Assembly (NCBI RefSeq): GCF_001267405.1
Contig: NZ_CP012369.1
Span: 1,204,001 to 1,268,000 of the forward strand
DNA from: Moorella thermoacetica
Lineage (GTDB): Bacteria > Bacillota > DSM-521 > Neomoorellales > Neomoorellaceae
Direction: 5' to 3'
Length of the DNA: 64,000 nt
Part shown: piece after piece, positions 1-64,000 of the stretch
How the letters are laid out: every line of letters begins with the position of its first letter
Numbering within the stretch: position 1 is the first letter of the stretch
Notes under the pieces: model-generated
What the model was told of the DNA's origin: nothing
What the model saw: the letters and a program-made list of their open reading frames with translations, nothing else
Database searches by the model: none
Program-made: the position numbers and the translations under genes

Positions 1-664
1 TGGTCACCCTTGCCGGAGCCGGCGCCGGCAGATGTTTAAGGTTTTTCCTGGCCAGGGCCTTGAGCATTCCCTGGAGAATTTTCGTCCGGGCCTGGCGGTG
101 GGATAATGAACGGACAGCATGGTAATTCAGGGCTTCCTTTACAATAACTATTTCTATATTATTCCCCAGCAATTTTCTAGCCTCGCCGGCCAGAACCTGG
201 TCCCCGCTGACCAGTACCACCGGGACGCCGAAATAACCTGCCAGCAGGGCGTTCAGGCCCAGCTCCCCCATTTCCTCCCCATTGACCTCCAAACGGTGAA
301 CTACTTCACTATAAGTATGGGCCAGGACCCCCGGACTGCCGGCCCGGGCATGGTAACCCAGGAAGCAGGCCGCCGTAAAACCCCGGTCGATGCCCTCCAT
401 CATCCCCAATCTTTTCGGTGTGCCGCTGATTAGCTGGGCACCGGGATGCAGGTTCTCCACAAGAATGTTGCGCATCCCGTCGTGGGCATCATTTACGCAA
501 ACGGTGGTAGCCCCGGCCTGCAGGGCACCGTGAACGGCGGCATTTACTTCTGCCGTCATTAACTTCTGACAACGGGCATATTCCGTTCCCGCCCTGGCTT
601 CCACCTGTTCCCAGGCGCATATACCGGCAACTCCTTCCATATCGGCCGATATGTAGACCCGCAT
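1..664 (-). CDS. dppA: D-aminopeptidase, M55 (DppA) family, C-terminus off window
   Basis: Zinc-dependent D-aminopeptidase family that trims peptides with D-amino-acid N-termini. The visible 221 residues start MRVYISADMEGVAG, the family's metal-binding opening with the Asp-Met-Glu-Gly core. NDAHDGMRN (about residues 60-68) and the GYHA segment (about 115-118) supply further expected metal and active-site positions. Family members run about 270 residues, so roughly 50 are missing beyond position 1. ATG at 664 gives the family N-terminus. It follows a terminator, so it is probably transcribed apart from the two small genes upstream. The family call is secure; the substrate is not shown. Confidence 0.9.
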   Translation of the reverse strand, partial: MRVYISADMEGVAGICAWEQVEARAGTEYARCQKLMTAEVNAAVHGALQAGATTVCVNDAHDGMRNILVENLHPGAQLISGTPKRLGMMEGIDRGFTAACFLGYHARAGSPGVLAHTYSEVVHRLEVNGEEMGELGLNALLAGYFGVPVVLVSGDQVLAGEARKLLGNNIEIVIVKEALNYHAVRSLSHRQARTKILQGMLKALARKNLKHLPAPAPARVT

Positions 665-693
665 CGCTGCTACCCCCCACTTGAAGTCTTATG

Positions 694-716
694 TAAAAAA
701 GGGCCGACCGGCCCTA
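694..716 (-). terminator. Intrinsic terminator after the small HMA-like gene
   Basis: A 6-bp stem (AGGGCC / GGCCCT, four-base loop) is followed on the minus strand by a run of six T. It sits 13 bases past the stop codon of the gene ending at 729. Confidence 0.75.
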
Positions 717-728
717 GGAGCAGCTCCT

Positions 729-1028
729 TCAAGCCTTCTGGATATAGTGGTACCCGAGCCTGGTGATATGGTAGCCGATGGTCTCCAGGTTCATCTGGGG
801 TAAGTTATAAGTCACCGTCACCCGCCGGTACCCGGGGATAATATTAACACTTACCACTCCTGGTAAATTACGCAGGGTATTGCCGATCTTCTGGCAATCC
901 TCATCTGTTTTCATATCACTGATGATCAAGGTCATAGTAACCTGCCTGTTTTCTGATGTATAACCATACTGCAAATTTTGTAATTGCCGTTGTAAACATC
1001 CCCGTGCCTGCTGGCTATACCAACTCAT
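729..1028 (-). CDS. Small HMA-like protein, 99 aa, no CXXC
   Basis: Function unknown. The C-terminal 65 residues have the beta-alpha-beta rhythm of a heavy-metal-associated domain (VTMTLIISDMKTDEDCQKI, then LPGVVSVNII and RVTVTYN), but the metal-binding CXXC is absent. The start was placed at ATG 1028 because GAGGAGG lies eight bases upstream; a longer reading to 1079 has no such site. It follows the 91-residue gene at 1081-1356 and probably shares its transcript. The fold assignment is inference from pattern only. Confidence 0.6.
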   Translation of the reverse strand: MSWYSQQARGCLQRQLQNLQYGYTSENRQVTMTLIISDMKTDEDCQKIGNTLRNLPGVVSVNIIPGYRRVTVTYNLPQMNLETIGYHITRLGYHYIQKA

Positions 1029-1080
1029 TTCAAATCCTCCTCTTTTTTCAGGATGAGCGACCTGCTCACCTGCCTCCATC

Positions 1081-1356
1081 TCAGGGACTCAGACGCCGGA
1101 ATTCCACCCCTCTCTGGAGAAGCAGGTAATCTATAAAGGAAGGTGTAATCCTTTCCGGGTCGTAGATTACTTTCACCAGATTGCCGCCCTGCTGGGGCAA
1201 CTGGATCTCCCTGACCAGGGACGCGAGGGCGGAATAAACGGTTTCCCGGATGGTCGGGGTTTCGATGTGAGGGATAATATAAGTGACTTCCTGATATTGA
1301 TGGGATTGGAATCTCTCCCGGCGGGCGTCAATCCACATCCTTACCTTGGGCTCCAC
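1081..1356 (-). CDS. Small hypothetical protein, 91 aa
   Basis: I do not recognise this family. It starts at GTG 1356 with a full AGGAGGTG ribosome-binding site eight bases upstream. The protein is charged at the N-terminus, with alternating hydrophobic stretches and the segment GGNLVKVIYDPERITPSFID, which resembles the second half of an HMA-type fold. It lies 52 bases upstream of the HMA-like gene in the same direction, so the two are probably co-transcribed. A weak sigma-K-like promoter lies upstream, so a spore-related role is possible but unproven. Confidence 0.6.
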   Translation of the reverse strand: MEPKVRMWIDARRERFQSHQYQEVTYIIPHIETPTIRETVYSALASLVREIQLPQQGGNLVKVIYDPERITPSFIDYLLLQRGVEFRRLSP

Positions 1357-1386
1357 TCCCTTCTCACCTCCTGTTCTCTGCCCTTA

Positions 1387-1414
1387 TATCTTATGCGTTT
1401 GCCTCTCCTTTGTT
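1387..1414 (-). promoter_or_regulatory. Weak sigma-K-like promoter candidate
   Basis: The minus strand carries CATAAGATA (fits CATAnnnTA) with AACA 15 bases upstream; the Bacillus sigma-K consensus wants about 16. Spacing is off by one, so this is only a candidate. It would drive the two small genes at 729-1356. Confidence 0.3.
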
Positions 1415-1521
1415 AGCCCGAGAAAAATTTCCAAAATACCCCTGAATTCACTTCCCCAGGTTCATCCCACCCCTCACCGACATATGCTGTAATAGTGATT
1501 CTATGAAATGAGGGGTGAAAG

Positions 1522-3174
1522 ATGGCTAAGATTTTGCTGGGAAACACTCCCCTGTCTTTATGGGAGCTTGATGACTTCAGTAAAGCCCTGTTGCCGGTCC
1601 TCTGCCGCAATCTAGGTCTCAGTTACCTGGAGGATGATGAAGGAAACCTGATCCTGGAGCCGCCTCTGGGTAATAAGACGATTGTTTTACGCCCTTTAAA
1701 AGGTCCTGATAAAGGCTTTAACACCCTGTTAACCTCCGTGAGCCAAAAACTCCAGGGCCTGGGGGCAAATGTTTTAATTGTACCGGCCACGGCCAGGGAC
1801 GGGCGGCTCTTCCGCCTTTGGCAGACCCAGGTTCTCTTTGCCTTTTCCCAAAAAGATACTTCCGGAATTGAATCAGGCCTGCGTTTTTTTTACGCCCTCA
1901 AAAAGCGGGAAGAAAGCCTGGGTTTGATAGCCGCTCTGGTGCGGGCTATGTTAACTTCAGAGAATCCTCCTGGTTACTACATTCCAAGTCCGTGGGAGCA
2001 TTTTAAGAATTTCCGTTACTACCATCTCTTGAATAATGCCGGTGTGCCCTCGGTCCTGATTGAATTCTGCCAGGTAGAACTCGACGCTGCTTTTATTAAT
2101 AACCTCACGGTTTGGTTAGTTAATGGTCTTACCCAGTACTTCCGGGAACCCCTGAGTGAAGATACTGTCGTTAAGCTCCAGGCCATGTTGTCCGGCTGGC
2201 GTGATACCCTTCTGCAATCCCGGTTAGCGGAAGAGAGTCGCTCCACGCCAGGTCGGCCGGCAGCTAAACTCGAGGAGCCTCTCCAGGCGGAAGATAAAAT
2301 AACCCCTCTGGATGCCACAATAGAAATAGCCGGGGAGAGTACGCTTCAGAATGACGAAACCCCAGCAGGTATAAATGTCGGGGTTACAGGAGAGCCCTTG
2401 GAGATACAACTTACACCGGAAGAGCAGGGAAAACGTGAATTAACGCCGGAAAAGTTAACTATCGCCCCTGTAGAAACTGTAAAAGAAGGGCAAGAACTCC
2501 CGGAAGCTGTGGAAACCAAGGTAAATGAACCGACCCTACCATCAAATTCCGGTACAGAGGAGATACCTGCCAGGATATCGCCGGAGTCCGTGGGCCAGCC
2601 CGATACCCCTTCTCCGGGTGCGAGCCATCCCCAGCCGGAGAACTCCACCGCAAAACCGACACTAGTTCAGTCCCAGCCAGAAACCTCACCCCTGGCTACG
2701 GTAACAACAGGTTCTCCCGCACTGGAGTCTGGCACGGTGCCGGCAACAGAAACGCTTCCCGATCGTCCGGAGGCTTTAACCCGACGGACCAAACGCCGCC
2801 ACCGGGGCAATTCCTTCGTCCCTCCAGGTGACGGGCCGGTATTTATCTTCCAGCGGCCGCCCGAATTAGCATCCTTTCCCTCCCTTTTCCCACGGGAGGT
2901 ACTGGAACGCATGCTACCGGCAGCAGTCCAGAGTACCTTCAACACCACTATCCCCAGCAGAAAACCGGCAGCTTCTCCTATAGTTGCCCGGCAGGAGCCT
3001 CAACCGGTACCGTCGGATTTACCGCTCTTCAACCCGGAACCGGTTAAACCGCTAGTGCAAACCACGGCAGACGGTAGCGATTCAACCCTGGTGGAACTGA
3101 AAAATCTAGGTACCGCTATCTTGACTCCGGAACAATTCCAGGAACCCCAAAACGGCGAAGCACCGTCAATTTGA
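1522..3174 (+). CDS. Amidase_3-like protein with long Pro/Glu/Thr-rich tail, 550 aa
   Basis: Residues 1-235 resemble an N-acetylmuramoyl-L-alanine amidase (Amidase_3) fold: the segment NNAGVPSVLIEFCQVELDAA (about 171-190) matches the family's PAVLVE-GFISN block. The usual DPGHGG zinc motif is not visible, so activity is doubtful. Residues 240-430 are low complexity (Pro, Glu, Thr, Ser), then a short basic patch TRRTKRRHRG, then a hydrophobic conserved-looking block FIFQRPPELASFPSLFPREV. There is no signal peptide. GAGGGGTG precedes ATG 1522. It converges on the Cys-rich gene. The acidic tail and neighbours suggest a spore-envelope protein; that is inference. Confidence 0.55.
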   Translation: MAKILLGNTPLSLWELDDFSKALLPVLCRNLGLSYLEDDEGNLILEPPLGNKTIVLRPLKGPDKGFNTLLTSVSQKLQGLGANVLIVPATARDGRLFRLWQTQVLFAFSQKDTSGIESGLRFFYALKKREESLGLIAALVRAMLTSENPPGYYIPSPWEHFKNFRYYHLLNNAGVPSVLIEFCQVELDAAFINNLTVWLVNGLTQYFREPLSEDTVVKLQAMLSGWRDTLLQSRLAEESRSTPGRPAAKLEEPLQAEDKITPLDATIEIAGESTLQNDETPAGINVGVTGEPLEIQLTPEEQGKRELTPEKLTIAPVETVKEGQELPEAVETKVNEPTLPSNSGTEEIPARISPESVGQPDTPSPGASHPQPENSTAKPTLVQSQPETSPLATVTTGSPALESGTVPATETLPDRPEALTRRTKRRHRGNSFVPPGDGPVFIFQRPPELASFPSLFPREVLERMLPAAVQSTFNTTIPSRKPAASPIVARQEPQPVPSDLPLFNPEPVKPLVQTTADGSDSTLVELKNLGTAILTPEQFQEPQNGEAPSI

Positions 3175-3183
3175 CGGTGCTTC
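3157..3183. terminator. Bidirectional hairpin between convergent genes
   Basis: A near-perfect palindrome with a 13-base arm (GAAGCACCGTCAA and its complement) contains the TGA stop (3172-3174) of the plus-strand gene and lies 27 bases past the minus-strand gene's stop. T-tracts are poor on both sides, so termination strength is uncertain. Confidence 0.55.
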
Positions 3184-3209
3184 TTACTACCGGCTGGGAA
3201 TGTTTTTGC

Positions 3210-3833
3210 TTAGAAACACTGGGCAGGTGGTGCCGGCGGGCAGACACCGGGAGCCACAACGCAGGGGGCCGGAACGCAGAAGCCGTAGCTGGGGACCAGG
3301 AGCTGGACAGTGAGGATGGTCTTGATAACTACACAGACCTGGAAGTCACAGGTAACGGTAATGTTGCCGACACCGACGGCGGAAACTACGCAGTTGCAGA
3401 AGAGGAGGGTACTCTCACCGCAGTCGACGGTAACGCCCTCGGGGGCACACAGGGTTACAATTTTCGTAAAGGTAAAGACGCGGTTAGCAGTTTCCGTTGC
3501 GGCGTTGGGGTTGGTGAGGGTCACCGGTACGGAAACGACAATGGTCAGGGTGGCAAAGTTACCAGTGGTCGGGGTGCGGTTAATGACGTTGCAGGTAATA
3601 GGCCCGGCCTGGGCACAGGGGATGGGCTGCCCGACGGTAAAGGTACCGGTAACAAATGTTCCGGTGAGGCCGGTAGTTACAGTCGTATCCCGGCTGCGGC
3701 TTTCAACCTGGAAGCAGCTGTCATAGACCTTGTCGGCCACAATGCATTCAATCCGGGTCGGGGGTGGGCAGCCCTCGGGCGGACATACGCCAGGACCAAC
3801 TACTTGCTGCTGGGTGCTGACTTCATCAGCCAT
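3210..3833 (-). CDS. Cys-rich beta-sheet protein, 207 aa, probable spore or surface protein
   Basis: I recognise no named family. The protein has about 17 cysteines, a Pro/Cys-rich N-terminus (VCPPEGCPPPTRIECIVADKVYDSC) and C-terminus (CVVAPGVCPPAPPAQC), and a Thr/Val-rich middle that alternates as beta strands. The phrase IECIVADKVYDSC recurs, from memory, in proteins of Peptococcaceae-type spore formers. Start at ATG 3833 has AGGAGG seven bases upstream; seven extra upstream codons were rejected. No signal peptide is visible, which fits mother-cell production and spore-coat assembly better than secretion, but that is inference. Confidence 0.5.
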   Translation of the reverse strand: MADEVSTQQQVVGPGVCPPEGCPPPTRIECIVADKVYDSCFQVESRSRDTTVTTGLTGTFVTGTFTVGQPIPCAQAGPITCNVINRTPTTGNFATLTIVVSVPVTLTNPNAATETANRVFTFTKIVTLCAPEGVTVDCGESTLLFCNCVVSAVGVGNITVTCDFQVCVVIKTILTVQLLVPSYGFCVPAPCVVAPGVCPPAPPAQCF

Positions 3834-3984
3834 TTTTTTACCTCCTCGAGGCAAAGTTTTACTGGTTATTGCCTGGTATATAATATTGACCTCACGGGGT
3901 GGATGTTACCTGGAAGATAATTTTCCTGCCTGGATAGCATATGCATTGGTTAGATGGATATGGTTCTCACGGGGAGGTAAGGTG

Positions 3985-4971
3985 GTGTTTACCTCTTTAA
4001 TCGCTTCTGAAGACAGCTGGCAACTGGTTTGCAGCCAGGGGACTTTAAGATATAGGTATACAGCCACCGGCCGGCCCATGGCCAACCTGTTGTCCTATAA
4101 GGCGGCCATTGACCGAGGCGGTTGTCTTCATGTAATAGTAACCTTGGCTGATGGCCGGTTGATCTACGCTCGCTGGCGGGGCAGCCGCTGGGAAAGTAGC
4201 GGATTGCCTGTTAATGGTACTGTTCTGGACCTGTCCCTGGACACCTGCGGCAGACCCCACTTGCTTCTATCCGGAGCCCCGGGAGCAGAAATCTATCATT
4301 TATATCGGAGTGAAAATGCCTGGCGCCGGCAGGTTCTACCCTTTCGCCTGACCGGCCCGCCCCTGGTGCTGAAACCCCTACCTCGGGATCGACTTTTCCT
4401 TGCCGGCCATTATACCACCAGGGAAAGGGGTCACGTATTTTTAACAGTTTACTCTCCCACCACCGGCTGGCAGGAACCGCGTGCTTTACAGGCCACAGGG
4501 CCGGAGGAAAAAATCTACGGCTACTGGTATCAGGGTTGTCTTTATTTCTTGTCGTGGCGAAAACAGGAGCCGGGGTACGGATTATATTTAAACCTGGTCG
4601 ACCCTGCCAGGGATAACCTGGAGTCTCTATCCCTGGGGGCCCTGAGTGACCCACCGGATGATCAACCGGTGCTTGTCGGCCGGGATGATACCCGCCTTTT
4701 TCTCTGGACTTCCAGCAGCCGCCTGGCTTTTTGTTTTTCCCGGGATAGCGGGAGAACCTGGTCCCCTCCCCAGAGCGCCTATTTCTTTTTCCCGGCCCGG
4801 ATTAAAAGGGTGGAGGGGCCGGATGGCCCCTCCACCTGGCAGGTAGCTTTCACCAAAATCAGCGGTCTGGAGCCAGACTGGCCCCTGTTAATCGACTTTG
4901 ACCCCCTGTTTTCTTTATGCAAGGCAGTCCTGGTAAATCCGGTTACCGAAGGCTCTTTCTGGAAGCAGTAA
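3985..4971 (+). CDS. Asp-box (BNR-like) beta-propeller-type protein, 328 aa
   Basis: The C-terminal part carries a clear Asp-box, SRDSGRTW (S-x-D-x-G-x-T-W), and the whole protein repeats short beta-strand blocks such as ADGRLIYARWRGSRW and TRLFLWTSSSRLAF, as in sialidase or BNR-type propellers. No catalytic sialidase residues are evident. No signal peptide is seen. GTG 3985 was chosen because GGGAGGT lies six bases upstream; GTG 3982 is the alternative, and the longer open frame back to 3730 overlaps the divergent gene's leader. It ends one base from the convergent LysM gene. The substrate is unknown. Confidence 0.55.
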   Translation: MFTSLIASEDSWQLVCSQGTLRYRYTATGRPMANLLSYKAAIDRGGCLHVIVTLADGRLIYARWRGSRWESSGLPVNGTVLDLSLDTCGRPHLLLSGAPGAEIYHLYRSENAWRRQVLPFRLTGPPLVLKPLPRDRLFLAGHYTTRERGHVFLTVYSPTTGWQEPRALQATGPEEKIYGYWYQGCLYFLSWRKQEPGYGLYLNLVDPARDNLESLSLGALSDPPDDQPVLVGRDDTRLFLWTSSSRLAFCFSRDSGRTWSPPQSAYFFFPARIKRVEGPDGPSTWQVAFTKISGLEPDWPLLIDFDPLFSLCKAVLVNPVTEGSFWKQ

Positions 4972-4972
4972 T

Positions 4973-5917
4973 CTAGATAAAAATTGGTACGATGGCTCCC
5001 AGGAACAGAGGCCCGAAGGCGAAGGGGAACCCTACCGCGGCTCCGATTAAGAAGACCGGATCCTTGTCCATGGTACCTTCCATCATGTGGTGGCACATCA
5101 TCATGCCGTGGGCCATGGGCATCATTTCGACTGTCTTGAACTCCTCCATTTCCCGGTAACGCACCATTAAAACCACCCGGTCTTTACCGAAATGCCTGGG
5201 GTCCGGGAGATCACGGGCGACAACCAGCAATTCGCGTTTTTCAATATTGATCATTCCCATACCCATAGCCCCGGGGCAATGGTGAGTTGGATGCATCATG
5301 AAGCAGTGGCGCCGGGGCATTGCCGTTGGTATCAGGGGTATGCAGAGGCGCTGGCCGGGATATATCAAATTGGGATCTTTGATATGCGGGTTGGCTGCCA
5401 TAATTTGATCCACGGTGGTACCAAACATGCTGGCAATGCCGCTCAGGGTATCTCCGGGCCGGACCACATAAATAAAGCCGTTGGGGCAGGTCACCGGTGC
5501 TGAAGCCGGGATGCAGAGGACTTGACCGGGGTAAATAAGGTTCGGATCCTTAATCTGGGGATTGGCGGCTATCAGGGCGTCCAGGCTGACATTGAACTTT
5601 TGGGCTATAGTATACATAGTATCTCCGGGTTGGACGGTGTAGAGGAAGCCTCCAGGACAGGGTCCCGGGGGCACTGGAGCCATCTTCGGAATACAGAGGA
5701 CCTGACCGGGGTAAATAAGGTTTGGATCCCTGACCTGGGGGTTGGCAGCAATGAGGTCGTTTAAACTGATGCCAAACCTCCGGGCAATGAAATACATGGT
5801 ATCGCCGGACTGAACGGTGTAATGAAAACCACCCGGGCATGGGGGCCGGATATGGATATTCTGGGCCTCCGTCTCATTTACGGCTGTTGCTTCCACCTTT
5901 TTTTCTTCATTGCTCAT
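4973..5917 (-). CDS. Triple-LysM protein with Met/His-rich tail, likely spore coat or cortex
   Basis: Three LysM peptidoglycan-binding modules occupy about residues 31-77, 90-136 and 147-193; each has the form YTVQSGDTMYFIARRFGIS then a DPNLIYPGQ-LCIP close. Before each sits a CPGGF or CPNGF linker. Residues 200-314 are unusual: Met/His-rich (MHPTHHCPGAMGMGM; MMPMAHGMMMCHHMM), possibly metal binding, ending in a hydrophobic stretch. No signal peptide precedes the LysM modules, as in spore-coat LysM proteins such as SafA. A good sigma-K-type promoter upstream supports late mother-cell expression. Start at ATG 5917 has GGAG upstream. Confidence 0.75.
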   Translation of the reverse strand: MSNEEKKVEATAVNETEAQNIHIRPPCPGGFHYTVQSGDTMYFIARRFGISLNDLIAANPQVRDPNLIYPGQVLCIPKMAPVPPGPCPGGFLYTVQPGDTMYTIAQKFNVSLDALIAANPQIKDPNLIYPGQVLCIPASAPVTCPNGFIYVVRPGDTLSGIASMFGTTVDQIMAANPHIKDPNLIYPGQRLCIPLIPTAMPRRHCFMMHPTHHCPGAMGMGMINIEKRELLVVARDLPDPRHFGKDRVVLMVRYREMEEFKTVEMMPMAHGMMMCHHMMEGTMDKDPVFLIGAAVGFPFAFGPLFLGAIVPIFI

Positions 5918-5957
5918 GGGGCCGATCTCCTTTCCTTATCAGCAAAATTTGCTAGTA

Positions 5958-5986
5958 TAAGGTATGAAACCGGCCGACTATTGGTT
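5958..5986 (-). promoter_or_regulatory. Sigma-K-type promoter of the triple-LysM gene
   Basis: The minus strand reads AACC, 16 bases, CATACCTTA. This fits the Bacillus sigma-K consensus mACm-N16-CATAnnnTA exactly. It lies 41 bases upstream of the start codon. Confidence 0.6.
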
Positions 5987-5988
5987 CA

Positions 5989-6026
5989 TATAAAAAGGGC
6001 TGGCCCCAATAAAAGGGCAGCCCTTC
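5989..6026 (-). terminator. Intrinsic terminator downstream of the SLH amidase
   Basis: The minus strand folds AGGGCTG-CCC / GGG-GC-CAGCCCT followed by TTTTT. It sits about 155 bases past the amidase stop. The stretch between (6027-6180) shows no gene and no other clear structure. Confidence 0.65.
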
Positions 6027-6180
6027 TCCGTAAATACAGTTCTACCAAAGATGGTAATTTGAGTTTGCTTACGCCTCGAACCAAGCTACCTACCGCCTGT
6101 ACCCTCCACCTCCCTTACCTCAGCCTACTTTTAAATTGTTCGTGAAGGAAGCGTCAGCCCCCATGGGCGGCTCTAGAGAG

Positions 6181-6909
6181 TTAGTTTTTAATCGGCGGGG
6201 TTCCAGGGATTTTAGCCAGGAGTCTGGCTAGGGCGGCGGCCAGTTCCGCGCGGGTGGCCGGCTGGTCGGGACGGAAAGTGCCGTCCGGGTAACCCGCCAT
6301 GATACCGGTAGCCAAAACCTGACGGATGGCCTCCTCGGCCCAGTGACCCTGAATATCGCCAGGGGCCTTAACCTGCAGGCCCAGGTAGGCCGCCAGGCCC
6401 TTAAAAATGGCCAGGGCCAGGGCCTGGCGGGTTCCCGGCTTGGCCAGAAGGGACGCCGTCGCCGGGTTGCTGATGAACCCCATCTCCACCAGGACCGCCG
6501 GGGCATCAGTTTCTCTGAGGATATAGAAGTTAGCTTCCCGTACGCCGCCGTCCGGCCAGCCGGTGGCGGCCACCAGCTCAGGCTGGATGGAACGGGCTAT
6601 CTTCTCCGCCTGTCCTCCGGGGGCCAGGATAAAGGTGCTGACGTAATTTGCCGTGGTGTTGTCAGCGCTATTGACATGCAGGCTAACCACCACGTCGACC
6701 TGCTTCCGGTTAAAAAGCTCCGCCCGGCTGGCCAAAGAAACATCCTGGTCCACCGTACGGGACATGATCACTTCCAGACCCGCACCCTGCAACCTTTGCC
6801 GTAAATCCAGCCCCACAGCCAGGGTGACATCCTTTTCCTGGAGCCCATCAGCAGCTACCGCCCCGGGATCGCTGCCACCGTGGCCGGGATCAATACCAAT
6901 TCTGGTCAT
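6181..6909 (-). CDS. N-acetylmuramoyl-L-alanine amidase (Amidase_3) with C-terminal SLH domain
   Basis: Peptidoglycan hydrolase cleaving the muramoyl-L-alanine bond. Residues 1-180 form Amidase_3: IDPGHGG zinc motif at the extreme N-terminus, SLHVNS with the second zinc histidine (about 77-82), and VEMGFISN with the catalytic Glu (about 140-147). Residues 188-234 hold one SLH repeat (DIQGHWAEEAIRQV, GYPDGTFRPDQPATRAELAA). The start was set at ATG 6909, the family N-terminus, with GGGGGTG upstream; an extended frame to 6987 lacks a site. No signal peptide is present, so export is unexplained and a forespore or mother-cell role is possible. Zinc and acid residues are all present, so it should be active. 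Confidence 0.8.
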   Translation of the reverse strand: MTRIGIDPGHGGSDPGAVAADGLQEKDVTLAVGLDLRQRLQGAGLEVIMSRTVDQDVSLASRAELFNRKQVDVVVSLHVNSADNTTANYVSTFILAPGGQAEKIARSIQPELVAATGWPDGGVREANFYILRETDAPAVLVEMGFISNPATASLLAKPGTRQALALAIFKGLAAYLGLQVKAPGDIQGHWAEEAIRQVLATGIMAGYPDGTFRPDQPATRAELAAALARLLAKIPGTPPIKN

Positions 6910-6991
6910 TTCGAACACCCCCAACCTATGATATGCTTGCAGTCTATCATAGGCGCTGGAAACGGTGGGGGCAAGGTTCGTCCTCAACCAG

Positions 6992-8428
6992 TTACGCTTT
7001 TCCCTTCTCCTTTATTCCCTGCTTTACGGCTCCGACGGTTCCCGGTTTGGTCATGGCGGCCGGGGTTAAGACGTTTTCCAGTTCGTCAGAGGTCAAATAC
7101 CCTTCTTCTAGAACTATTTCTTTTATTGATCGGCCGGAAACCACGGCTTCCCGCACTACTTCCGTGGCCTTCTCGTAGCCAATATAGGGCAGCAGGGCCG
7201 TAGCCAGGGCCGGGCTCACGGCCAGGAGTTCCTGGCAGCGCTCGGGGTTGGCGGTTATACCCGTGATACACTCGGTGCGGAATATCCGGGCCGCTGCCGC
7301 CAGCATGGCCAGGGATTCCAGCAAGGTATGGGCAATAAGGGGGGCAAAGGGATTGAGCTCCAGCTGGCCCTGACTGGCAGCCATGGCGATCAAGTAATCA
7401 TTGGCCATGACCTGCATGGCTACCTGGCTGACCATCTCCGGGATGACGGGATTGACTTTGCCGGGCATGATGGAGGATCCCGCCTGGCGTTCCGGCAAAT
7501 TGATCTCCGCCGGGCCGCCCCGGGGGCCGGCGGCCATAAAACGCAGGTCGGAGGCTATTTTGTGCATGGTAACGGCGGCAGCCTTGACCAGACCAGAGAC
7601 CTCCACAAAGACGTCCATATTCTGGGTGGCGTCAATCATATTCTCCGCCCGGGCCAGGCCTATTCCTGTAAGGCGGCGCAGGTAGTCGTTGACCAGGTAG
7701 ATGTACTTCAGGGGGGCGTTAAGGCCGGTGCCGGTGGCGGTGCCACCCAGGTTTACCTGGCGCAGGCGCTCTTCAACTTTATAGAGGCGCCAGCGGTCCC
7801 GGGAAATGGCCTGGGCGTAAGCGCCGAATTCCTGCCCCAGGGTTACCGGCACGGCGTCCTGGAGCTCGGTACGACCGATTTTGACCACCCCGGCGAAGGC
7901 GGCCTCTTTCTCCTGGAGGGCTTCCTGGAGTTTCGCCAGTTCATCCGCCAGGGGCAGCAACAGGCGGATGGCTGCCACCCGCATGGCCGTGGGGTAGACA
8001 TCGTTAGTGGACTGATGCAGGTTAACGTGATCGATGGGATGGATGGTAGCGTAATCGCCTTTGGGGCGACCCAGAATTTCCAGGGCGCGGTTGGCGATTA
8101 CCTCGTTGACGTTCATATTGGTTGAGGTACCGGCGCCGCCCTGGTAGGCGTCGAGGAAAAACTGGTCGGCCAGTTCACCCCGGGCCACTTCCTGGCAGGC
8201 GGTGATGATGGCCCGGCCTTTTTCGGCCGGCAGGTAACCCAGGTCCAGGTTAGCCCTGGCCGCGGCTTCTTTTACAGTAGCCAGGGCTTTAATCAATTCC
8301 GGATGGACCCTGGCCCGGCTGACGTTGAAGTTTTCTGCGGCCCGCAGGGTATGGATACCATAATAAGCAGTAGCTGGTACTTCCCTGGTGCCCAGCAGGT
8401 CGTGTTCCTGGCGGGTAGACATGGACAA
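6992..8428 (-). CDS. aspA: Aspartate ammonia-lyase
   Basis: Catalyses reversible deamination of L-aspartate to fumarate. At 478 residues it has the full length of the class II fumarase/aspartase superfamily. The signature GSSIMPGKVNPV (about residues 315-326) contains the catalytic serine loop; NLHQSTNDVYPTA and GGTATGTGLNAP are the other conserved substrate-binding blocks. The aspartase-type opening (RQEHDLLGTREVPATAYYGIHTLRA) favours AspA over fumarase. ATG 8428 has AGGAAGGG upstream; ATG 8422 is also possible. The SLH amidase lies 82 bases downstream. Its own promoter overlaps the terminator of the preceding operon. Confidence 0.95.
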   Translation of the reverse strand: MSMSTRQEHDLLGTREVPATAYYGIHTLRAAENFNVSRARVHPELIKALATVKEAAARANLDLGYLPAEKGRAIITACQEVARGELADQFFLDAYQGGAGTSTNMNVNEVIANRALEILGRPKGDYATIHPIDHVNLHQSTNDVYPTAMRVAAIRLLLPLADELAKLQEALQEKEAAFAGVVKIGRTELQDAVPVTLGQEFGAYAQAISRDRWRLYKVEERLRQVNLGGTATGTGLNAPLKYIYLVNDYLRRLTGIGLARAENMIDATQNMDVFVEVSGLVKAAAVTMHKIASDLRFMAAGPRGGPAEINLPERQAGSSIMPGKVNPVIPEMVSQVAMQVMANDYLIAMAASQGQLELNPFAPLIAHTLLESLAMLAAAARIFRTECITGITANPERCQELLAVSPALATALLPYIGYEKATEVVREAVVSGRSIKEIVLEEGYLTSDELENVLTPAAMTKPGTVGAVKQGIKEKGKA

Positions 8429-8445
8429 TCCCTTCCTCTACCCCT

Positions 8446-8474
8446 ATTTTAGCAAACAAAAAGCGACGGGCCAA
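8446..8474 (-). promoter_or_regulatory. aspA promoter candidate inside the upstream terminator
   Basis: The minus strand reads TTGGCC, 17 bases, TAAAAT, about 18 bases before the aspA start. The -35 box lies within the terminator hairpin of the preceding operon. Confidence 0.5.
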
Positions 8475-8491
8475 TTAAATGCCAATCGCTT
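8455..8491 (-). terminator. Intrinsic terminator after the small Cys protein gene
   Basis: The minus strand folds AAGCGA / TCGCTT with an inner GGC / GCC pairing, followed by TTTTTGTTT. It lies about 85 bases past the stop at 8575. Confidence 0.6.
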
Positions 8492-8574
8492 CCGGGATAA
8501 TTTAGCGATAATATGCCTACCAGTCGCTTAATTCTCAGGGGGTTACCATCAGTTTTTAACGTAAGGCCGGCCAG

Positions 8575-8886
8575 CTATTTTTGCACAAAGATATGGGCGT
8601 CCCCGGGCAGGGCCAAACCTGCGGCTACTTCCACGGCTTTGATTATGCCCGGTAGCACCGGGCAGGCAGCATGGGGGCAGTACTGGAAAAATAATTCCCG
8701 CAGGCGGCTGTTGCCTTTGAAGCTAATCTCCTCCAGGGGGTTAAGGGTGCCCAGATCGGCGGCAATCTTCTGGATATTGGGACAGGTGGTGTTAAGATTC
8801 AGGTCGCAGGAAAACATGTCCGGAGCTTCAGCCTGGATCTCGGTTTGGAAGCCGCAAATGCCCGCTTCGACTTTTACCTTAGCCAT
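8575..8886 (-). CDS. Small conserved-looking Cys protein, 103 aa
   Basis: Function unknown. It opens MAKVKVEAGICGF and has six cysteines, including CPNIQKI and YCPHAACPVLPGIIKAVEVAAGLALPGDAHIFV at the end. The cysteine pattern, short length and anaerobe context suggest a small family that could bind a metal or an Fe-S cluster; this is inference. GAAAGGGG precedes ATG 8886. It lies 71 bases downstream of mgsA and ahead of a terminator, so it is probably the second gene of an mgsA transcript. Confidence 0.6.
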   Translation of the reverse strand: MAKVKVEAGICGFQTEIQAEAPDMFSCDLNLNTTCPNIQKIAADLGTLNPLEEISFKGNSRLRELFFQYCPHAACPVLPGIIKAVEVAAGLALPGDAHIFVQK

Positions 8887-8957
8887 AAAGCAACCCCTTT
8901 CTTTCCGCCTCCCTGCCGGGGCTGAAAATATCCTTTCTTCCTTCACCGGCTTTCCCG

Positions 8958-9344
8958 TTAAGCCTGGCGGTTGCCGGGATGGTCTTGCATGTACCGCAGA
9001 AAGATGGCCGCTGTGGCCAGGTTGGTAGCGGCCGGTACATTATGAACGTCACAGATGCGCAGAAGGGCGTTGATATCCGGTTCATGGGGCTGGGGCGTCA
9101 GGGGATCGCGCAGGAAGATAACCAGGTCCAATCGTCCCCTGGCCACCAGGGACCCCATCTGCTGGTCGCCACCCAGGGGACCGGACATAAGCCGGTGAAC
9201 CTTCAGGCCGGTGCGCTCCATAATCCTTTTCCCGGTAGTACCGGTAGCCACCAGGCGATGGCCGGCAAATAACTCCTTATGTTCATCAACAAAATTAACC
9301 AGGTCATCCTTCTTGCGGTCGTGGGCAATGAGGGCAATACGCAT
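8958..9344 (-). CDS. mgsA: Methylglyoxal synthase
   Basis: Converts dihydroxyacetone phosphate to methylglyoxal and phosphate, a glycolytic overflow bypass. The 128-residue length is typical. Visible motifs are the phosphate-binding loop ATGTTGKRI (about 33-41), [11 protein letters not shown] (about 54-64) with the catalytic Asp, and [14 protein letters not shown] (about 77-90), then NLATA near the end. ATG 9344 has GGAGG nine bases upstream. The 237-base upstream region carries a perfect 20-base palindrome that could be an operator. Confidence 0.95.
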
Positions 9345-9509
9345 TATTTTATCCTCCGCAGACGTTTCTTATTCCGGCCGGCCTTGGTTTCATCACCCTA
9401 ATGTAGCAGCTTATGGCTAACCCCTGGAACAGGTCGCCAGCCCCGCTTTCAAAAATGCCAGCCATAGGATAGATTATTTATTCGGCAAAGATCCACCTTT
9501 TCCTTCTGC

Positions 9510-9529
9510 TATAGAAAAGCTTTTCTATA
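9510..9529. promoter_or_regulatory. Perfect 20-bp palindrome upstream of mgsA
   Basis: TATAGAAAAG is followed directly by its reverse complement. It lies about 165 bases before the mgsA start and 53 bases past the stop of the YkgJ-type gene. No T-tract follows on either strand, so an operator is more likely than a terminator. The rest of 9345-9581 shows nothing clear. Confidence 0.4.
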
Positions 9530-9581
9530 TTTAAAGCCCCCGAGAACTTACTTTTTCAACCATCCCTTATACCAGAGTGCC

Positions 9582-10253
9582 TTAATAATCATCTGGATTA
9601 TAAAGACCTCGCCAGAGCTCCGGGGGGCAAAGTGCCTTGAGGGTTATTTCCGCGTAACTATGGCAGCCAGCAAAGGGGGTGGGCTGCCAGTCAGAGGGGC
9701 GTATTCCGGGCGGCGTAGTTTTTTGTCGTGCCAGCCAGTAACGTACCAGTTCGTCTTCACCCGTGTTGACGATCCTCTCCCGAAGCAACCGGGCCGGCCG
9801 GGTGAGGGGAGAACAGAAATAGGTGCGGCAGATTAGAGGCCGGTGGTTATAAATCCGGCAGCGGCGCCGGCTGGGTTCCAGGAGCAGGCAGTAACCCTCG
9901 GCATCTGTTCGAAGGGTAATATCCACGGCCCGGCCTACCAGGTGCACCTGGCAATATTTTTCCAGGATTTTGGGTAAAGGCAAATCCTTCCCGGTAAGGT
10001 CCCTTAACCCCTGTTGTAACCCGTACACGTCTAGAATGGTAAGGGGGAGGCGCCCGCCGCAGCAGTGGTCGCAACCAAGGCAATCGCCATCCGGGTTATA
10101 AGGGCGGAAGAGGCGGGCTGGCTCCAGCCCTTCAACGGCTGCGATATAGTCAGCTACTCTGGCGCCGGGAGTTAAAACCTGCAGATCATATCCCTGTTTG
10201 CCGTTAACTCGCCAGTAACGCGCCCGGACAGGGTTCTTTGGCTCACCTGGCAT
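9582..10253 (-). CDS. YkgJ-type cysteine-cluster protein
   Basis: Member of the YkgJ/Fli-B zinc- or iron-cysteine cluster families, of unproven function. The hallmark CLGCDHCCGG (C-x2-C-x2-CC, about residues 58-67) is followed by CQVH, then CLLLEPSRRRCRIYNHRPLICRTYFC, giving the expected eight-plus cysteines. ATG 10253 was chosen with AGGTGA six bases upstream; TTG one codon earlier is possible. It lies 21 bases downstream of hydF in the same direction, so it is probably co-transcribed; a link to Fe-S biology would fit but is only inferred. Confidence 0.75.
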   Translation of the reverse strand: MPGEPKNPVRARYWRVNGKQGYDLQVLTPGARVADYIAAVEGLEPARLFRPYNPDGDCLGCDHCCGGRLPLTILDVYGLQQGLRDLTGKDLPLPKILEKYCQVHLVGRAVDITLRTDAEGYCLLLEPSRRRCRIYNHRPLICRTYFCSPLTRPARLLRERIVNTGEDELVRYWLARQKTTPPGIRPSDWQPTPFAGCHSYAEITLKALCPPELWRGLYNPDDY

Positions 10254-10274
10254 CAATGATCACCTGATCGATAT

Positions 10275-11492
10275 TTATTCCCCCAGCCATTCCATCAAGG
10301 CCAGGGGGAAGGGTTCCAGGGCCCGTTCCAGGACACCGTGGACGAAGGCCAAGAGGACGCCATAGTTCACAATGGGAACCCCGGCTTCTTTAGCCAGCTG
10401 GATGCGATAGAGCATTTCCCGGCGATTGATCATACAGCCGCCGCAATGGATAATAACTTTATAGCTGGCCACATCCTCGGGAAAACCGCTCCCGGAATAC
10501 CAGCTGAACTGCAGGTCACCGCCAACATACTGGCGCAACCAGCGGGGTATCTGCACCTTGCCGATGTCATCAGCCTGGCGGTGGTGGGTGCAGGCCTCGG
10601 CAATCAGGACTTTATCCCCTGGCTGTAAATTTTTTACCGCCCTGGCACCACGAACCAATTCTACCAGATCCCCTTTATAGCGGGCGAAGAGGATGGAGAA
10701 GGAGGTCATCCAGACGCCGGGGGGCGTGTCGGCAGCTACCTTGAGAAAGGCCTGAGAATCGGTGATGACAATCTTCGGGGGTGGGATCTTGGCCAGGGCG
10801 AGCTTTAGTTCCCGCTCTTTGACCACCAGGCCCATAGCATCGTGGTCCAGCAGGTCCCGCAGGGTCTGAACCTGGGGCAGGATCAAGCGACCTTTGGGTG
10901 CCGCCAGGTCGATGGGCGCCACCAGGACGGCCATTTCCCCTGGGCCCACTAGATCGGCAACGATGTACGGTTCCTCGAAGTCGGCCGGGGCGGCCTTGAT
11001 GAGCTCTCCCTTTAATTCTTCTATACCCTGGCGGGTCAGGGCGCTCACTGGCAGGACCCGTTGCCCCAGGGTTTTCTCCAGGCCGGGGAGAAGTTCCATA
11101 CCGCCCTGATCGATTTTATTTAAGACTATCACCAGGGGCAGCCTTTCTTCCTTTAAACGCTGTTGCAGCTCCAGCTCGTAAGGTCCGGCTCCGGCGGCCG
11201 GGTCCAGGACCAGAATGGCCAGGTCGGTGCGGCGTAATACTTCCATGGTCTTCTTGACCCTCAGGGTGCCCAGTTCCCCCACGTCGTCAATACCGGCCGT
11301 ATCGATTAGGACCACTGGCCCCAGGGGCAGGATCTCCATGGATTTCATGACCGGGTCGGTGGTCGTCCCGGGTACGCTGGAGACCACCGCCAGGTCCTGG
11401 TTGGTCAGGGCATTGATCAGGCTGGACTTACCTGCGTTACGGCGGCCGAAGATGGCTATATGCAGGCGGTTGCCCCGCGGCGTTGTGTCCAT
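10275..11492 (-). CDS. hydF: [FeFe]-hydrogenase H-cluster maturation GTPase HydF
   Basis: Scaffold GTPase on which the 2Fe subcluster of [FeFe]-hydrogenase is assembled before transfer to HydA. Residues 10-175 are a TrmE-like G domain: FGRRNAGKSS (G1), DTAGIDD (G3), NKID (G4). The C-terminal half is the dimerisation and cluster domain with the HydF ligand set CTHHR ... HCGGC. GAGGGTG lies upstream of ATG 11492; an in-frame GTG is three codons earlier. HydE and HydG are not in this window. tatA precedes it behind a terminator. Confidence 0.93.
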   Translation of the reverse strand: MDTTPRGNRLHIAIFGRRNAGKSSLINALTNQDLAVVSSVPGTTTDPVMKSMEILPLGPVVLIDTAGIDDVGELGTLRVKKTMEVLRRTDLAILVLDPAAGAGPYELELQQRLKEERLPLVIVLNKIDQGGMELLPGLEKTLGQRVLPVSALTRQGIEELKGELIKAAPADFEEPYIVADLVGPGEMAVLVAPIDLAAPKGRLILPQVQTLRDLLDHDAMGLVVKERELKLALAKIPPPKIVITDSQAFLKVAADTPPGVWMTSFSILFARYKGDLVELVRGARAVKNLQPGDKVLIAEACTHHRQADDIGKVQIPRWLRQYVGGDLQFSWYSGSGFPEDVASYKVIIHCGGCMINRREMLYRIQLAKEAGVPIVNYGVLLAFVHGVLERALEPFPLALMEWLGE

Positions 11493-11507
11493 CAAGCTCA
11501 CCCTCTC

Positions 11508-11534
11508 AAAAAAAATGGGAGCTTAACTCCCGTT
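11508..11534 (-). terminator. Intrinsic terminator after tatA
   Basis: The minus strand has GGGAG, a five-base loop, CTCCC, then ATTTTTTTT. It lies between the tatA stop and the hydF start. Confidence 0.75.
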
Positions 11535-11756
11535 TTAACTGGCCTGTCTCGTTGCTTTCTCTTTATCAGAGTTGTTGTTACCGTCGTCGATTTTAGCCGC
11601 TTCTTTAATCTCCTCGGTTACCGAATTGGTTGCGTTCTTAAATTCCCTGATACCCTTACCCAGGGCGCGGCCTACCTCGGGCAGCTTGCCGGGACCGAAG
11701 ATAATAAGGGCCAGGATTAGAATCAGGATTAACTCAGGAGCTCCGAGACCAAACAT
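11535..11756 (-). CDS. tatA: Twin-arginine translocase subunit TatA/E
   Basis: Pore-forming subunit of the Tat protein exporter. The 73-residue protein has the classic [20 protein letters not shown] membrane helix (1-20), the FGP-x-KLPE hinge (20-26), and an amphipathic helix ([14 protein letters not shown]), then an acidic tail. ATG 11756 has GGAGGTG upstream; the longer frame to 11789 is rejected. It directly follows tatC, making a minimal TatAC system. Confidence 0.93.
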
Positions 11757-11804
11757 CTTCTTCACCTCCTGCCTGGAATAATTGTACAACTTTCGGGAGC
11801 AAAT

Positions 11805-12548
11805 TTAAATACCTTCTTGCCGGACCTTTTCTTCCCGCTTGCGGCGAACCAGGTAAGATATCCAGATACTGGCTTCATAAAGAACTACCATGGGCAGCGC
11901 CATGAGGGTCTGGGAAACCATATCCGGTGTCGGGGTCACAACGGCAGCTACAATGAATATTATTAGAACGGCGTATTTGCGGTTTTTAGCCAGAAACCTG
12001 GGGGTCACCAGGCCCAGGTGAGTCAGGAGCATAATGATCAGGGGCAATTGAAAAACCGCGCCGAAGGGAAGGACAAACATACTCAGGAACCCGAAATACC
12101 TGGAGATGGTAATAAAGGGCATAAAACCTTCGCTGGCGGTTACCAGCAAGAAACATACCGCTGCCGGGAAAACAACCAGGTAACCAAAGACTACCCCGCC
12201 CACGAAGAGGATTATGGAAGCCGGCATGAGTATATATACCAGCCGTCTTTCATGGCTGTGCAGGGCCGGCAGGACGAAACTCCAGACCTCCCAGAGGATA
12301 ACCGGCAGGGCCAGAAAAATGGCTGCTACGAAACAAATCTTTATCGTCGTGAAAAAGGCCTCCCACGGGGTAATAAAGACCGGCTTGATACCCAGATCCT
12401 TCATGGGACGCAGGATTAAAGCTAGGAGTTGTTCCCGGAAACCGAAGTAGACGGCGATTGTAGCTATAACCAGGGCAATAATGGATACCAGGAGTACCCG
12501 GCGTAGGGCTTCCAGGTGTTCGGTCAGGGTCATGGACTTATCTTCCAT
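11805..12548 (-). CDS. tatC: Twin-arginine translocase subunit TatC
   Basis: Signal-peptide receptor of the Tat exporter, an inner-membrane protein with six helices. The conserved N-terminal HLEALRRVLL (about 10-19), the PWEAFFTTIK loop and FPFGAVFQLPL block are visible, and six hydrophobic stretches can be counted over 247 residues. GGAGGTG precedes ATG 12548. It stands 48 bases upstream of tatA in the same direction and follows menG by 81 bases. Confidence 0.95.
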   Translation of the reverse strand: MEDKSMTLTEHLEALRRVLLVSIIALVIATIAVYFGFREQLLALILRPMKDLGIKPVFITPWEAFFTTIKICFVAAIFLALPVILWEVWSFVLPALHSHERRLVYILMPASIILFVGGVVFGYLVVFPAAVCFLLVTASEGFMPFITISRYFGFLSMFVLPFGAVFQLPLIIMLLTHLGLVTPRFLAKNRKYAVLIIFIVAAVVTPTPDMVSQTLMALPMVVLYEASIWISYLVRRKREEKVRQEGI

Positions 12549-12629
12549 TACTGCACCTCCCTCCCCAGGCTACACCCATTATAACCTTACCCTCTCGGGA
12601 AAGCAACGTGAATGCTTGCGTTTCTATCT

Positions 12630-13331
12630 TTATACCTTCACGCCTACGTGGACGGCTACGATGCCACCGGTCAATTCAAAATAACGGGCTCCGGTAAAGC
12701 CCAGGTCGTGAAAATACTGCAGGACTTCTTCCTGGTGGGGGTAACCCTTGAGGGACCGGGGCAGGTAGCTGTAGGGCCCGTCCTGGCCGATGCCCAGGCG
12801 TCCCAGGAGGGGTACCAGGTGATCGAAATAAAGGTAGTAGACCTGTTTAAAAATAGGACGTGATGGTTTGGCCAATTCCAGGGAAACCACGCGGCCCCCG
12901 GGCCGGACAACCCGCTGCATCTCCGCCAGGCCACCCTTGACATCGGGGAGATTGCGCAGGCCAAAGGCGATGGTCGCGCAATCAAAGGTATTATCGGCAA
13001 AGGGCAGGTTCATAGCGTTGCCTTCCACCAGTTCCACCGCTGCGCCGTAGGGACTGGCGGCCAGGCGACGCCGGGCCACCTGGAGCATGGCCGGGGAAAA
13101 ATCCACGCCTACCACCCTTCCCCCCGGGGTGACTGCCCGCGCCAGCTCCAGGGAAAGCATTCCGGTACCGCAGCAGACGTCCAGGGCCCTGTCACCGGGT
13201 TTAAGGCCCGTGCGAGCAACGGTAAAACGCCGCCAGCCCCGGTCGCAATTAAAGCTGAGCAGGGTGTTTAGAAGGTCATAACGGTGAGCAATGGTGTCAA
13301 ATATCCCGCGGACGTATTCCTCTTTGGTCAT
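12630..13331 (-). CDS. menG: Demethylmenaquinone methyltransferase (MenG/UbiE)
   Basis: SAM-dependent C-methyltransferase that completes menaquinone. Residues 1-30 hold the family start (VRGIFDTIAHRYDLLNTLLSF), 48-60 the SAM-binding LDVCCGTGMLS, 73-80 VGVDFSPAML, and the end has the typical ARYFELTGGIVAVHVG. ATG 13331 overlaps the stop of the preceding HepS-like gene by four bases (ATGA), so translation is coupled. The same hepS-menG order occurs in Bacillus gerC, where a HepT gene follows; here tatC follows instead. Confidence 0.93.
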   Translation of the reverse strand: MTKEEYVRGIFDTIAHRYDLLNTLLSFNCDRGWRRFTVARTGLKPGDRALDVCCGTGMLSLELARAVTPGGRVVGVDFSPAMLQVARRRLAASPYGAAVELVEGNAMNLPFADNTFDCATIAFGLRNLPDVKGGLAEMQRVVRPGGRVVSLELAKPSRPIFKQVYYLYFDHLVPLLGRLGIGQDGPYSYLPRSLKGYPHQEEVLQYFHDLGFTGARYFELTGGIVAVHVGVKV

Positions 13332-14032
13332 AGAACCATCACTTTTTTCACAGGTAGCCTGCCGTTTAAAAATAAAAAGATTTCACCCAGTCCCTCCCGT
13401 ACCGGTCCTGGAGGCAGGTCGGCTATGACCCGGCAGGAATGAGGCGGTACAGCCTCACCGTTCCACAGGCGTCCCAGCATCAGGCCTATTTCTTGCCAGG
13501 TCCGGGTTTCCCGGGGTCCCGTCTTACCAAGCTGGCTGCCCAGGCGGGAAGCCTCCGTAGCCAGACTCACCCGGCCGCTATCCTTTTCCGGATAGGCCCC
13601 GCCGCAAACAACCGGCCCGGCAGCAGCTTCCTCTTGATGGCGGGCGGCATCCAGGTGCAGGTGACAAATCAGCCGGGATAAGGGCTCCAGGAACTCCAGG
13701 TTACCATCCCGGCAGAGGAGGTCAAAAAAACGGGTATAAAAATAGTCACCCATAAGGGTTTGCATGGCGACACCCTGGTTAACACGGCTGTGAATGAGGG
13801 AAGCCATGAAGATCAATTGAAACACGGCTGCCAGGGATAAAGCCCTGGGGCCGAAGTAACCCTGGCCGTGGGCACTTAAAAGAACAAGGGCTGGCAGGAA
13901 ATCCCGATCTATTTCATTCAAAGTGGGCAAAACAAATCCCAAAAACTGATCTTTGCGCCAGCTTGTTTCTTTATCCAGCCGCCGGCGAACCATCTCCAGC
14001 TCCGGTTGCAAAAAATGAAACAGGGCCAGCAA
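13328..14032 (-). CDS. HepS-like heptaprenyl diphosphate synthase subunit 1
   Basis: Looks like the small, non-catalytic subunit of a two-component long-chain prenyl diphosphate synthase that makes the menaquinone side chain. It has a prenyltransferase-like core (FQLIFMASLIHSRVNQG, then QTLMGDYFYTRFFDLL, about residues 70-107) but SRVNQ replaces the catalytic DDxxD motif and no second Asp-rich motif is seen, as in Bacillus HepS. Start is TTG 14032 with GGGGAGGG six bases upstream. It is translationally coupled to menG. The catalytic HepT partner must lie elsewhere. The exact family is by recall. Confidence 0.65.
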   Translation of the reverse strand: MLALFHFLQPELEMVRRRLDKETSWRKDQFLGFVLPTLNEIDRDFLPALVLLSAHGQGYFGPRALSLAAVFQLIFMASLIHSRVNQGVAMQTLMGDYFYTRFFDLLCRDGNLEFLEPLSRLICHLHLDAARHQEEAAAGPVVCGGAYPEKDSGRVSLATEASRLGSQLGKTGPRETRTWQEIGLMLGRLWNGEAVPPHSCRVIADLPPGPVREGLGEIFLFLNGRLPVKKVMVL

Positions 14033-14110
14033 AATTAGCCCTCCCCTACAGGAGATATGTATATCCTACTTCATATTCTATCTTAAAAGATTAATTCCTG
14101 CTAGATAAAG

Positions 14111-14157
14111 GCTTAAAAATGCCACAGGCCCTGCACGTTTTCCCCATGCAAGGCCTG
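14111..14157 (-). terminator. Intrinsic terminator after speD
   Basis: The minus strand pairs CAGGCC-TTGCA with TGCAG-GGCCTG over an 11-base loop, then TGGCATTTTT. It lies 45 bases past the speD stop. Confidence 0.65.
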
Positions 14158-14201
14158 TTAGCCATTACCTTTAGTTGTAGGTAATAAAATAAATATCCCT
14201 C

Positions 14202-14579
14202 CTACAGATTTACCGCCGCCGCCTGTGGAGGTTCTATAACGCCCCGCTCGATCTCGGTGGCGTGGACATCAGCTGCCTTGAATTTCTCCGTTAAGTAACG
14301 GCAGGCATCCCAGGGGTTTACCCGCTCCCCACAGGTAAAAACATCTACGGCAGCATACCCTAACTCCGGCCACGTATGGATTGCCAGGTGCGATTCAGAG
14401 ATGACCACCACGCCGCTGACACCCTGAGGGCTGAATTTATGGAAGCAGACTTCGCGGATTTCGGCACCGGCTTCGAGGGCGGCTTTGACCATGATTTCTT
14501 CAACCTTTTTAATGTCATTCAGGATCTCGAAGCTGCATCCATAAACCTCAGCTAAAACATGACGGCCCAATGCGCGCAA
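14202..14579 (-). CDS. speD: S-adenosylmethionine decarboxylase proenzyme
   Basis: Makes decarboxylated SAM, the aminopropyl donor for spermidine. It is a pyruvoyl enzyme: the proenzyme self-cleaves before Ser63 in [15 protein letters not shown], giving beta and alpha chains. His68 in HTWPE and Cys at about 83 (VDVFTCG) are the expected catalytic residues. At 125 residues it has the prokaryotic class 1B length. Start is TTG 14579, with GGAGGAGG eight bases upstream. It is a single-gene transcript with a clear promoter; no speE is nearby. Confidence 0.95.
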
Positions 14580-14601
14580 TTATCATTCCTCCTCCAAGAT
14601 A

Positions 14602-14617
14602 AAAGTCTGGCAAGACT
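14602..14617 (-). other. Small inverted repeat in the speD leader
   Basis: AAGTCT and AGACTT, separated by four bases, lie just before the speD ribosome-binding site and after the promoter. It could form a 6-bp hairpin in the 5' leader. Confidence 0.3.
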
Positions 14618-14630
14618 TCAATCAAATCCA

Positions 14631-14659
14631 ATTGTAACCGCCCCGCCCCTTAATGTCAA
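14631..14659 (-). promoter_or_regulatory. speD sigma-A promoter
   Basis: The minus strand reads TTGACA, 17 bases, TACAAT, giving a near-consensus vegetative promoter about 50 bases before the TTG start. Confidence 0.8.
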
Positions 14660-14750
14660 CTAAAATTCGCAGTCGATGTCGGATAAAGTTGATGGGCCTG
14701 TCTGCCTTATGAAACAAGCAGCCTGGTACCACGTCAGGTCGCTTAACCTC

Positions 14751-15659
14751 CTATTTCCGGGCCACGTCGTGGCCCCCGAACTCGTGGCGCAGGGCGGCGA
14801 CCACCTTGGTAGCAAAGCTCTCCTCCTGCTCAGAGCGGTAACGCATCAGCAGGGCTGCCGTGATTACCGGCGCCGGTACCTTAAGCCGCAGGGCTTCTTC
14901 TATCGTCCACAGGCCTTCGCCCGAAGAATAGGCGATATCCTTGATGCCATCCAGGGTATTATCTTTAGCCAGGGCTTTTTCCATCAGGTCCATGAGCCAG
15001 CCGCGGATGACCGACCCGTGGCGCCAGACCCGGGCCACTTCCTTCAAGTCCAGCTTGAAGGGTGCGCCGGCCAGGACTTCCATGCCCTCGCCGATGGCCT
15101 GCATCATACCGTATTCAATGCCGTTATGGACCATTTTTACATAATGGCCGCTGCCGGGCGGCCCGGTATGGAGATAACCTCCGGGTACGGTGATATCTTT
15201 AAATAAAGGTTCCAGGTAAGCGAAAACCTCGTCCTCGGCTCCGACCATGCAGCAGGCACCGTGGCGAGCACCCTCTACACCGCCGCTGGTGCCGGAATCG
15301 ACAAGGTGGATGCCCTTTTCCTTTAAAAATTTATAACGGCGCAAGGTGTCCCGGTAGTGAGAGTTACCCCCGTCGACGATAATATCCCCGGGAGCAAGCA
15401 AAGGGGCTAATTGCTCAATAACTTCGTCCACGGCTTTGCCAGCCGGGATCATCAGCCAGACCAGGCGCGGGGTCTTTAGCTGGCCTGCTAGTTCTTCTAA
15501 ACTATAAGCGCCTTTAATTCCTTGCGCCGCGGCTTTGTCCACGGTAGCCTTAGTGCGGGCGTATCCTCGCACTTCATGACCATGATCCAGCATATTGAGG
15601 GCCAGGTTGAGGCCCATTCGACCAAGACCGACTAAGCCGATATGCAATCTAATATTCAT
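14751..15659 (-). CDS. gnd: 6-phosphogluconate dehydrogenase, short GndA/YqeC type
   Basis: Oxidative decarboxylation of 6-phosphogluconate to ribulose 5-phosphate. The N-terminal Rossmann motif GLVGLGRMGLNLALN and IIVDGGNSHYRDT are present, as is the substrate block SGTSGGVEGARHG and GHYVKMVHNGIEYGMMQ with the catalytic Lys and Asn. At about 302 residues it is the short form typical of Firmicutes and often NAD-dependent. The start is uncertain: ATG 15659 follows CAGGGG directly, and ATG 15668 or a downstream TTG are alternatives. It stands alone between the tRNA terminator and speD. Confidence 0.9.
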   Translation of the reverse strand: MNIRLHIGLVGLGRMGLNLALNMLDHGHEVRGYARTKATVDKAAAQGIKGAYSLEELAGQLKTPRLVWLMIPAGKAVDEVIEQLAPLLAPGDIIVDGGNSHYRDTLRRYKFLKEKGIHLVDSGTSGGVEGARHGACCMVGAEDEVFAYLEPLFKDITVPGGYLHTGPPGSGHYVKMVHNGIEYGMMQAIGEGMEVLAGAPFKLDLKEVARVWRHGSVIRGWLMDLMEKALAKDNTLDGIKDIAYSSGEGLWTIEEALRLKVPAPVITAALLMRYRSEQEESFATKVVAALRHEFGGHDVARK

Positions 15660-15756
15660 CCCCTGCATGTGAAATGTTTCTTATATTGTCCAGTACTATA
15701 CTTTTAGCATTAGTATCCTTATATTTTGCCGGCCTTATAATCCTCCTTATCTCAGC

Positions 15757-15769
15757 TTCGTTGAACGAA
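15757..15769. other. Short palindrome upstream of gnd
   Basis: TTCGTT-G-AACGAA lies between the tRNA terminator and the gnd start. It could be an operator but is short enough to arise by chance. Confidence 0.2.
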
Positions 15770-15775
15770 CAGTAA

Positions 15776-15801
15776 ATAAAAAGACGCCCTTACAGGCGTC
15801 C
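15776..15801 (-). terminator. Intrinsic terminator after tRNA-Pro
   Basis: The minus strand folds GACGCC, six bases, GGCGTC, then TTTTTATTT, nine bases past the tRNA CCA end. Confidence 0.85.
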
Positions 15802-15809
15802 TGAAAAAC

Positions 15810-15887
15810 TGGTCGGAGCGACTGGACTTGAACCAGCGGCCTCTACCACCCCAAGGTAGCGCTCTAGCCAAACTGAGCTACGCCCCG
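15810..15887 (-). tRNA. tRNA-Pro, anticodon GGG
   Basis: Folds as a full cloverleaf. The acceptor CGGGGCG pairs with CGCTCCG, the D-stem is GCTC/GAGC, the anticodon stem CTACC/GGTAG has loop TTGGGGT (anticodon GGG, reads CCC/CCU), and the T-arm carries GGTTCAAGTCC. The CCA end is encoded. Confidence 0.93.
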
Positions 15888-15908
15888 TTATTTCTTTGTG
15901 CAAGCTAA

Positions 15909-15938
15909 AGTATACCACCTTGCGGCCGGTATTGTCAA
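15909..15938 (-). promoter_or_regulatory. Promoter of tRNA-Pro
   Basis: The minus strand reads TTGACA, 18 bases, TATACT, about 22 bases before the tRNA 5' end. Confidence 0.75.
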
Positions 15939-16010
15939 CACTTTGAGCAGGTTATGGACGGAATGGTAAATGTAAATGTACGGACCCACCCTGGCTGCAG
16001 CAAGGGCCGC

Positions 16011-16225
16011 TTAAGTTATTACCAGGTCCTGCCCCATTTTAAAGGCAGCGGCCAGCTCTTCCGGGTGTTCGCGGATGGCACCGGAGGCATCAACGCCGCG
16101 GACCAGCAGTTCCCTGGTGTAATCCCGCAGAGTCAGATTAATTACTGGCAGCGCAACCGCAGTCTGGATATAGCAGTTGGCGTCAACAAAACTACAGGTC
16201 GACTGGCAGGTGTAAAACTTAAAGA
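16011..16225 (-). pseudogene. Open frame after rubredoxin without a start; possible gene remnant
   Basis: From the rubredoxin stop onward the minus strand stays open for about 70 codons in one frame with native-looking codon use, ending TRELLVRGVDASGAIREH then PEELAAAFKMGQDLVIT. No ATG, GTG or TTG with a ribosome-binding site lies after the rubredoxin stop; the only upstream start lies deep inside rub. I do not recognise the family. It looks like the C-terminal remnant of a larger gene, or a non-canonically started small gene. Confidence 0.35.
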
Positions 16226-16387
16226 TCAGGTCTCCGGTTCGAAGGCTTCTTTGCCGGCGCTGCACAGGGGGCAGACCCAGTCTTCGGGTAAATCGGCAAA
16301 GGGAGTTCCCGGGGCAATACCGTTGTCGGGATCGCCTTCAGCCGGGTCATAGACGTAGCCGCAAACGGTACAGCTATATTTTTCCAT
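16226..16387 (-). CDS. rub: Rubredoxin, 53 aa
   Basis: Small electron carrier with one Fe(SCys)4 site. The sequence opens [15 protein letters not shown] and closes [15 protein letters not shown], giving both CxxC pairs. The middle [15 protein letters not shown] is the typical rubredoxin loop. AGGAGG lies ten bases before ATG 16387. It is the second gene of the dfx-rub operon, 24 bases after dfx, and probably passes electrons to the superoxide reductase. The gene is short and easy to miss. Confidence 0.96.
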
Positions 16388-16411
16388 ATTACTTATTCCT
16401 CCTGACTTAAA

Positions 16412-16789
16412 TTAATTTCCTTGCCAGAGGCCGTGAAGATTGCAGTAGGCACGAGCGGTAGCGCTGCTGGCTGCGGTGAGGAAGAACGCTTCGGGAGCAT
16501 CGCCGGGCTCCAGGTGCTGGCGCAGGAACTGGCCGCTGGCCTGAAGTTCAATCCATTCGATATAGTGCTTTTCTTCCATGGGATGGGAAACACTCCCGAC
16601 CGTTACTTTAAAGCCGCCGTCAACTTTCGTCACCACCGGAACGTGTTTCTCTTTGCTGACGTCCACGGTGTTTTCGACCAGTAACTCCATGGGTTTGCCG
16701 CAGCAAACCAGGGCACCCCCGCCCGGATGCAGGATGGTAACAATATTACCGCATATATTGCACTTGTAAACCTGGGTGATTGCCGCCAT
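16412..16789 (-). CDS. dfx: Desulfoferrodoxin / superoxide reductase (rubredoxin oxidoreductase)
   Basis: Reduces superoxide to hydrogen peroxide in the cytoplasm. Residues 1-37 are the desulfoferrodoxin N-terminal domain with center I ligands CNICG and CCGKP. Residues 38-125 are the superoxide-reductase domain: EKHVPVV and [17 protein letters not shown] give the center II histidines, and CNLHG near the end gives the Cys and His. So it is a two-iron-site (class I, 2Fe) enzyme. ATG 16789 has AAGGAG upstream. It is divergent from rbr across a 180-base shared control region. Confidence 0.95.
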
Positions 16790-16902
16790 ACTACCAGCTC
16801 CTTTTTTAGTAAGAATTATTATTTGCACTTAATATTCGTCATATTTTTCCTTTCTCCTGCTGGTTGAAAAAATTTTTTTGGCAATCCGGGTCACCGACTA
16901 CC

Positions 16903-16931
16903 TTGACTGGCTAACTTTGGTAGGATACAAT
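16903..16931 (+). promoter_or_regulatory. Promoter of rbr-fprA-hrb
   Basis: TTGACT, 17 bases, TACAAT, about 39 bases before the rubrerythrin start. I could not pick a convincing promoter for the divergent dfx operon. Confidence 0.75.
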
Positions 16932-16969
16932 AGCGTCGACAAAAAATTCCCAAGGAGTGATTAACTACG

Positions 16970-17545
16970 ATGGCCAGCTTGAAGGGTACAAGGACAGAAA
17001 AGAATCTTCTGACATCCTTTGCCGGTGAATCCCAGGCGCGGAACCGTTATACATTTTATGCCAGCCAGGCGAAAAAAGAAGGTTATGAACAAATCGCTGC
17101 CATCTTCCTGGAAACAGCCGATAATGAAAAAGAGCACGCCAAGCGTATCTTTAAGTTTCTGGAAGGCGGCGAGGTGGAAATCGGCGCCGCTTTCCCTGCC
17201 GGCACTATTGCCACTACACCGAAGAACCTTGGCGCCGCAGCCGCCGGGGAGAATTATGAACATACAACCATGTATCCCGAGTTTGCCAGGGTAGCCGCGG
17301 AAGAAGGCTTTCCTGAGATTGCCGCCGTCCTGAGGGCCATTGCCCGGGCAGAGAAGGGGCACGAGGATCGCTTCCGGGCACTCCTGGCCAATATCGAAAA
17401 TGACCGCGTTTTTAAGCGGGAAGAGAAAGTCACCTGGCGTTGCCGTAATTGCGGTTATATCCATGAAGGTACGACCGCCCCTGAGGTCTGCCCGGCCTGT
17501 GCCCATCCCCGGTCTTTCTTTGAATTGCAGGTGCAGAATTATTAA
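16970..17545 (+). CDS. rbr: Rubrerythrin
   Basis: Non-haem diiron peroxidase that reduces hydrogen peroxide with electrons from its own rubredoxin domain. Residues 1-145 form the four-helix diiron domain, with ligands in [22 protein letters not shown], and [11 protein letters not shown]. Residues 155-191 are the rubredoxin-like domain with [10 protein letters not shown] and CPACAHP. The 191-residue length is standard. AAGGAG lies before ATG 16970. It is the first gene of the plus-strand operon and pairs functionally with the superoxide reductase across the divide. Confidence 0.96.
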
Positions 17546-17678
17546 TAACGACGAACTTAACTCCCTGAGCGGGTGAAAGCCGAAGTCATAAAACTGGCTT
17601 TTGATAATTAAGCAGGTAGATTACAGGTATAATCAGAAGTACTTGGAGATCCAAGATATTCTCCTGGAGGCGATCTTG

Positions 17679-18878
17679 ATGAGCCAGCCTGTCGCCATTA
17701 CCGACGGCATCTACTGGGTAGGGGCCGTTGACTGGAACATCCGCTACTTCCACGGTCCCGCTTTTTCCACCCACCGCGGTACAACTTATAATGCCTATCT
17801 GATTGTCGACGATAAAACCGCCCTGGTGGATACTGTCTATGAACCCTTTAAAGAAGAACTCATTGCCAAACTAAAGCAAATAAAAGATCCGGTTAAACTC
17901 GACTACCTGGTGGTCAACCATACCGAAAGCGATCATGCCGGCGCCTTCCCGGCCATCATGGAACTCTGTCCAGACGCCCACGTCCTCTGCACCCAGCGGG
18001 CCTTTGACAGCCTGAAAGCCCATTATAGCCACATCGATTTCAACTATACCATTGTCAAAACCGGGACCAGCGTCAGCCTGGGTAAACGCTCCCTGACCTT
18101 CATCGAGGCGCCCATGCTCCACTGGCCCGACAGCATGTTTACCTATGTACCGGAAGAAGCCCTGCTCCTTCCCAATGATGCCTTCGGCCAGCATATCGCC
18201 ACCAGCGTCCGCTTCGACGACCAGGTGGATGCCGGCCTGATTATGGACGAGGCGGCCAAGTACTATGCCAATATTCTCATGCCCTTCAGCAACCTGATTA
18301 CCAAAAAGCTGGATGAAATCCAGAAGATAAACCTGGCCATCAAAACCATAGCCCCCAGCCACGGCATTATCTGGCGTAAAGATCCCGGCCGAATCATCGA
18401 AGCTTACGCCCGCTGGGCCGAGGGTCAGGGTAAGGCCAAAGCCGTCATCGTCTACGACACCATGTGGCTGAGCACAGAAAAGATGGCCCACGCCCTGATG
18501 GACGGCCTGGTGGCCGGCGGCTGCGAGGTCAAGCTCTTCAAGCTGTCCGTATCCGACCGCAACGATGTGATCAAAGAAATTCTGGACGCCCGAGCCGTCC
18601 TGGTCGGCTCGCCGACGATCAATAACGATATCCTGCCGGTGGTCTCGCCGCTCCTGGACGACCTGGTAGGATTAAGGCCCAAGAATAAAGTTGGCCTGGC
18701 CTTCGGCGCCTATGGCTGGGGCGGCGGCGCCCAAAAGATCCTGGAAGAACGCTTGAAGGCAGCTAAAATCGAACTGATAGCCGAGCCCGGCCCCACCGTC
18801 CAATGGGTTCCCCGTGGCGAGGACCTGCAGCGCTGCTATGAGCTGGGCCGGAAAATCGCAGCGCGCATAGCCGATTAA
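17679..18878 (+). CDS. fprA: FprA, flavodiiron protein (NO/O2 reductase)
   Basis: Reduces NO (and oxygen) using a diiron site and FMN. Residues 1-250 are the metallo-beta-lactamase-like domain with iron ligands in NHTESDHAG (H-x-E-x-DH) and later His/Asp positions ([15 protein letters not shown]). Residues 255-399 are a flavodoxin domain ([17 protein letters not shown] for FMN phosphate binding). ATG 17679 has GGAGG eight bases upstream, giving 399 residues. Its partner Hrb follows. The Moorella protein has been characterised with NO reductase activity when coupled to Hrb. Confidence 0.96.
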
Positions 18879-18954
18879 CTGTCTATTCTGGTCCTGGTAT
18901 CCCCCAACTAAAATTAACAGCGGTTGCCCCATTCTCAATCATGGAGGGATCATT

Positions 18955-19644
18955 TTGGACACCAAAGCCCTGCACACCCTCACCTACGGCTTGTATATAA
19001 TCACGGCTAAAAAAGGCGACCGTTTCAATGGCCAGGTGGCCAACACCATCTTCCAGATAACCTCGGACCCGCCGACAATTGCAGTAAGCATCAACAAGCA
19101 AAATTTGACCCACGAGTTTATCCAGGCAGGCCAGGGCTTTGTCATCTCCGTCCTGGCCCGGGAGGTTCCCCTCTCCCTCATCGGCCAGTTTGGCTTTAAA
19201 TCCGGCCGCGAGATGGACAAGTTTGCCGGCATCAATTACAAATTAAGCGAGGGCGGTCTCCCCTACCTTGCCGACCATACCCTGGCTTACCTGGAAGCCA
19301 GCCTTAACCAAACTGTAGATGCCGGTACCCACAGCATCTTTATCGGCACCGTAACCGACGCTGCCGTCCTGCTTCAGGGCGAGCCCATGACCTACGCCTA
19401 TTACCACCAGGTGAAACGCGGGACAACCCCCAAAACGGCGCCGACATTCACTGTCGGCCGGGAGAAGGACAAAACGGCCCTTGCCTCCCCAAAATACCAG
19501 TGCACCATCTGTAACTATGTCTATGACCCGGTACAGGGGGACCCCGAGCATGGTATTGCCCCGGGTACCCCCTTCGCCGACCTGCCGGAGGACTGGACCT
19601 GTCCCATCTGCGGCGCCGGTAAAGACGCCTTTGAGCAAATTTAA
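18955..19644 (+). CDS. hrb: Hrb, high-molecular-weight rubredoxin (flavin reductase plus rubredoxin)
   Basis: NADH:FprA electron carrier. Residues 1-155 are a flavin-reductase-like FMN-binding domain ([30 protein letters not shown]); residues 178-229 are a rubredoxin domain with [10 protein letters not shown] and [11 protein letters not shown]. Start is TTG 18955, with GGAGGG six bases upstream. It is the last gene of the rbr-fprA-hrb operon and is followed by a strong terminator. The fusion type is characteristic of acetogenic clostridia. Confidence 0.95.
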
Positions 19645-19737
19645 GGCTTGATCAACATAATAAATCAAGGTTTGAGATTTGACGCCAAACTGCTAGCGCG
19701 GCATCATCAGAAGGATGGAAATAAGATTTTAGGGGGC

Positions 19738-19772
19738 AAAGAGGCCATCCAGTTCTACCGGATGGCCTCTTT
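19738..19772 (+). terminator. Strong intrinsic terminator after hrb
   Basis: A perfect 13-bp stem (AAAGAGGCCATCC and complement), nine-base loop, ending CTCTTTAAG. It is A-rich before the stem, so may act in both directions. Confidence 0.8.
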
Positions 19773-19810
19773 AAGTATAGGGAAGAAGAGCTTTTTATAT
19801 TGTGAGCAAG

Positions 19811-19841
19811 GTATGTCCCGTAGCGGCGCAGGGACATACCC
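19811..19841. repeat. Stable 10-bp hairpin, REP-like
   Basis: GGTATGTCCC, an 11-base GC-rich loop, GGGACATACC. It lies between the hrb terminator and the gltB3 stop. No T-tract follows on the minus strand, so it is a poor terminator. Its look recalls dispersed REP-type hairpins, but I see only one copy in this window. Confidence 0.4.
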
Positions 19842-19889
19842 CGTCCCGACAGTTATGCCATTTTTGTGATGAGGATACAATTAGCGCCT

Positions 19890-20636
19890 CTAATAAGCGT
19901 ACATGGTCCCATAGGGACGTTTATTATAAGGTATCAATTTGATAAAAGGCCGGGCCAGGATTTTTTCAGCCTCCAAGTCAAAGTAGCGGGCAAAATCTCC
20001 GACGATTTCCCGCAAGCGCTGTTGGTCGGCGGCTGTGGGTTTAATGACCTTTACCTCTTTCCCCAGCCAATAGGGGTCCACCTGGCCGCGGATGAAGATC
20101 TCGCCGCCGTGCATCCCGGTGGCCACGAAATTGCCGACGATGGCTTCGCCGGGCTGCAGGTCCAAGCCCAGAAGGACCAGAGTCCCGCCGGCCATATACT
20201 CGCCAAAAAAGTCCCCGGCTTTACCGCCGATGACGATCAGCGGGTTTTTATCCCGGAAGGCCTTCATATGAATGCCCACCCGGCAGCCAACATTCCCCCG
20301 GATAAAAATGCGGCCGCCCCGCATGGAGTAACCGGCGATATCTGTGGCGTGGCCGTGGATAATCACCGTACCGTCGTTCATGGTATTGCCCACGCCGTCC
20401 TGGGCATTGCCAAAGACCTCGATTTCCAGGCCGTCCATAAGGGCAGCCAGGTTGTTGCCCGGGACGCCAAAGATCTCCAGGCGGCCCTGGCCCTGGACCC
20501 CGGCGCCGATATAACGCTGGCCGTTGACTCCCTTTAAGACCAGTTCCCGCTGCCCATTATCCAGGAGGGAGCGAACGGTTTCGTTTAAGGCCTGGTAAGA
20601 CAGGCCCCTGGCATTTACTACTTCCACACCCGTCAC
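19890..20636 (-). CDS. Glutamate synthase alpha-subunit C-terminal (GXGXG) domain as a separate protein
   Basis: Structural beta-helix domain of glutamate synthase, encoded alone as in archaeal-type split GOGAT (GltB3). Regular GXGXG-type turns are visible: AGVQGQGRLEIFGVPGNN, FGNAQDGVGNTM, AGYSMRGGRIFIRGNVGCRVG, GGKAGDFFGEYMAGGTLVLLG. Start is GTG 20636, directly after the preceding gene's stop; GTG 20627 has the better-placed GAGGTG and may be the true start. It is the last gene of the glnA-glt operon and should bridge the amidotransferase and FMN subunits. Confidence 0.88.
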   Translation of the reverse strand: MTGVEVVNARGLSYQALNETVRSLLDNGQRELVLKGVNGQRYIGAGVQGQGRLEIFGVPGNNLAALMDGLEIEVFGNAQDGVGNTMNDGTVIIHGHATDIAGYSMRGGRIFIRGNVGCRVGIHMKAFRDKNPLIVIGGKAGDFFGEYMAGGTLVLLGLDLQPGEAIVGNFVATGMHGGEIFIRGQVDPYWLGKEVKVIKPTAADQQRLREIVGDFARYFDLEAEKILARPFIKLIPYNKRPYGTMYAY

Positions 20637-20637
20637 C

Positions 20638-21867
20638 TCACTTTGCCAGCTGCTGCTGCCAGATGGTGTCCGGGAGGCTCAATAAACCGAAATCCGGCTG
20701 CAGCAGTCGATCTTTAAAGGACGTTACCTCGATGCCTTCCTCGATTAGATAGCGGTAGATGCCGGCCCGGTCGATTTTATTAATCAGCAGCCCGCCTACC
20801 AGGCGGTTATCCTGCAGCACCAGCTTGCGGTAAACCCGGGCGGCAGGATCGGCTTCCTGCAGGATTTCGTAACCCTCGCCAGCGGCGCTTAAACCTATGC
20901 TGATAATGTGCAACCCCAGGATACCCAGGGCGTTATAAGGCGGTATTGGCTTATAGGTTTCCCGGCCCCCTGCCATATTGCGGCCGGCTATCTTACCCTG
21001 GATAGCGGCATGGGGCAAAAGGGGCGGGTTGCCGGCCACTACATCCCCGGCGGCATAAACGCCGGGCAGACCGGTGCTGAGATCCGCCCCTACTACCACG
21101 CCGCGGTTTATGGTTGCGCCGGGCAGATCCTGGAGGAGTTCGACATTGGGCCGCACGCCTATAGCCACGACCAGGATATCTGCGGCCAGCCGGCGACCTG
21201 ATTTGAGTTCCAGGTCGAGGCGTCCGTTGTCTCCCCGGCGGACGCCATCCAGGGTATCGTTCAAATAGATATTTACACCCCTATCTTGCAGGAAACCGGC
21301 CACCATGGAGGCTGCCTCCGGATCCAGGGCCGGGGCCCATATCCGGTCGGCCAGTTCGACCAGCGTAACCTTTACCCCTCGCCGGACCAGGCTCTCCATG
21401 GCCTTGAGGCCCGTTGGCCCGGCCCCCAGAATGACGGCTTCCCGCCCGGGGGAGGCCGCCTTTTCCAGGCGGCGGGCGTCGTCATAGGTCATAAAGGTGT
21501 AGTGGTTTTCCGGGGTCAGGCCGTTAATGGAGGGCAAAAAGGGCCTGCCTCCGGTGGCCAGAAGAAGGCGGTCATAGGGCAGGGACTCGCCGTTATCCAG
21601 GAAAACCTGCCTGGCCTCCGGGTCCAGGCGCACTGCCCGGCGGCCAAGGAGCACCCGGACCTTGTTTCGAGCAAAGAAGGTTTCGGGACGGTAAGGCAGA
21701 TTTTTCTCGTTAACCCGCTGCTCCAGCCAGTAAGAAATAAGGGGACGGCCATAGGCGTAGTAGTTCTCCGCCGACACGATGGTGATATCCCCTTCCCGGT
21801 CATATTCCCGGATACCGGCCACGGCGTTGACAGCAGCTACGGAATTGCCGATAAGGACGTAGTTCAT
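20638..21867 (-). CDS. FAD-dependent NAD(P)H oxidoreductase, GOGAT-associated
   Basis: Pyridine-nucleotide-disulfide-type flavoprotein of 409 residues. The FAD Rossmann start is degenerate (YVLIGNSVAAVNAVAGI, residues 3-19); the NAD(P) motif is VILGAGPTGLKAMESL (about 145-160), and GVYAAGDVV (about 270-278) is the second FAD site. It lacks the redox CxxxxC. ATG 21867 overlaps the ferredoxin stop by four bases. In the operon it likely feeds NAD(P)H electrons through the adjacent ferredoxin to the FMN subunit, replacing the usual GltD. Confidence 0.85.
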   Translation of the reverse strand: MNYVLIGNSVAAVNAVAGIREYDREGDITIVSAENYYAYGRPLISYWLEQRVNEKNLPYRPETFFARNKVRVLLGRRAVRLDPEARQVFLDNGESLPYDRLLLATGGRPFLPSINGLTPENHYTFMTYDDARRLEKAASPGREAVILGAGPTGLKAMESLVRRGVKVTLVELADRIWAPALDPEAASMVAGFLQDRGVNIYLNDTLDGVRRGDNGRLDLELKSGRRLAADILVVAIGVRPNVELLQDLPGATINRGVVVGADLSTGLPGVYAAGDVVAGNPPLLPHAAIQGKIAGRNMAGGRETYKPIPPYNALGILGLHIISIGLSAAGEGYEILQEADPAARVYRKLVLQDNRLVGGLLINKIDRAGIYRYLIEEGIEVTSFKDRLLQPDFGLLSLPDTIWQQQLAK

Positions 21868-22319
21868 GCCCCTGCCCTCCTCTCTTCAAAAACCAGGGCC
21901 CGGTTGGGGCAACCGGCCACGCAGGCCGGTTCGCCTTCTTCCCGGCAGAGGTCGCACTTTAAAGGTACCGGGCGGCCGTTTTTCTCCCCGGGCCGGATGG
22001 CCCCAAAGGGACAGCTGGCCACACAGGTCCAGCAACCCACGCATTTGTCTTCTTGGCAGTAGACGATTCCTGTTACCGGGTCTTTAATCATCGCCCCGGA
22101 GATGCACCCGGCGACACAGGCGGGATCGGCGCAGTGGCGGCACTGGACGGCTACCGACAAGGGCAACTTTTCTTCCACAATTACCCGGGCCGTACCCCTT
22201 AAATTCTCACGCATATAGGCTCGGAAGACGTCATGGCTCCGGGAGTGGGCCACGATACAGTTGACTTCGCACAGGTGGCAGTTCATACAGTAGGCCGGCC
22301 GGGCATATACTTTTTTCAC
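21864..22319 (-). CDS. Four-cluster 4Fe-4S ferredoxin, GOGAT-associated
   Basis: Electron-transfer subunit of the HycB/NrfC type with four cysteine groups: CMNCHLCEVNC, CRHCADPACVAGC, CQEDKCVGCWTCVASCP and CDLCREEGEPACVAGCP, giving up to four clusters in 151 residues. Start is GTG 22319 with GGGAGGG upstream. It sits between the FMN subunit and the flavoprotein in a tight operon, which suggests it carries electrons between them. Confidence 0.88.
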   Translation of the reverse strand: MKKVYARPAYCMNCHLCEVNCIVAHSRSHDVFRAYMRENLRGTARVIVEEKLPLSVAVQCRHCADPACVAGCISGAMIKDPVTGIVYCQEDKCVGCWTCVASCPFGAIRPGEKNGRPVPLKCDLCREEGEPACVAGCPNRALVFEERRAGA

Positions 22320-22336
22320 CGGTTTGATCCCTCCCG

Positions 22337-23845
22337 TCAGATGGCTTCGCCGGCATGCTTAACGCCCAGGAGCTTGAGCTCGACTTCGTTCAACCCCACG
22401 CCCCTGAGGTGCAGGCGATTGCCGCGCAGACTTTCGATGGAATTGATGCCCATGCCGCCCAGCATTTCTTTAATCTCGTGGGACCAGCCCCTGAGGAGGT
22501 TGTAGAGGCGTTCGGCGCCGATCTCCGGGTTCAAGCGCCGGGTTTTATAGGGGTCCTGGGTAGCTATGCCCCAGCTGCACTTGCCGGTGTAGCACTTCTG
22601 GCAGAGGTGGCAGCCCAGGGCAATCAAGGCCGCCGTGGCTATATAGACGGCATCGGCCCCCAGGGCAATGGCCTTGACCACGTCGGCGCTGCTCCGGAAG
22701 CCGCCGGCCGCCACCAGGGAGACTTTATTTCGAATACCTTCTTCCCGCAACCGCTGGTCGACGGCGGCGATGGCCAGCTCGATGGGTATGCCGACGTGGT
22801 CGCGGATCATGGTCGGGGCCGCTCCGGTACCGCCACGGAAGCCGTCCACGGTGATGATGTCCGCCCCGGCCCGGGCGATCCCGCTGGCGATGGCGGCGAC
22901 GTTGTGGACGGCCGATACCTTTACGGAGACCGGCTTCTGGTAGCGGGTAGCTTCCTTGAGCGTAAAGACTAGCTGTTTGAGGTCCTCAATAGAATAAATA
23001 TCATGATGGGGTGCCGGCGACAGGGCATCGGTACCCTCGGGGATCATCCGCGTTGCCGATACGGCGGCAGTAATTTTTTCGCCGGGGAGATGGCCACCGA
23101 TACCCGGTTTGGCTCCCTGGCCAATCTTGATCTCGATAATCCGACCGGCATTCAAGTAGTCGGCGTGGACGCCGAAACGGCCTGAAGCCACCTGGACGAC
23201 CGCGTGGTCGGCGTACTGGTATAAGTCTTCGGGAAGGCCGCCCTCTCCGGTATTAAACATGGTGCCGAATTCCTTGGCCGCCCGGGCCAGGGATTCAAAG
23301 GCCTCATGGCTAATAGAGCCGTAGGACATGGCCGAGAACATGATGGGTGTCTCCAGGGGCACCAGTGGTGTCCTGGTTTTATCCTGGCGCTCCTCCAGGC
23401 TTACCGGCTCGGTCCGGCTGCCCAGGTAAGTCCTAAGTTCCATGGGCTCCCTTAAAGGGTCAATGGACGGGTTGGTCACCTGGCTGGCATTCAACAGCAA
23501 CCGGTCAAAATAGCTGGGATAAGGCTGGTCGTTGCCCATACCCGTCAGCAGCACACCGCCGGTTTCCGCCTGCTTGATAATGTTCCGCAGGTGCCCCTCG
23601 CTCCAGTAAGCGTTGGGCCGCATGGGCGGCGGGTTTTTATAAATGGTCAGGGCCCCGGCCGGGCAGATGCTTACGCAGCGCTGGCAATTGACGCAATTGG
23701 CATCGATGGTATAGAGGCGGTCGTCTTCGGCGTCATATTTTTGCGCGTCAAAGCCGCACTGGCGTACGCAGGCCAGGCACTTGATGCATTTATTCTCATC
23801 GCGAACGACGCTGAACTCGGGGGGCATCAGGCTGAGAGTCGGCAT
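22337..23845 (-). CDS. Glutamate synthase FMN/Fe-S subunit (archaeal-type GltB2)
   Basis: Synthase subunit that reduces 2-iminoglutarate to glutamate. Residues 19-65 carry two 4Fe-4S motifs (CIKCLACVRQC, CVNCQRCVSICP). Residues 90-480 are the TIM-barrel FMN domain (SAMSYGSISHEAFESLARAA; GEGGLPEDL; GQGAKPGIGGHLPGEKI; GADIITVDGFRGGTGAAP), with the 3Fe-4S-type cysteines in CHLCQKCYTGKCSWGIATQDP. It lacks the amidotransferase and GXGXG domains, which are separate genes here. ATG 23845 has GGAGG upstream and overlaps the gltB1 end by 19 bases. Confidence 0.93.
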   Translation of the reverse strand: MPTLSLMPPEFSVVRDENKCIKCLACVRQCGFDAQKYDAEDDRLYTIDANCVNCQRCVSICPAGALTIYKNPPPMRPNAYWSEGHLRNIIKQAETGGVLLTGMGNDQPYPSYFDRLLLNASQVTNPSIDPLREPMELRTYLGSRTEPVSLEERQDKTRTPLVPLETPIMFSAMSYGSISHEAFESLARAAKEFGTMFNTGEGGLPEDLYQYADHAVVQVASGRFGVHADYLNAGRIIEIKIGQGAKPGIGGHLPGEKITAAVSATRMIPEGTDALSPAPHHDIYSIEDLKQLVFTLKEATRYQKPVSVKVSAVHNVAAIASGIARAGADIITVDGFRGGTGAAPTMIRDHVGIPIELAIAAVDQRLREEGIRNKVSLVAAGGFRSSADVVKAIALGADAVYIATAALIALGCHLCQKCYTGKCSWGIATQDPYKTRRLNPEIGAERLYNLLRGWSHEIKEMLGGMGINSIESLRGNRLHLRGVGLNEVELKLLGVKHAGEAI

Positions 23846-24933
23846 TGGGCTTCCTCCTCCAGGCGGCCGATAACCGGCTCGCCGCCCCGCGGGTACCAGA
23901 CCTCTTCCACATCAGGGCATATTTCGCGAATGGCCGCTTCTTCGCTGGCCACATAGAGGGTATTACCCTTGGAACCTGCTACCAGGGGGCGCAGCTTTAA
24001 ACGATCATTTAGTGCCATAATCCCGCCGCTGAAACCGACAATAATAGAGAAGGGGCCGTTCAGCAGGAGGCTGCCGTAGACCACCCGCAGGCGGGTATAG
24101 AGGTCGCGTTCCTGGGCCGGCAGGCGGTCGATTTCCTGCCAGAAGGGAGCCGCCAGGACCCGGGCCGCCAGCTCCAGAGGGAGTTTATGGCGGCGCACAA
24201 GGAGATCGACGGCATAGGCGATGACCTCGGTATCCGTCTGCAGGATTATTTTATAATCATACATCTCCAGGAAACGGCGGTTGGCCCCATAGGACGAGAC
24301 TTCGCCGTTATGGACCACGGACCAGTCCAGCAGGGTGAAGGGATGGGCCCCGCCCCACCATCCGGGGGTATTGGTGGGGAAACGGCCGTGGGCAATCCAG
24401 CTGTAGGCCTGGTACTCGTCCAGGCGGAAGAATTCGCCGATGTCCTCCGGATAGCCGACTCCCTTAAAGGCACCCATGTTCTTGCCGCTGGAAACCACAT
24501 AGGCCCCCTTGACCTGGGCGTTAATCCGCATGACCAGCTGGGTCATGAAATTTTCTTCCGTCTCCTGAGATTCGTCTATTTTCGACACCCTGGGGGTGAC
24601 AAAATAGCGCCATAGAAGGGGCGCTTTGCTGATAGCCCTGACGTGCCTGGTGGGAATGCGGTCTTCAGCCTCAATGTAAAAGTTATCTTTAATCAGCTCT
24701 TCAACCTGATTACGGCTGATTTTATCTTCAAAGAGCAGGTGCAGGGCATAATAATCCTTATATTCCGGGTAAATACCATAAGCGGCAAAACCTCCTCCCA
24801 GGCCGTTGGAACGTTCTTGCATCAGGGCGATGGACTGGACGATGCTACTGCCGTTGACCCGGCGGCCGTCCTTGTTGATGAAGCCGCTTATGGCACAGCC
24901 CGAAGGTATCCGGTAATCTCCCTCCCTGAGCAT
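23827..24933 (-). CDS. Glutamate synthase class-II glutamine amidotransferase subunit (GltB1)
   Basis: Hydrolyses glutamine and passes ammonia to the FMN subunit. The candidate catalytic Cys13 lies in PSGCAISGF, so a 12-residue leader probably has to be removed for Cys to become N-terminal, as in class II (Ntn) amidotransferases. Other class II marks follow: SWIAHGRFPTNTPGWWGGAHPF and VVHNGEVSSYGANRRFLE (about 190-235), and TDTEVIAYAVD. Start ATG 24933 has GGAGTGAG upstream. It lies 118 bases after glnA copy 1 and opens the glt gene group. Confidence 0.9.
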   Translation of the reverse strand: MLREGDYRIPSGCAISGFINKDGRRVNGSSIVQSIALMQERSNGLGGGFAAYGIYPEYKDYYALHLLFEDKISRNQVEELIKDNFYIEAEDRIPTRHVRAISKAPLLWRYFVTPRVSKIDESQETEENFMTQLVMRINAQVKGAYVVSSGKNMGAFKGVGYPEDIGEFFRLDEYQAYSWIAHGRFPTNTPGWWGGAHPFTLLDWSVVHNGEVSSYGANRRFLEMYDYKIILQTDTEVIAYAVDLLVRRHKLPLELAARVLAAPFWQEIDRLPAQERDLYTRLRVVYGSLLLNGPFSIIVGFSGGIMALNDRLKLRPLVAGSKGNTLYVASEEAAIREICPDVEEVWYPRGGEPVIGRLEEEAQCRLSA

Positions 24934-25022
24934 CGTTGCTCACTCCTTATCCAAAATGTCGCTGCCCACCATGATAACAGCCGCGTATAATTATTCTATT
25001 CCTCGACTGGCATCTAATATGG

Positions 25023-25038
25023 TGCCGTCCGGGCGGCA
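25023..25038 (-). other. Small hairpin in the glnA1-gltB1 spacer
   Basis: On the minus strand TGCCG / CGGCA closes a six-base loop CCCGGA. Loop position 4 is G as in ANTAR targets, but position 1 is C, and no partner hairpin is clear. Confidence 0.25.
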
Positions 25039-25051
25039 TAGGCGCCCCCGG

Positions 25052-26386
25052 TTAAAATTTAGTCAAGTACTGGTCAATCTCCCACTGGTGGACCCGGGTG
25101 CGATACTCCTCGCATTCCATCTTTTGAGCCAGGGTCAAGCGTTCGTAGATATGGGGTCCCAGGGCCTCACGGATGACTTCATCTTGCTCCAAGGCCGCCA
25201 GGGCCTCCTCCAGGCTGCCGGGCAGGACGCCGATTCCTTCTGCCTTAAGCTCCGCCGGGGTCATAGCAAAGATGTTTTTATCCGTCGGCGGCGGTGGTGT
25301 CAGGCCCTTTTTGATACCATCGAGACCGGCCTTCAAGAGAACAGCCAGGGCCAGGTAGGGGTTGCAGGAGGGGTCCGGGTGACGCACTTCAATCCGGGTG
25401 GAGGCCCCCCGCTTGGCCGGTACCCGGATCAAGGGGCTCCGGTTGCGCGGCGACCAGGCGATGTATACCGGCGCCTCGTAACCCGGCACCAGGCGCTTGT
25501 AGGAGTTAACCGTGGGGTTGGTAACGGCCGTCAGGGCACGGGCATGGGCCATGATGCCGGCGATAAAATGGTAGGCCACCTGGCTTAAGCCCAGTTCATC
25601 AGAGGGATCGTCAAAAGCGTTTTTACCGTCTTTAGATAAGGAAAGGTTGGCATGCATACCGGAACCGTTGATGCCGTAGATGGGTTTGGGCATAAAGGTG
25701 GCGTGGAGGCCATGCCGCTGGGCGATGGTCCGGACCACAAATTTAAAGGTAGCGATCCGGTCGGCGGTAGTCAGGGCCTCGGCATATTTGAAATCAATCT
25801 CGTGCTGCCCGGGAGCCACTTCATGGTGGGAGGCCTCGATCTCAAAGCCCATTTGCTCCAGGGTCAGGACCATATCCCGGCGAGCGTCTTCACCCAGATC
25901 CACCGGAGTCAGGTCAAAGTAACCGGCGCGGTCCTGGGTCTCCAGGGTCGGGCGGCCGTCGGCGTCGGTGTGGAAGAGGAAAAACTCGGCCTCCGGCCCG
26001 GCATTCATGGTAAAGCCCATTTCCGCCGCTTCGGCCATTACCCTTTTTAAGGTGGAGCGGGGGCAACCGGCGAAGGGCGTGCCGTCGGGGTTGTAGACAT
26101 CACAGATCAGCCGGGCCACTGAACCCTCATGGGGCCGCCAGGGAAAAACAACAAAGGTATCCGGGTCCGGCCGCAGGTACATATCGGACTCCTCAATGCG
26201 AACGAACCCTTCAATTGAAGATCCGTCGAACATCAGCTCGTTATTGAGGGCCTTGGGGAGCTGGTCCACGGGAATGGCTACGTTTTTGAGTACGCCAAAG
26301 ATGTCCGTAAACTGGAGGCGGACAAACTTGACCCCCCATTCCTCGGCCTGTTGCAGGACCGCTACTCTCTTTTCTTTGTCATCCAT
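25052..26386 (-). CDS. glnA: Glutamine synthetase type I (copy 1, glt-linked)
   Basis: ATP-dependent amidation of glutamate; forms a dodecamer. The 444-residue protein has [10 protein letters not shown] (ATP/metal), [41 protein letters not shown], and the [32 protein letters not shown] signature in order. No adenylylation-site motif NLYDLPP is seen, as in Firmicute GSI-alpha. ATG 26386 has AAGGAGG upstream; an upstream in-frame start is less likely. It leads the split glutamate synthase genes. Its 5' leader is structured but differs from that of copy 2. Confidence 0.96.
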
Positions 26387-26496
26387 GGAATTTACCTCCT
26401 TCAAGAATGTGCTTCCTTATTGGTGGAGAGCTACCCTACTACCGCCAGATACTTGCTGGTTTTCCAAGCCTGCTTTCTCCGGCCTGACGATGTGGA

Positions 26497-26564
26497 GGCG
26501 CCGGGCGCCGGCAGTTCTCGGCTGGCAAAACATGGCGTCTTATCCCCGCCTGTTATCACCAGCC
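26497..26564 (-). ncRNA. Structured leader of glnA copy 1
   Basis: On the minus strand GGCTGG and CCAGCC (26520-26564) enclose a symmetric internal loop and an inner GGCG / CGCC stem. A GC-rich element GGCGCC-C-GGCGCC follows at 26497-26509. No T-tract or RBS-masking partner is obvious. The rest of 26387-26590 shows only smaller hairpins. Confidence 0.4.
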
Positions 26565-26589
26565 ATCTAAAACGTAATTTGTTTCATAT

Positions 26590-26638
26590 ACAAAATAACG
26601 CCTGAGGGGTATAAGTAACCTTCCCCTTCAGGACGCCG
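26590..26638 (-). terminator. Terminator after the ANTAR regulator gene
   Basis: The minus strand pairs CGTCCTGAAGGGG with CCCCTCAGGCG over a 14-base loop, then TTATTTTG. It separates the regulator from glnA copy 1. Confidence 0.7.
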
Positions 26639-26686
26639 TTGCCCTAAAGCAGCTATCTTGAGCATATCGAATTTTAATCAGTACCC

Positions 26687-27313
26687 TTAAGCCCTTCCGG
26701 AATTCCCGCTATCATTTTTCGCCTTATGCCCGCCCTGCTGGAGCTCGTGGGCGACAATAATGGCTTCGGCGATGGTTTTCATGGGTACGCAGCGATCCAT
26801 ACTCTGGCGCTGCAGGCGGCGGTAGGCTTCAGCCTCCGTTAAACCCATGGTATCCATTAATATCCCCTTGGCCCTTTCCACAACCTTGCGGGAAGCCAGA
26901 GTTTCCTTCAACTTGCTGATCTCCTGCTCCAGCCTGGTTACCCGGCGATAATTGGCCAGGGCGGCTTCTACTGCCGGGATAAGGGTACTCTCCTGTACCG
27001 GTTTAATCAAATAAGCAAAGACAGGAAAATCGCGGGTCCTGATAATCAAGTTCCGGTGCCAGGAGGAGGCCAGGAGAATTATCGGTGCCACCCGGTCCTC
27101 ATCGATAACGCGGGCTACTTCCAGGGCATTGGTGCCCTGGAGATCGCTATCCAGGATTACCAGGTTGGGCTGTAGGGTGCGAATCATCCGCAGGGCCTGG
27201 CTGCCATCCGGGGCTTCCCCGGCGATGAGGTAACCCTCACGTACCAGCATGTACTTCAGGTTTTGCCGGGCAGACGGGTCGGCACAGGCAATAAAGATTT
27301 TCGCTTGCTGCAT
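26687..27313 (-). CDS. ANTAR-domain response regulator (RNA-binding antiterminator)
   Basis: Cytoplasmic two-component regulator whose output domain binds RNA hairpins. Residues 1-120 are a receiver: FIACADPSA with the acidic site, LVILDSDLQG with the phospho-acceptor Asp (about 55), LLASSW with the Ser switch, and YLIKPV with Lys. A coiled coil (LEQEISKLKETLASRK) leads into the ANTAR domain (about 140-195: VVERAKGILMDTMGLTEAEA, YRRLQRQSMDRCVPMKTIAEAII). Start ATG 27313 begins the family sequence; no strong ribosome-binding site is visible. No histidine kinase gene is adjacent. Its position between two glnA genes, and matching hairpins in nearby leaders, point to nitrogen control, as for clostridial NitR. 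Confidence 0.92.
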   Translation of the reverse strand: MQQAKIFIACADPSARQNLKYMLVREGYLIAGEAPDGSQALRMIRTLQPNLVILDSDLQGTNALEVARVIDEDRVAPIILLASSWHRNLIIRTRDFPVFAYLIKPVQESTLIPAVEAALANYRRVTRLEQEISKLKETLASRKVVERAKGILMDTMGLTEAEAYRRLQRQSMDRCVPMKTIAEAIIVAHELQQGGHKAKNDSGNSGRA

Positions 27314-27338
27314 GGACTTTGTTCACTGCCCCCCTCGC

Positions 27339-27376
27339 GCTACGTCGTTGTAGCTATATCGAGGACGCCGTCGCCC
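27339..27376 (-). promoter_or_regulatory. Tandem ANTAR-type hairpins in the regulator's own leader
   Basis: On the minus strand, first GGGC [GACGGC] GTCC (27363-27376), then GCTAC [AACGAC] GTAGC (27339-27354). Both have six-base loops with G at position 4; the second also has A at position 1. They lie between the promoter and the start codon, with the second 25 bases before ATG. There is no terminator, so translational control or autoregulation is possible. Confidence 0.5.
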
Positions 27377-27408
27377 CGCGAAATATTTTTTCATTTATTA
27401 TGGAACCT

Positions 27409-27437
27409 ATTATAAGGGATGGCCTTTGAAAAGGCAA
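27409..27437 (-). promoter_or_regulatory. Promoter of the ANTAR regulator gene
   Basis: The minus strand reads TTGCCT, 17 bases, TATAAT, about 95 bases before the start codon. The remaining stretch to 27572 holds no clear element. Confidence 0.6.
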
Positions 27438-27572
27438 TAGGCGGAATACTTGTATTCTGTATTTCGAAAGATGTTTTCGCATTATGAAAAACAGTCGCCC
27501 GTGGTTGGCAGGCAAATTTTGCAGGGCGGAGCATAAAATTAAAGTGAGCTGATTTTTGAGGGAGGCAAGGAA

Positions 27573-28715
27573 ATGGCTCAGGGGAAATTGAGGAAGGTCT
27601 TTCCAGGAGGTAATACCTGCGAAGGCTTTTATTCCTTCTATGATTACATCATTGAACCCGATGCCACCCGTATTTTTATCGTTAAAGGGGGCCCGGGGGT
27701 AGGAAAATCTACCTTTATGCGTAAAATCGGCGAAGCCATGCTCGCCAGGGGCTACAATGTCGAGTATCACTGTTGTTCCTCTGATAACGACTCCCTGGAC
27801 GCGGTGGTTATCCCGGCCATCAAGGTGGCTCTGATTGACGGCACGGCCCCCCACATTGTCGACCCCAAAAACCCCGGCGCCGTCGACGAGATCATCCACC
27901 TGGGCGATTTCTGGGATGAAGCCCAGATGCGCGCCCATAAGGACGAGATCTTAAAGGCCAATGCCCGGGTAGACCGTCTCTATCGCATAGCCTACAGCGC
28001 TCTGCGAGAAGCCAAGGTCATCCGGGACGAGTGGGAGAGCTACGTCTCGGAGTGTATGCATGAAAGCCAGGTGAACAGGGCCGTGGCCGGTTTGCTCCAG
28101 GCCATCTTTGGCGGCGTGGCCCCTCGTTACGAACGGCCGGCCAGGATGCGCCACCTTTTTGCCACGGCTATTACTCCCGACGGCATCATTACCGGCCATG
28201 TGGAATCCCTGCTTCAGGATGTCCAGCAAATCTATACCTTGGCCGGCGAACCTGGAAGCGGTGTACCCCAGGTCCTGGGGAGGATAGCGGATCTAGCCCA
28301 CGAAAAGGGACTGTATGCGGAGGTTTATCACTGTCCCTTTAATCCCAGAAATATCGACCTGGTTATCTTACCGGAGATCAAAGTGGCGGCCATGAATATC
28401 CAGCCGCCCCATAGCTATGACCCCTCTTCCCTGCCGGACCTCACGGCCATGAAGCTCAACCTGTCTTCCTTTATTGACCGGGATAAACTTGCCGTCTATT
28501 CCCATGAACTCAGCAGCGCCGCCTATCGTTACCAGGCCTGCCTGGACCGGGCCGTGGCTTATATACGCCAGGCCAAGCTAACCCATGATTATATGGAAAA
28601 ATTCTATGTTCCGGCCATGAATTTTGAGGCCATAAATGCCAAACGCCAGGAAATCCTGCAGCGCATCTTGAACTACGCCGCCGAATTTCCTGGCGTGTTG
28701 GAGGAAGCCAGCTAA
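27573..28715 (+). CDS. P-loop ATPase of the PRK06851 type
   Basis: Function unknown; I place it in the PRK06851 conserved-ATPase group by recall. Residues 33-42 carry a good Walker A, KGGPGVGKST, preceded by RIFIV. The protein looks internally duplicated: a second block (GIITGHVESLLQDVQQIYTLAGEPGSGVPQ, about 208-237) parallels the first, but GSGVPQ lacks the Lys-Ser/Thr, so the second P-loop is dead. GAGGGAGG lies before ATG 27573. It is divergent from the ANTAR regulator and ends four bases from convergent glnA copy 2. No terminator is visible in that gap. Confidence 0.75.
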   Translation: MAQGKLRKVFPGGNTCEGFYSFYDYIIEPDATRIFIVKGGPGVGKSTFMRKIGEAMLARGYNVEYHCCSSDNDSLDAVVIPAIKVALIDGTAPHIVDPKNPGAVDEIIHLGDFWDEAQMRAHKDEILKANARVDRLYRIAYSALREAKVIRDEWESYVSECMHESQVNRAVAGLLQAIFGGVAPRYERPARMRHLFATAITPDGIITGHVESLLQDVQQIYTLAGEPGSGVPQVLGRIADLAHEKGLYAEVYHCPFNPRNIDLVILPEIKVAAMNIQPPHSYDPSSLPDLTAMKLNLSSFIDRDKLAVYSHELSSAAYRYQACLDRAVAYIRQAKLTHDYMEKFYVPAMNFEAINAKRQEILQRILNYAAEFPGVLEEAS

Positions 28716-28719
28716 AGGT

Positions 28720-30051
28720 TTAAAACAGTGTAAGGTAGTGGTCTATTTCCCACTGGTGGACCTGGATACGATACTGTTCCCATTCCTTCTCCTTGGCCTC
28801 GACAAAATGCTGGTAAATGTGATCCCCCAGGGCCTCCCGGATCACTTCGTCGCGGGAGAGTTCCGCTAAGGCATCTTTTAAATCACCCGGCAGGCTGCCG
28901 ATGCCCAGGTCACGGCGTTCGGCAGGCGTCATCTCATAGATATTGCGTTCTGTCGGAGCCGGGGGCTGAATCTGTTTCTTGATCCCGTCCAAACCGGCTT
29001 TCAACATAACGGCCAGGGCCAGGTAAGGGTTACAGGACGGGTCGGGGTTGCGTAATTCTATTCTAGTTGAGGCCCCGCGCTTGGCCGGCACGCGTATCAA
29101 GGGGCTGCGATTGCGGGGGGACCAGGCGATATAGACCGGGGCCTCAAAACCTGGTACCAGGCGTTTATAAGAATTGACTGTCGGATTGGTGATGGCCGCC
29201 AGGGCCCGGGCGTGGTGCATCAGGCCGCCAATATAGTAATAGGCTACCTTGCTTAATTGCAGGGGGTCGTCCGGATCATAGAAGGCATTCTGGCCTTCTT
29301 TAAATAAGGATTGGTGGGTATGCATGCCGGAACCGTTGATGCCAGCCACAGGCTTGGGCATAAAGGTGGCATGGAGACCGTGGCGCTGGGCGATGGTCCG
29401 GACGACAAATTTAAAGGTGGCAATCTTATCGGCCGTGGCCAGGGCGTTATCATACTTAAAGTCTATTTCGTGCTGGCCCGGGGCCACCTCGTGATGGGAA
29501 GCCTCAACCTCGAAACCCATGGCTTCCAGGGAAAGGACCATATCCCGGCGCGCGTCTTCACCCAGGTCGACTGGGGAAAGGTCGAAATAGCCGGCCTGGT
29601 CGTGGGTTACGAGGGTCGGTTTTTGCCCGTCGGTATGGAAAAGGAAAAACTCCGCTTCCGGGCCGGCGTACATGGTATAGCCCATAGCTTCGGCTTCAGC
29701 CAGGACGCGCTTTAAAACCCCCCGGGGACAGCCGGCAAAGGGGGTGCCGTCCGGGTTATAGACGTCACAGATCAACCTGGCTACGGCCCCGTCCATGGGC
29801 CGCCAGGGGAAAATGGCGAAGGTGGTCGGGTCAGGCCGCAGGTACATGTCGGATTCTTCGATGCGGACGAAACCGTGGATGGAAGAGCCATCGAACATTA
29901 ATTCGCCGTCAAGGGCTTTCTCTAGCTCGGCCGGGGTTATGGCCACATTTTTTAATACCCCGAAGATATCGGTAAACTGGAGCCGGATAAAACGGACGTT
30001 CATTTCTTCAACCATCTGCAGGACGTCTTCTTTGGTCAGTTGTTCATTCAT
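28720..30051 (-). CDS. glnA: Glutamine synthetase type I (copy 2, ANTAR-type leader)
   Basis: Second full-length GSI, 443 residues, closely similar to copy 1 along the whole length, with the same [51 protein letters not shown] and [20 protein letters not shown] blocks. Differences cluster at the N-terminus and in the loop [10 protein letters not shown]. All metal and substrate motifs are intact, so it should be active. It is a single-gene unit with its own strong promoter and an attenuator-type leader, so it is likely the regulated copy, whereas copy 1 serves the glutamate synthase operon. Direct tandem origin is plausible. Confidence 0.96.
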
Positions 30052-30066
30052 TGTGCCTCTCCTCAG

Positions 30067-30118
30067 TAAAAAAGATAAAGCCCGCCGCGGCTTACACTGG
30101 GTGTAGCCGCTACGGGCT
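30067..30118 (-). terminator. Leader terminator of glnA copy 2
   Basis: On the minus strand AGCCCG-GCGGC-TACAC pairs with GTGTA-GCCGC-CGGGCT around a CCA loop, followed by TTTATCTTTTTT. It lies inside the 5' leader, before the ribosome-binding site, so it acts as an attenuator. Its first arm shares the bases GCC with the preceding small hairpin. Confidence 0.85.
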
Positions 30119-30152
30119 TCTTTGCCTCTTCCCTGGGAACCACGTTGCTCCC
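30115..30152 (-). promoter_or_regulatory. ANTAR-type paired hairpins in the glnA2 leader
   Basis: On the minus strand P1 is GGGAGC [AACGTG] GTTCCC (30135-30152) and P2 is GGC [AAAGAA] GCC (30115-30126), eight bases apart. Both loops are six bases with A at 1 and G at 4. P2's three-base stem is weak alone and is mutually exclusive with the terminator, as expected when a bound ANTAR protein must stabilise it. Confidence 0.7.
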
Positions 30153-30179
30153 TATTTTACTTGCAATTATTTTTTAGTT

Positions 30180-30207
30180 ATTATAACATACTTCGCCAGG
30201 AGGTCAA
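30180..30207 (-). promoter_or_regulatory. Promoter of glnA copy 2
   Basis: The minus strand reads TTGACC, 16 bases, TATAAT, about 130 bases before the start codon. Confidence 0.75.
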
Positions 30208-30314
30208 GGCCTGTTTTGTGTTAAAATATTGGTAACTGCCCGGGATTAAAATAGGTTAAACGGGTAAGATAGGGTAAGATTGATAAGGAAAAATTGCAAT
30301 CGAGGTGAAGATTG

Positions 30315-30953
30315 ATGCTCTGGCCCTTGTTGTTCTTGTTTTTATTTATCCCCATGCTCATGGCCTCCCTCTTTTTAAATCTGGCTATTTTCTCCTTTGC
30401 CAGACTGGGTCTTTCCCCCGGCGGGGCCATGCTCCTGCTCTCAGCATCTGTCATCGGCGGCCTGATAAATATCCCCGTATCACGCCGGCGCCTTTACATC
30501 GAGGAACCCCGTTTTGGTTCTTTCCCTTTCTTTTTCTATTACCCGCCCCAGGTGAGCTACCAGCTCCTCTGCATCAACGTCGGTGGGGCAGTGATCCCTG
30601 TCCTTTTTTCCCTGCACCTGCTGGCTACAAGGGCGCCTCTGCTGCCGGCCCTGACGGCCACCCTGATTGTCACCGTGGTAGCTAAGCTCCTGGCCCGGAT
30701 AGTTCCGGGGGTTGGAATCTCCATACCCACCTTTATCCCTCCAGTAGTCGCCGCCCTGGCGGCCATCATTGTCTCGCCCCATAATGCCGCCCCGGTGGCA
30801 TATATCGCCGGGGCTATCGGCACCCTCCTAGGAGCTGACATCCTCAACCTGGGAGCCATCCGCCGGCTCCAGTCCCAGGTGGTGAGTATTGGCGGGGCAG
30901 GCGTCTTTGACGGTATTTTCCTGGTAGCCCTGGCCGCGGCCTTGCTGAGTTAA
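30315..30953 (+). CDS. DUF1614 family membrane protein
   Basis: Polytopic membrane protein of unknown function with about seven hydrophobic segments over 213 residues. Family marks I recall are the GGLINIPVS loop (about 48-56), the INVGGAVIPVLFSL helix (about 87-100) and the closing GGAGVFDGIFLVALAAALL. ATG 30315 follows GAGGTGAAG; a TTG precedes it directly. It lies 145 bases ahead of asnB. A second, related DUF1614 gene lies at 63083-63841. Confidence 0.8.
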   Translation: MLWPLLFLFLFIPMLMASLFLNLAIFSFARLGLSPGGAMLLLSASVIGGLINIPVSRRRLYIEEPRFGSFPFFFYYPPQVSYQLLCINVGGAVIPVLFSLHLLATRAPLLPALTATLIVTVVAKLLARIVPGVGISIPTFIPPVVAALAAIIVSPHNAAPVAYIAGAIGTLLGADILNLGAIRRLQSQVVSIGGAGVFDGIFLVALAAALLS

Positions 30954-30978
30954 CCTTTCCCCGGCACCGGCATAAGAT
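30950..30978 (+). promoter_or_regulatory. Candidate promoter of asnB
   Basis: TTAACC, 17 bases, TAAGAT, overlapping the stop of the preceding gene. The -35 box is poor. It would give a leader of about 110 bases. Confidence 0.4.
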
Positions 30979-31000
30979 CATTATGGAACCCGTCTTGTAG

Positions 31001-31041
31001 GGGGTTGCAAGGGTGTAACCCCGGTGGGCAACGTCGTCCGT
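31001..31041 (+). promoter_or_regulatory. ANTAR-type tandem hairpins in the asnB leader
   Basis: P1 is GGGGTTGC [AAGGGT] GTAACCCC (31001-31022), an 8-bp stem; P2 is GGGC [AACGTC] GTCC (31026-31039), extendable by wobble pairs. Both loops have A at 1 and G at 4. An alternative stem CAACG / CGTTG (31029-31043) is exclusive with P2. A further hairpin AGGCATT / AATGCCT ends shortly before the ribosome-binding site. No T-tract is seen, so control may be translational. Confidence 0.6.
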
Positions 31042-31097
31042 TGAAGGGCAGGGTTCTATTTAAAGGCATTTCCGCAATGCCTGCTGGGGGGATTGCT

Positions 31098-32939
31098 ATG
31101 TGCGGAATTACCGGCTGGGTGGATTGGGAACTGGACCTCACCGGGCAAAAAAACATCCTGGAAGCCATGACCGCCACCCTCGCCTGCCGGGGACCGGATG
31201 CCGCCGGCACCTGGGTGGCACCCCGGGTGGCCCTGGGGCACCGCCGCCTGGTCGTCGTCGATCCCGCCGGGGGCGGCCAGCCCATGGTTCGCCGCCGCGG
31301 CAACCAGACCTTTGTCCTTACTTATAACGGCGAGCTATACAACACCGGGGAAATCCGGGAGGAACTTTTGAGCCGGGGTTATACCTTCCGGGGCCACTCG
31401 GACACGGAAGTATTGCTGACGGCCTACATGGAGTGGGGTGTAGAGTGTGTCCGGTGTTTCAATGGTATCTTTGCCTTCGCCATTTGGGACGAGGCCAGGG
31501 AACGTCTATTCCTGGCCCGGGACCGGTTGGGAGTAAAACCCCTTTTTTACGCTACTTTGCCCCATTCTTTCCTTTTTGGTTCGGAACTGAAGGCTCTCCT
31601 GGCCCACCCGGCGATAAAACCGGAAGTGGATGCTGAAGGCCTGGCCGAGGTCTTCGTCCTGGGCCCGGCCCGGACACCGGGCCACGGGGTATTTCATAAT
31701 CTGGCCGAACTTAAACCCGGCTATTATATGACCTACGACCGGCAGGGACTACGCCTGCACCAGTACTGGGCCCTGCAGAGCCATCCCCACACCGATAACC
31801 TGGAGACAACCATCGCAAAAGTACGCCAGCTGTTGCAGGATACAGTGGAACGGCAACTGGTGGCCGATGTGCCCGTTTGTACCCTGCTCTCCGGCGGTCT
31901 GGACTCCAGCGCTGTTACCGTCTTTGCCGCCCGGGCCTTTCAGGGCCGGGGGCAGGGCCATATCCATACCTGGTCGGTAGATTATATTGATAATGACCGC
32001 TACTTCCAGCCCAGCCATTTCCAGCCCAACCCGGATGCTCCCTGGGTAAAGCTGGTCTCGGAACACCTGGAAACCATCCATCACTACGTTTATATCGACA
32101 CCCCGGAACTGGTTGACTCCCTGAAGGCTGCCATGCGGGCCCGGGACCTGCCGGGCATGGCCGACGTGGATTCCTCCCTATTGCTCTTTTGCCGGGAAGT
32201 AAAGAGAGAGGCTACCGTTGCCCTCTCAGGGGAGGCTGCCGATGAGGTCTTTGGCGGTTACCCCTGGTTTCGCAGTGAAAAGGCCCTGGCCGCGAACACC
32301 TTCCCCTGGAACCGGGCCGGCCAGGAGCGTATCCGCCTCCTCTCCCCCGAATTAAAGGCTATGGTCCGGCCGGAAGAGTATGTGGCCAGGCGTTACCGGG
32401 AAGCCCTGGCGGAGGTACCCGCCCTGCCGGGTGAGGAAGCCAGGGCCGCCCGTCTGCGGGAGATCTCTTACCTGAGCCTGACCCGCTTCATGCCGGTACT
32501 CCTGGACCGCAAGGATCGTATGAGTATGGCCGTGGGGCTGGAGGTGCGGGTGCCCTACTGTGACCACCGCCTGGTGGAATACGTCTGGAACATTCCCTGG
32601 GAGATGAAATTCGTCGGCCAGATGGAAAAGGGCATCCTGCGCCGGGCCCTGGCAGGTATATTGCCCGCCGAAGTAATCAACCGGCGCAAGAGCCCTTACC
32701 CCAAAACCTACAACCCGGCCTACCTGGAAGCCGTCCGTAACTGGATGCTGGATATCCTGGCCGACCCCGCTTCCCCCCTGCTGCCCTTTATTGACGTAGC
32801 GGCGGTTAAAGCCTTGACCCAATCCCGGGAGGTTTTCAACCTGCCGTGGTTCGGCCAGCTCATGAGCGGGCCCCAGCTCTTCGCCTACCTGGCCCAGATT
32901 GACACCTGGATGCGGGAATACGGGGTATCTGTACGTTAA
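31098..32939 (+). CDS. asnB: Asparagine synthetase, glutamine-hydrolysing
   Basis: Makes asparagine from aspartate, glutamine and ATP. MCGITGW at the start puts the class II amidotransferase Cys at residue 2, so ATG 31098 (GGGGGG eight bases upstream) is preferred over the longer frame from 31005. Residues 1-200 are the glutaminase domain (RGPDAAGTW, LTYNGELYNT, ARDRLGVKPL). The synthetase domain follows with the pyrophosphate loop LLSGGLDSSAV (about 263-273) and LSGEAADEVFGGYPWF. At 613 residues it has the usual AsnB length. It stands alone between DUF1614 and glnB, with a leader that looks like an ANTAR target. Confidence 0.95.
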   Translation: MCGITGWVDWELDLTGQKNILEAMTATLACRGPDAAGTWVAPRVALGHRRLVVVDPAGGGQPMVRRRGNQTFVLTYNGELYNTGEIREELLSRGYTFRGHSDTEVLLTAYMEWGVECVRCFNGIFAFAIWDEARERLFLARDRLGVKPLFYATLPHSFLFGSELKALLAHPAIKPEVDAEGLAEVFVLGPARTPGHGVFHNLAELKPGYYMTYDRQGLRLHQYWALQSHPHTDNLETTIAKVRQLLQDTVERQLVADVPVCTLLSGGLDSSAVTVFAARAFQGRGQGHIHTWSVDYIDNDRYFQPSHFQPNPDAPWVKLVSEHLETIHHYVYIDTPELVDSLKAAMRARDLPGMADVDSSLLLFCREVKREATVALSGEAADEVFGGYPWFRSEKALAANTFPWNRAGQERIRLLSPELKAMVRPEEYVARRYREALAEVPALPGEEARAARLREISYLSLTRFMPVLLDRKDRMSMAVGLEVRVPYCDHRLVEYVWNIPWEMKFVGQMEKGILRRALAGILPAEVINRRKSPYPKTYNPAYLEAVRNWMLDILADPASPLLPFIDVAAVKALTQSREVFNLPWFGQLMSGPQLFAYLAQIDTWMREYGVSVR

Positions 32940-32980
32940 GCTCCGCGCCTCCGGGGTTAATAACCGGCTCAAAAACCCCC

Positions 32981-33008
32981 TTGACAAAGGTCCGGGCATG
33001 GGTATAAT
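32981..33008 (+). promoter_or_regulatory. Promoter upstream of the glnB leader
   Basis: TTGACA, 16 bases, TATAAT, nearly perfect. The region 32940-33362 (423 bases) holds no gene; it contains this promoter, the ANTAR-type hairpins, a terminator and then 280 bases in which I see no convincing element. Confidence 0.8.
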
Positions 33009-33017
33009 AAAGTCCAA

Positions 33018-33055
33018 GCAAGCAGTGTAGTTTGCCCAAATGGGTGAAGAAGCCC
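33018..33055 (+). promoter_or_regulatory. ANTAR-type paired hairpins upstream of glnB
   Basis: P1 is GCAAGC [AGTGTA] GTTTGC (33018-33035), A at 1 and G at 4. Seven bases on, P2 is GGT [GAAGAA] GCC (33043-33054), G at 4 but G at 1. Spacing and the overlap of P2 with the terminator arm match the glnA2 leader. Confidence 0.65.
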
Positions 33056-33086
33056 CCGTACCTCAGGTACGGGGGCTTCTAGTTTA
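33048..33086 (+). terminator. Attenuator-type terminator upstream of glnB
   Basis: GAAGCCCCCGTACC, loop TCA, and its full 14-bp complement, followed by TAGTTTATC. It is very stable, though the T-tract is poor. It begins inside P2 of the preceding hairpin pair. Confidence 0.75.
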
Positions 33087-33362
33087 TCTCCCCGTATTTC
33101 AGGCCTGCCTGGCCGGTAACCTGTTCGGCAGGGGCCGTGGTGGAAAGGTGGTGAGGTTTACTGTAACAAATTTGGCGTGGCTTTAACCTCGGTAGCACCC
33201 TGTCGGGCTGGATATTCCTGAAATGGGAGCCCTTGCTTACCCTGACTTCATGTTGACCTTTGGGGACACTTATATCGCTGAAGCGGTATCGACCGGGCAA
33301 ACTGCTTACGACAAACGGCGGCGGGAAGTACCGGTTCACAATTAGATTGGAGGTGCTGGACA

Positions 33363-33701
33363 GTGAAAAAAATCGAAGCCATCATCCGCTCGTCGCGCCT
33401 GGAGGCCGTCAAAGAAGCCCTGGGTAAGTACAACATCCACGGCCTGACGGTCACCCACGTCCTGGGATGCGGCCTCCAGCGGGGCCAGACGGAATATTAT
33501 CGCGGCAACCTGTATACCGTTAACCTGTTACCCAAGGTAAAACTGGAGATTATCGCCCTGGACAATCGGGTACCGGAGATAGTGGAGATAATCTCCCGGG
33601 AAGCCCGAACCGGCGAAATCGGGGACGGTAAAATCTTTATCTACCCCGTGGAAACCGCCATTCGCATCCGTACCGGTGAACAGGGCAAAGACGCCATCTA
33701 A
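33363..33701 (+). CDS. glnB: Nitrogen regulatory protein PII
   Basis: Trimeric signal protein that senses ATP/ADP and 2-oxoglutarate. The 112-residue sequence has the KKIEAIIRSSRLEAVKEAL start, the T-loop GLQRGQTEYYRGNLY with the Tyr-51-like position, LLPKVKLEIIALD, and the B/C-loop TGEIGDGKIFIYPVE. Start is GTG 33363, with GGAGG ten bases upstream. It is monocistronic, with a strong terminator after it. No ammonium transporter gene accompanies it, which is unusual for PII; its targets are likely the neighbouring nitrogen enzymes or elsewhere. Confidence 0.95.
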   Translation: MKKIEAIIRSSRLEAVKEALGKYNIHGLTVTHVLGCGLQRGQTEYYRGNLYTVNLLPKVKLEIIALDNRVPEIVEIISREARTGEIGDGKIFIYPVETAIRIRTGEQGKDAI

Positions 33702-33737
33702 CTATTTATCCAGCCATTCTTCCTTCATAAAATATTA

Positions 33738-33771
33738 CAGGCCCGGGCAACCCCGGGCCTGCATTTTTTTA
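33738..33771 (+). terminator. Strong intrinsic terminator after glnB
   Basis: CAGGCCCGGG, loop CAAC, CCCGGGCCTG, then CATTTTTTT. Confidence 0.9.
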
Positions 33772-33861
33772 AAGAGCTAAAAGCCGGTCTAAAAAATTAA
33801 CTCCATGGTAGGAAAAATGTATGAGGAAAAGGAAGAGTGTAGCTGCAACAGCCCCTTGCTT

Positions 33862-35228
33862 TTAACTGCCCTTACGTTGAAGTTCTACCAGGCTCATAGC
33901 CACGGAATGGGCTTTGTTTTTAATTTTGCGGGTATCCATGGTTAAAAGCTCGCCGTTGCGGACTATAATTTTTCCGTTAACGATGGTTGTATTGACGATA
34001 TTACAGTTGCCGCAACAAACTAAAGCTACCACCGGATCATGACAACCGGTAAAGGCGATATCGTCGAGGTCTATGAGGACGATGTCGGCGGCTTTATCTA
34101 TTTCAATACTCCCGGTATCATCCCGTCCCAGTACCGCCGCTCCTCCCCGGGTAGCTATTTTAATTACCTGATAGGCGGAAAGTCCTTGATCACCATAATA
34201 TAAATGGTTTAAAAGATAGGCACGCTTTACTTCTTCCCACATGTTGGAGGCATCATTGCTGGCGCTACCATCCACAGCGATACTCAGCTTAACTCCTGCT
34301 TTTAAAAGTTCACTGCTCCGGCAAAAACCGCTCCCCAGCTTCATATTAGATGAGGGGCAATGGGCGACCCCCGAACCGGACAGTCTTTTCATCTCCACGT
34401 CATTCAGGTGAATAGCATGGGCGAACCAAACATCGGGCCCCGTCCAGCCCAAATCTGCCATTAGCTCTGCCGGCCGGCGATTGTAGTTCTCCAGGCAGTA
34501 TTTCTCTTCATCTTTCGTTTCTGCCAGATGGGTATGTGGAGCATTACCTGTTTTTCCCGGGCCAAATCCCTGGCCTGCTTCATGAGATCCAGGCTTACTG
34601 AAAAAGGTGAGCAAGGGGCGAGGGCTATTCTCAGCATGGCATAGGGCTCTGGTTGATGGTATTTTTCTATCAGCCTCAGGGAGTCTTCTAAAATGACATC
34701 TTCTTTTTGGACAACGGCATCGGGGGGCAAGCCGCCCTGGCTTCGGCCTTTGGACATTGAACCCCGGGTTGCGTGAAAGCGAATTCCCAGCTCCTGGGCT
34801 GCCTGAATCTCGCTATCAATTAGATTACCAGCCTGGCCCTCTGGAAAGACATAGTGATGATCGGCCGTCAGGGTACAACCAGTGCGCAACAGTTCACTCA
34901 TCCCAACCAGGGCTCCATAATAAACGGCTTCCGGCGTTAGATGGCGCCAGAACTGATAGAGGCCGGTAAGCCAGGAAAAAAGGGGCATATCCTGTACTTC
35001 CGGCAATCCCCGGAAGAGGGTTTGGTATAAATGGTGATGGGTATTTACCAGGCCCGGTATGGCTATCATGCCATTCCCGTTCAGGGTAGCTACTTGATGG
35101 TTTGTCTTTAAATTTTTACCCAAAGAAACAATCTTCGGCCCATCGATTAAAATGTCGACGTCTTTTAAGACTTCGTCTTGATCATTGCAAGTAACTACAT
35201 AAGAAATGTTTTTTATTAATAATGCCAT
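33862..35228 (-). pseudogene. Frameshifted amidohydrolase (8-oxoguanine deaminase / TRZ-ATZ type)
   Basis: Metal-dependent deaminase family acting on purine- or triazine-type rings. The first 233 codons (from ATG 35228, AGGAGGTAAAG upstream) give a normal N-terminal half with VNTHHHLYQTLFRG and ADHHYVFPEG, up to REKQVMLH. The frame then breaks near 34530-34540 and the rest (THLAETKDEEKYC, WFAHAIHLNDVEM, VAHCPSSNMKLGSG, VDGSASNDASNM) continues in another frame to 33862. Two extra bases in that spot would explain it. Both halves keep all expected metal and active-site residues, so the lesion is recent, programmed or a sequencing error. Confidence 0.85.
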
Positions 35229-35262
35229 TAACCGTTCTTTACCTCCTGTAGTTGATTTCGGA

Positions 35263-35543
35263 TTACTGCTCCCGGCTCTGTAATTGTTGGCGTTTCTGTT
35301 TTCCCCACCCCCATTTAAGGAAAAGACGAATCAAGGCGTCAAGGCATAATAAAGGGGTCTCTGGATTAACCTGTAAAAGTTTCGTCAACTTTGCGTCAGC
35401 TACCATAGGGACAATTTCAATCGGGATCCGGTCGATACAGAAGGCTGCCGGGTTACCATCAGCTAAAAAACGCTTTTCGACAACAAGGATTTTTCCCCCG
35501 GGTTGATGCCCAGCTTAATCGCTTCATTATTCTCCTCTGGTGA
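35263..35543 (-). pseudogene. UTRA-domain fragment of a GntR-family regulator
   Basis: Translating the minus strand gives a UTRA-type ligand domain: EAIKLGINPGEK, a one-base frame change in the A-run at about 35489-35494, then ILVVEKRFLADGNPAAFC followed by IDRIPIEIVPM and a plausible tail, ending TAA at 35263-35265. The N-terminal helix-turn-helix is missing; what precedes is non-coding. It lies just upstream of the broken amidohydrolase, in the same direction, so it probably once encoded that gene's regulator. Not listed by length-based ORF calling. Confidence 0.65.
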
Positions 35544-35627
35544 TTATACAATCTTATTCTCCCTCGTAAGCAAATTCCTGCGAACCCTTCTAAAAAATTT
35601 TTTTCAGGTGCCGGCCAATGCCGGGAC

Positions 35628-35656
35628 TTGTAAAGTAGAGGCTGGCTCTATATAAT
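35628..35656 (+). promoter_or_regulatory. Promoter of the D-aminoacylase gene
   Basis: TTGTAA, 17 bases, TATAAT, about 34 bases before ATG 35690. Confidence 0.7.
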
Positions 35657-35689
35657 ACAGGCTGGTTTTAATGTAAGGAGATGGCTTGC

Positions 35690-37291
35690 ATGTTTTCCCT
35701 GCTGATTAAGGGCGGCACGGTTGTCGACGGTACCGGTCGCCCTCCTTTTCGGGCCGATGTAGGTTTGCAAGGAGCAAAGATCGCCGCCCTGGGCCTGTTT
35801 GATGGCGTACCCGCGGGGAAGGTCGTGGATGCCACCGGCCTGGTAGTTGCACCCGGGTTTATTGACTTTCACAGCCATGCTGACGCCGAACTCCTGCGGG
35901 ACCCGGAGGATCGGGCCAAGCTGGCCCAGGGAGTCACTACCGAAGTCATCGGTAACTGTGGTATGTCCCTGGTCCCGGGGTCCCAGGATACCCGTCCCCT
36001 CCTGGCCGCGTATACCAGCCCGGTGCTGGGGGAGATCCCCCCGGATTTTCAGGCCACCGGCCTGGCTGAATACCATTCCCTCTTAAGGCGCCAGGGAATA
36101 GCTGTCAATGTTGCCACTCTGGCCGGTCACGGTTCAATCCGCCTGGCGGTCATGGGTATGGCCGATCGCCGTGCCCCAAGGGCTGAGCTGGAGGAGATGT
36201 GCTCCCTCCTCAGGCAGGCGATGGCGGAAGGCGCCTGGGGCCTGTCCAGCGGTCTCCTCTACCCGCCGGGATGTTATGCCCCCACTGGGGAGTTAATCAC
36301 CCTCTGCCGGGTAGTCCGCCAGTACGGTGGTTTTTATGTCAGCCATATTCGTAATGAATCCGACGGTGTCCTGGAGGCGGTAGAGGAAGCCCTGGAAATC
36401 GGGCGGGAGGCCGGTGTTCCCGTCCACATCTCCCACCTTAAAGCCTGCGGCTCCCGCAACTGGCCCAAAATACCCCGGGCTTTGGCCCTGCTGGACGCTG
36501 CCCGGGCTAAAGGCCAGGACGTAAGCTGGGACGTCTACCCTTATACTGCCGGTTCCACCACTGCCGCCTCCCTGCTGCCCCCGTGGGCTGTTGCCGGAGG
36601 CACTGCCGCCCTTCAGGAACGCCTGCATTCACCGGAGGTTCGCCAGGAAATTAAGAAAGCCTGGCAGGAAGGCTTGCCGGGCTGGGACAACATGGTCAGT
36701 TCCCTTGGTTACGACCATTTAATAATTAATGCTGTGAGCCACCGGGAAAATAAGGACTGCGTGGGCCTGAGCCTGGCGCAAATCGGCCAACAAAGGAGTC
36801 TGGACCCAGGTGACGCCCTGCTGGACCTGTTACAGAGCGAAGGTGGTAACCTGGCCATTGAAACCTACCACGCCTGCGAGGAGACCCTGGGAATGATCTT
36901 GCAGCACCCGGTAACGATCATCGGCAGCGATGGGATTTATTCCGGCGAACATGCTCATCCCCGCCTATACGGCACCTTTGCCAGGGTTTTGGGCCGTTAT
37001 GTCCGGGAGCGAAAACTCCTCTCCCTGGAGGAGGCCATAGCCAAAATGACTTCCAAACCGGCGGCCAGGCTCGGCCTCCGGTACCGGGGGCGGGTAACGC
37101 CAGGCTATTATGCCGACCTGATCCTCTTTGACCAGGAAACTATTGCCGACCGGGCTACCTTCCAGGAACCGGCCCGGACACCTTCTGGCATCAAGGCTGT
37201 TATCGTCAACGGGCGGGTGGCCTACCAGGAAGGGCGGTTTACCGGCGAACGGGCCGGAATTATTCTCACCAGTCATACTACCGGTGTTTAG
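35690..37291 (+). CDS. N-acyl-D-amino-acid deacylase (D-aminoacylase) family amidohydrolase
   Basis: Zinc amidohydrolase releasing D-amino acids from N-acyl derivatives. The 533-residue protein has the amidohydrolase frame LLIKGGTVVDGTG and APGFIDFHSHADAE (metal HxH, about 60-70), VTTEVIGNCGMS (family Cys, about 90-95), HISHLKACG (about 250), and SDGIYSGEHAHPRLYGTF (metal Asp). It ends with the usual GYYADLILFD block. ATG 35690 has AAGGAG well placed; ATG 35681 does not. A clear promoter precedes it and it is monocistronic. Substrate class is by family only. Confidence 0.88.
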   Translation: MFSLLIKGGTVVDGTGRPPFRADVGLQGAKIAALGLFDGVPAGKVVDATGLVVAPGFIDFHSHADAELLRDPEDRAKLAQGVTTEVIGNCGMSLVPGSQDTRPLLAAYTSPVLGEIPPDFQATGLAEYHSLLRRQGIAVNVATLAGHGSIRLAVMGMADRRAPRAELEEMCSLLRQAMAEGAWGLSSGLLYPPGCYAPTGELITLCRVVRQYGGFYVSHIRNESDGVLEAVEEALEIGREAGVPVHISHLKACGSRNWPKIPRALALLDAARAKGQDVSWDVYPYTAGSTTAASLLPPWAVAGGTAALQERLHSPEVRQEIKKAWQEGLPGWDNMVSSLGYDHLIINAVSHRENKDCVGLSLAQIGQQRSLDPGDALLDLLQSEGGNLAIETYHACEETLGMILQHPVTIIGSDGIYSGEHAHPRLYGTFARVLGRYVRERKLLSLEEAIAKMTSKPAARLGLRYRGRVTPGYYADLILFDQETIADRATFQEPARTPSGIKAVIVNGRVAYQEGRFTGERAGIILTSHTTGV

Positions 37292-37362
37292 CTGTCATGT
37301 CCATAACCCACCTTGAATCCTCGACGGCACCAAAGATAAGAACAGGGTTTACTTATTAAAGA

Positions 37363-37401
37363 AATAAAGAAAGGGCGGCAGGTTTTCACCTGGCGCCCTT
37401 G
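37363..37401 (-). terminator. Terminator after the LysM gene
   Basis: The minus strand folds GGGCG-CAGG / CCTG-CGCCC around a six-base loop, then TTTCTTTATTTCTTT. It lies 12 bases past the stop at 37413. Confidence 0.75.
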
Positions 37402-37412
37402 CCGTATTACCC

Positions 37413-37751
37413 TTAACCCGGCAGGCAGATATTCTGACCCACCTGCAGGTTGTAGGGGTTAATATGGGGGTTTAACTCTAATAGTTTTTCTACCGTCGTC
37501 CCGGTGGCCCTGGCTATACTGTAGAGAGTATCACCGGGTGCCACCTGCCAGTAAACGCCCGACGGGCAGGGCTGTTCATCCAGCAAGCAGAGGACCTGCC
37601 CTATTTGCAGGTTGTAGGGATTAACACCGGGATTTAATCGTTCCAGCTCGGCTACCGTAGTTCCTACCCGTAGGGCTATGAAGTACAGGGTGTCACCTGC
37701 TTCTACCCGCCAGTAACGGCCGGATGGACATGGTACCTGCTTCTGGCCCAC
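37413..37751 (-). CDS. Double-LysM protein, 112 aa
   Basis: Two LysM modules fill the protein: YWRVEAGDTLYFIALRVG to IGQVLCL (about 13-56) and YWQVAPGDTLYSIARATG to VGQNICLPG (about 68-112), each led by a CPSG motif. It should bind peptidoglycan or chitin-like glycans. No signal peptide or catalytic domain is visible, similar to small spore-associated LysM proteins. Start is GTG 37751, with AAGGGGTG upstream. A TGCAGG / CCTGCA inverted repeat (37766-37785) lies just before the ribosome-binding site. Confidence 0.8.
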   Translation of the reverse strand: MGQKQVPCPSGRYWRVEAGDTLYFIALRVGTTVAELERLNPGVNPYNLQIGQVLCLLDEQPCPSGVYWQVAPGDTLYSIARATGTTVEKLLELNPHINPYNLQVGQNICLPG

Positions 37752-37818
37752 GCATAATCACCCCTTGCAGGTTTCGCTCCCTGCATCTTATGCGCGGGTT
37801 CAGCTAAAGGTACCTCCC

Positions 37819-39036
37819 TTACTCCCGGTCCAGTTTAAAGTGACGGTGCAGGGCTTGCATGGCCCGGGTCAGGTGTTCTTCGTCAATGATGCAGGATACC
37901 TTGATCTCTGAAGTACTGATCATGTGAATATTAATGCCTTCCTCAGCCAGGCAGGCGAACATGTCGGCAGCCACGCCGGGATTGGTGATCATACCGGCGC
38001 CGACGATGGATACCTTGGCCACCCGGTCGTTAGAAGTCACCTTGCTGGCACCAATTTCCTGACGTACCCTTTCCGTTACCTCAACCGCCTTCTGGAGATC
38101 GTCACGCCCTACGGTGAAGGCGATATCATTAATCCCGTCCCGCATGGCGCTCTGGACGATCATATCAACATTGATGCTCTCTCGGGCCAGGGCTACAAAG
38201 AGGGTCCTGGCGATGCCCGGCCGGTCGGGGACGTCGTGCAGGGCTATCCTGGCTACGTTGCGGTCACCGGCTACGCCGCTGACGACCATTTTCCTCTCCA
38301 TTTCCGTCACCTCTTTGACCAGGGTTCCTTCATGATCATTAAAGCTTGATCGTACCTCGAGGACGACATGGTTGAGTTTGCTAAACTCTACCGACCGGGG
38401 TTGCAGCACCTGGGCACCTAGACTCGCCAATTCTAGCATTTCATCGTAGGAAATAACCGGTAATTTTCTGGCCTCCGGCACCACCCGGGGATCGGCCGTA
38501 TAAACGCCGTCCACATCGGTATAGATCTGGCAAACGTCGGCCTTCAGGGCGGCGGCCACGGCCACGGCCGTTGTATCGGAGCCTCCCCGGCCCAGGGTCG
38601 TTATCTCGCCTTCACAGGTCTTGCCCTGGAAGCCGGCTACAATAACGATCTTGCCCTGTTCTAATTCCCGGCGCAGGCGCTCGCAGCTCACTTCCATAAT
38701 GCGCGCCTTGGAATGGACGTTGTCGGTCAGGATGCCCACCTGGGGGCCGGTCAGGGAGATAACCGGTTCGCCAAGCTCGTGGATGGCCATGGCCAGGAGG
38801 GCTATCGATGTCTGCTCCCCGGTAGCCAGAAGCATGTCCATTTCTCTGGCCGGCGGGTTGGGGCTGATCTCGTGGGCCATGGCGATGAGATCGTCGGTCA
38901 TATCGCCCGGAGCTGACACAATAACGACCACGTCGTTCCCGGCGCGTCGGGTATTTACTACCCGGCGGGCTACGTTTTTGACCCGTTCCGGGCCGTTAAC
39001 GGAAGTGCCGCCGTACTTTTGGACGATGAGGGCCAT
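37819..39036 (-). CDS. lysC: Aspartate kinase
   Basis: First step of the aspartate family pathway, phosphorylating aspartate. Residues 1-245 are the kinase domain ([10 protein letters not shown] at the start, [16 protein letters not shown] about 150-165); residues 265-405 are two ACT domains ([36 protein letters not shown]) for feedback by lysine or threonine. The 405-residue monofunctional form is standard. GGAGG precedes ATG 39036. It is the last gene of hom-thrC-thrB-lysC, 19 bases after thrB. Confidence 0.96.
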
Positions 39037-39055
39037 AGTAACCTCCTCCGGAATC

Positions 39056-39955
39056 TCAAATGACTACTGCCCCGTGGTTACAAGGGACCAGTTCTTTGAC
39101 GGTACATTTTACCCCCTTACGGGCGAAGGCCGCGGCCATAGCCGGTCCCACCTTCGGTTGCCGGCCGCGGCAAAAGGCAATTACCGTGGGGCCGGAACCG
39201 CTCAGGGTAACAGCCAGGGCGCCGGCTTCCCGGGCAGCTGCAAAGACCTCGGCCATCCCGGGTATTAGGGGTAACCGGTACGGCTGATGCAGTTTGTCGA
39301 CCATCATCCTGCCCATGAGGTCCAGGTCTCCGGTAGCAACGGCGGCCAGGAGCACGGCTACCCGGCTGATGTTAAATACCGCGTCTTCCAGGTCTACTTT
39401 AGCCGGCAGTACGCCCCTAGAGATCCGGGTGGAAAGGGTGAATTGGGGTATTGCAACTACGGTGACTAAACCTGGCGGTAGTTCCAGGCGCCGGCATATG
39501 ACCTGTTCCCCGTCCCTGGCGGAGGCTACCAGGCCGCCTAAAATAGCCGGGGCCACGTTATCAGGATGCCCCTCGAGGGTTGTGGCCAGATTTACCAGCT
39601 CAGCCGGGCCCAAAGGTCCTCCCAGTATGGCATTGGTTCCTACGATAGCCCCGACCAGAGCAGCGGCGCTGGACCCCAGGCCCCTGGCCACCGGGATGGA
39701 GTTGTGCATTTCCAGCTTCAGGGGTACTGGCGGCCGCCCCACCTTGGCAAAGACGGCCCGGGCGGCCCGGTAGGCAATATTCTCCTGGCCCCGGGGTATG
39801 GTACCCTCCCCCTCGCCGGTGATGATAATCTCCGGTGAACTGGATTCTTCAATTTTAAGCTCATCAAAAAGATTAAGGGCCATGCCCAGGGTATCAAACC
39901 CCGGTCCCAAGTTGGCCGTCGTAGCTGGTACCCGTACCAGCGGCATATTTCCCAT
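39056..39955 (-). CDS. thrB: Homoserine kinase
   Basis: GHMP-family kinase making O-phosphohomoserine. The N-terminal [21 protein letters not shown] is the GHMP opening, [17 protein letters not shown] (about 90-106) the ATP loop, and [14 protein letters not shown] (about 255-268) motif 3. Length is 299 residues. It lies 24 bases after thrC in the aspartate-family operon. Confidence 0.95.
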
Positions 39956-39979
39956 GCCCCTTTATTTTTTATGACTTTT

Positions 39980-41026
39980 TTATAGTACGATCTCCAGAAC
40001 CCTGGCTTCATCCACCGGCAGGGAGATGGGCTCGCCTACCTGTTTGATGGCGATGTTGGGATCTTTAAGGCCATGCCCGGTGAGGACGCACACCACCCTA
40101 TCATCCTTATGGAAATAACCCTTTTTAGCATACTTGAGCACCCCGGCCAGGGAGGCGGCGGAAGCCGGTTCGGCGAAGATGCCTTCCGCCGTTGCCAGCA
40201 GGCGCTGGGCTGCCAGGATTTCGTCATCACTCACGCAATCGATAAACCCGCCAGAGTCTTTAGCTGCCCGGACGGCCGGTTGCCAGCTGGCCGGGTTGCC
40301 GATGCGGATGGCCGTGGCTACGGTTTCCGGGTTCGGCACTACTTCTCCCCGCACAATGGGTGCTGCGCCTTCGGCCTGGAAGCCGATCATCTTCGGCAGG
40401 GTATGGCTACGGCCGGCCTGGTAATACTCGTTAAAGCCCTTCCAATAGGCAGTGATATTGCCGGCGTTACCTACAGGAATGGCCAGGTAATCCGGAGCCT
40501 CCCCCAGCACGTCGCAGATCTCGAAGGCGGCCGTTTTTTGCCCTTCAATGCGGAAGGGATTGATGGAATTAACCAGAGTAATGGGGTAACGGGAGGTGAT
40601 GTTGCGCACCAGGGTCAGGGCATCGTCAAAATTGCCCTGGATAGCTATGACCCTGGCCCCATAAAAAAGGGCCTGGGCGAGTTTTCCCAGGGCGATATTG
40701 CCCTCAGGGATCAGGACGCTGCATTTTAAACCACATCTTGCGGCATAGGCCGCTGCCGAAGCCGAGGTGTTGCCCGTGGAAGCGCACATTATGGCCTTGG
40801 AACCGTTCTCCATGGCCTTGGCGACAGCCATGACCATGCCCCGATCCTTAAAGGAACCGCTCGGGTTGAGGCCTTCATACTTGAAGTATAGTTTTAGCCC
40901 CAGTTCCCGGGAAAGGTTCCCGGCGGCAATCAGGGGGGTATTCCCCTCCTCTAAAGTAATCAAGGGAGTCGCCTCCGTCACCGGCAGGAACTCCCGGTAG
41001 GCACGAATAACTCCGGGCCAGTTCAC
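39980..41026 (-). CDS. thrC: Threonine synthase
   Basis: PLP enzyme turning phosphohomoserine into threonine. PLP Lys lies in [11 protein letters not shown] (about 55-65); the phosphate-binding [16 protein letters not shown] (about 81-96) and [15 protein letters not shown] are present. The 348-residue length is the short, bacterial/archaeal form. Start is GTG 41026, overlapping the hom stop by four bases (GTGA), so it is translationally coupled to hom. Confidence 0.95.
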
Positions 41027-42321
41027 CTGGCTTCTCCTCCTTCTACCCTTATTACGCTGGCTATCTCTTTGACCACCGGCAGGCTGCCTAAAACCTCCAG
41101 GGCTTCCCGGACATTCTTTTCCCGGACGCGGTGGGTAATAAGCACCAGTTCCGCCAGGTCGCCAAGCATCCGTTCCTGGATGACCGAGGCCAGGCTGACT
41201 TCACGCTCGCCGAAAATCCCGGCAATGGTAGCCAGGACTCCCGGTCGGTCGACGACTACCAGGCGGAGGTAATATTTAGTAATAATTGCTCCTATCGGTT
41301 TTAGGGGTTTATCATAAAAACAAGTGCAGGATATCCGGCCCCAGTCGTGATGCTGGAGGTTACGGGCCCCTTCAATAATGTCCCCGACAACGGCGCTGGC
41401 AGTCGGCAGGGAACCGGCTCCGCGGCCGTAAAACATCGTCTCGCCCACGGCGTCGCCTTCCACGAAGATGGCGTTAAAAACATCGCTAACCGAGGCCAGG
41501 GGGTGATTCAGGGGTACCAGAGCCGGGTGGACCCGCACCTCGATCCCGTCCTCGTCTTCCCGGGCGATGCCCAGGAGCTTGACGGCATAGCCCATATCCC
41601 TGGCGTAGTTGATGTCATGGGACGACAGGCGGCCTATACCCTCCCGGTAAACCTCCGGGTAAGTAATCCGGGTACCGAAGGCTATGGAAGCGAGGATGGC
41701 CATTTTACGTGCGGCATCATCGCCTTCAATATCGGACGTAGGATCGGCTTCGGCGTAACCCAAGGACTGGGCTTCCTTTAGAACGTCGTTAAAGTCGCGG
41801 CCTTCGCGGCTCATCTTGGTCAAGATATAGTTGGTGGTACCATTAATGATGCCCATGACCTGACGAATCCGGTTACCCGCCAGGCATTCCTTCAGGGGGC
41901 GAATAATGGGTATCCCCCCTCCTACGCTGGCTTCAAAGAGGAGGTCGGCCCCATGGGCGTCGGCGGCATCAAAAAGCTCCTTGCCATAAAGGGCGAGGAG
42001 ATCCTTGTTGGCCGTAACCACACTTTTACCCCGGCTTAGAGCCTGGAGGATGTACTCTCTGGCCGTCCCGGTACCCCCCATGACCTCGACGATAATAGGG
42101 ATATCTGGATCACCCAGGATGGTATCCGGGTCGGTTGTCAGCAAGGCTGGATCGACTGCCACCTGACGAGGGCGGTTTAAATCCCGGACCAGGATGCGTT
42201 TAATATTTAAAGGCTGGCCCAATTTCTGGGTAATGATGGCTTTGTTCTGCTCCAGCAACCGGACCACACCGCTGCCAACAGTACCCAGGCCCAGAAGGCC
42301 AAGATTGATTGGTCCCAACAC
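41023..42321 (-). CDS. hom: Homoserine dehydrogenase
   Basis: Reduces aspartate semialdehyde to homoserine with NAD(P)[18 protein letters not shown] (about 8-24) is the nucleotide-binding start; [14 protein letters not shown] (about 173-186) and [18 protein letters not shown] are the catalytic blocks; residues 345-432 are an ACT domain for threonine feedback. Length 432. It is the first gene of hom-thrC-thrB-lysC. Confidence 0.96.
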
Positions 42322-42346
42322 TGTTTCACTCCCCTTATACCCCTCA

Positions 42347-42375
42347 ATTTTACCGTATAGCAGTCAGATGGGCAA
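42347..42375 (-). promoter_or_regulatory. Promoter of hom-thrC-thrB-lysC
   Basis: The minus strand reads TTGCCC, 17 bases, TAAAAT, about 26 bases before the hom start. The rest of 42376-42494 shows no clear element and no obvious metX terminator. Confidence 0.6.
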
Positions 42376-42494
42376 TACTTTTTTAAGCAGGCATATTCAC
42401 TGTCCTATGGACTTGTTTCTTCTGTCTTTTTGCTAAAGGCTTCCGGGCTCCGGTGGTTCTTGGCAGGCAAACCATAATTGGAAGAACTCACCTT

Positions 42495-43619
42495 TCAAGC
42501 GGCCAGGTCCGGGCGCAACTCTTTCAGAAACGGCTGGATAATGGCTGCCAGCTGGTTAAACTCGATTAAAAAGGCGTCGTGGCCATAGGGGGAATCAATC
42601 TCTGCGTAACGGGCATGGCCGCCGCCGTCGTTAATCATCCGGACAATCTCCTGCACCTGATAGGGAGGGAAAAGAAAATCGCTTGATATGCCTATACCCA
42701 GGCAGGGGCAGGGGAAATCCCGCCAGACTTCATTATAGCTTCCCCGTCCCTGGCTCACATCGTGGAGGTCTACTGCTTTGGTAAGGTACAGGTAAGAGTT
42801 GGCGTCGAAACGATCTACCAGCTTCCTCCCCTGGTAGGCCAGGTAGCTCTCTACTTCGAACTGCCCTTCCAGTTGGAAGTATTTCCGGGGGTCCACCAGG
42901 TTGCGGCCAAATTTCATGTTCCAGGAGGGGTCGCTTTTATAAGTAATAATCCCGATCTGCCGGGCCAGGGCCAGTCCCCGCCGGGGCCCGGCAGTGCCGT
43001 AATAATTGCCTCCCTGCCAGTCGGGGTCGGCGTAAATGGCTTCCCGCTGCACGTGGTGAAAGGCAATCTGCATGGGAGTAGTCCGGCCGCAGGTGGCAAT
43101 GGGAATAATGGCGTCCAGCATCTGAGGATAAAGAAAACCCCACTCCAGGACCTGCATCCCGCCCATGGAACCACCGATGGCCGCCACCAGGCGCTTGACC
43201 CCCAGATAGTCAAGGAGGATTTTTTGTGCCCGTACCATATCGCGGATAGTGATGGCCGGAAAATCCATCCCGTAGGGCTTGCCGGTGGCTGGATTAATGC
43301 TGGCCGGCCCGGTGGTACCATAGCAGCTTCCCAGGACGTTGGCACAGACAATGAAATAGCGCCTGGTGTCCAGGGCCCGGCCCGGCCCTACCAGGGGGTC
43401 CCACCAGCCGGGATACCTCTCGTCCGGAAAATTTCGGCCGGCGATATGGGCATTACCGGTAAGGGCGTGGAGGACCAGGATGGCGTTATTTCCGGCCGCG
43501 TTCAGTTCCCCATAGGTCTCATAGGCTATGGTAAGGGAGCCCAGCTGGGCCCCGCTTTCCAGGTGGAGGCATTGCGACCATTCATAAAACCTGGTTGTTA
43601 CAATACCGACTCCATCCAT
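42495..43619 (-). CDS. metX: Homoserine O-acetyltransferase
   Basis: Alpha/beta-hydrolase fold enzyme activating homoserine for sulfhydrylation. The nucleophile Ser lies in AIGGSMGGMQVLEW (about 146-159); the catalytic Asp and His are in the C-terminal part, with SPYGHDAFLIE (about 345-355). The MetX opening LHLESGAQLGSLTIAYETYGELN and the 374-residue length fit. Acetyl versus succinyl preference cannot be read with certainty. It starts one base after the metY stop and shares its SAM-riboswitch transcript. Confidence 0.94.
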   Translation of the reverse strand: MDGVGIVTTRFYEWSQCLHLESGAQLGSLTIAYETYGELNAAGNNAILVLHALTGNAHIAGRNFPDERYPGWWDPLVGPGRALDTRRYFIVCANVLGSCYGTTGPASINPATGKPYGMDFPAITIRDMVRAQKILLDYLGVKRLVAAIGGSMGGMQVLEWGFLYPQMLDAIIPIATCGRTTPMQIAFHHVQREAIYADPDWQGGNYYGTAGPRRGLALARQIGIITYKSDPSWNMKFGRNLVDPRKYFQLEGQFEVESYLAYQGRKLVDRFDANSYLYLTKAVDLHDVSQGRGSYNEVWRDFPCPCLGIGISSDFLFPPYQVQEIVRMINDGGGHARYAEIDSPYGHDAFLIEFNQLAAIIQPFLKELRPDLAA

Positions 43620-43620
43620 G

Positions 43621-45112
<1,492 letters not shown>

Positions 45113-45148
45113 TTCATTCCTTTATTAAGTTCAAGCCAGCTTGTATAA

Positions 45149-45177
45149 AATATAAACCCTGGTTCTGGCAATGTCAA
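45149..45177 (-). promoter_or_regulatory. Promoter of metY-metX
   Basis: The minus strand reads TTGACA, 17 bases, TATATT, ending about 38 bases before the SAM-I aptamer. Confidence 0.8.
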
Positions 45178-45187
45178 GTTTTTTTCG

Positions 45188-45937
45188 TTAACCCTCCCGC
45201 CAGGCAGCCTCTACCTGTTCCCTGACGTCTTTCAGGTGGCGTAACATGGCGGCAGCCGCCCCTTCGGCGTCCCGGTGGAGAAGGGCCTGGACTATTTCAT
45301 AGTGCTCATCTACCGAGCGCTCCCCGCGGCCGGGTATGGCCAGGCTGCGGGAGCGACTGTCGGCCAGGAGACCCAGAAGGCTATGCATCAACCTTACCAG
45401 AACAATATTGCCGGCAGCCTGGGCCAGGCGGTAATGGAAGTTGCTGTCGTGCCCGGCCAGGAGGGAAAGGCGACCGCTTCGCAGCCGCCCCAGTTGTTCT
45501 TTGGTAGTTATAACCATAGAAGCCAATTCCTGTATATCACCCTGGGTACCCCTCTCAGCCACCCAGCGAGCTGCCTGGGGCTCAAGGACCTCGCGGACCT
45601 CAAAGAGATCAAGGACGGTTTCCCGGTTTACCGGCAGGTGACTGGCAAAGCGCTTTAAGTATTCATCCGGGTCCTGCTCGCTGATAAAGGCACCCTGGCC
45701 GTGGCGGATGCTCACCAGGCCTTCGGCGGCCAGCATTTTTAAAGCCTCTCGGACGGAGGTCCGGCTTACCCCCAGCATCTCGGCCAGTTCCCGCTCCGCC
45801 GGCAGGCGGTCGCCGGGGCTCATCTTGCCTTCAAAGATGCTCTTCTTTATTTCATCTACCACCCGGTTATAAACGCTCTTCGGGTTGCGGTTGATAGGTT
45901 GAAAAAGTCTTTCTGTCGATGGGTCACGCACGGTCAT
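45188..45937 (-). CDS. FadR-type GntR transcriptional regulator
   Basis: One-component repressor or activator. Residues 15-80 are the GntR winged helix (VYNRVVDEIKKSIFEGKM, DRLPAERELAEMLGVSRTSVREALKMLAAEGLV, RHGQGAFI); residues 100-245 are an all-helical FCD effector domain with metal-binding-type His positions (HDSNFHYRLAQAAGN, DEHYEIVQALL). ATG 45937 follows TAGGAG; an earlier GTG/ATG frame to 45964 is less likely. It sits between metY and the methyltransferase cluster; its target is unknown. Confidence 0.88.
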   Translation of the reverse strand: MTVRDPSTERLFQPINRNPKSVYNRVVDEIKKSIFEGKMSPGDRLPAERELAEMLGVSRTSVREALKMLAAEGLVSIRHGQGAFISEQDPDEYLKRFASHLPVNRETVLDLFEVREVLEPQAARWVAERGTQGDIQELASMVITTKEQLGRLRSGRLSLLAGHDSNFHYRLAQAAGNIVLVRLMHSLLGLLADSRSRSLAIPGRGERSVDEHYEIVQALLHRDAEGAAAAMLRHLKDVREQVEAAWREG

Positions 45938-46096
45938 CGCTCCTACCCGGGGACAAGTGGTCATACCTCAAGCCTAAATTGTAGCATATCCCGGGTAAGG
46001 GGTAAATAGCCTCCCCGGCGCGGCCTTGCAAAACGGCCTTTATTCATTTTATGCCGCCCTTCTTATAGTTTATATCAGACCTCAACTGCTATGGGT

Positions 46097-46762
46097 TTAG
46101 TTTACATCGGTAGCTATTCTGGCAGCCCGTTCATGCCGTAGCCAGCGGCGACAGATGGCCACCCCTTCCCCGGCTTCCCGGACCCAGGCGTCGGCGCCGA
46201 CGTACTGGCAGACGCGCTCATTGACCAGGCCGCCGATGAGGACCTTGACCGGGGCCATGCTTTCCACCAGGTGCATCAGGTGAACGGTACGGCGCATAGC
46301 CTCAAAGGAAGAGGTCAGCAGGGCCGAGAGACCAAGGACCCGGGCCCCGGTCTTCTGGATTAGAGTTAGAAAAACGTCAGGCGGTATATCCACCCCTGCG
46401 TCATAGACCCGGAAACCCTCGCAGCGCAGCAGGGAGATAGTGATATTTTTGCCGATGTCGTGAATGTCCCCTTCAACTGTACCAAAGACAATATCTGCTT
46501 CGGCCGGTTCCTGCCTATCTGCCAGGGGTACTTTCAGAAAAGGCTCGATAAGTTTTAAGGCTTCCTGGAAAATCTCCGCCGACATGACCAGATCGCTCAA
46601 AAAATACTCACCGCGGGCGTAAAGCTCGCCAACTATATTCAAACCCCGACGGCATTCTTCTACAATTGCCAGGGGCGGTTGTCCCACCGCAAGGCTGTGG
46701 CTGACAAGCTCCAGTACCCTTTTTTCTTCCAATTTTCCCATAGCCTGGGCCAAGAGGCTCAT
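46097..46762 (-). CDS. Corrinoid (B12-binding) protein of a methyltransferase system, copy 1
   Basis: Methyl carrier between a substrate methyltransferase and the pterin methyltransferase. Residues 1-90 are the helical cap (AMGKLEEKRVLELVSHSLAVG, FLSDLVMSAEIFQEAL); residues 95-215 are the Rossmann B12 domain with GDIHDIGKN (D-x-H-x2-G, lower cobalt ligand), SALLTSS and IGGLVN. Start ATG 46762 has GGAGG upstream. It follows the UTRA regulator by 29 bases. The alternative start upstream would overlap that gene. Confidence 0.88.
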   Translation of the reverse strand: MSLLAQAMGKLEEKRVLELVSHSLAVGQPPLAIVEECRRGLNIVGELYARGEYFLSDLVMSAEIFQEALKLIEPFLKVPLADRQEPAEADIVFGTVEGDIHDIGKNITISLLRCEGFRVYDAGVDIPPDVFLTLIQKTGARVLGLSALLTSSFEAMRRTVHLMHLVESMAPVKVLIGGLVNERVCQYVGADAWVREAGEGVAICRRWLRHERAARIATDVN

Positions 46763-46791
46763 CCGGTCCACCTCCAGATTTTTGGTGTAAA

Positions 46792-47538
46792 TTAGAAAAT
46801 AGGCGACTGGGAGCTTAACTGGTACCTGTCGCCGCGGTACAGGCACCATCCCCACCCCACCGGCCTTTCCGTATTATCAAAAAGAATTTGTTCCAGTAAA
46901 AAAGCTGGCGTTCCCGGAGCAACGCGCAGGGCACGGGCTTCTTCTTCATTTAGAACTGTTGCCTGCAGGGTCATCTGACTGCTTACCGGCAGTACCTCGC
47001 CATGTTTTTCCACCATTTCCGGTAGAGCCTGGTACTGGAGCTCATTTTCAAGGATCGGCCGACCACGATCATAGCGCAGGTACTTACGGTCGTAGGCCAT
47101 CGGCTCGCCGTCCGCCAAGAGGGAGCGGCGAATGTACAGGACCTTCTCTCCTACCGGCACCTGGAGTTTGGTCGCGGCCTTTTGCGGGGCTGGTACCACC
47201 CTGGCCTCCATGAGGCGGACGCTGGAGACTAACCCCCGGGCGGCCATCTCCGTATGAAACTCCTCCATGACGAAAACCGCCCGGTCGAGGCGGGGGCGCG
47301 AGACAAAAGTACCCTTCCCCTGTTCGCTGTAAATTAACCCGGCCCGGGCCAGTTGACTCAGGCTGCGACGTACCGTCATCCGGCTGAGGCCGTATTTTTC
47401 GCTCAATTCTGCCTCTGAAGGGAGAGTATCGCCGGGACGGTATTGACCCGATCTAATCTGCTGTTCAAGTATCTGCGCTAATTGATAATAGGGCGGGATG
47501 AAAGAATTTTTATCGATGACCATTTTTTCATTTTTCAC
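46792..47538 (-). CDS. GntR regulator with UTRA domain (HutC type)
   Basis: Residues 12-80 are the winged helix (YYQLAQILEQQIRSGQYRPG, LPSEAELSEKYGLSRMTVRRSL, EQGKGTFV); residues 95-245 are UTRA (VGEKVLYIRRSLLADGEPMAYDRKYL). ATG 47538 overlaps the DUF1638 stop by 11 bases. Its place inside the methyltransferase cluster suggests it senses the methyl substrate. A 15-base palindrome at 48402-48416 upstream is a possible operator. Confidence 0.88.
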   Translation of the reverse strand: MKNEKMVIDKNSFIPPYYQLAQILEQQIRSGQYRPGDTLPSEAELSEKYGLSRMTVRRSLSQLARAGLIYSEQGKGTFVSRPRLDRAVFVMEEFHTEMAARGLVSSVRLMEARVVPAPQKAATKLQVPVGEKVLYIRRSLLADGEPMAYDRKYLRYDRGRPILENELQYQALPEMVEKHGEVLPVSSQMTLQATVLNEEEARALRVAPGTPAFLLEQILFDNTERPVGWGWCLYRGDRYQLSSQSPIF

Positions 47539-48253
47539 CTGCCTCTGGGTTCCTGAAAACTCTAATAGATATTTCTTGCCGGGGTTCCACTTTTAGAAAG
47601 TCGTCCTCCCAGGGACCCTGGATCAATCTTTGCAGGTAAAGGCTGTTCCCCTGATATACCTCATAAGTCAGTCCCAGGTTTGCAGCCAGTTGCCGGGCCA
47701 TCGCCAGGGCCGCAGGGTGCAACAACCGGGAAGAGGCAGCGGAGGCCGGCTTAACCTGCCGGTCCACCCCGGCGGAGCGGGTGCCCTGCCCGAAATCGGT
47801 CTTGATAAAAACCACGTTTTGGTAATGACAATAAAGCTGTTTTAAAATCCAGCGCCCGCGCTCTTCTCCGTAGCGCTCCAGGCAACGCTGGTATTCCCGG
47901 ACCATATTTTCTTCCCCGGCCAGCCATCCAGATGATAAAAAGTAGGTACCGGTCGGCCAACGCGCCCTTGCCGCGACGGATCCTAAAAGCAAAGGAATGC
48001 AGTCATCAACTTTAGGTATGATGACGGGGCAGGAACCAGTACGCAGGCCGTCCAATGCTCCGCCGCAGAGCCCATAACCCAGGAGGATAAGATCGTAGTC
48101 ATTAGCAGCGTTAATAGCTTCCTGAAGGGCCTGCCGCAATCGTTCTGGAGAACGATGCAGGCCCTGATCGAGGAAAAGCAGATCCTCACGACCGGTGGCC
48201 AGAGAGAGGAGTTCGTCTTCCATGACCCGGCAGGCGATAATCAGGCTGCGCAA
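47528..48253 (-). CDS. DUF1638 family protein
   Basis: Unknown function, but this family is regularly found beside corrinoid methyltransferase genes. Recognisable are LIIACRVMEDEL at the start, YDLILLGYGLCGGALDGL (about 53-70) and IPKVDDCIPLLLGS (about 78-91). Length 241. Start is TTG 48253, with GAGGAGG eight bases upstream. It begins the group DUF1638-GntR-corrinoid protein. Confidence 0.8.
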   Translation of the reverse strand: MRSLIIACRVMEDELLSLATGREDLLFLDQGLHRSPERLRQALQEAINAANDYDLILLGYGLCGGALDGLRTGSCPVIIPKVDDCIPLLLGSVAARARWPTGTYFLSSGWLAGEENMVREYQRCLERYGEERGRWILKQLYCHYQNVVFIKTDFGQGTRSAGVDRQVKPASAASSRLLHPAALAMARQLAANLGLTYEVYQGNSLYLQRLIQGPWEDDFLKVEPRQEISIRVFRNPEAGEK

Positions 48254-48401
48254 AAAATTGCCTCCTCTTAGACTAGGGTTGTGCCAAATCAGGCGATTAT
48301 TGGTTGGTTTCTTGCGGGCTTGGGAGTACAGGCTTCCGGCTCCGGATGTTTAAGCTAGCCAAAATTGGTGCTCTGTGGCTTAAGAGGGGGCTTGCTTTAC
48401 C

Positions 48402-48416
48402 ACCAGGCATCCTGGT
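48402..48416. promoter_or_regulatory. 15-base palindrome in the methyltransferase intergenic region
   Basis: ACCAGG-CAT-CCTGGT lies about 150 bases before the DUF1638 start. It is a possible operator. The rest of 48254-48528 shows no gene and no clear terminator. Confidence 0.35.
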
Positions 48417-48528
48417 AACGGCCGTCACTAGAATTATAGATCAGACGGAGCCAGGTTTAAGTATCCCGGAAGCGCCGAAAAAGGGCAAGACGAACTACTG
48501 TCGCGGTAAAATCGGCATGGGTAGGGGT

Positions 48529-49845
48529 TTAGGAGTAGCTGCCGAACTCCCTGGCAGACTCAATTAACGCCCGCAGGTTTTCCGGCTTTATATTATCGAT
48601 TGTCGCTCCAGAGCTCAGTATAAAACCTCCATCCTTACCGGCAGTTTTTATCAGCTGCTTGCAGTATTCTTTTATTTCTTCCGGTGTTCCAAGGCTTAAC
48701 AGGGTAATGGGTACATTCCCGGCGATACACGCTATATCTCCCAGAATTTCTTTAGCTCTGGCCATATCGGTATCATCAAACAGCCATACTGTTTTTCCCT
48801 TCGGTAAATCGCGAATGACTTCTAAACGGGAATTATAGCTGCCTTCGGCAAACAGGAAGGGTACTAGCCCTTCTTCAATTAAGCCTGTAATAACTTTCTT
48901 TAACGTTGGCCAATAAAAAGTCCTGTACTGCTTATCTGACAGAAAACCGTCAGCACCTTTATGGAGGGGCATAAATACCAAGGGATGGCCGGCAGCCTTG
49001 GCCGAAGCCACCCCCATCCTTATGGCGAGGGGGGTAACGGCTTCAAGGGCCTCCTGCAGTTTCTCTGGTTGTCTATACATATCCAGCATGATCCCATAAG
49101 TGCCTCTAAGGGTGTCGCCGATGATATCAAAGGGAGCCTTGCTAACCCCACCAAGAAAGGCAGGAAACCCCTGCCCTTGCAGCGCTTGATCCACGGCGCG
49201 CAGCATGCCCGCCCAGCGACGAACCTCATTACCCGCTGCAATAAAGGCCCTTAAAGCCTCCTGGACCTCGGGCAACCCGAAGGGCAGAAAACTGCCGCAG
49301 GTCATCACTATTTCCACGACGTCGGTGAGGGGGGCTAATTTCTCTAAGGGTTTAAGTGCGCCAAAGATGCGGGGAAGGTAAATCCTAACCCAAAAATCGG
49401 AGGGATCTTGTATCAATGCATTATATTCATCGGCCTTCATGTACTCAGCCTCGTGGCACTGATAAGATGTATCCGGAGGGGTACCGTGACCCGGCCATTT
49501 ATATAATTTATAGTCGAGGATTTCAAAAAATCTGCCCGGCGGATCCAGGAAGAGGCCTAAATAGGCATCCGGTGCAAAATCCAGAACATATTTCTTCCAG
49601 GCCGCTGCCGCTCTATCATAATCATACATTGCTTCCTTAACCGTCATTCCGCCGTAGTAAGCAGGGAAAAAACCGGTAATTGGGCATACCGACACTCGAT
49701 CCGGCACCTTCTGCAATTGAATAGCGGATTTCAGCCGGCTTACCCTTTCTTTATAACCCTTTTCTGCTTCCGGGCTAACAAACGGGAAGCCCCGTCCCGA
49801 AAGCCATGAGGCGAACATTTGCTCCTGCTTTTCTTCCGGCGTCAT
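48529..49845 (-). CDS. UroD-family methyltransferase (MT-I type), copy 1
   Basis: Member of the uroporphyrinogen-decarboxylase-like group used by acetogens and methanogens to move methyl groups from substrates to corrinoid proteins. Conserved blocks include SKAPFDIIGDTLRGTYGIMLDMYRQP, FMPLHKGADGFLSDKQY and a C-terminal GNVPITLLSLGTPEEIKEYCK. The usual MtaA-type HxC zinc motif is replaced by FAEGSYNS, as in the O-demethylase-like branch. ATG 49845 has GGGGGA upstream; an earlier TTG exists. It is not a haem enzyme by context. Substrate is unknown. Confidence 0.8.
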   Translation of the reverse strand: MTPEEKQEQMFASWLSGRGFPFVSPEAEKGYKERVSRLKSAIQLQKVPDRVSVCPITGFFPAYYGGMTVKEAMYDYDRAAAAWKKYVLDFAPDAYLGLFLDPPGRFFEILDYKLYKWPGHGTPPDTSYQCHEAEYMKADEYNALIQDPSDFWVRIYLPRIFGALKPLEKLAPLTDVVEIVMTCGSFLPFGLPEVQEALRAFIAAGNEVRRWAGMLRAVDQALQGQGFPAFLGGVSKAPFDIIGDTLRGTYGIMLDMYRQPEKLQEALEAVTPLAIRMGVASAKAAGHPLVFMPLHKGADGFLSDKQYRTFYWPTLKKVITGLIEEGLVPFLFAEGSYNSRLEVIRDLPKGKTVWLFDDTDMARAKEILGDIACIAGNVPITLLSLGTPEEIKEYCKQLIKTAGKDGGFILSSGATIDNIKPENLRALIESAREFGSYS

Positions 49846-49937
49846 TAATTTCCCCCACCCGAAAAGCTGCAAGATCTATAAACATTTTACAATTAAATTA
49901 TATTTAAGGCAATGCCTGCCTTTAACATAAGAACACA

Positions 49938-49968
49938 TTAGTAGACGCCCTGGTTTGGCGTCTACTAA
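49938..49968 (-). terminator. Hairpin terminator after the MFS gene
   Basis: A perfect 12-bp stem (TTAGTAGACGCC and complement) with a seven-base loop lies 26 bases past the MFS stop. A T-rich run follows on the plus strand; the minus-strand tail TGTGTTCTT is weaker. Confidence 0.6.
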
Positions 49969-49993
49969 ATTTTCTATAGATGTTGCTCGAAAT

Positions 49994-51211
49994 TTAGCTA
50001 TCTTTTGTATCCTTCCGGGCTTTAAAGCCTAGTTCCGGAAGAAATAAAGTCACAGCGCCAGAAATTAACATACAAAAACTACTCAAAGCAAATAACATGT
50101 TATAATTCTGGCCTGCTAAAGGGGCGATAATAAAAGATGGAATGAAAAATGCACCGATAAGTTGGAGGGTAGCGATGATTCCTCCGGCGCTTCCGGCATA
50201 TACAGGGCCTATTTCGGGTAGTAACATGGGGAATGCCATAAGTAACGGTGCGATGATGCCCGTCAAGATTCCGGTAAGGGCAAGCAATGCCCACATACTC
50301 ACTCCTGGAAGCACAAGCCAGGAAGTGTACATAACAAAAGCTGCCAACAAAGCCACAGGTGCCAGGAATGGCTTGATCTTACCAGTATAGTCGGAGATTA
50401 CCGGGCCTATAATACTGCCAATAATATTTGTAAATGTAACAATAGAGGCTATCAAGCCGGCTTCTATCGGGTTCAATCCCCGCACCTCATGGAGGGCATT
50501 GGGGAGAAAGCCAGAAAATGCTATGGTTGCACCCATAAAAAACATCATTACTACGCCGACCATCCACACGTTCCTGCTTCTAGCAGCTACACCAATATAC
50601 CTTGTAACAGGCATGAACGGCAAATCAGGTGCCCCCTCTGGCTTGGCCTTTATAAACGCCATCCATAAAATCCATACGCCTGTCATGAGGAAACCTGCAG
50701 TGAGAAAAGCGCTTTTAATTGTTGGAAACAAGGCAGAGGTGGCTAAAGCGATACCCATCCCGGTATAACTAGCCGAAAAATAAATTCCCATAGCGGTTCC
50801 CATTTGCTCTTTAGGAAACCATGCGCCAAGCAGTTTGGAGGCATTGGCGTTCAAGACAGCTGAACTAATGCCCGATAAGAACATTAAAATAAACAATTCC
50901 TTAAAATCATGAGCTGAATACCGGAAAAAGACTCCTAATATGGAAAAAACAAACCCGCTGGAGACGATTGCCTTCACACCAAATTTATCTGCCAATGCTC
51001 CTGCCACAAGACTAAGAAATACTGCTGATAACATGGGAGCTGAAAAGATCATGGCAAATTGCCTTGAGTTAAGCTTGAAAAGCGGAATAATCTTATATGC
51101 CAGGGCAGCGACCTGAAACTGAGTGACGACCCCGACAAATATAGCAAACCACATTACAATTAGAATTACCCATCGATATGGAGATAACAATGGCTTAGAA
51201 ACTTCTTTCAC
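49994..51211 (-). CDS. Major facilitator superfamily transporter
   Basis: Twelve hydrophobic helices over 405 residues, with the MFS loop-2/3 motif GALADKFGVKAIVSSG (about 67-82). The opening YRWVILIVMWFAIFVGVVTQFQ and the glycine-rich later helices fit an organic-anion or oxalate-formate-like antiporter. Start is GTG 51211, with AAGGAGTGAG upstream. Its base composition is slightly AT-richer than its neighbours. It sits between the two methyltransferase blocks, so it may import the methyl substrate. Confidence 0.85.
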   Translation of the reverse strand: MKEVSKPLLSPYRWVILIVMWFAIFVGVVTQFQVAALAYKIIPLFKLNSRQFAMIFSAPMLSAVFLSLVAGALADKFGVKAIVSSGFVFSILGVFFRYSAHDFKELFILMFLSGISSAVLNANASKLLGAWFPKEQMGTAMGIYFSASYTGMGIALATSALFPTIKSAFLTAGFLMTGVWILWMAFIKAKPEGAPDLPFMPVTRYIGVAARSRNVWMVGVVMMFFMGATIAFSGFLPNALHEVRGLNPIEAGLIASIVTFTNIIGSIIGPVISDYTGKIKPFLAPVALLAAFVMYTSWLVLPGVSMWALLALTGILTGIIAPLLMAFPMLLPEIGPVYAGSAGGIIATLQLIGAFFIPSFIIAPLAGQNYNMLFALSSFCMLISGAVTLFLPELGFKARKDTKDS

Positions 51212-51310
51212 CAGGTATACTCACTCCTTATATATCCTTAAATTAAACCTGAAAACTTTAAAAATGTTCCCCTATGGAAATTATCAGCTAATATATCATT
51301 TGGATTAACA

Positions 51311-51347
51311 AAGAATGGGGGCCATTTTTCAGGCCCCATTCCTTTAT
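51311..51347 (-). terminator. Terminator after corrinoid protein copy 2
   Basis: The minus strand pairs GAATGGGGCC with GGCCCCCATTC around an eight-base loop, then TTTGTT. It lies 27 bases past the stop. Confidence 0.75.
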
Positions 51348-51373
51348 CGTTGCCAACCTTCCGTGCATTAACA

Positions 51374-51997
51374 CTATGCTCCGAACACTTCCGCCGCCAC
51401 TTTTACTCCATCGGTGGCCGTGGTGGCATAATAGTCCGCTCCTACATAATTCTTCACGGTTTCGTCTATATAGTTGCCTCCAATAACCACCCTCGTATCC
51501 AGACCTGCACCCCGGATCGCTTCGATGGTTTCTTTCATCGCCTCCTGGCAACTGGTTAAGAGCACGCTCATGCCTACCAGGGGCGCCTTCGTTTCCTGCA
51601 GGGCTTCAACAAACTTCTCCTTCGGTACATCCACTCCCAGGTCGACTACTTTATACCCCGCCCCTTTTAGCAGCATGATGACTATATTCTTGCCCAGGTC
51701 GTGGATATCTCCCTTCACTGTGCCGATCACTATGGTTCCTTTGTGTTCTCCACTTTCTCCCCCCAGGTGTGGTTCTAAAATATCCATGGCGCCCTTCATT
51801 ATCTCGCCTGCCATTATTAATTCGCTCAGAAAATACTCGCCCGACTGAAACCGGTTGCCTACTTCTACCATGCCTTCCTGGAGGGTTTTGACAATCTCCA
51901 GGGGCGCGACTCCCCCTCCCAGGCGTTCTTTTACCTGCGCGAGTACCTGTTCTTCTTCTAGTTCTGCCATTGCCTTTGATAAAGTGTCTGTCAGCAT
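51374..51997 (-). CDS. Corrinoid (B12-binding) protein of a methyltransferase system, copy 2
   Basis: Methyl carrier, 207 residues, the standard length. Residues 1-80 are the cap (LSKAMAELEEEQVLAQVKERL, FLSELIMAGEIMKGAM); residues 85-207 the B12 domain with GDIHDLGKN, SVLLTSC and VIGGNY. ATG 51997 has GAGTGAGG upstream. It is the last gene of the operon MT-II, MT-I, small ORF, corrinoid protein, matching the mtv-type three-component O-demethylase layout of Moorella. Confidence 0.92.
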   Translation of the reverse strand: MLTDTLSKAMAELEEEQVLAQVKERLGGGVAPLEIVKTLQEGMVEVGNRFQSGEYFLSELIMAGEIMKGAMDILEPHLGGESGEHKGTIVIGTVKGDIHDLGKNIVIMLLKGAGYKVVDLGVDVPKEKFVEALQETKAPLVGMSVLLTSCQEAMKETIEAIRGAGLDTRVVIGGNYIDETVKNYVGADYYATTATDGVKVAAEVFGA

Positions 51998-52041
51998 AAA
52001 GACCTCACTCCTAATTCTAGAGAATTAAATATCTCTGCGGG

Positions 52042-52215
52042 CTACCGCTGTACCCAGAACCAGATAAAGGCGTAGGCAAAGGCCTCGAGTTTCTCCCACT
52101 CTTTTTTTACAATCTCCTCATTGCCGGGGATTTCCCCCAGCTCTTCCCTCTTAACCTTCCACGGCACGCAAGTACCGGCTTCCGGAACAAAGGCTATTTG
52201 CATTTTGTCCGCCAT
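52042..52215 (-). CDS. Small conserved-looking protein, 57 aa, between MT-I and corrinoid genes
   Basis: Read directly: starts MADKMQIAFVPEAGTCVPW, ends AFAYAFIWFWVQR. ATG 52215 follows AGGAGGG with ideal spacing. It has one Cys, a charged middle helix (NEEIVKKEWEKLEAF) and an aromatic C-terminus (FIWFWV). The position, 17 bases after the UroD-family gene and 44 bases before the corrinoid gene, makes it part of the same operon. I know no family. It could be an accessory or structural peptide of the demethylase. Confidence 0.65.
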   Translation of the reverse strand: MADKMQIAFVPEAGTCVPWKVKREELGEIPGNEEIVKKEWEKLEAFAYAFIWFWVQR

Positions 52216-52232
52216 TGACTATCCCTCCTCTT

Positions 52233-53405
52233 TTAGTAAACCCCGTATTCTCTTGCTGCTTCGAGCATCGCCAGGATGTTTTCCCGCTTAGCATCACCCA
52301 GAACGACCCCGCCCGGTGCAAGGACAAAGCCACCGTCACAGGCCAGTTCATCAATAGCCTGCTTCACACAATCCTTCACTTGTGCCGGCGTACCGTAAGT
52401 CAGAAGCGTAGTGGGAACGCCACCCCACAGGCAGAACTTACCGCCGAGAATTTTCTTCGCTTTTTTGGCATCAGTATTATCAATGATAAAGACGATACTT
52501 TTTTCGGGCAGCTCGGCTATCTTCTCCAGGTACGGCGTCCAGTCTCCTTCGGCGAAGAAAAAGGTCCTCTTCCCCTGCGCCCAGAGGCCCTCGATAACCG
52601 CTTTCCAGGACGGCCAGTAGAATTTTTCCCACTGTTCCATGCTCAGGAACGGGTACGCCCCGCGATGAAGGGGGGCAAACACAGGCAGAGATGTATCGCC
52701 TGCTGCGGTAATCCTGGCATAGGCGATATTATGGGGTACGATCGCCTCGCAGGCGGCTAAAACCTTGTCGGGCCGCCGACGAAGGTCCAGCAAGATCCCT
52801 TTCATCCCCCGCAAGGCATCCCCCAGAGTATCAAACGGGGCTTTGGTCATTCCCGTCACATAAGGTACTATACCATATTCTTTTGCCAATTTTTCACCTT
52901 TTATAGCCGCGTTGGCATTGGCCATGGCAAATCCCGCGGCGCTCTTAATTAATGCCACCGTAGCCCGGTATGACCCCGGTTCGGCAAACTCCTCACTGAT
53001 ACGGGGTAAAAATTTAGTAGCCAGCCATGCGGTAGGATTGGCGATAAAATCGTCATAGTCTTCGGGTTTCATGTACTCTTCTTCTACATACTGATAACCT
53101 ACGTTCGCTTCCAGTCTGAGGCCGGGGAACTTATAGTATTTGGAGCCAAGGGCATCAAACATGGGTGGCCACCATAATAGGAGGGAGCCATACATTATAT
53201 CAAAATCAAGATCTTTAATAATATTGCAGATAATTTCTGTTTCTTTATCGAAATCATAATATGCTTCTTGAATAGTGCTATCTGTGTACCTAACCACCCA
53301 TTCGCCCAGTGGAAAAACAACCGGAACCTTGTCGGGCTTACCGCATTCCATGGCGGTAGCGTAACGATTAAATCTCTCTTGATAAAGCTTTTCCTTATCG
53401 CTCAT
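52233..53405 (-). CDS. UroD-family methyltransferase (MT-I, O-demethylase-like), copy 2
   Basis: 390 residues. Family blocks: KPDKVPVVFPLGEWVVRY near the start, TGMTKAPFDTLGDALRGMKGILLDLRRRP, APLHRGAYPFLSMEQWEKFYWPSWKAVIEGLW, and FFAEGDWTPYLEKIAELP at the usual zinc-motif position. The N- and C-terminal halves parallel copy 1. It is preceded by the pterin methyltransferase gene and followed by the small ORF and corrinoid gene, as in vanillate-type O-demethylase clusters. AAGGAGG lies upstream of ATG 53405. Methoxyaromatic or related methyl substrates are likely but not proven. Confidence 0.85.
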   Translation of the reverse strand: MSDKEKLYQERFNRYATAMECGKPDKVPVVFPLGEWVVRYTDSTIQEAYYDFDKETEIICNIIKDLDFDIMYGSLLLWWPPMFDALGSKYYKFPGLRLEANVGYQYVEEEYMKPEDYDDFIANPTAWLATKFLPRISEEFAEPGSYRATVALIKSAAGFAMANANAAIKGEKLAKEYGIVPYVTGMTKAPFDTLGDALRGMKGILLDLRRRPDKVLAACEAIVPHNIAYARITAAGDTSLPVFAPLHRGAYPFLSMEQWEKFYWPSWKAVIEGLWAQGKRTFFFAEGDWTPYLEKIAELPEKSIVFIIDNTDAKKAKKILGGKFCLWGGVPTTLLTYGTPAQVKDCVKQAIDELACDGGFVLAPGGVVLGDAKRENILAMLEAAREYGVY

Positions 53406-53519
53406 GTTCTTATGCCTCCTTTTACTTATATACCGTCCCTCTAATAATGCACTACATCAGTTCTTGCTTTCCTTTCTCCTGCTCAACCGTATTACTTCAC
53501 CCCCTAAATTTGTATTACT

Positions 53520-54317
53520 TTAATCCGCTAACAAATCTTTACGATATGCCTTTAAAAAGTTCTTGCCGAAACGGTCGTTACCCAGCAGTAAATCGGTGGT
53601 GGTGACTGCAGTCATGATTTTTCCATCCAAGGGATCGAGAATGGCCGCGTCCATGCCGCTCGCCATACATATTGTCAGGAAGTAACGGTTGATGAGCTTC
53701 CTCTTCGGCATGTTAAACGAGATGTTGCTTAAACCGGATACTGTCTTCACTTTAAATAACCTCTTGATTTCCCTCAGGCACTGGAAAAACATCACCGCGT
53801 TGGTGTGGTTTACGGCCAGGGGGAGAACCAGCGGATCGATATACAGGTTGCTCAAATCATAATTCTTCCTGCTCAGGGTCTCTATCAGTCCCTCAGTTAT
53901 CTTGATCCTTTCTTCAGCCGTTTTCGGGATACCATTGTCGTCAACCGTCAGGCCGATTACCGGGCACTGGTATTCGAGTACAAGTGGCAATACTTCTTCC
54001 AGCCGCTTTTTTTCCATGGATATGGAGTTGATTATCACCTTGCTCTTATCGCCCTTGACGGTCTCCAGACCCTTTTTTATTGCCTCCCCTGCTGTGCTAT
54101 CAATGCATAAAGGTACATCAGTTACTTCTTGCACTGTATGCACAAGCCACTCCATATCGGCCACTTCGTCACAGTGGGCGGTATTTAGATCCAGGTAATC
54201 TGCTCCCGCTTCCGCCTGCCTGCGGGCCAGGTCCTGCACGGCCGCGGCGTTTTTGTCATTAATGATTTGACGGACACTGGGGATCGCGCTATTTAGTTTT
54301 TCACCGATGATTAACAT
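53520..54317 (-). CDS. Pterin-binding methyltransferase (MT-II), corrinoid to tetrahydrofolate
   Basis: Transfers methyl from the corrinoid protein to tetrahydrofolate, feeding the Wood-Ljungdahl pathway. The 265-residue TIM barrel has the AcsE/MetH pterin-domain start IIGEKLNSAIPSVRQII, ARRQAEAGADYLDLNTAHCDEV, PLCIDSTAGEAIKKGL, and VSGLSNISFNMPKRKLIN. It is the first gene of the operon. The upstream stretch 54318-54552 contains no gene; I see only weak promoter-like sequences in it. Confidence 0.92.
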   Translation of the reverse strand: MLIIGEKLNSAIPSVRQIINDKNAAAVQDLARRQAEAGADYLDLNTAHCDEVADMEWLVHTVQEVTDVPLCIDSTAGEAIKKGLETVKGDKSKVIINSISMEKKRLEEVLPLVLEYQCPVIGLTVDDNGIPKTAEERIKITEGLIETLSRKNYDLSNLYIDPLVLPLAVNHTNAVMFFQCLREIKRLFKVKTVSGLSNISFNMPKRKLINRYFLTICMASGMDAAILDPLDGKIMTAVTTTDLLLGNDRFGKNFLKAYRKDLLAD

Positions 54318-54552
54318 TTCCTGTACCCTCCATGTATTTGGTTTCAGGCGTTTCTACGGAAACTATTCCTCATGCAGGATAGCTACCCAAGGTTTTTTGC
54401 AATAGAACCGTTTAAAGCCACCCCTCGTATACCGGTCTATACATATATTCTACTTATGTTTGATAATTCCTGCTTGAGGAAACAAAAAATTTTATAGTTA
54501 TTATGCGCATACTTTCCTCCCTGTGGTAATAACACCGCAGGCTTCCATAATT

Positions 54553-54582
54553 AAAAAAATAAACCGGGTTTTTCCCCGGCTT
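54553..54582 (-). terminator. Terminator after spoIVA
   Basis: On the minus strand GCCGGGG, loop AAAA, CCCGG, then TTTATTTTTTT. It lies 15 bases past the spoIVA stop. Confidence 0.85.
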
Positions 54583-54596
54583 GTCTTTAGCCCAAC

Positions 54597-56075
54597 CTAA
54601 ATTATAATGCAGATCAGCCCGCCGCCACCGTCATTGACTATGCGCTCCACCGTCTCCTGGAGTTTGACCTGGGCGTTTTCCGGCATGCGGTAGAGCTTGC
54701 TCTGGATGCCCTCCCGGACCAGGTCGCTCAAGGATTTGCCAAAGACGTTGGTCTGCCATATCTTCTGGGGGTTATCCTCGAACTCTTCCATGATATACTT
54801 AACCAGATCCTCGCACTGCTTCTCGGTGCCGATGATGGGCGTCACCTCGGTGGTGATGTCGGCGCGGATGAAGTGGTAGGACGGCGCCGTGGCCTTGAGC
54901 CGTACCCCGGAGCGGCCGCCCTGTTTGATAAGCTCTGGTTCAGCCAGTTCCATCTCATCTTCAGTGGGCGTCACTACACCATAACCGGTATTGCGGACCT
55001 CCTGGATACCGTAGGCGATCTTATCCCACTCTTTCTTGATGCCGGCCAGTTCCCGGAGCCAGCGGACGATATCCTGATCACCGCTGATGTCCAGGCCGCT
55101 GATTTCCCGCAAAATCTGATGGAAAAGGCCCTCACGGGTGCCCATATCGATATGGGCCGTGCCTGTTCCCAGGTCCATATCCTTCAAGGCGACCCGGGAG
55201 ACATATTCATTCTCCCCGAGCTTTTCAATGGCGTTGTTGATATCCCGCAGGCGCCGGACTTCACCCACCGCCTCCCGGACGGCATTCTCCAGCTGCTGTC
55301 GCAGCCAGTGTTCGCTTTCTAGTTCGTCCACCCAGCGCGGTAAGTTGACATTGACCTCGGCCACCGGGAATTCGTAAAGGGCTTCTTCCATGATATGCAG
55401 GATGTCATCTTCCGTTAAGTTCAGGCAGTCCACCGGGAGTACCGGTACGTCGTAGGTTGTTTCCAGCTCACCGGCCAGGGCTATGGTCTCTTCCGCCAGG
55501 GGGTGAACCGAATTGAGCAGAATGACAAAGGGTTTGCCCAGTTCCTTGAGTTCCCAGATAACCCTTTCTTCGGCATCAACATAATCCTGCCGCGGTATTT
55601 CAGTAATACTGCCGTCGGTGGTTACGACAACGCCGATAGTAGCGTGGTCGGTAATGACCTTGCGAGTCCCGGTTTCGGCTGCCTCCTGAAAGGGTACCGG
55701 GTGTTCAAACCATGGCGTCCGCACCATCCGGGGACCTTCATTATCCTCATAGCCCAGGGCCCCCGGTACGGTGTAGCCAACGCAATCAACCAGCCGGACC
55801 CGCATCTTCAACCCTTCGCGAATAGCGATTTCTACCGCTTCATTGGGGATAAACTTGGGCTCCGTAGTCATTATCAGGCGACCGGCGCCGCTCTGGGGCA
55901 ATTCATCCCTGGCCCGGTCACGATCATTAGGGTTTTTAATGTTCGGTAGTACCAGCTTTTCCATGAACTGCGTGATGAAGGTTGATTTGCCGCTGCGTAC
56001 CGGCCCCATGACACCCAGATAAATATCGCCACCGGTACGTTCAGTTATATCCCGGAAAATGTCCCGTTTTTTCAC
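54597..56075 (-). CDS. spoIVA: Stage IV sporulation protein A
   Basis: Morphogenetic ATPase that polymerises on the forespore outer membrane and anchors coat and cortex assembly. Walker A GPVRSGKST (about 24-32) and the strongly conserved DELPQSGAGR and TTEPKFIP segments are present; the C-terminus ends VNDGGGGLICIII, the typical membrane-contact tail. At 492 residues it is full length. Start is GTG 56075. A sigma-E-like promoter lies about 65-100 bases upstream. Confidence 0.97.
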   Translation of the reverse strand: MKKRDIFRDITERTGGDIYLGVMGPVRSGKSTFITQFMEKLVLPNIKNPNDRDRARDELPQSGAGRLIMTTEPKFIPNEAVEIAIREGLKMRVRLVDCVGYTVPGALGYEDNEGPRMVRTPWFEHPVPFQEAAETGTRKVITDHATIGVVVTTDGSITEIPRQDYVDAEERVIWELKELGKPFVILLNSVHPLAEETIALAGELETTYDVPVLPVDCLNLTEDDILHIMEEALYEFPVAEVNVNLPRWVDELESEHWLRQQLENAVREAVGEVRRLRDINNAIEKLGENEYVSRVALKDMDLGTGTAHIDMGTREGLFHQILREISGLDISGDQDIVRWLRELAGIKKEWDKIAYGIQEVRNTGYGVVTPTEDEMELAEPELIKQGGRSGVRLKATAPSYHFIRADITTEVTPIIGTEKQCEDLVKYIMEEFEDNPQKIWQTNVFGKSLSDLVREGIQSKLYRMPENAQVKLQETVERIVNDGGGGLICIII

Positions 56076-56140
56076 CCCGTATTCTCCCTCCCCAGGCCTG
56101 AAATTTTCCGTTCAAAGTCAACTGGCATGTTTTAACAGTA

Positions 56141-56172
56141 CATGTATATGATTCAACGTAGAAAATATAACC
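56141..56172 (-). promoter_or_regulatory. Sigma-E-like promoter of spoIVA
   Basis: The minus strand reads TTATATT, 13 bases, CATATACA, close to the sigma-E form (kmATATT, 13-15 bases, CATACAnT) with one or two mismatches per box. spoIVA is sigma-E-dependent in Bacillus. Confidence 0.45.
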
Positions 56173-56270
56173 CAAAAGAAATTTTTTTGGGCCAACCTCG
56201 CTGGAACCTTTTAAGAATATATTCAGGCAGCCACACGAAAAGAACCGGGAAAGGCAGGAATATCGGGGTA

Positions 56271-56301
56271 AAAATAAAAGACCCGCCTGAAGGGCGGGTT
56301 T
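56271..56301 (-). terminator. Terminator after gpsA
   Basis: The minus strand has ACCCGCC, a five-base loop, GGCGGGT, then CTTTTATTTTT. It is 13 bases past the gpsA stop. Confidence 0.9.
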
Positions 56302-56313
56302 CCAGCAATGACC

Positions 56314-57321
56314 TTACCAGTCGCCTGACTCCACTTCATGGGTCCGGGGCCGTTCCATCAGGGCGGCGACACAATCGCCCACGGGTTTACCCTTATAAAG
56401 CACCTGGTAGATCTCTTCGGTGATGGGCATTTTGATGCCATGCTGGCAGGCCAGTTCCCGAGCCGCGGCCGTGGTCCGGACACCCTCCACCACCATGCCC
56501 ACCGCGTCCAGGACCTCTTCCAGGGATTGACCCTTGCCCAGGAGGATGCCGGCGCGGCGATTGCGACTGTACATGGAGGTGCAGGTTACAATCAAATCGC
56601 CGATACCGCTCAAACCGGCAAAGGTCAAGACTTTGCCCCCCAGGGCGACACCCAGGCGGGCAATCTCCGCCATACCCCTGGTCATCAGGGCGGCCCGGGT
56701 ATTATCACCCAGGCCCAGGCCGTCGGCCATGCCGGTGGCCAGGGCAATGATATTCTTTAAAGCTCCCCCGAATTCTACACCTATAATGTCAGGGTTGGTA
56801 TAGACCCGGAAGGTCGGGTCCATAAAAACGTCCTGGACATATTCGGCCGTCTCCCGGTCAGCAGCAGCAACCACAACCGTAGTCGGCAGGCCACGCCCGA
56901 CTTCCTCAGCATGACTGGGGCCGGATAGAACGGCTACCCGGTCCAGGCCTTCTTCAACCAGAACCTGGGATAAACGTTTTTTCGTCTCCAACTCCAGGCC
57001 CTTGGCTGTATTGACAACAACGGTTCCCTTAGGCAAAAAGGGTTTGAGAAGCCGGGCCGTCGAACGGACGGCATGGGAGGGTACGCTCAAGACCACCAGC
57101 CCTGCGCCTTTGACAGCCGCAGGCAGATCGGCCGTGGGAATAATCGTCCCAGTTAATCTCACTCCCGGTAGATAGGTTTTGTTTTCTCCAGTTTCCCTTA
57201 AAGCCGTCGCCAGTTCCGGCCGCCGGGCCCAGAGGTTGACCCTGAAGCCCTTATGGGCCAGTAGTACGGCCAGGGCCGTCCCCCAGCTGCCGGCGCCAAG
57301 AACGGCTATACTTTCCTTCAC
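56314..57321 (-). CDS. gpsA: NAD(P)-dependent glycerol-3-phosphate dehydrogenase
   Basis: Makes sn-glycerol 3-phosphate from DHAP for phospholipids. VLGAGSWGTALAVLLAHKG (about 7-25) is the nucleotide site; LSGPSHAEEVGRGLPTTVV and VEFGGALKNIIALATGMADGLGLGDNTRAALMTRG contain the catalytic Lys. Start is GTG 57321, directly after the plsY stop, so the two are coupled steps of the same pathway. Length 335. Confidence 0.97.
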   Translation of the reverse strand: MKESIAVLGAGSWGTALAVLLAHKGFRVNLWARRPELATALRETGENKTYLPGVRLTGTIIPTADLPAAVKGAGLVVLSVPSHAVRSTARLLKPFLPKGTVVVNTAKGLELETKKRLSQVLVEEGLDRVAVLSGPSHAEEVGRGLPTTVVVAAADRETAEYVQDVFMDPTFRVYTNPDIIGVEFGGALKNIIALATGMADGLGLGDNTRAALMTRGMAEIARLGVALGGKVLTFAGLSGIGDLIVTCTSMYSRNRRAGILLGKGQSLEEVLDAVGMVVEGVRTTAAARELACQHGIKMPITEEIYQVLYKGKPVGDCVAALMERPRTHEVESGDW

Positions 57322-57906
57322 TTAGCTTCGCTCCCCCAGTTTGTGTTCGGTACCTGCCAGCAGGCGTTTAATGTTTGGCCGGTGACGGTAGATTACCAGG
57401 GCTGCCGCCACAAAGGTAAACAGGACGTAGGGCCAGGGGCGGTGAAAATATATTACTAAAAAAGGCGCTACGGCTGCAGCTACGATAGACCCCAGGGAAA
57501 TGTAACGGGAAAAGATTACTACGGCCAGCCAGATTAAAAAGGCCCAGAAGAGAGCCAGCGGGGCCATGGCCAGCAGGGCCCCGGCGGTTGTTGCCACCCC
57601 CCGGCCTCCCTGGAATTCCAGAAAAATAGACCAGTTATGGCCGACGATGGCCATCAGGGCCGCCAGGATGACCAGTACCGGACCGCCTAAGGCCTGCCCC
57701 AGCAAGACAGCCAGGACACCCTTTAAGGCGTCGACCCCCAGGACCACCAGGCCGGGAATAGTACCCATGGTTCGCAGGGTGTTGGTAGCCCCGACATTAC
57801 CGCTACCCCGCCGCCGGATGTCAAAGCCGTATAAATAACGACCTACAACGTAGGCGGTGGGAATGGACCCAATCAGGTAGGCCACTACCAGGGCCAGCAG
57901 CCACAT
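57322..57906 (-). CDS. plsY: Acyl-phosphate:glycerol-3-phosphate acyltransferase
   Basis: Membrane enzyme that acylates glycerol 3-phosphate with acyl phosphate. About five to six hydrophobic helices in 194 residues; signature loops GSIPTAYVVGR, RRRGSGNVGATNTLR and GHNWSIFLEFQGGRGVATT. ATG 57906 has GAGGGAGGGG upstream. It lies between der and gpsA, the common Firmicute order der-plsY-gpsA-spoIVA. Confidence 0.96.
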   Translation of the reverse strand: MWLLALVVAYLIGSIPTAYVVGRYLYGFDIRRRGSGNVGATNTLRTMGTIPGLVVLGVDALKGVLAVLLGQALGGPVLVILAALMAIVGHNWSIFLEFQGGRGVATTAGALLAMAPLALFWAFLIWLAVVIFSRYISLGSIVAAAVAPFLVIYFHRPWPYVLFTFVAAALVIYRHRPNIKRLLAGTEHKLGERS

Positions 57907-57929
57907 CAATTTCCCCTCCCTCACCGGCT

Positions 57930-59246
57930 TTAACGTTCCCTGCCGCGCCGGAAAATCAAACGGATTGGTGTACCTTCAAAACCGAAGGCCTGTCGCAACT
58001 GGTTTTCCAGGTAGCGCTGGTAAGAGAAATGGACGCCTTCGGGGCGATTAGTAAAGAAGACAAAGGTCGGCGGCTTAACCTTAACCTGGGTAGCGTAATA
58101 GATCTTGACCTCCTGCCCTTTCACCGAAGGTGGCGGCGTCAGCAGCACCGCCTCCCGGACGACAGCATTCAATGTTCCGGTAGCAACGCGCCGGTTGGCC
58201 GCTTCGCCAACGGCGTCGATGGTCATCAGGACCTGGTCTACCCGTTGACCTGTCAGGGCGGAGATAAATAATACCGGGGCGTAGGCCATAAAGCTGAGCT
58301 CCTGCCGGACGGCTTCCCGGTAATGGTCCATGGTCCGTTCATCTTTGGGCACCAGATCCCACTTGTTTACTACTATTATAGTCGCCTTGCCCTTTTCGTG
58401 CCCATAACCGGCAATCTTTTTATCCTGTTCCGTCACGCCCTCGGTACCGTCCAGGATCACCAGGACGACATCGGCCCGTTCCACGGCCCTCAGGGCTCGC
58501 AGGACACTGTAACGCTCGGTGGGTACGGTAATCCGGCTCTTACGTCTCATACCGGCAGTGTCGATGAGGATGTATTCCCTTTCGCCACGGCGAATGTATG
58601 TATCAACGGCGTCCCGGGTAGTTCCTGGCAGGTCGCTGACAATCACCCGTTCTTCTCCCAGCAGGCGATTTACCAGGGAGGACTTGCCCACGTTCGGCCT
58701 CCCTACTATGGCTACCTTCAAGGCGTCCCCTTCTTCGCCGGCGGGTACTGCCGGCAAAAGCTCCACCACCCTGTCCAGGAGGTCGCCGGTATTCAAACCG
58801 TGGGCTGCTGAGATGGGCACAGGGTCACCCAATCCCAACCGGTAAAACTCATGGGTCACAGTGGGGTCACTGAAGTCTTCGACTTTATTGGCTACCAGGA
58901 TCACCGGCCGGTCAGAACGGCGTAAAAGAGCGGCTATCTCCTCATCATCAGCCGTGATTCCCGTCCGGCTGTCTACCAGGAAGATGATTACGTCAGCTTC
59001 CTTGAGGGCCTGTTCGGCCTGGCTCCTGACCCTGGCCACCAGGGGGTCATCCTGGTGGGTGGCAATACCTCCGGTATCTACCAAGGTGAACTGGCGACCG
59101 CACCACTCGGCGTCCCGGTACAGGCGGTCCCTTGTAACCCCGGGAGTATCCTCGACGATGGCCACCCGCCCGCCGGTGATACGGTTAAAAAGGGTTGATT
59201 TGCCAACATTAGGTCGACCGATGATGGCAACTATTGGTTTAGGCAA
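57930..59246 (-). CDS. der: Ribosome assembly GTPase Der (EngA)
   Basis: Double-GTPase needed for 50S subunit maturation. First G domain [12 protein letters not shown] near the N-terminus with DTGGI; second [12 protein letters not shown] (about 180-191) with DTAGM and NKWDLV; residues 350-438 are the KH-like domain. Start was set at TTG 59246 because GGAGG lies eight bases upstream and [17 protein letters not shown] is the family N-terminus; GTG 59261 lacks a site. Length 438. Confidence 0.96.
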
Positions 59247-59425
59247 TAAGGATTCCTCCACAAAATACCATCTACTCCTGTTGGTGGGGATATATCCATC
59301 CGCAACTCAGGCGGCACCACCAGGGAACGAAAAATAACGTGCTGGCCCTTGTTTGAAGCGGGGGTTGGAGCGAAGAATTCGTTATAGGCAGGGAGGGCGG
59401 GTTTTACCCGGCGCTGGTTGCTCCG

Positions 59426-60757
59426 CTATACCTCTAATATCCCCGCTACCAGTCCTTCCCCTGTAGCCGGGATAATCTCTACCCGTACTCCTAATTCCCT
59501 GGCAAGCATTGCTGGCGTCCGGTCGTCCAGGAAAACCGGTGCATCGCTTTTCAACATAACGTCCGGTAGGATAACCAGGCCCTTCTTTTCCCGGGCCCAG
59601 GAGGCGGCCTCCCCCAGTTCGGCCAGTAGATCCTGGCCGGTGAGGAGCCCGGCTACAGTCACCTTTGGCCCGAAGAAACGATTGGGTACCGCAACCACCC
59701 TGGCCTCCAGGTTGGTGACCCCCGCTACCAGCCGTTGAACCAGCCTGGTCAGGAGAGGAGCTATCAGGACCCCGGTGGCGACGACTACCCGGCGCGGCCC
59801 GGTCAGGGCCCGCGGGATTTTCTTGACCGCGACTTCATACTCATCCAGAAAGAGGCGGGTGATACCGATGCCGTTCTCTGTCTGGGGAAAATCGTCATAA
59901 TAAGCCGCCGCAGGCAGGGGTATCCCTGCCAGGAGGTAGAGTTCATCGGCCCCGTAGACCAGGCCCCGGCCAAAGCTTTGCCGGAAGCTGGACTGCCATT
60001 CCTCTATTCGGGTCACTATTTCCCTGGCCTCGCCCGGGGTTACCCGCCTCAAAGGAAATAGCCCTTCTCGCTCTGCAGTCAGGCCCACCGGAACCACGGC
60101 GATGGACTGTACCGCCGGGAAAAGCCGGCTTAAGTCCTTGACCGTGCGCTCCAGCTCCGGGCCGTCGTTCAGCCCCGGGCAGAGGACAATCTGGGTATGC
60201 ATCTGGATACCGCCTGCGGCCAGGCGACCAAGCTGGTCCATGATGGCTCCAGCCCGAGGGTTGCCCAGGATATGCCGCCGCAGTTCCGGATTGGTGGTAT
60301 GGACGGATATATAGAGGGGGCTGAGGTGCCAGCGCAGGATATAATCCCAGTCCCCTGGTTTCAGGTTGGTAAGGGTGATAAAATTACCGTGTAAGAAGGA
60401 ATAGCGGTAATCGTCGTCTTTGATATAAAGGCCCGGCCGCAGGCCGGCGGGCATTTGATCGACGAAGCAGAAGAGGCATTTGTTGGCGCAGTGGCGTAGG
60501 CCGTCAAATGTTGGACCGGAAAACTCCAGTCCCAGGTCTTCGCCGTAATCCTTTTCAATATCCAGCAGCCAGGTCTCGCCATCAGCCTTTTTTATTTCAA
60601 CCTGGAGGTTTTCATCGGCACAGAGGTAACGGTAGGCAATGAGGTCGGGCACAGGTTCTCCATTGATGGCTACCACCTCATCGCCCGGGTTAATTCCTAG
60701 CTCAGCGGCAATACTATCCGGCCGGACGGCAATTATCCGGCCCCTCTTAGTGGGCAA
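59426..60757 (-). CDS. PDZ/DUF512 radical-SAM-like protein
   Basis: Conserved Firmicute family, function not established. Residues 1-60 look like a PDZ-type domain (AAELGINPGDEVVAINGEPV); residues 88-260 resemble a radical SAM core with CANKCLFCFVDQ (C-x3-C-x2-C) and LSPLYISVHTTNPELR; residues 275-440 are DUF512. Start is TTG 60757, with GGGGAG upstream. It precedes der across a 180-base spacer. Confidence 0.88.
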   Translation of the reverse strand: MPTKRGRIIAVRPDSIAAELGINPGDEVVAINGEPVPDLIAYRYLCADENLQVEIKKADGETWLLDIEKDYGEDLGLEFSGPTFDGLRHCANKCLFCFVDQMPAGLRPGLYIKDDDYRYSFLHGNFITLTNLKPGDWDYILRWHLSPLYISVHTTNPELRRHILGNPRAGAIMDQLGRLAAGGIQMHTQIVLCPGLNDGPELERTVKDLSRLFPAVQSIAVVPVGLTAEREGLFPLRRVTPGEAREIVTRIEEWQSSFRQSFGRGLVYGADELYLLAGIPLPAAAYYDDFPQTENGIGITRLFLDEYEVAVKKIPRALTGPRRVVVATGVLIAPLLTRLVQRLVAGVTNLEARVVAVPNRFFGPKVTVAGLLTGQDLLAELGEAASWAREKKGLVILPDVMLKSDAPVFLDDRTPAMLARELGVRVEIIPATGEGLVAGILEV

Positions 60758-60822
60758 AAAAACTCAGCTCCCCGACTCGCTTCATACTTTCGCCTTAATT
60801 ATCCAATATTTTACCCCAGCCG

Positions 60823-61332
60823 TCAAGTTTTTGCCTGGAACCGGGTCCTAATCATGGGTGCCAGAGCCGGGCTGCCTGGGTCCCCGGTAACTCGCCGTCT
60901 GGATTCTTTTGCCAGGGCAACCATGGTGGGGTAATCACGCCTGAGACTCCAGCATAATAACCAGCGGCCCGGTGCTGCCAGGTGGGGGTAGCGTCGGCAG
61001 AAGCCGCCCAGGCGCCATAGCAGCGAAACCCGGCGGGATACGTCCACCCATATTATTTCCCCCTGTTCCCGGCCCATGATCCTAAGGAAAGTCGCCACCG
61101 CCCGCCGGGCCGTCTCGCCGTCGTGGCCCACGGCTGCCGTATATACAGACGTGCCGGCACTGTCACGGCCCAGGTAGCGCAGGCTACCCTGACCTTCAGG
61201 GGCATCAAAATGGGGGAGCTTTTTTAATTGCCTCCAGTCAGGTAAATAGGCCGGGGTAAGCCAGCCCAGGTGTAGGGCAGCAGCAATCACCCCGGCATGG
61301 GTGCCGCTAAAACAGGCGTAAATGACCATCAT
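60823..61332 (-). CDS. DUF3189 family protein, copy 1
   Basis: Unknown function. It opens MMVIYACFSGTHAGVIAAALHLG, the same frame as its upstream neighbour, and has the LPHFDAPEGQGSLRYLGRD block. The C-terminal half is more diverged and Arg-rich. Start ATG 61332 overlaps the upstream copy's stop by four bases (ATGA), so the pair is translationally coupled. Length 169. Confidence 0.75.
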   Translation of the reverse strand: MMVIYACFSGTHAGVIAAALHLGWLTPAYLPDWRQLKKLPHFDAPEGQGSLRYLGRDSAGTSVYTAAVGHDGETARRAVATFLRIMGREQGEIIWVDVSRRVSLLWRLGGFCRRYPHLAAPGRWLLCWSLRRDYPTMVALAKESRRRVTGDPGSPALAPMIRTRFQAKT

Positions 61333-61796
61333 CTCCTGTTTCCCTCCCACAGAGGGCGATGCTGGTCGACAAATTCGACCAGCTGGAAATAGGCACGCCT
61401 GGTGCCCAGGATGACTATGGGCCGGCCGGGGATGGTCATACCCAGGCGACGGGAAGTAAATCCTCCCAGCACCATTAAACGGTTTACAAAAGGGGAGGTA
61501 TTGAGGAGGAGCAATTCCTGCCTGGGCAGGCCCAGGGCTGCCGCCAGGTCGTAAAGGAGGGCCTCGAAACGGCTACCCAGGTTCTTTTTACCGGCGGCAT
61601 AAACGTTATTACCGTAGGGGTCAATACCCATGTATTTTATTTCCCCTTCTTCCCCCCGGCTCCGGGCATCAAAATACGGCAGGGACATGAGTTCCGCTGC
61701 CGCAGGTAACCGGTCGCGGGGCAGCAGCCCCAGGTGGATGGCTGCTGCCGTTACCGAGGAATGGGAACCGCCAAAGCAATGGTAGATAACCTTCAT
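61329..61796 (-). CDS. DUF3189 family protein, copy 2
   Basis: Unknown function; first of a tandem pair. MKVIYHCFGGSHSSVTAAAIHLG and LMSLPYFDARSRGEEGEIKYMGID are the family blocks, and NTSPFVNRLMVLGGFTSRRLG is shared with copy 1 in degenerate form. ATG 61796 follows AAGGACTGAG, immediately after the spoIIP stop. The link with spoIIP suggests, but does not prove, a sporulation role. Length 155. Confidence 0.78.
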   Translation of the reverse strand: MKVIYHCFGGSHSSVTAAAIHLGLLPRDRLPAAAELMSLPYFDARSRGEEGEIKYMGIDPYGNNVYAAGKKNLGSRFEALLYDLAAALGLPRQELLLLNTSPFVNRLMVLGGFTSRRLGMTIPGRPIVILGTRRAYFQLVEFVDQHRPLWEGNRR

Positions 61797-61797
61797 C

Positions 61798-63090
61798 TCA
61801 GTCCTTTTGCCAGTCGGCCCGCTCGTCATTGGCTTCCAATTCCCGAGGGGGGACTGGCGCCAGTTCGACCGCCTCCCTTTCCCGGCCTGTTATTTTGTTC
61901 CGGTCAACTCCGGGTTTGCGCAGCTGCCGCCAGCCCAGCAGGTTAACCCATTCTATAGAGGTAAACTGCTTCACCCGGGCAACGGCCTTCTCCCAGCTAC
62001 CGGCGGAAATCAGGAGAAAGGCACCGCCACCGATTACAAAGGCCAGGAGGACGTAGAGGACTCCCCTCCAGTCGGCGGCCGTACTGGGCGTACGGGCAGC
62101 AGCGGGCCGGGCGGCAAACCCCAGGACCGGCGGCACGACGTCGGCAAAAAGGGTGACGCCCCGTTCTGCTTCCTGCAGCGTATTGGTATGACTACCTGCT
62201 TCCAGCAATATCGCCCTTGGCGAGAGGTCCTGGTTATAGCTGCCAGCGCCGATGAATATCCCCCAGATTAAGCCGGGATAACGGGCATCGGCTGCTGCCT
62301 TTAGTCTTTTGGCATAGTCCAGGTTGGCGCTCATGTTTTGGTTTTCCCGTCCCACCACCAGGCGGACCATAGTTACATCCTGGCCGTTGATGGTCCGGCG
62401 GTAAAAGGTTGGATCCGGTACACCGTCCCGGTGGATATCAAATAAGGCTGCCGCTCCCCTCTGCATTAAGGACATGGCCGTCCGGCGGGAGCGCCGGTAG
62501 GCGCCGTCATCATGGGGGGCATGGGAGGTCGTGTCGTGAACGACCGTCAAGCCCAGGCTGCGTAAACGATCAGCAAAAGCGCTCCCTACCCTTAAAACGC
62601 CACCGTTCCCGGGGATACTCTGGCTACCGTCGGAGGGAACGTAGGATTCATCATCATGGGAGTGATATACGCCAATTATCTGGCTACCGGCAGCCTGGAC
62701 CGGATTAGTTCCATCGCCGGGCATGGTTTGGCCTGCCTGGGCGGGAACCCCGGTATCCTCCTGGGAAATCTGCTCCACCCCTATTTCCCGGCAGATGCCT
62801 TTATTACCTTCAATGCGAATTACCCGGTAACGACGGTTATCGGCTGAGATAAATTCATCGTGGATATATATCCGGCGGGCCATCATATCCAGGACCCGGC
62901 CCTGTTCATCAACCAAGATTGAATATTGCCCGGTGGTGTGGTTCCCCGGCAATAACTCGGCCAGGCTGAAGACACGGACAGCCGTCCCCTGCTGCTGGCT
63001 CCGGGTATACACGACTCCTACCAGTACCAGGGCCAGGACCAGCAGGCCCAGGCTACCCCGGATTCGCCAAGACCGGCTGGCTTTACCCAT
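61798..63090 (-). CDS. spoIIP: Stage II sporulation protein P
   Basis: Peptidoglycan amidase/endopeptidase of the engulfment machine (SpoIID-M-P). A membrane helix (about 13-30) places the rest outside; IGVYHSHDDESYVPSD (catalytic His/Glu region), LFDIHRDGVPDP and ILLEAGSHTNTLQEAERG are the SpoIIP blocks. A second membrane helix near residues 345-365 (VLYVLLAFVIGGGAFLLI) and a charged C-terminal tail follow, somewhat longer than in Bacillus. ATG 63090 overlaps the DUF1614 gene by eight bases. Length 430. Confidence 0.94.
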   Translation of the reverse strand: MGKASRSWRIRGSLGLLVLALVLVGVVYTRSQQQGTAVRVFSLAELLPGNHTTGQYSILVDEQGRVLDMMARRIYIHDEFISADNRRYRVIRIEGNKGICREIGVEQISQEDTGVPAQAGQTMPGDGTNPVQAAGSQIIGVYHSHDDESYVPSDGSQSIPGNGGVLRVGSAFADRLRSLGLTVVHDTTSHAPHDDGAYRRSRRTAMSLMQRGAAALFDIHRDGVPDPTFYRRTINGQDVTMVRLVVGRENQNMSANLDYAKRLKAAADARYPGLIWGIFIGAGSYNQDLSPRAILLEAGSHTNTLQEAERGVTLFADVVPPVLGFAARPAAARTPSTAADWRGVLYVLLAFVIGGGAFLLISAGSWEKAVARVKQFTSIEWVNLLGWRQLRKPGVDRNKITGREREAVELAPVPPRELEANDERADWQKD

Positions 63091-63841
63091 TACCCTCGCC
63101 CCCTTCATTCCTGAGGCCATCTCGATTTATATCTATATCAGCCGGCGTACGTTTCAGGGATGGCCCTTTGAGCCCGGCAAGCAAGGAACGGGAATGACCT
63201 GCCAGCTCCGGCCCACCCTGCATCCTTTCCCGGACTTCACCGATCAATTCTGCCAGCAAGACCGCCACTACGGCGGCCATAAAGGTGGCATCTATAATCC
63301 CGGCCCCGCCAAAGGCCACTGTCCCCCGGAGACCCAGGCGCAGGTAAAAGATAAGGTCGATTATATTCAGGAATAGCACCCCCAGGATGGCGCCCACAAA
63401 AGCCGCCCGGCGGGAACGGCCGACCAAGTAGGCGACGAAGCCTGCCACCAGGGGGTAATAATAAAGAGGATCCAGGAGGTTAAGAGCGTAGACATTCCAT
63501 GCTTCCCTGCCGCGGGTAATGTAGGTAATGCCGAAGAGGACGACGGCGGTGATAACAGCTCCCAGCAAGGCCCGCCCCACTTCCCGGACGCTACCGGCGC
63601 GGTAGAGAATATAGATGGCCAGCCCCAGGGGTATTAAGGCCCCGCCGACGTTTATGGAGGTAACAACGCGGCTGCTGGTCAGGGGGATGTTTATAAAGCT
63701 GCCCACGATCATGGCCACAATAAGGGCCAGGGCCGTGCGATCATTTAAATAAAGACGATCCAGGACCCGGTGGGCCAGACCAAAATAGACCAAGCCAAAG
63801 ACGAGTACCAGCAATAAGACGCCAATAGTATATCCCGTCAT
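63083..63841 (-). CDS. DUF1614 family membrane protein, copy 2
   Basis: About seven membrane helices, then a polar C-terminal tail (about residues 205-252). The SFINIPLTSS loop, SINVGGALIPLGLAIYIL and GGAGIIDATFMAAVVAVLLAEL parallel the first copy at 30315. ATG 63841 has AAGGAGG upstream. It overlaps spoIIP by eight bases, so it is probably co-expressed in sporulation; function unknown. Confidence 0.82.
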   Translation of the reverse strand: MTGYTIGVLLLVLVFGLVYFGLAHRVLDRLYLNDRTALALIVAMIVGSFINIPLTSSRVVTSINVGGALIPLGLAIYILYRAGSVREVGRALLGAVITAVVLFGITYITRGREAWNVYALNLLDPLYYYPLVAGFVAYLVGRSRRAAFVGAILGVLFLNIIDLIFYLRLGLRGTVAFGGAGIIDATFMAAVVAVLLAELIGEVRERMQGGPELAGHSRSLLAGLKGPSLKRTPADIDINRDGLRNEGGEGNG

Positions 63842-63923
63842 GGAAATCCTCCTTTCAAGGATAGATTTCCCCGCCAGGATAAAAATATACCGAAAGGTTA
63901 CTGGCGCCAACCATGCCGGGCCA

Positions 63924-63955
63924 ATAGAAAACCCGGGCTTATAATCGCCCGGGCT
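63924..63955 (-). terminator. Terminator at the right edge
   Basis: On the minus strand AGCCCGGGC, loop, GCCCGGG, then TTTTCTA. It ends a gene lying mostly beyond 64000. Confidence 0.75.
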
Positions 63956-64000
63956 AATGGCGTTGCCTACCCTCCAGCCAGGCCCTGGTCTGGCCAGTAA
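63954..64000 (-). CDS. Possible C-terminus of a gene beyond the window
   Basis: One minus-strand frame stays open from the edge to TAG at 63954-63956, ending RAWLEGRQRH, and the terminator begins right at that stop. Only 15 codons are visible, so the product cannot be named. Confidence 0.35.
   Translation of the reverse strand, partial: TGQTRAWLEGRQRH

Follow-up and report, generated by a model that had tools for sequence, protein, structure and literature searches.

The leader of glnA2, which encodes a type I glutamine synthetase in Moorella thermoacetica, carries every sequence-testable defining feature of an ANTAR dual-hexaloop antiterminator, a class known from EutV, NasR and NitR. We consider it very probable that this leader is an ANTAR dual-hexaloop transcription attenuator, in which termination is the default and the active form of the ANTAR protein encoded at 26687-27313 permits readthrough. 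What can be read from the DNA itself is the anatomy of the leader, the exclusivity of its alternative structures, their conservation and compensatory changes, the single ANTAR gene of the genome, and the co-occurrence of single hexaloops with ANTAR genes. The window analyzed here is a 64-kb stretch of the Moorella genome, which comprises 2.53 Mb in one contig.

Results

Two hexaloop hairpins and a terminator precede glnA2

The elements of the leader and its gene are as follows.

30180..30207, minus strand: glnA2 promoter, TTGACC-16-TATAAT with TG before the -10 box; TTGAC and TATAAT are retained in the orthologues
30135..30152, minus strand: P1 hairpin GGGAGC-AACGUG-GUUCCC, 6 bp, loop A1 and G4, with compensatory changes
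30115..30126, minus strand: P2 hairpin GGC-AAAGAA-GCC, 3 bp, loop A1 and G4, 3' arm common to the terminator
about 30068..30120, minus strand: intrinsic terminator followed by UAUCUUUUUU, 5' part inside P2, -29.5 kcal/mol
28720..30051, minus strand: glnA2, type I glutamine synthetase (TIGR00653), the gene presumed to be controlled

The promoter (30207..30180, minus strand) matches the consensus at 11 of 12 positions and has an extended -10 TG, and the RNA probably starts near 30173. P1 and P2 are separated by the 8-nt spacer AGGGAAGA. Promoter, 6-bp P1, eight-base spacer and 3-bp P2 with the loop AAAGAA all lie at the place that a first-pass annotation had given, on the minus strand. Its reading of the anatomy as ANTAR-type also holds, as there are two A1/G4 hexaloops, a P2 that is exclusive with the terminator, and an ANTAR gene close by.

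The computed energies are -9.6 kcal/mol for P1, -3.8 kcal/mol for P2 and -29.5 kcal/mol for the terminator, and the fold of the 98-nt leader is 5.4 sd below that of dinucleotide shuffles. In an equilibrium walk that followed the RNA as it lengthened, the probability of P2 ranged from 0.04 to 0.91 and dropped to 0 once the 3' arm of the terminator existed. Fold and walk bear out two earlier proposals, namely that the 5' arm of the terminator reuses the GCC of P2 and that P2 (-3.8 vs -29.5 kcal/mol) is too weak to outlast the terminator unaided. P2 and the terminator are mutually exclusive both by anatomy and in the walk.

A dual A1/G4 hexaloop with an overlapping terminator occurred in none of 15 random 64-kb strands with the dinucleotide composition of the window, and once per real strand. 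The second match of the scan, at 46668-46714 on the plus strand, is a candidate of the same kind, with two A1/G4 hexaloops, a weak stem and a hairpin resembling a terminator.

The layout is conserved and its stems covary

The layout of the leader is kept before glnA2 in nine genomes of the Moorella family, representing two genera. A1 and G4 are present in both loops of all nine orthologous leaders, with variation at the remaining loop positions, in the spacer and in the P2 stem. The P2 stem has 3 bp in the window genome and one relative (G002) and 4-5 bp in the remaining seven; the linker between P1 and P2 ranges from 3 to 8 nt, and the 3-nt cases have the longer P2 stem.

Pairing was counted in 20 distinct dual leaders, taken from before glnA2 and before the ANTAR gene. 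In this set 92.3% of the cells were paired, compared with 76.2% after shuffling and 41-54% when the partners were slid. Covariation, a figure to be read with caution as the sequences are related, was 0.541 vs 0.253 in shuffles (none of 500 as high) and, when the glnA2 and amt leaders were aligned (98% paired), 0.340 vs 0.147. Compensatory changes among non-orthologous leaders are visible by eye: GGGAGC/GUUCCC, GCAAGC/GUUUGC and UCAAGC/GUUUGA.

These data bear on two other explanations of the glnA2 leader. Leader terminators can act constitutively, and the terminator might be unregulated, giving a low basal level or insulating glnA2 from upstream transcription, with the hairpins being incidental. 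We regard this as very unlikely: a strong promoter stands before the terminator and the next gene in that direction is divergent, leaving nothing to insulate, and the conserved hairpins show compensatory changes and never lose A1/G4. Control by a metabolite- or tRNA-sensing leader (a riboswitch, a glutamine riboswitch or a T-box) acting with no protein would fit the usual setting of such RNAs, a leader and terminator before a biosynthetic gene, but is most improbable, since the leader matched no Rfam family (Rfam 15) at curated or permissive thresholds in a search that did recover a SAM riboswitch (44994-45111 of the window, minus strand, 91.5 bits), and two tiny A1/G4 hairpins are too little conserved structure for an aptamer.

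The ANTAR protein and the leader of its gene

The candidate reader of the leaders is encoded 2.7 kb downstream of the glnA2 leader and is the single ANTAR match in the whole genome.

26687..27313, minus strand: receiver-ANTAR protein, presumed reader of the leaders (PF03861, 80.5 bits)
27329..27377, minus strand: dual-hexaloop leader of the ANTAR gene; scores 52 bits with model R1, whose training set includes it; 13 leaders compared
27377-27362, minus strand: P1 of this leader, GGGGC-GACGGC-GUCCU
27354-27339, minus strand: P2 of this leader, GCUAC-AACGAC-GUAGC
27336-27329, minus strand: Shine-Dalgarno sequence GAGGGGGG, with the dual hexaloop directly before it and no terminator

The receiver domain keeps the phospho-acceptor Asp and the Lys, while its acidic pair is replaced by C/S/T and A/S in 14 of 14 orthologues. 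The acidic pair normally binds Mg2+ for phosphorylation, and the receiver set that defines the phosphorylation-activated EutV type (acidic pair, Asp, Thr/Ser and Lys) is thus incomplete here. With the pair lost, activation may not proceed as in EutV, and the input may be protein contact rather than phosphorylation. Protein contact has been described as the input of AmiR.

In the leader of the ANTAR gene, loop base 1 of P1 is G in the window genome and two relatives, deviating from the usual A1. The dual fold (-12.1 kcal/mol) competes with a nearly isoenergetic fold in which the 3' arm of P1 hides the Shine-Dalgarno sequence (-12.7 kcal/mol). From these computed folds it is plausible that the ANTAR gene autoregulates its own translation, with either sign possible.

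The glnA1 leader has a single hexaloop

The second glutamine synthetase gene of the window has a leader about 3.5 kb from that of glnA2.

25052..26404, minus strand: glnA1, second glutamine synthetase (TIGR00653)
26591..26644, minus strand: glnA1 leader with one hexaloop, GGGC-AACGGC-GUCC (26644-26631), and an overlapping terminator, 20 bits

The first-pass annotation had held that this copy has no attenuator, which is wrong: an identical 14-mer, GGGCAACGGCGTCC, forms an A1/G4 hexaloop hairpin in 12 glnA1 leaders from five genera, and the terminator builds its 5' arm in part from the 3' arm of the hairpin. The terminator is somewhat degenerate in the window genome (-21.0 kcal/mol, tail UUAUUUUG). 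No conserved P1 was found upstream of the hexaloop in these 12 leaders. Having one invariant A1/G4 hexaloop rather than two, the glnA1 leader is not classed as a dual-hexaloop antiterminator, although it may work like one. The different responses that had been predicted for the two synthetases therefore do not follow from presence versus absence of an attenuator, and could at most follow from dual versus single hexaloops.

Related leaders at other nitrogen genes

Next to these genes are the split glutamate synthase genes (minus strand) and, on the plus strand, asnB (asparagine synthase) and a PII gene. A covariance model was built from the glnA2 and ANTAR-gene leaders, both of which were training members when the window was scored. 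Besides the glnA1 leader (20 bits), it gave two further leaders.

31001..31039, plus strand: asnB leader, GGGGUUGC-AAGGGU-GUAACCCC, 3 nt, GGGC-AACGUC-GUCC, weak score of 13 bits
33018..33085, plus strand: amt-PII leader, GCAAGC-AGUGUA-GUUUGC, 6 nt, GGGU-GAAGAA-GCCC (G1, G4), weak score of 9.8 bits

Both were accepted despite the weak scores because dual elements recur across genomes, before asnB in nine and before amt-PII in five. The asnB leader of the window genome has no clear terminator, and asnB in three other genomes (G012, G016 and G017) has a single hexaloop with a terminator instead of the dual form. The amt-PII element overlaps a strong terminator. The bare pattern GGGCRANGNNGTCC is at noise level in its own genome (18 matches vs 29 for the reversed pattern), and terminator overlap or conservation was therefore required. 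Weak model matches in relatives (G000 at 813 kb, G014 C73 and G007 C34) were rejected, having no overlapping terminator or conserved leader.

The amt gene itself is absent between its leader and PII in the window: about 1.6 kb that is present in relatives such as G013 has been deleted at 33178-33205 (plus strand), the ends matching G013 positions 322 and 1953, so that PII now comes immediately after the attenuator and the remaining end of amt. The amt leaders of G004 and G005 have, by eye, an apparent second, single hexaloop overlapping a second terminator. Nearby on the minus strand (33862-35228), two overlapping frames resemble, again by eye, a frameshift-split amidohydrolase gene.

Elsewhere in the genome, a glutamine-synthetase-like gene near C1:2311735-2313200, with counterparts in relatives, is preceded by two widely separated hexaloops, the second of which overlaps a terminator. 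Two relatives have a glutamine-synthetase-like gene after PII whose leader contains a dual hexaloop with an overlapping terminator (L165 in G016, L172 in G015). In G015 this dual element is retained although the search of that genome revealed no ANTAR gene. Another glnA of the relatives (L048, L053, L055 and L056; the copy of the window genome is at C1:1713704) has a very short leader that opens, about 20 nt after TATAAT, with the hairpin GGCGUCC...GGACGC-UUU. This hairpin could compete with upstream pairing such as AGUGAA/UUCACU, and the leader may be a small attenuator of another kind, with no clear hexaloop.

As judged from the sequences, the ANTAR-gene, glnA1, glnA2, asnB and amt-PII leaders most likely form a small nitrogen regulon with one presumed regulator.

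Single hexaloops across bacterial genomes

When one genome per species was scanned, a hexaloop of the glnA1 type with an overlapping terminator was found at 94 loci in several phyla. At 42 of these loci, the sequence stretch around the element (8 kb at most) also contains an ANTAR gene. Many of the genes that follow the elements match a reference glutamine synthetase, glutamate synthase or Amt by BLAST. Others were recognized by eye, from the first residues only, as nitrite reductase, nitrate uptake or glutamate dehydrogenase genes, and a few loci precede unrelated genes. In a phylum draw of 398 genomes, an ANTAR domain was present in 202 and the single-hexaloop pattern with terminator in 27, all of them ANTAR-positive (hypergeometric P = 4.5e-9; by genus 18/18, P 5e-6; kinship makes these values optimistic). 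The reversed control pattern matched once in the draw.

On this evidence, the proposition that ANTAR proteins commonly antiterminate from a single hexaloop stands at about even chances. On that view, GGGC-AANGNC-GUCC with its overlapping terminator but no P1 would represent a second, widely distributed kind of ANTAR attenuator at nitrogen genes, and a single regulator would use it alongside the dual form in the same genome. On the other hand, the glnA1-type leaders may have an overlooked P1, distant or with a non-canonical loop, so that all elements are truly dual. This is possible but on the doubtful side. EutV antitermination needs both loops and a limited linker, a single stem-loop binds EutV less well (Ramesh 2012, PMC3369931), and the glutamine-synthetase-like leader described above retains two widely spaced hexaloops. 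In the glnA1 leader of the window, GCU-CAAGAU-AGC could form a hairpin 7 nt upstream, with C1 rather than A1, but this is not conserved in the loop of G013 nor in other genomes. A canonical P1 (an A1/G4 hexaloop on a stem of 4 bp or more, located in the 50 nt upstream) was absent from all 29 Bacillota-type loci, which come from a collection other than the phylum draw and include one from Elusimicrobiota, and was recovered in 9 of 9 positive controls. When the criterion was relaxed to a loose G4 hexaloop with the first base left free, only 8 of 49 loci had one upstream. Furthermore, the -10 box is 6-8 nt upstream of the hexaloop at asnB in G016 and G017 and at glnA1 in G012, so that little RNA can precede the hairpin. 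Over all loci, promoters immediately upstream of single hexaloops were at chance level (2 vs 2.2 expected), and the argument for a transcription start at the hairpin is thus confined to these individual cases. A canonical P1 was found at 4 of 30 loci of the phylum draw and at 11 of 61 other loci. A dual form of the glnA1-type motif also exists, and the single form is commoner.

Discussion

We propose the following scheme for glnA2, modeled on the EutV scheme established by experiment and on the nitrogen-limitation proposal for NitR. By default, polymerase would start near 30173, P1 would form, P2 would exist briefly, and the terminator would replace P2, giving a short RNA of about 100 nt. An active ANTAR dimer would bind the A1/G4 hexaloops, P1 and then P2, as in the EutV model (Walshe 2022). 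With P2 held, the GCC arm would be occupied, the terminator would fail and glnA2 would be transcribed. The trigger would presumably be nitrogen limitation, in line with the proposal for clostridial NitR. The leaders of glnA1, asnB, amt-PII and the ANTAR gene itself are, most likely, targets of the same protein too. ANTAR binding, action as a dimer, the direction of control and the signal at glnA2 are all taken by analogy with those systems. The receiver without the acidic pair, and the dual element of G015 in a genome without a detected ANTAR gene, count against this scheme.

If the scheme is right, an acetogen's synthesis of glutamine and asparagine and its uptake of ammonium would come under one presumed RNA-binding regulator. 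The dual glnA2 and single glnA1 leaders, presumably with one reader, would be a natural experiment on the need for two hexaloops, and if single hexaloops are indeed used, dual and single forms could set different response thresholds. The single-hexaloop attenuator is possibly the new part: our literature search, with subscription papers and supplementary tables outside its scope, found no paper on such elements. The minimal ANTAR binding site has been redefined as one hexaloop, with antitermination needing two, and the natural use of single hexaloops was posed as a question for further work (Walshe 2022, PMC8934654).

The closest known system is EutV acting on the eut leaders of Enterococcus faecalis (Ramesh 2012, PMC3369931). 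Like those leaders, that of glnA2 has two A1/G4 hexaloop hairpins, a P2 that overlaps the 5' arm of the terminator, and an 8-nt linker within the natural EutV range of 5-12 nt (3 and 14 nt are poor; PMC3369931); a receiver-ANTAR protein is likewise encoded nearby. Unlike in the EutV system, the genes concerned serve nitrogen assimilation and not ethanolamine use, the Moorella receiver has no acidic pair, no partner kinase was identified, and the regulon also has single-hexaloop and translation-type leaders. Nitrogen genes, including those of glutamine synthesis, were predicted as ANTAR targets in 2012 (PMC3369931). Among these predictions, the nitrogen regulons of Desulfotomaculum, another organism, likewise have several ANTAR elements per genome, at genes of glutamate and glutamine synthesis, ammonium transport and PII, as in Moorella. 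NitR of Clostridium saccharobutylicum has been proposed as an antiterminator of glnA/GOGAT upon nitrogen limitation (Stutz 2007, as cited in PMC6316151). The likeness to Moorella lies in the gene neighborhood, where the ANTAR gene adjoins glutamine synthetase and glutamate synthase genes. Finally, the Moorella ANTAR-gene leader, with its dual hexaloop beside the Shine-Dalgarno sequence and no terminator, resembles the actinobacterial and mycobacterial ANTAR RNAs, which overlap the ribosome-binding site and repress translation when bound (PMC8164766). Unlike in those RNAs, the competing fold that hides the Shine-Dalgarno sequence in Moorella would make activation equally possible.
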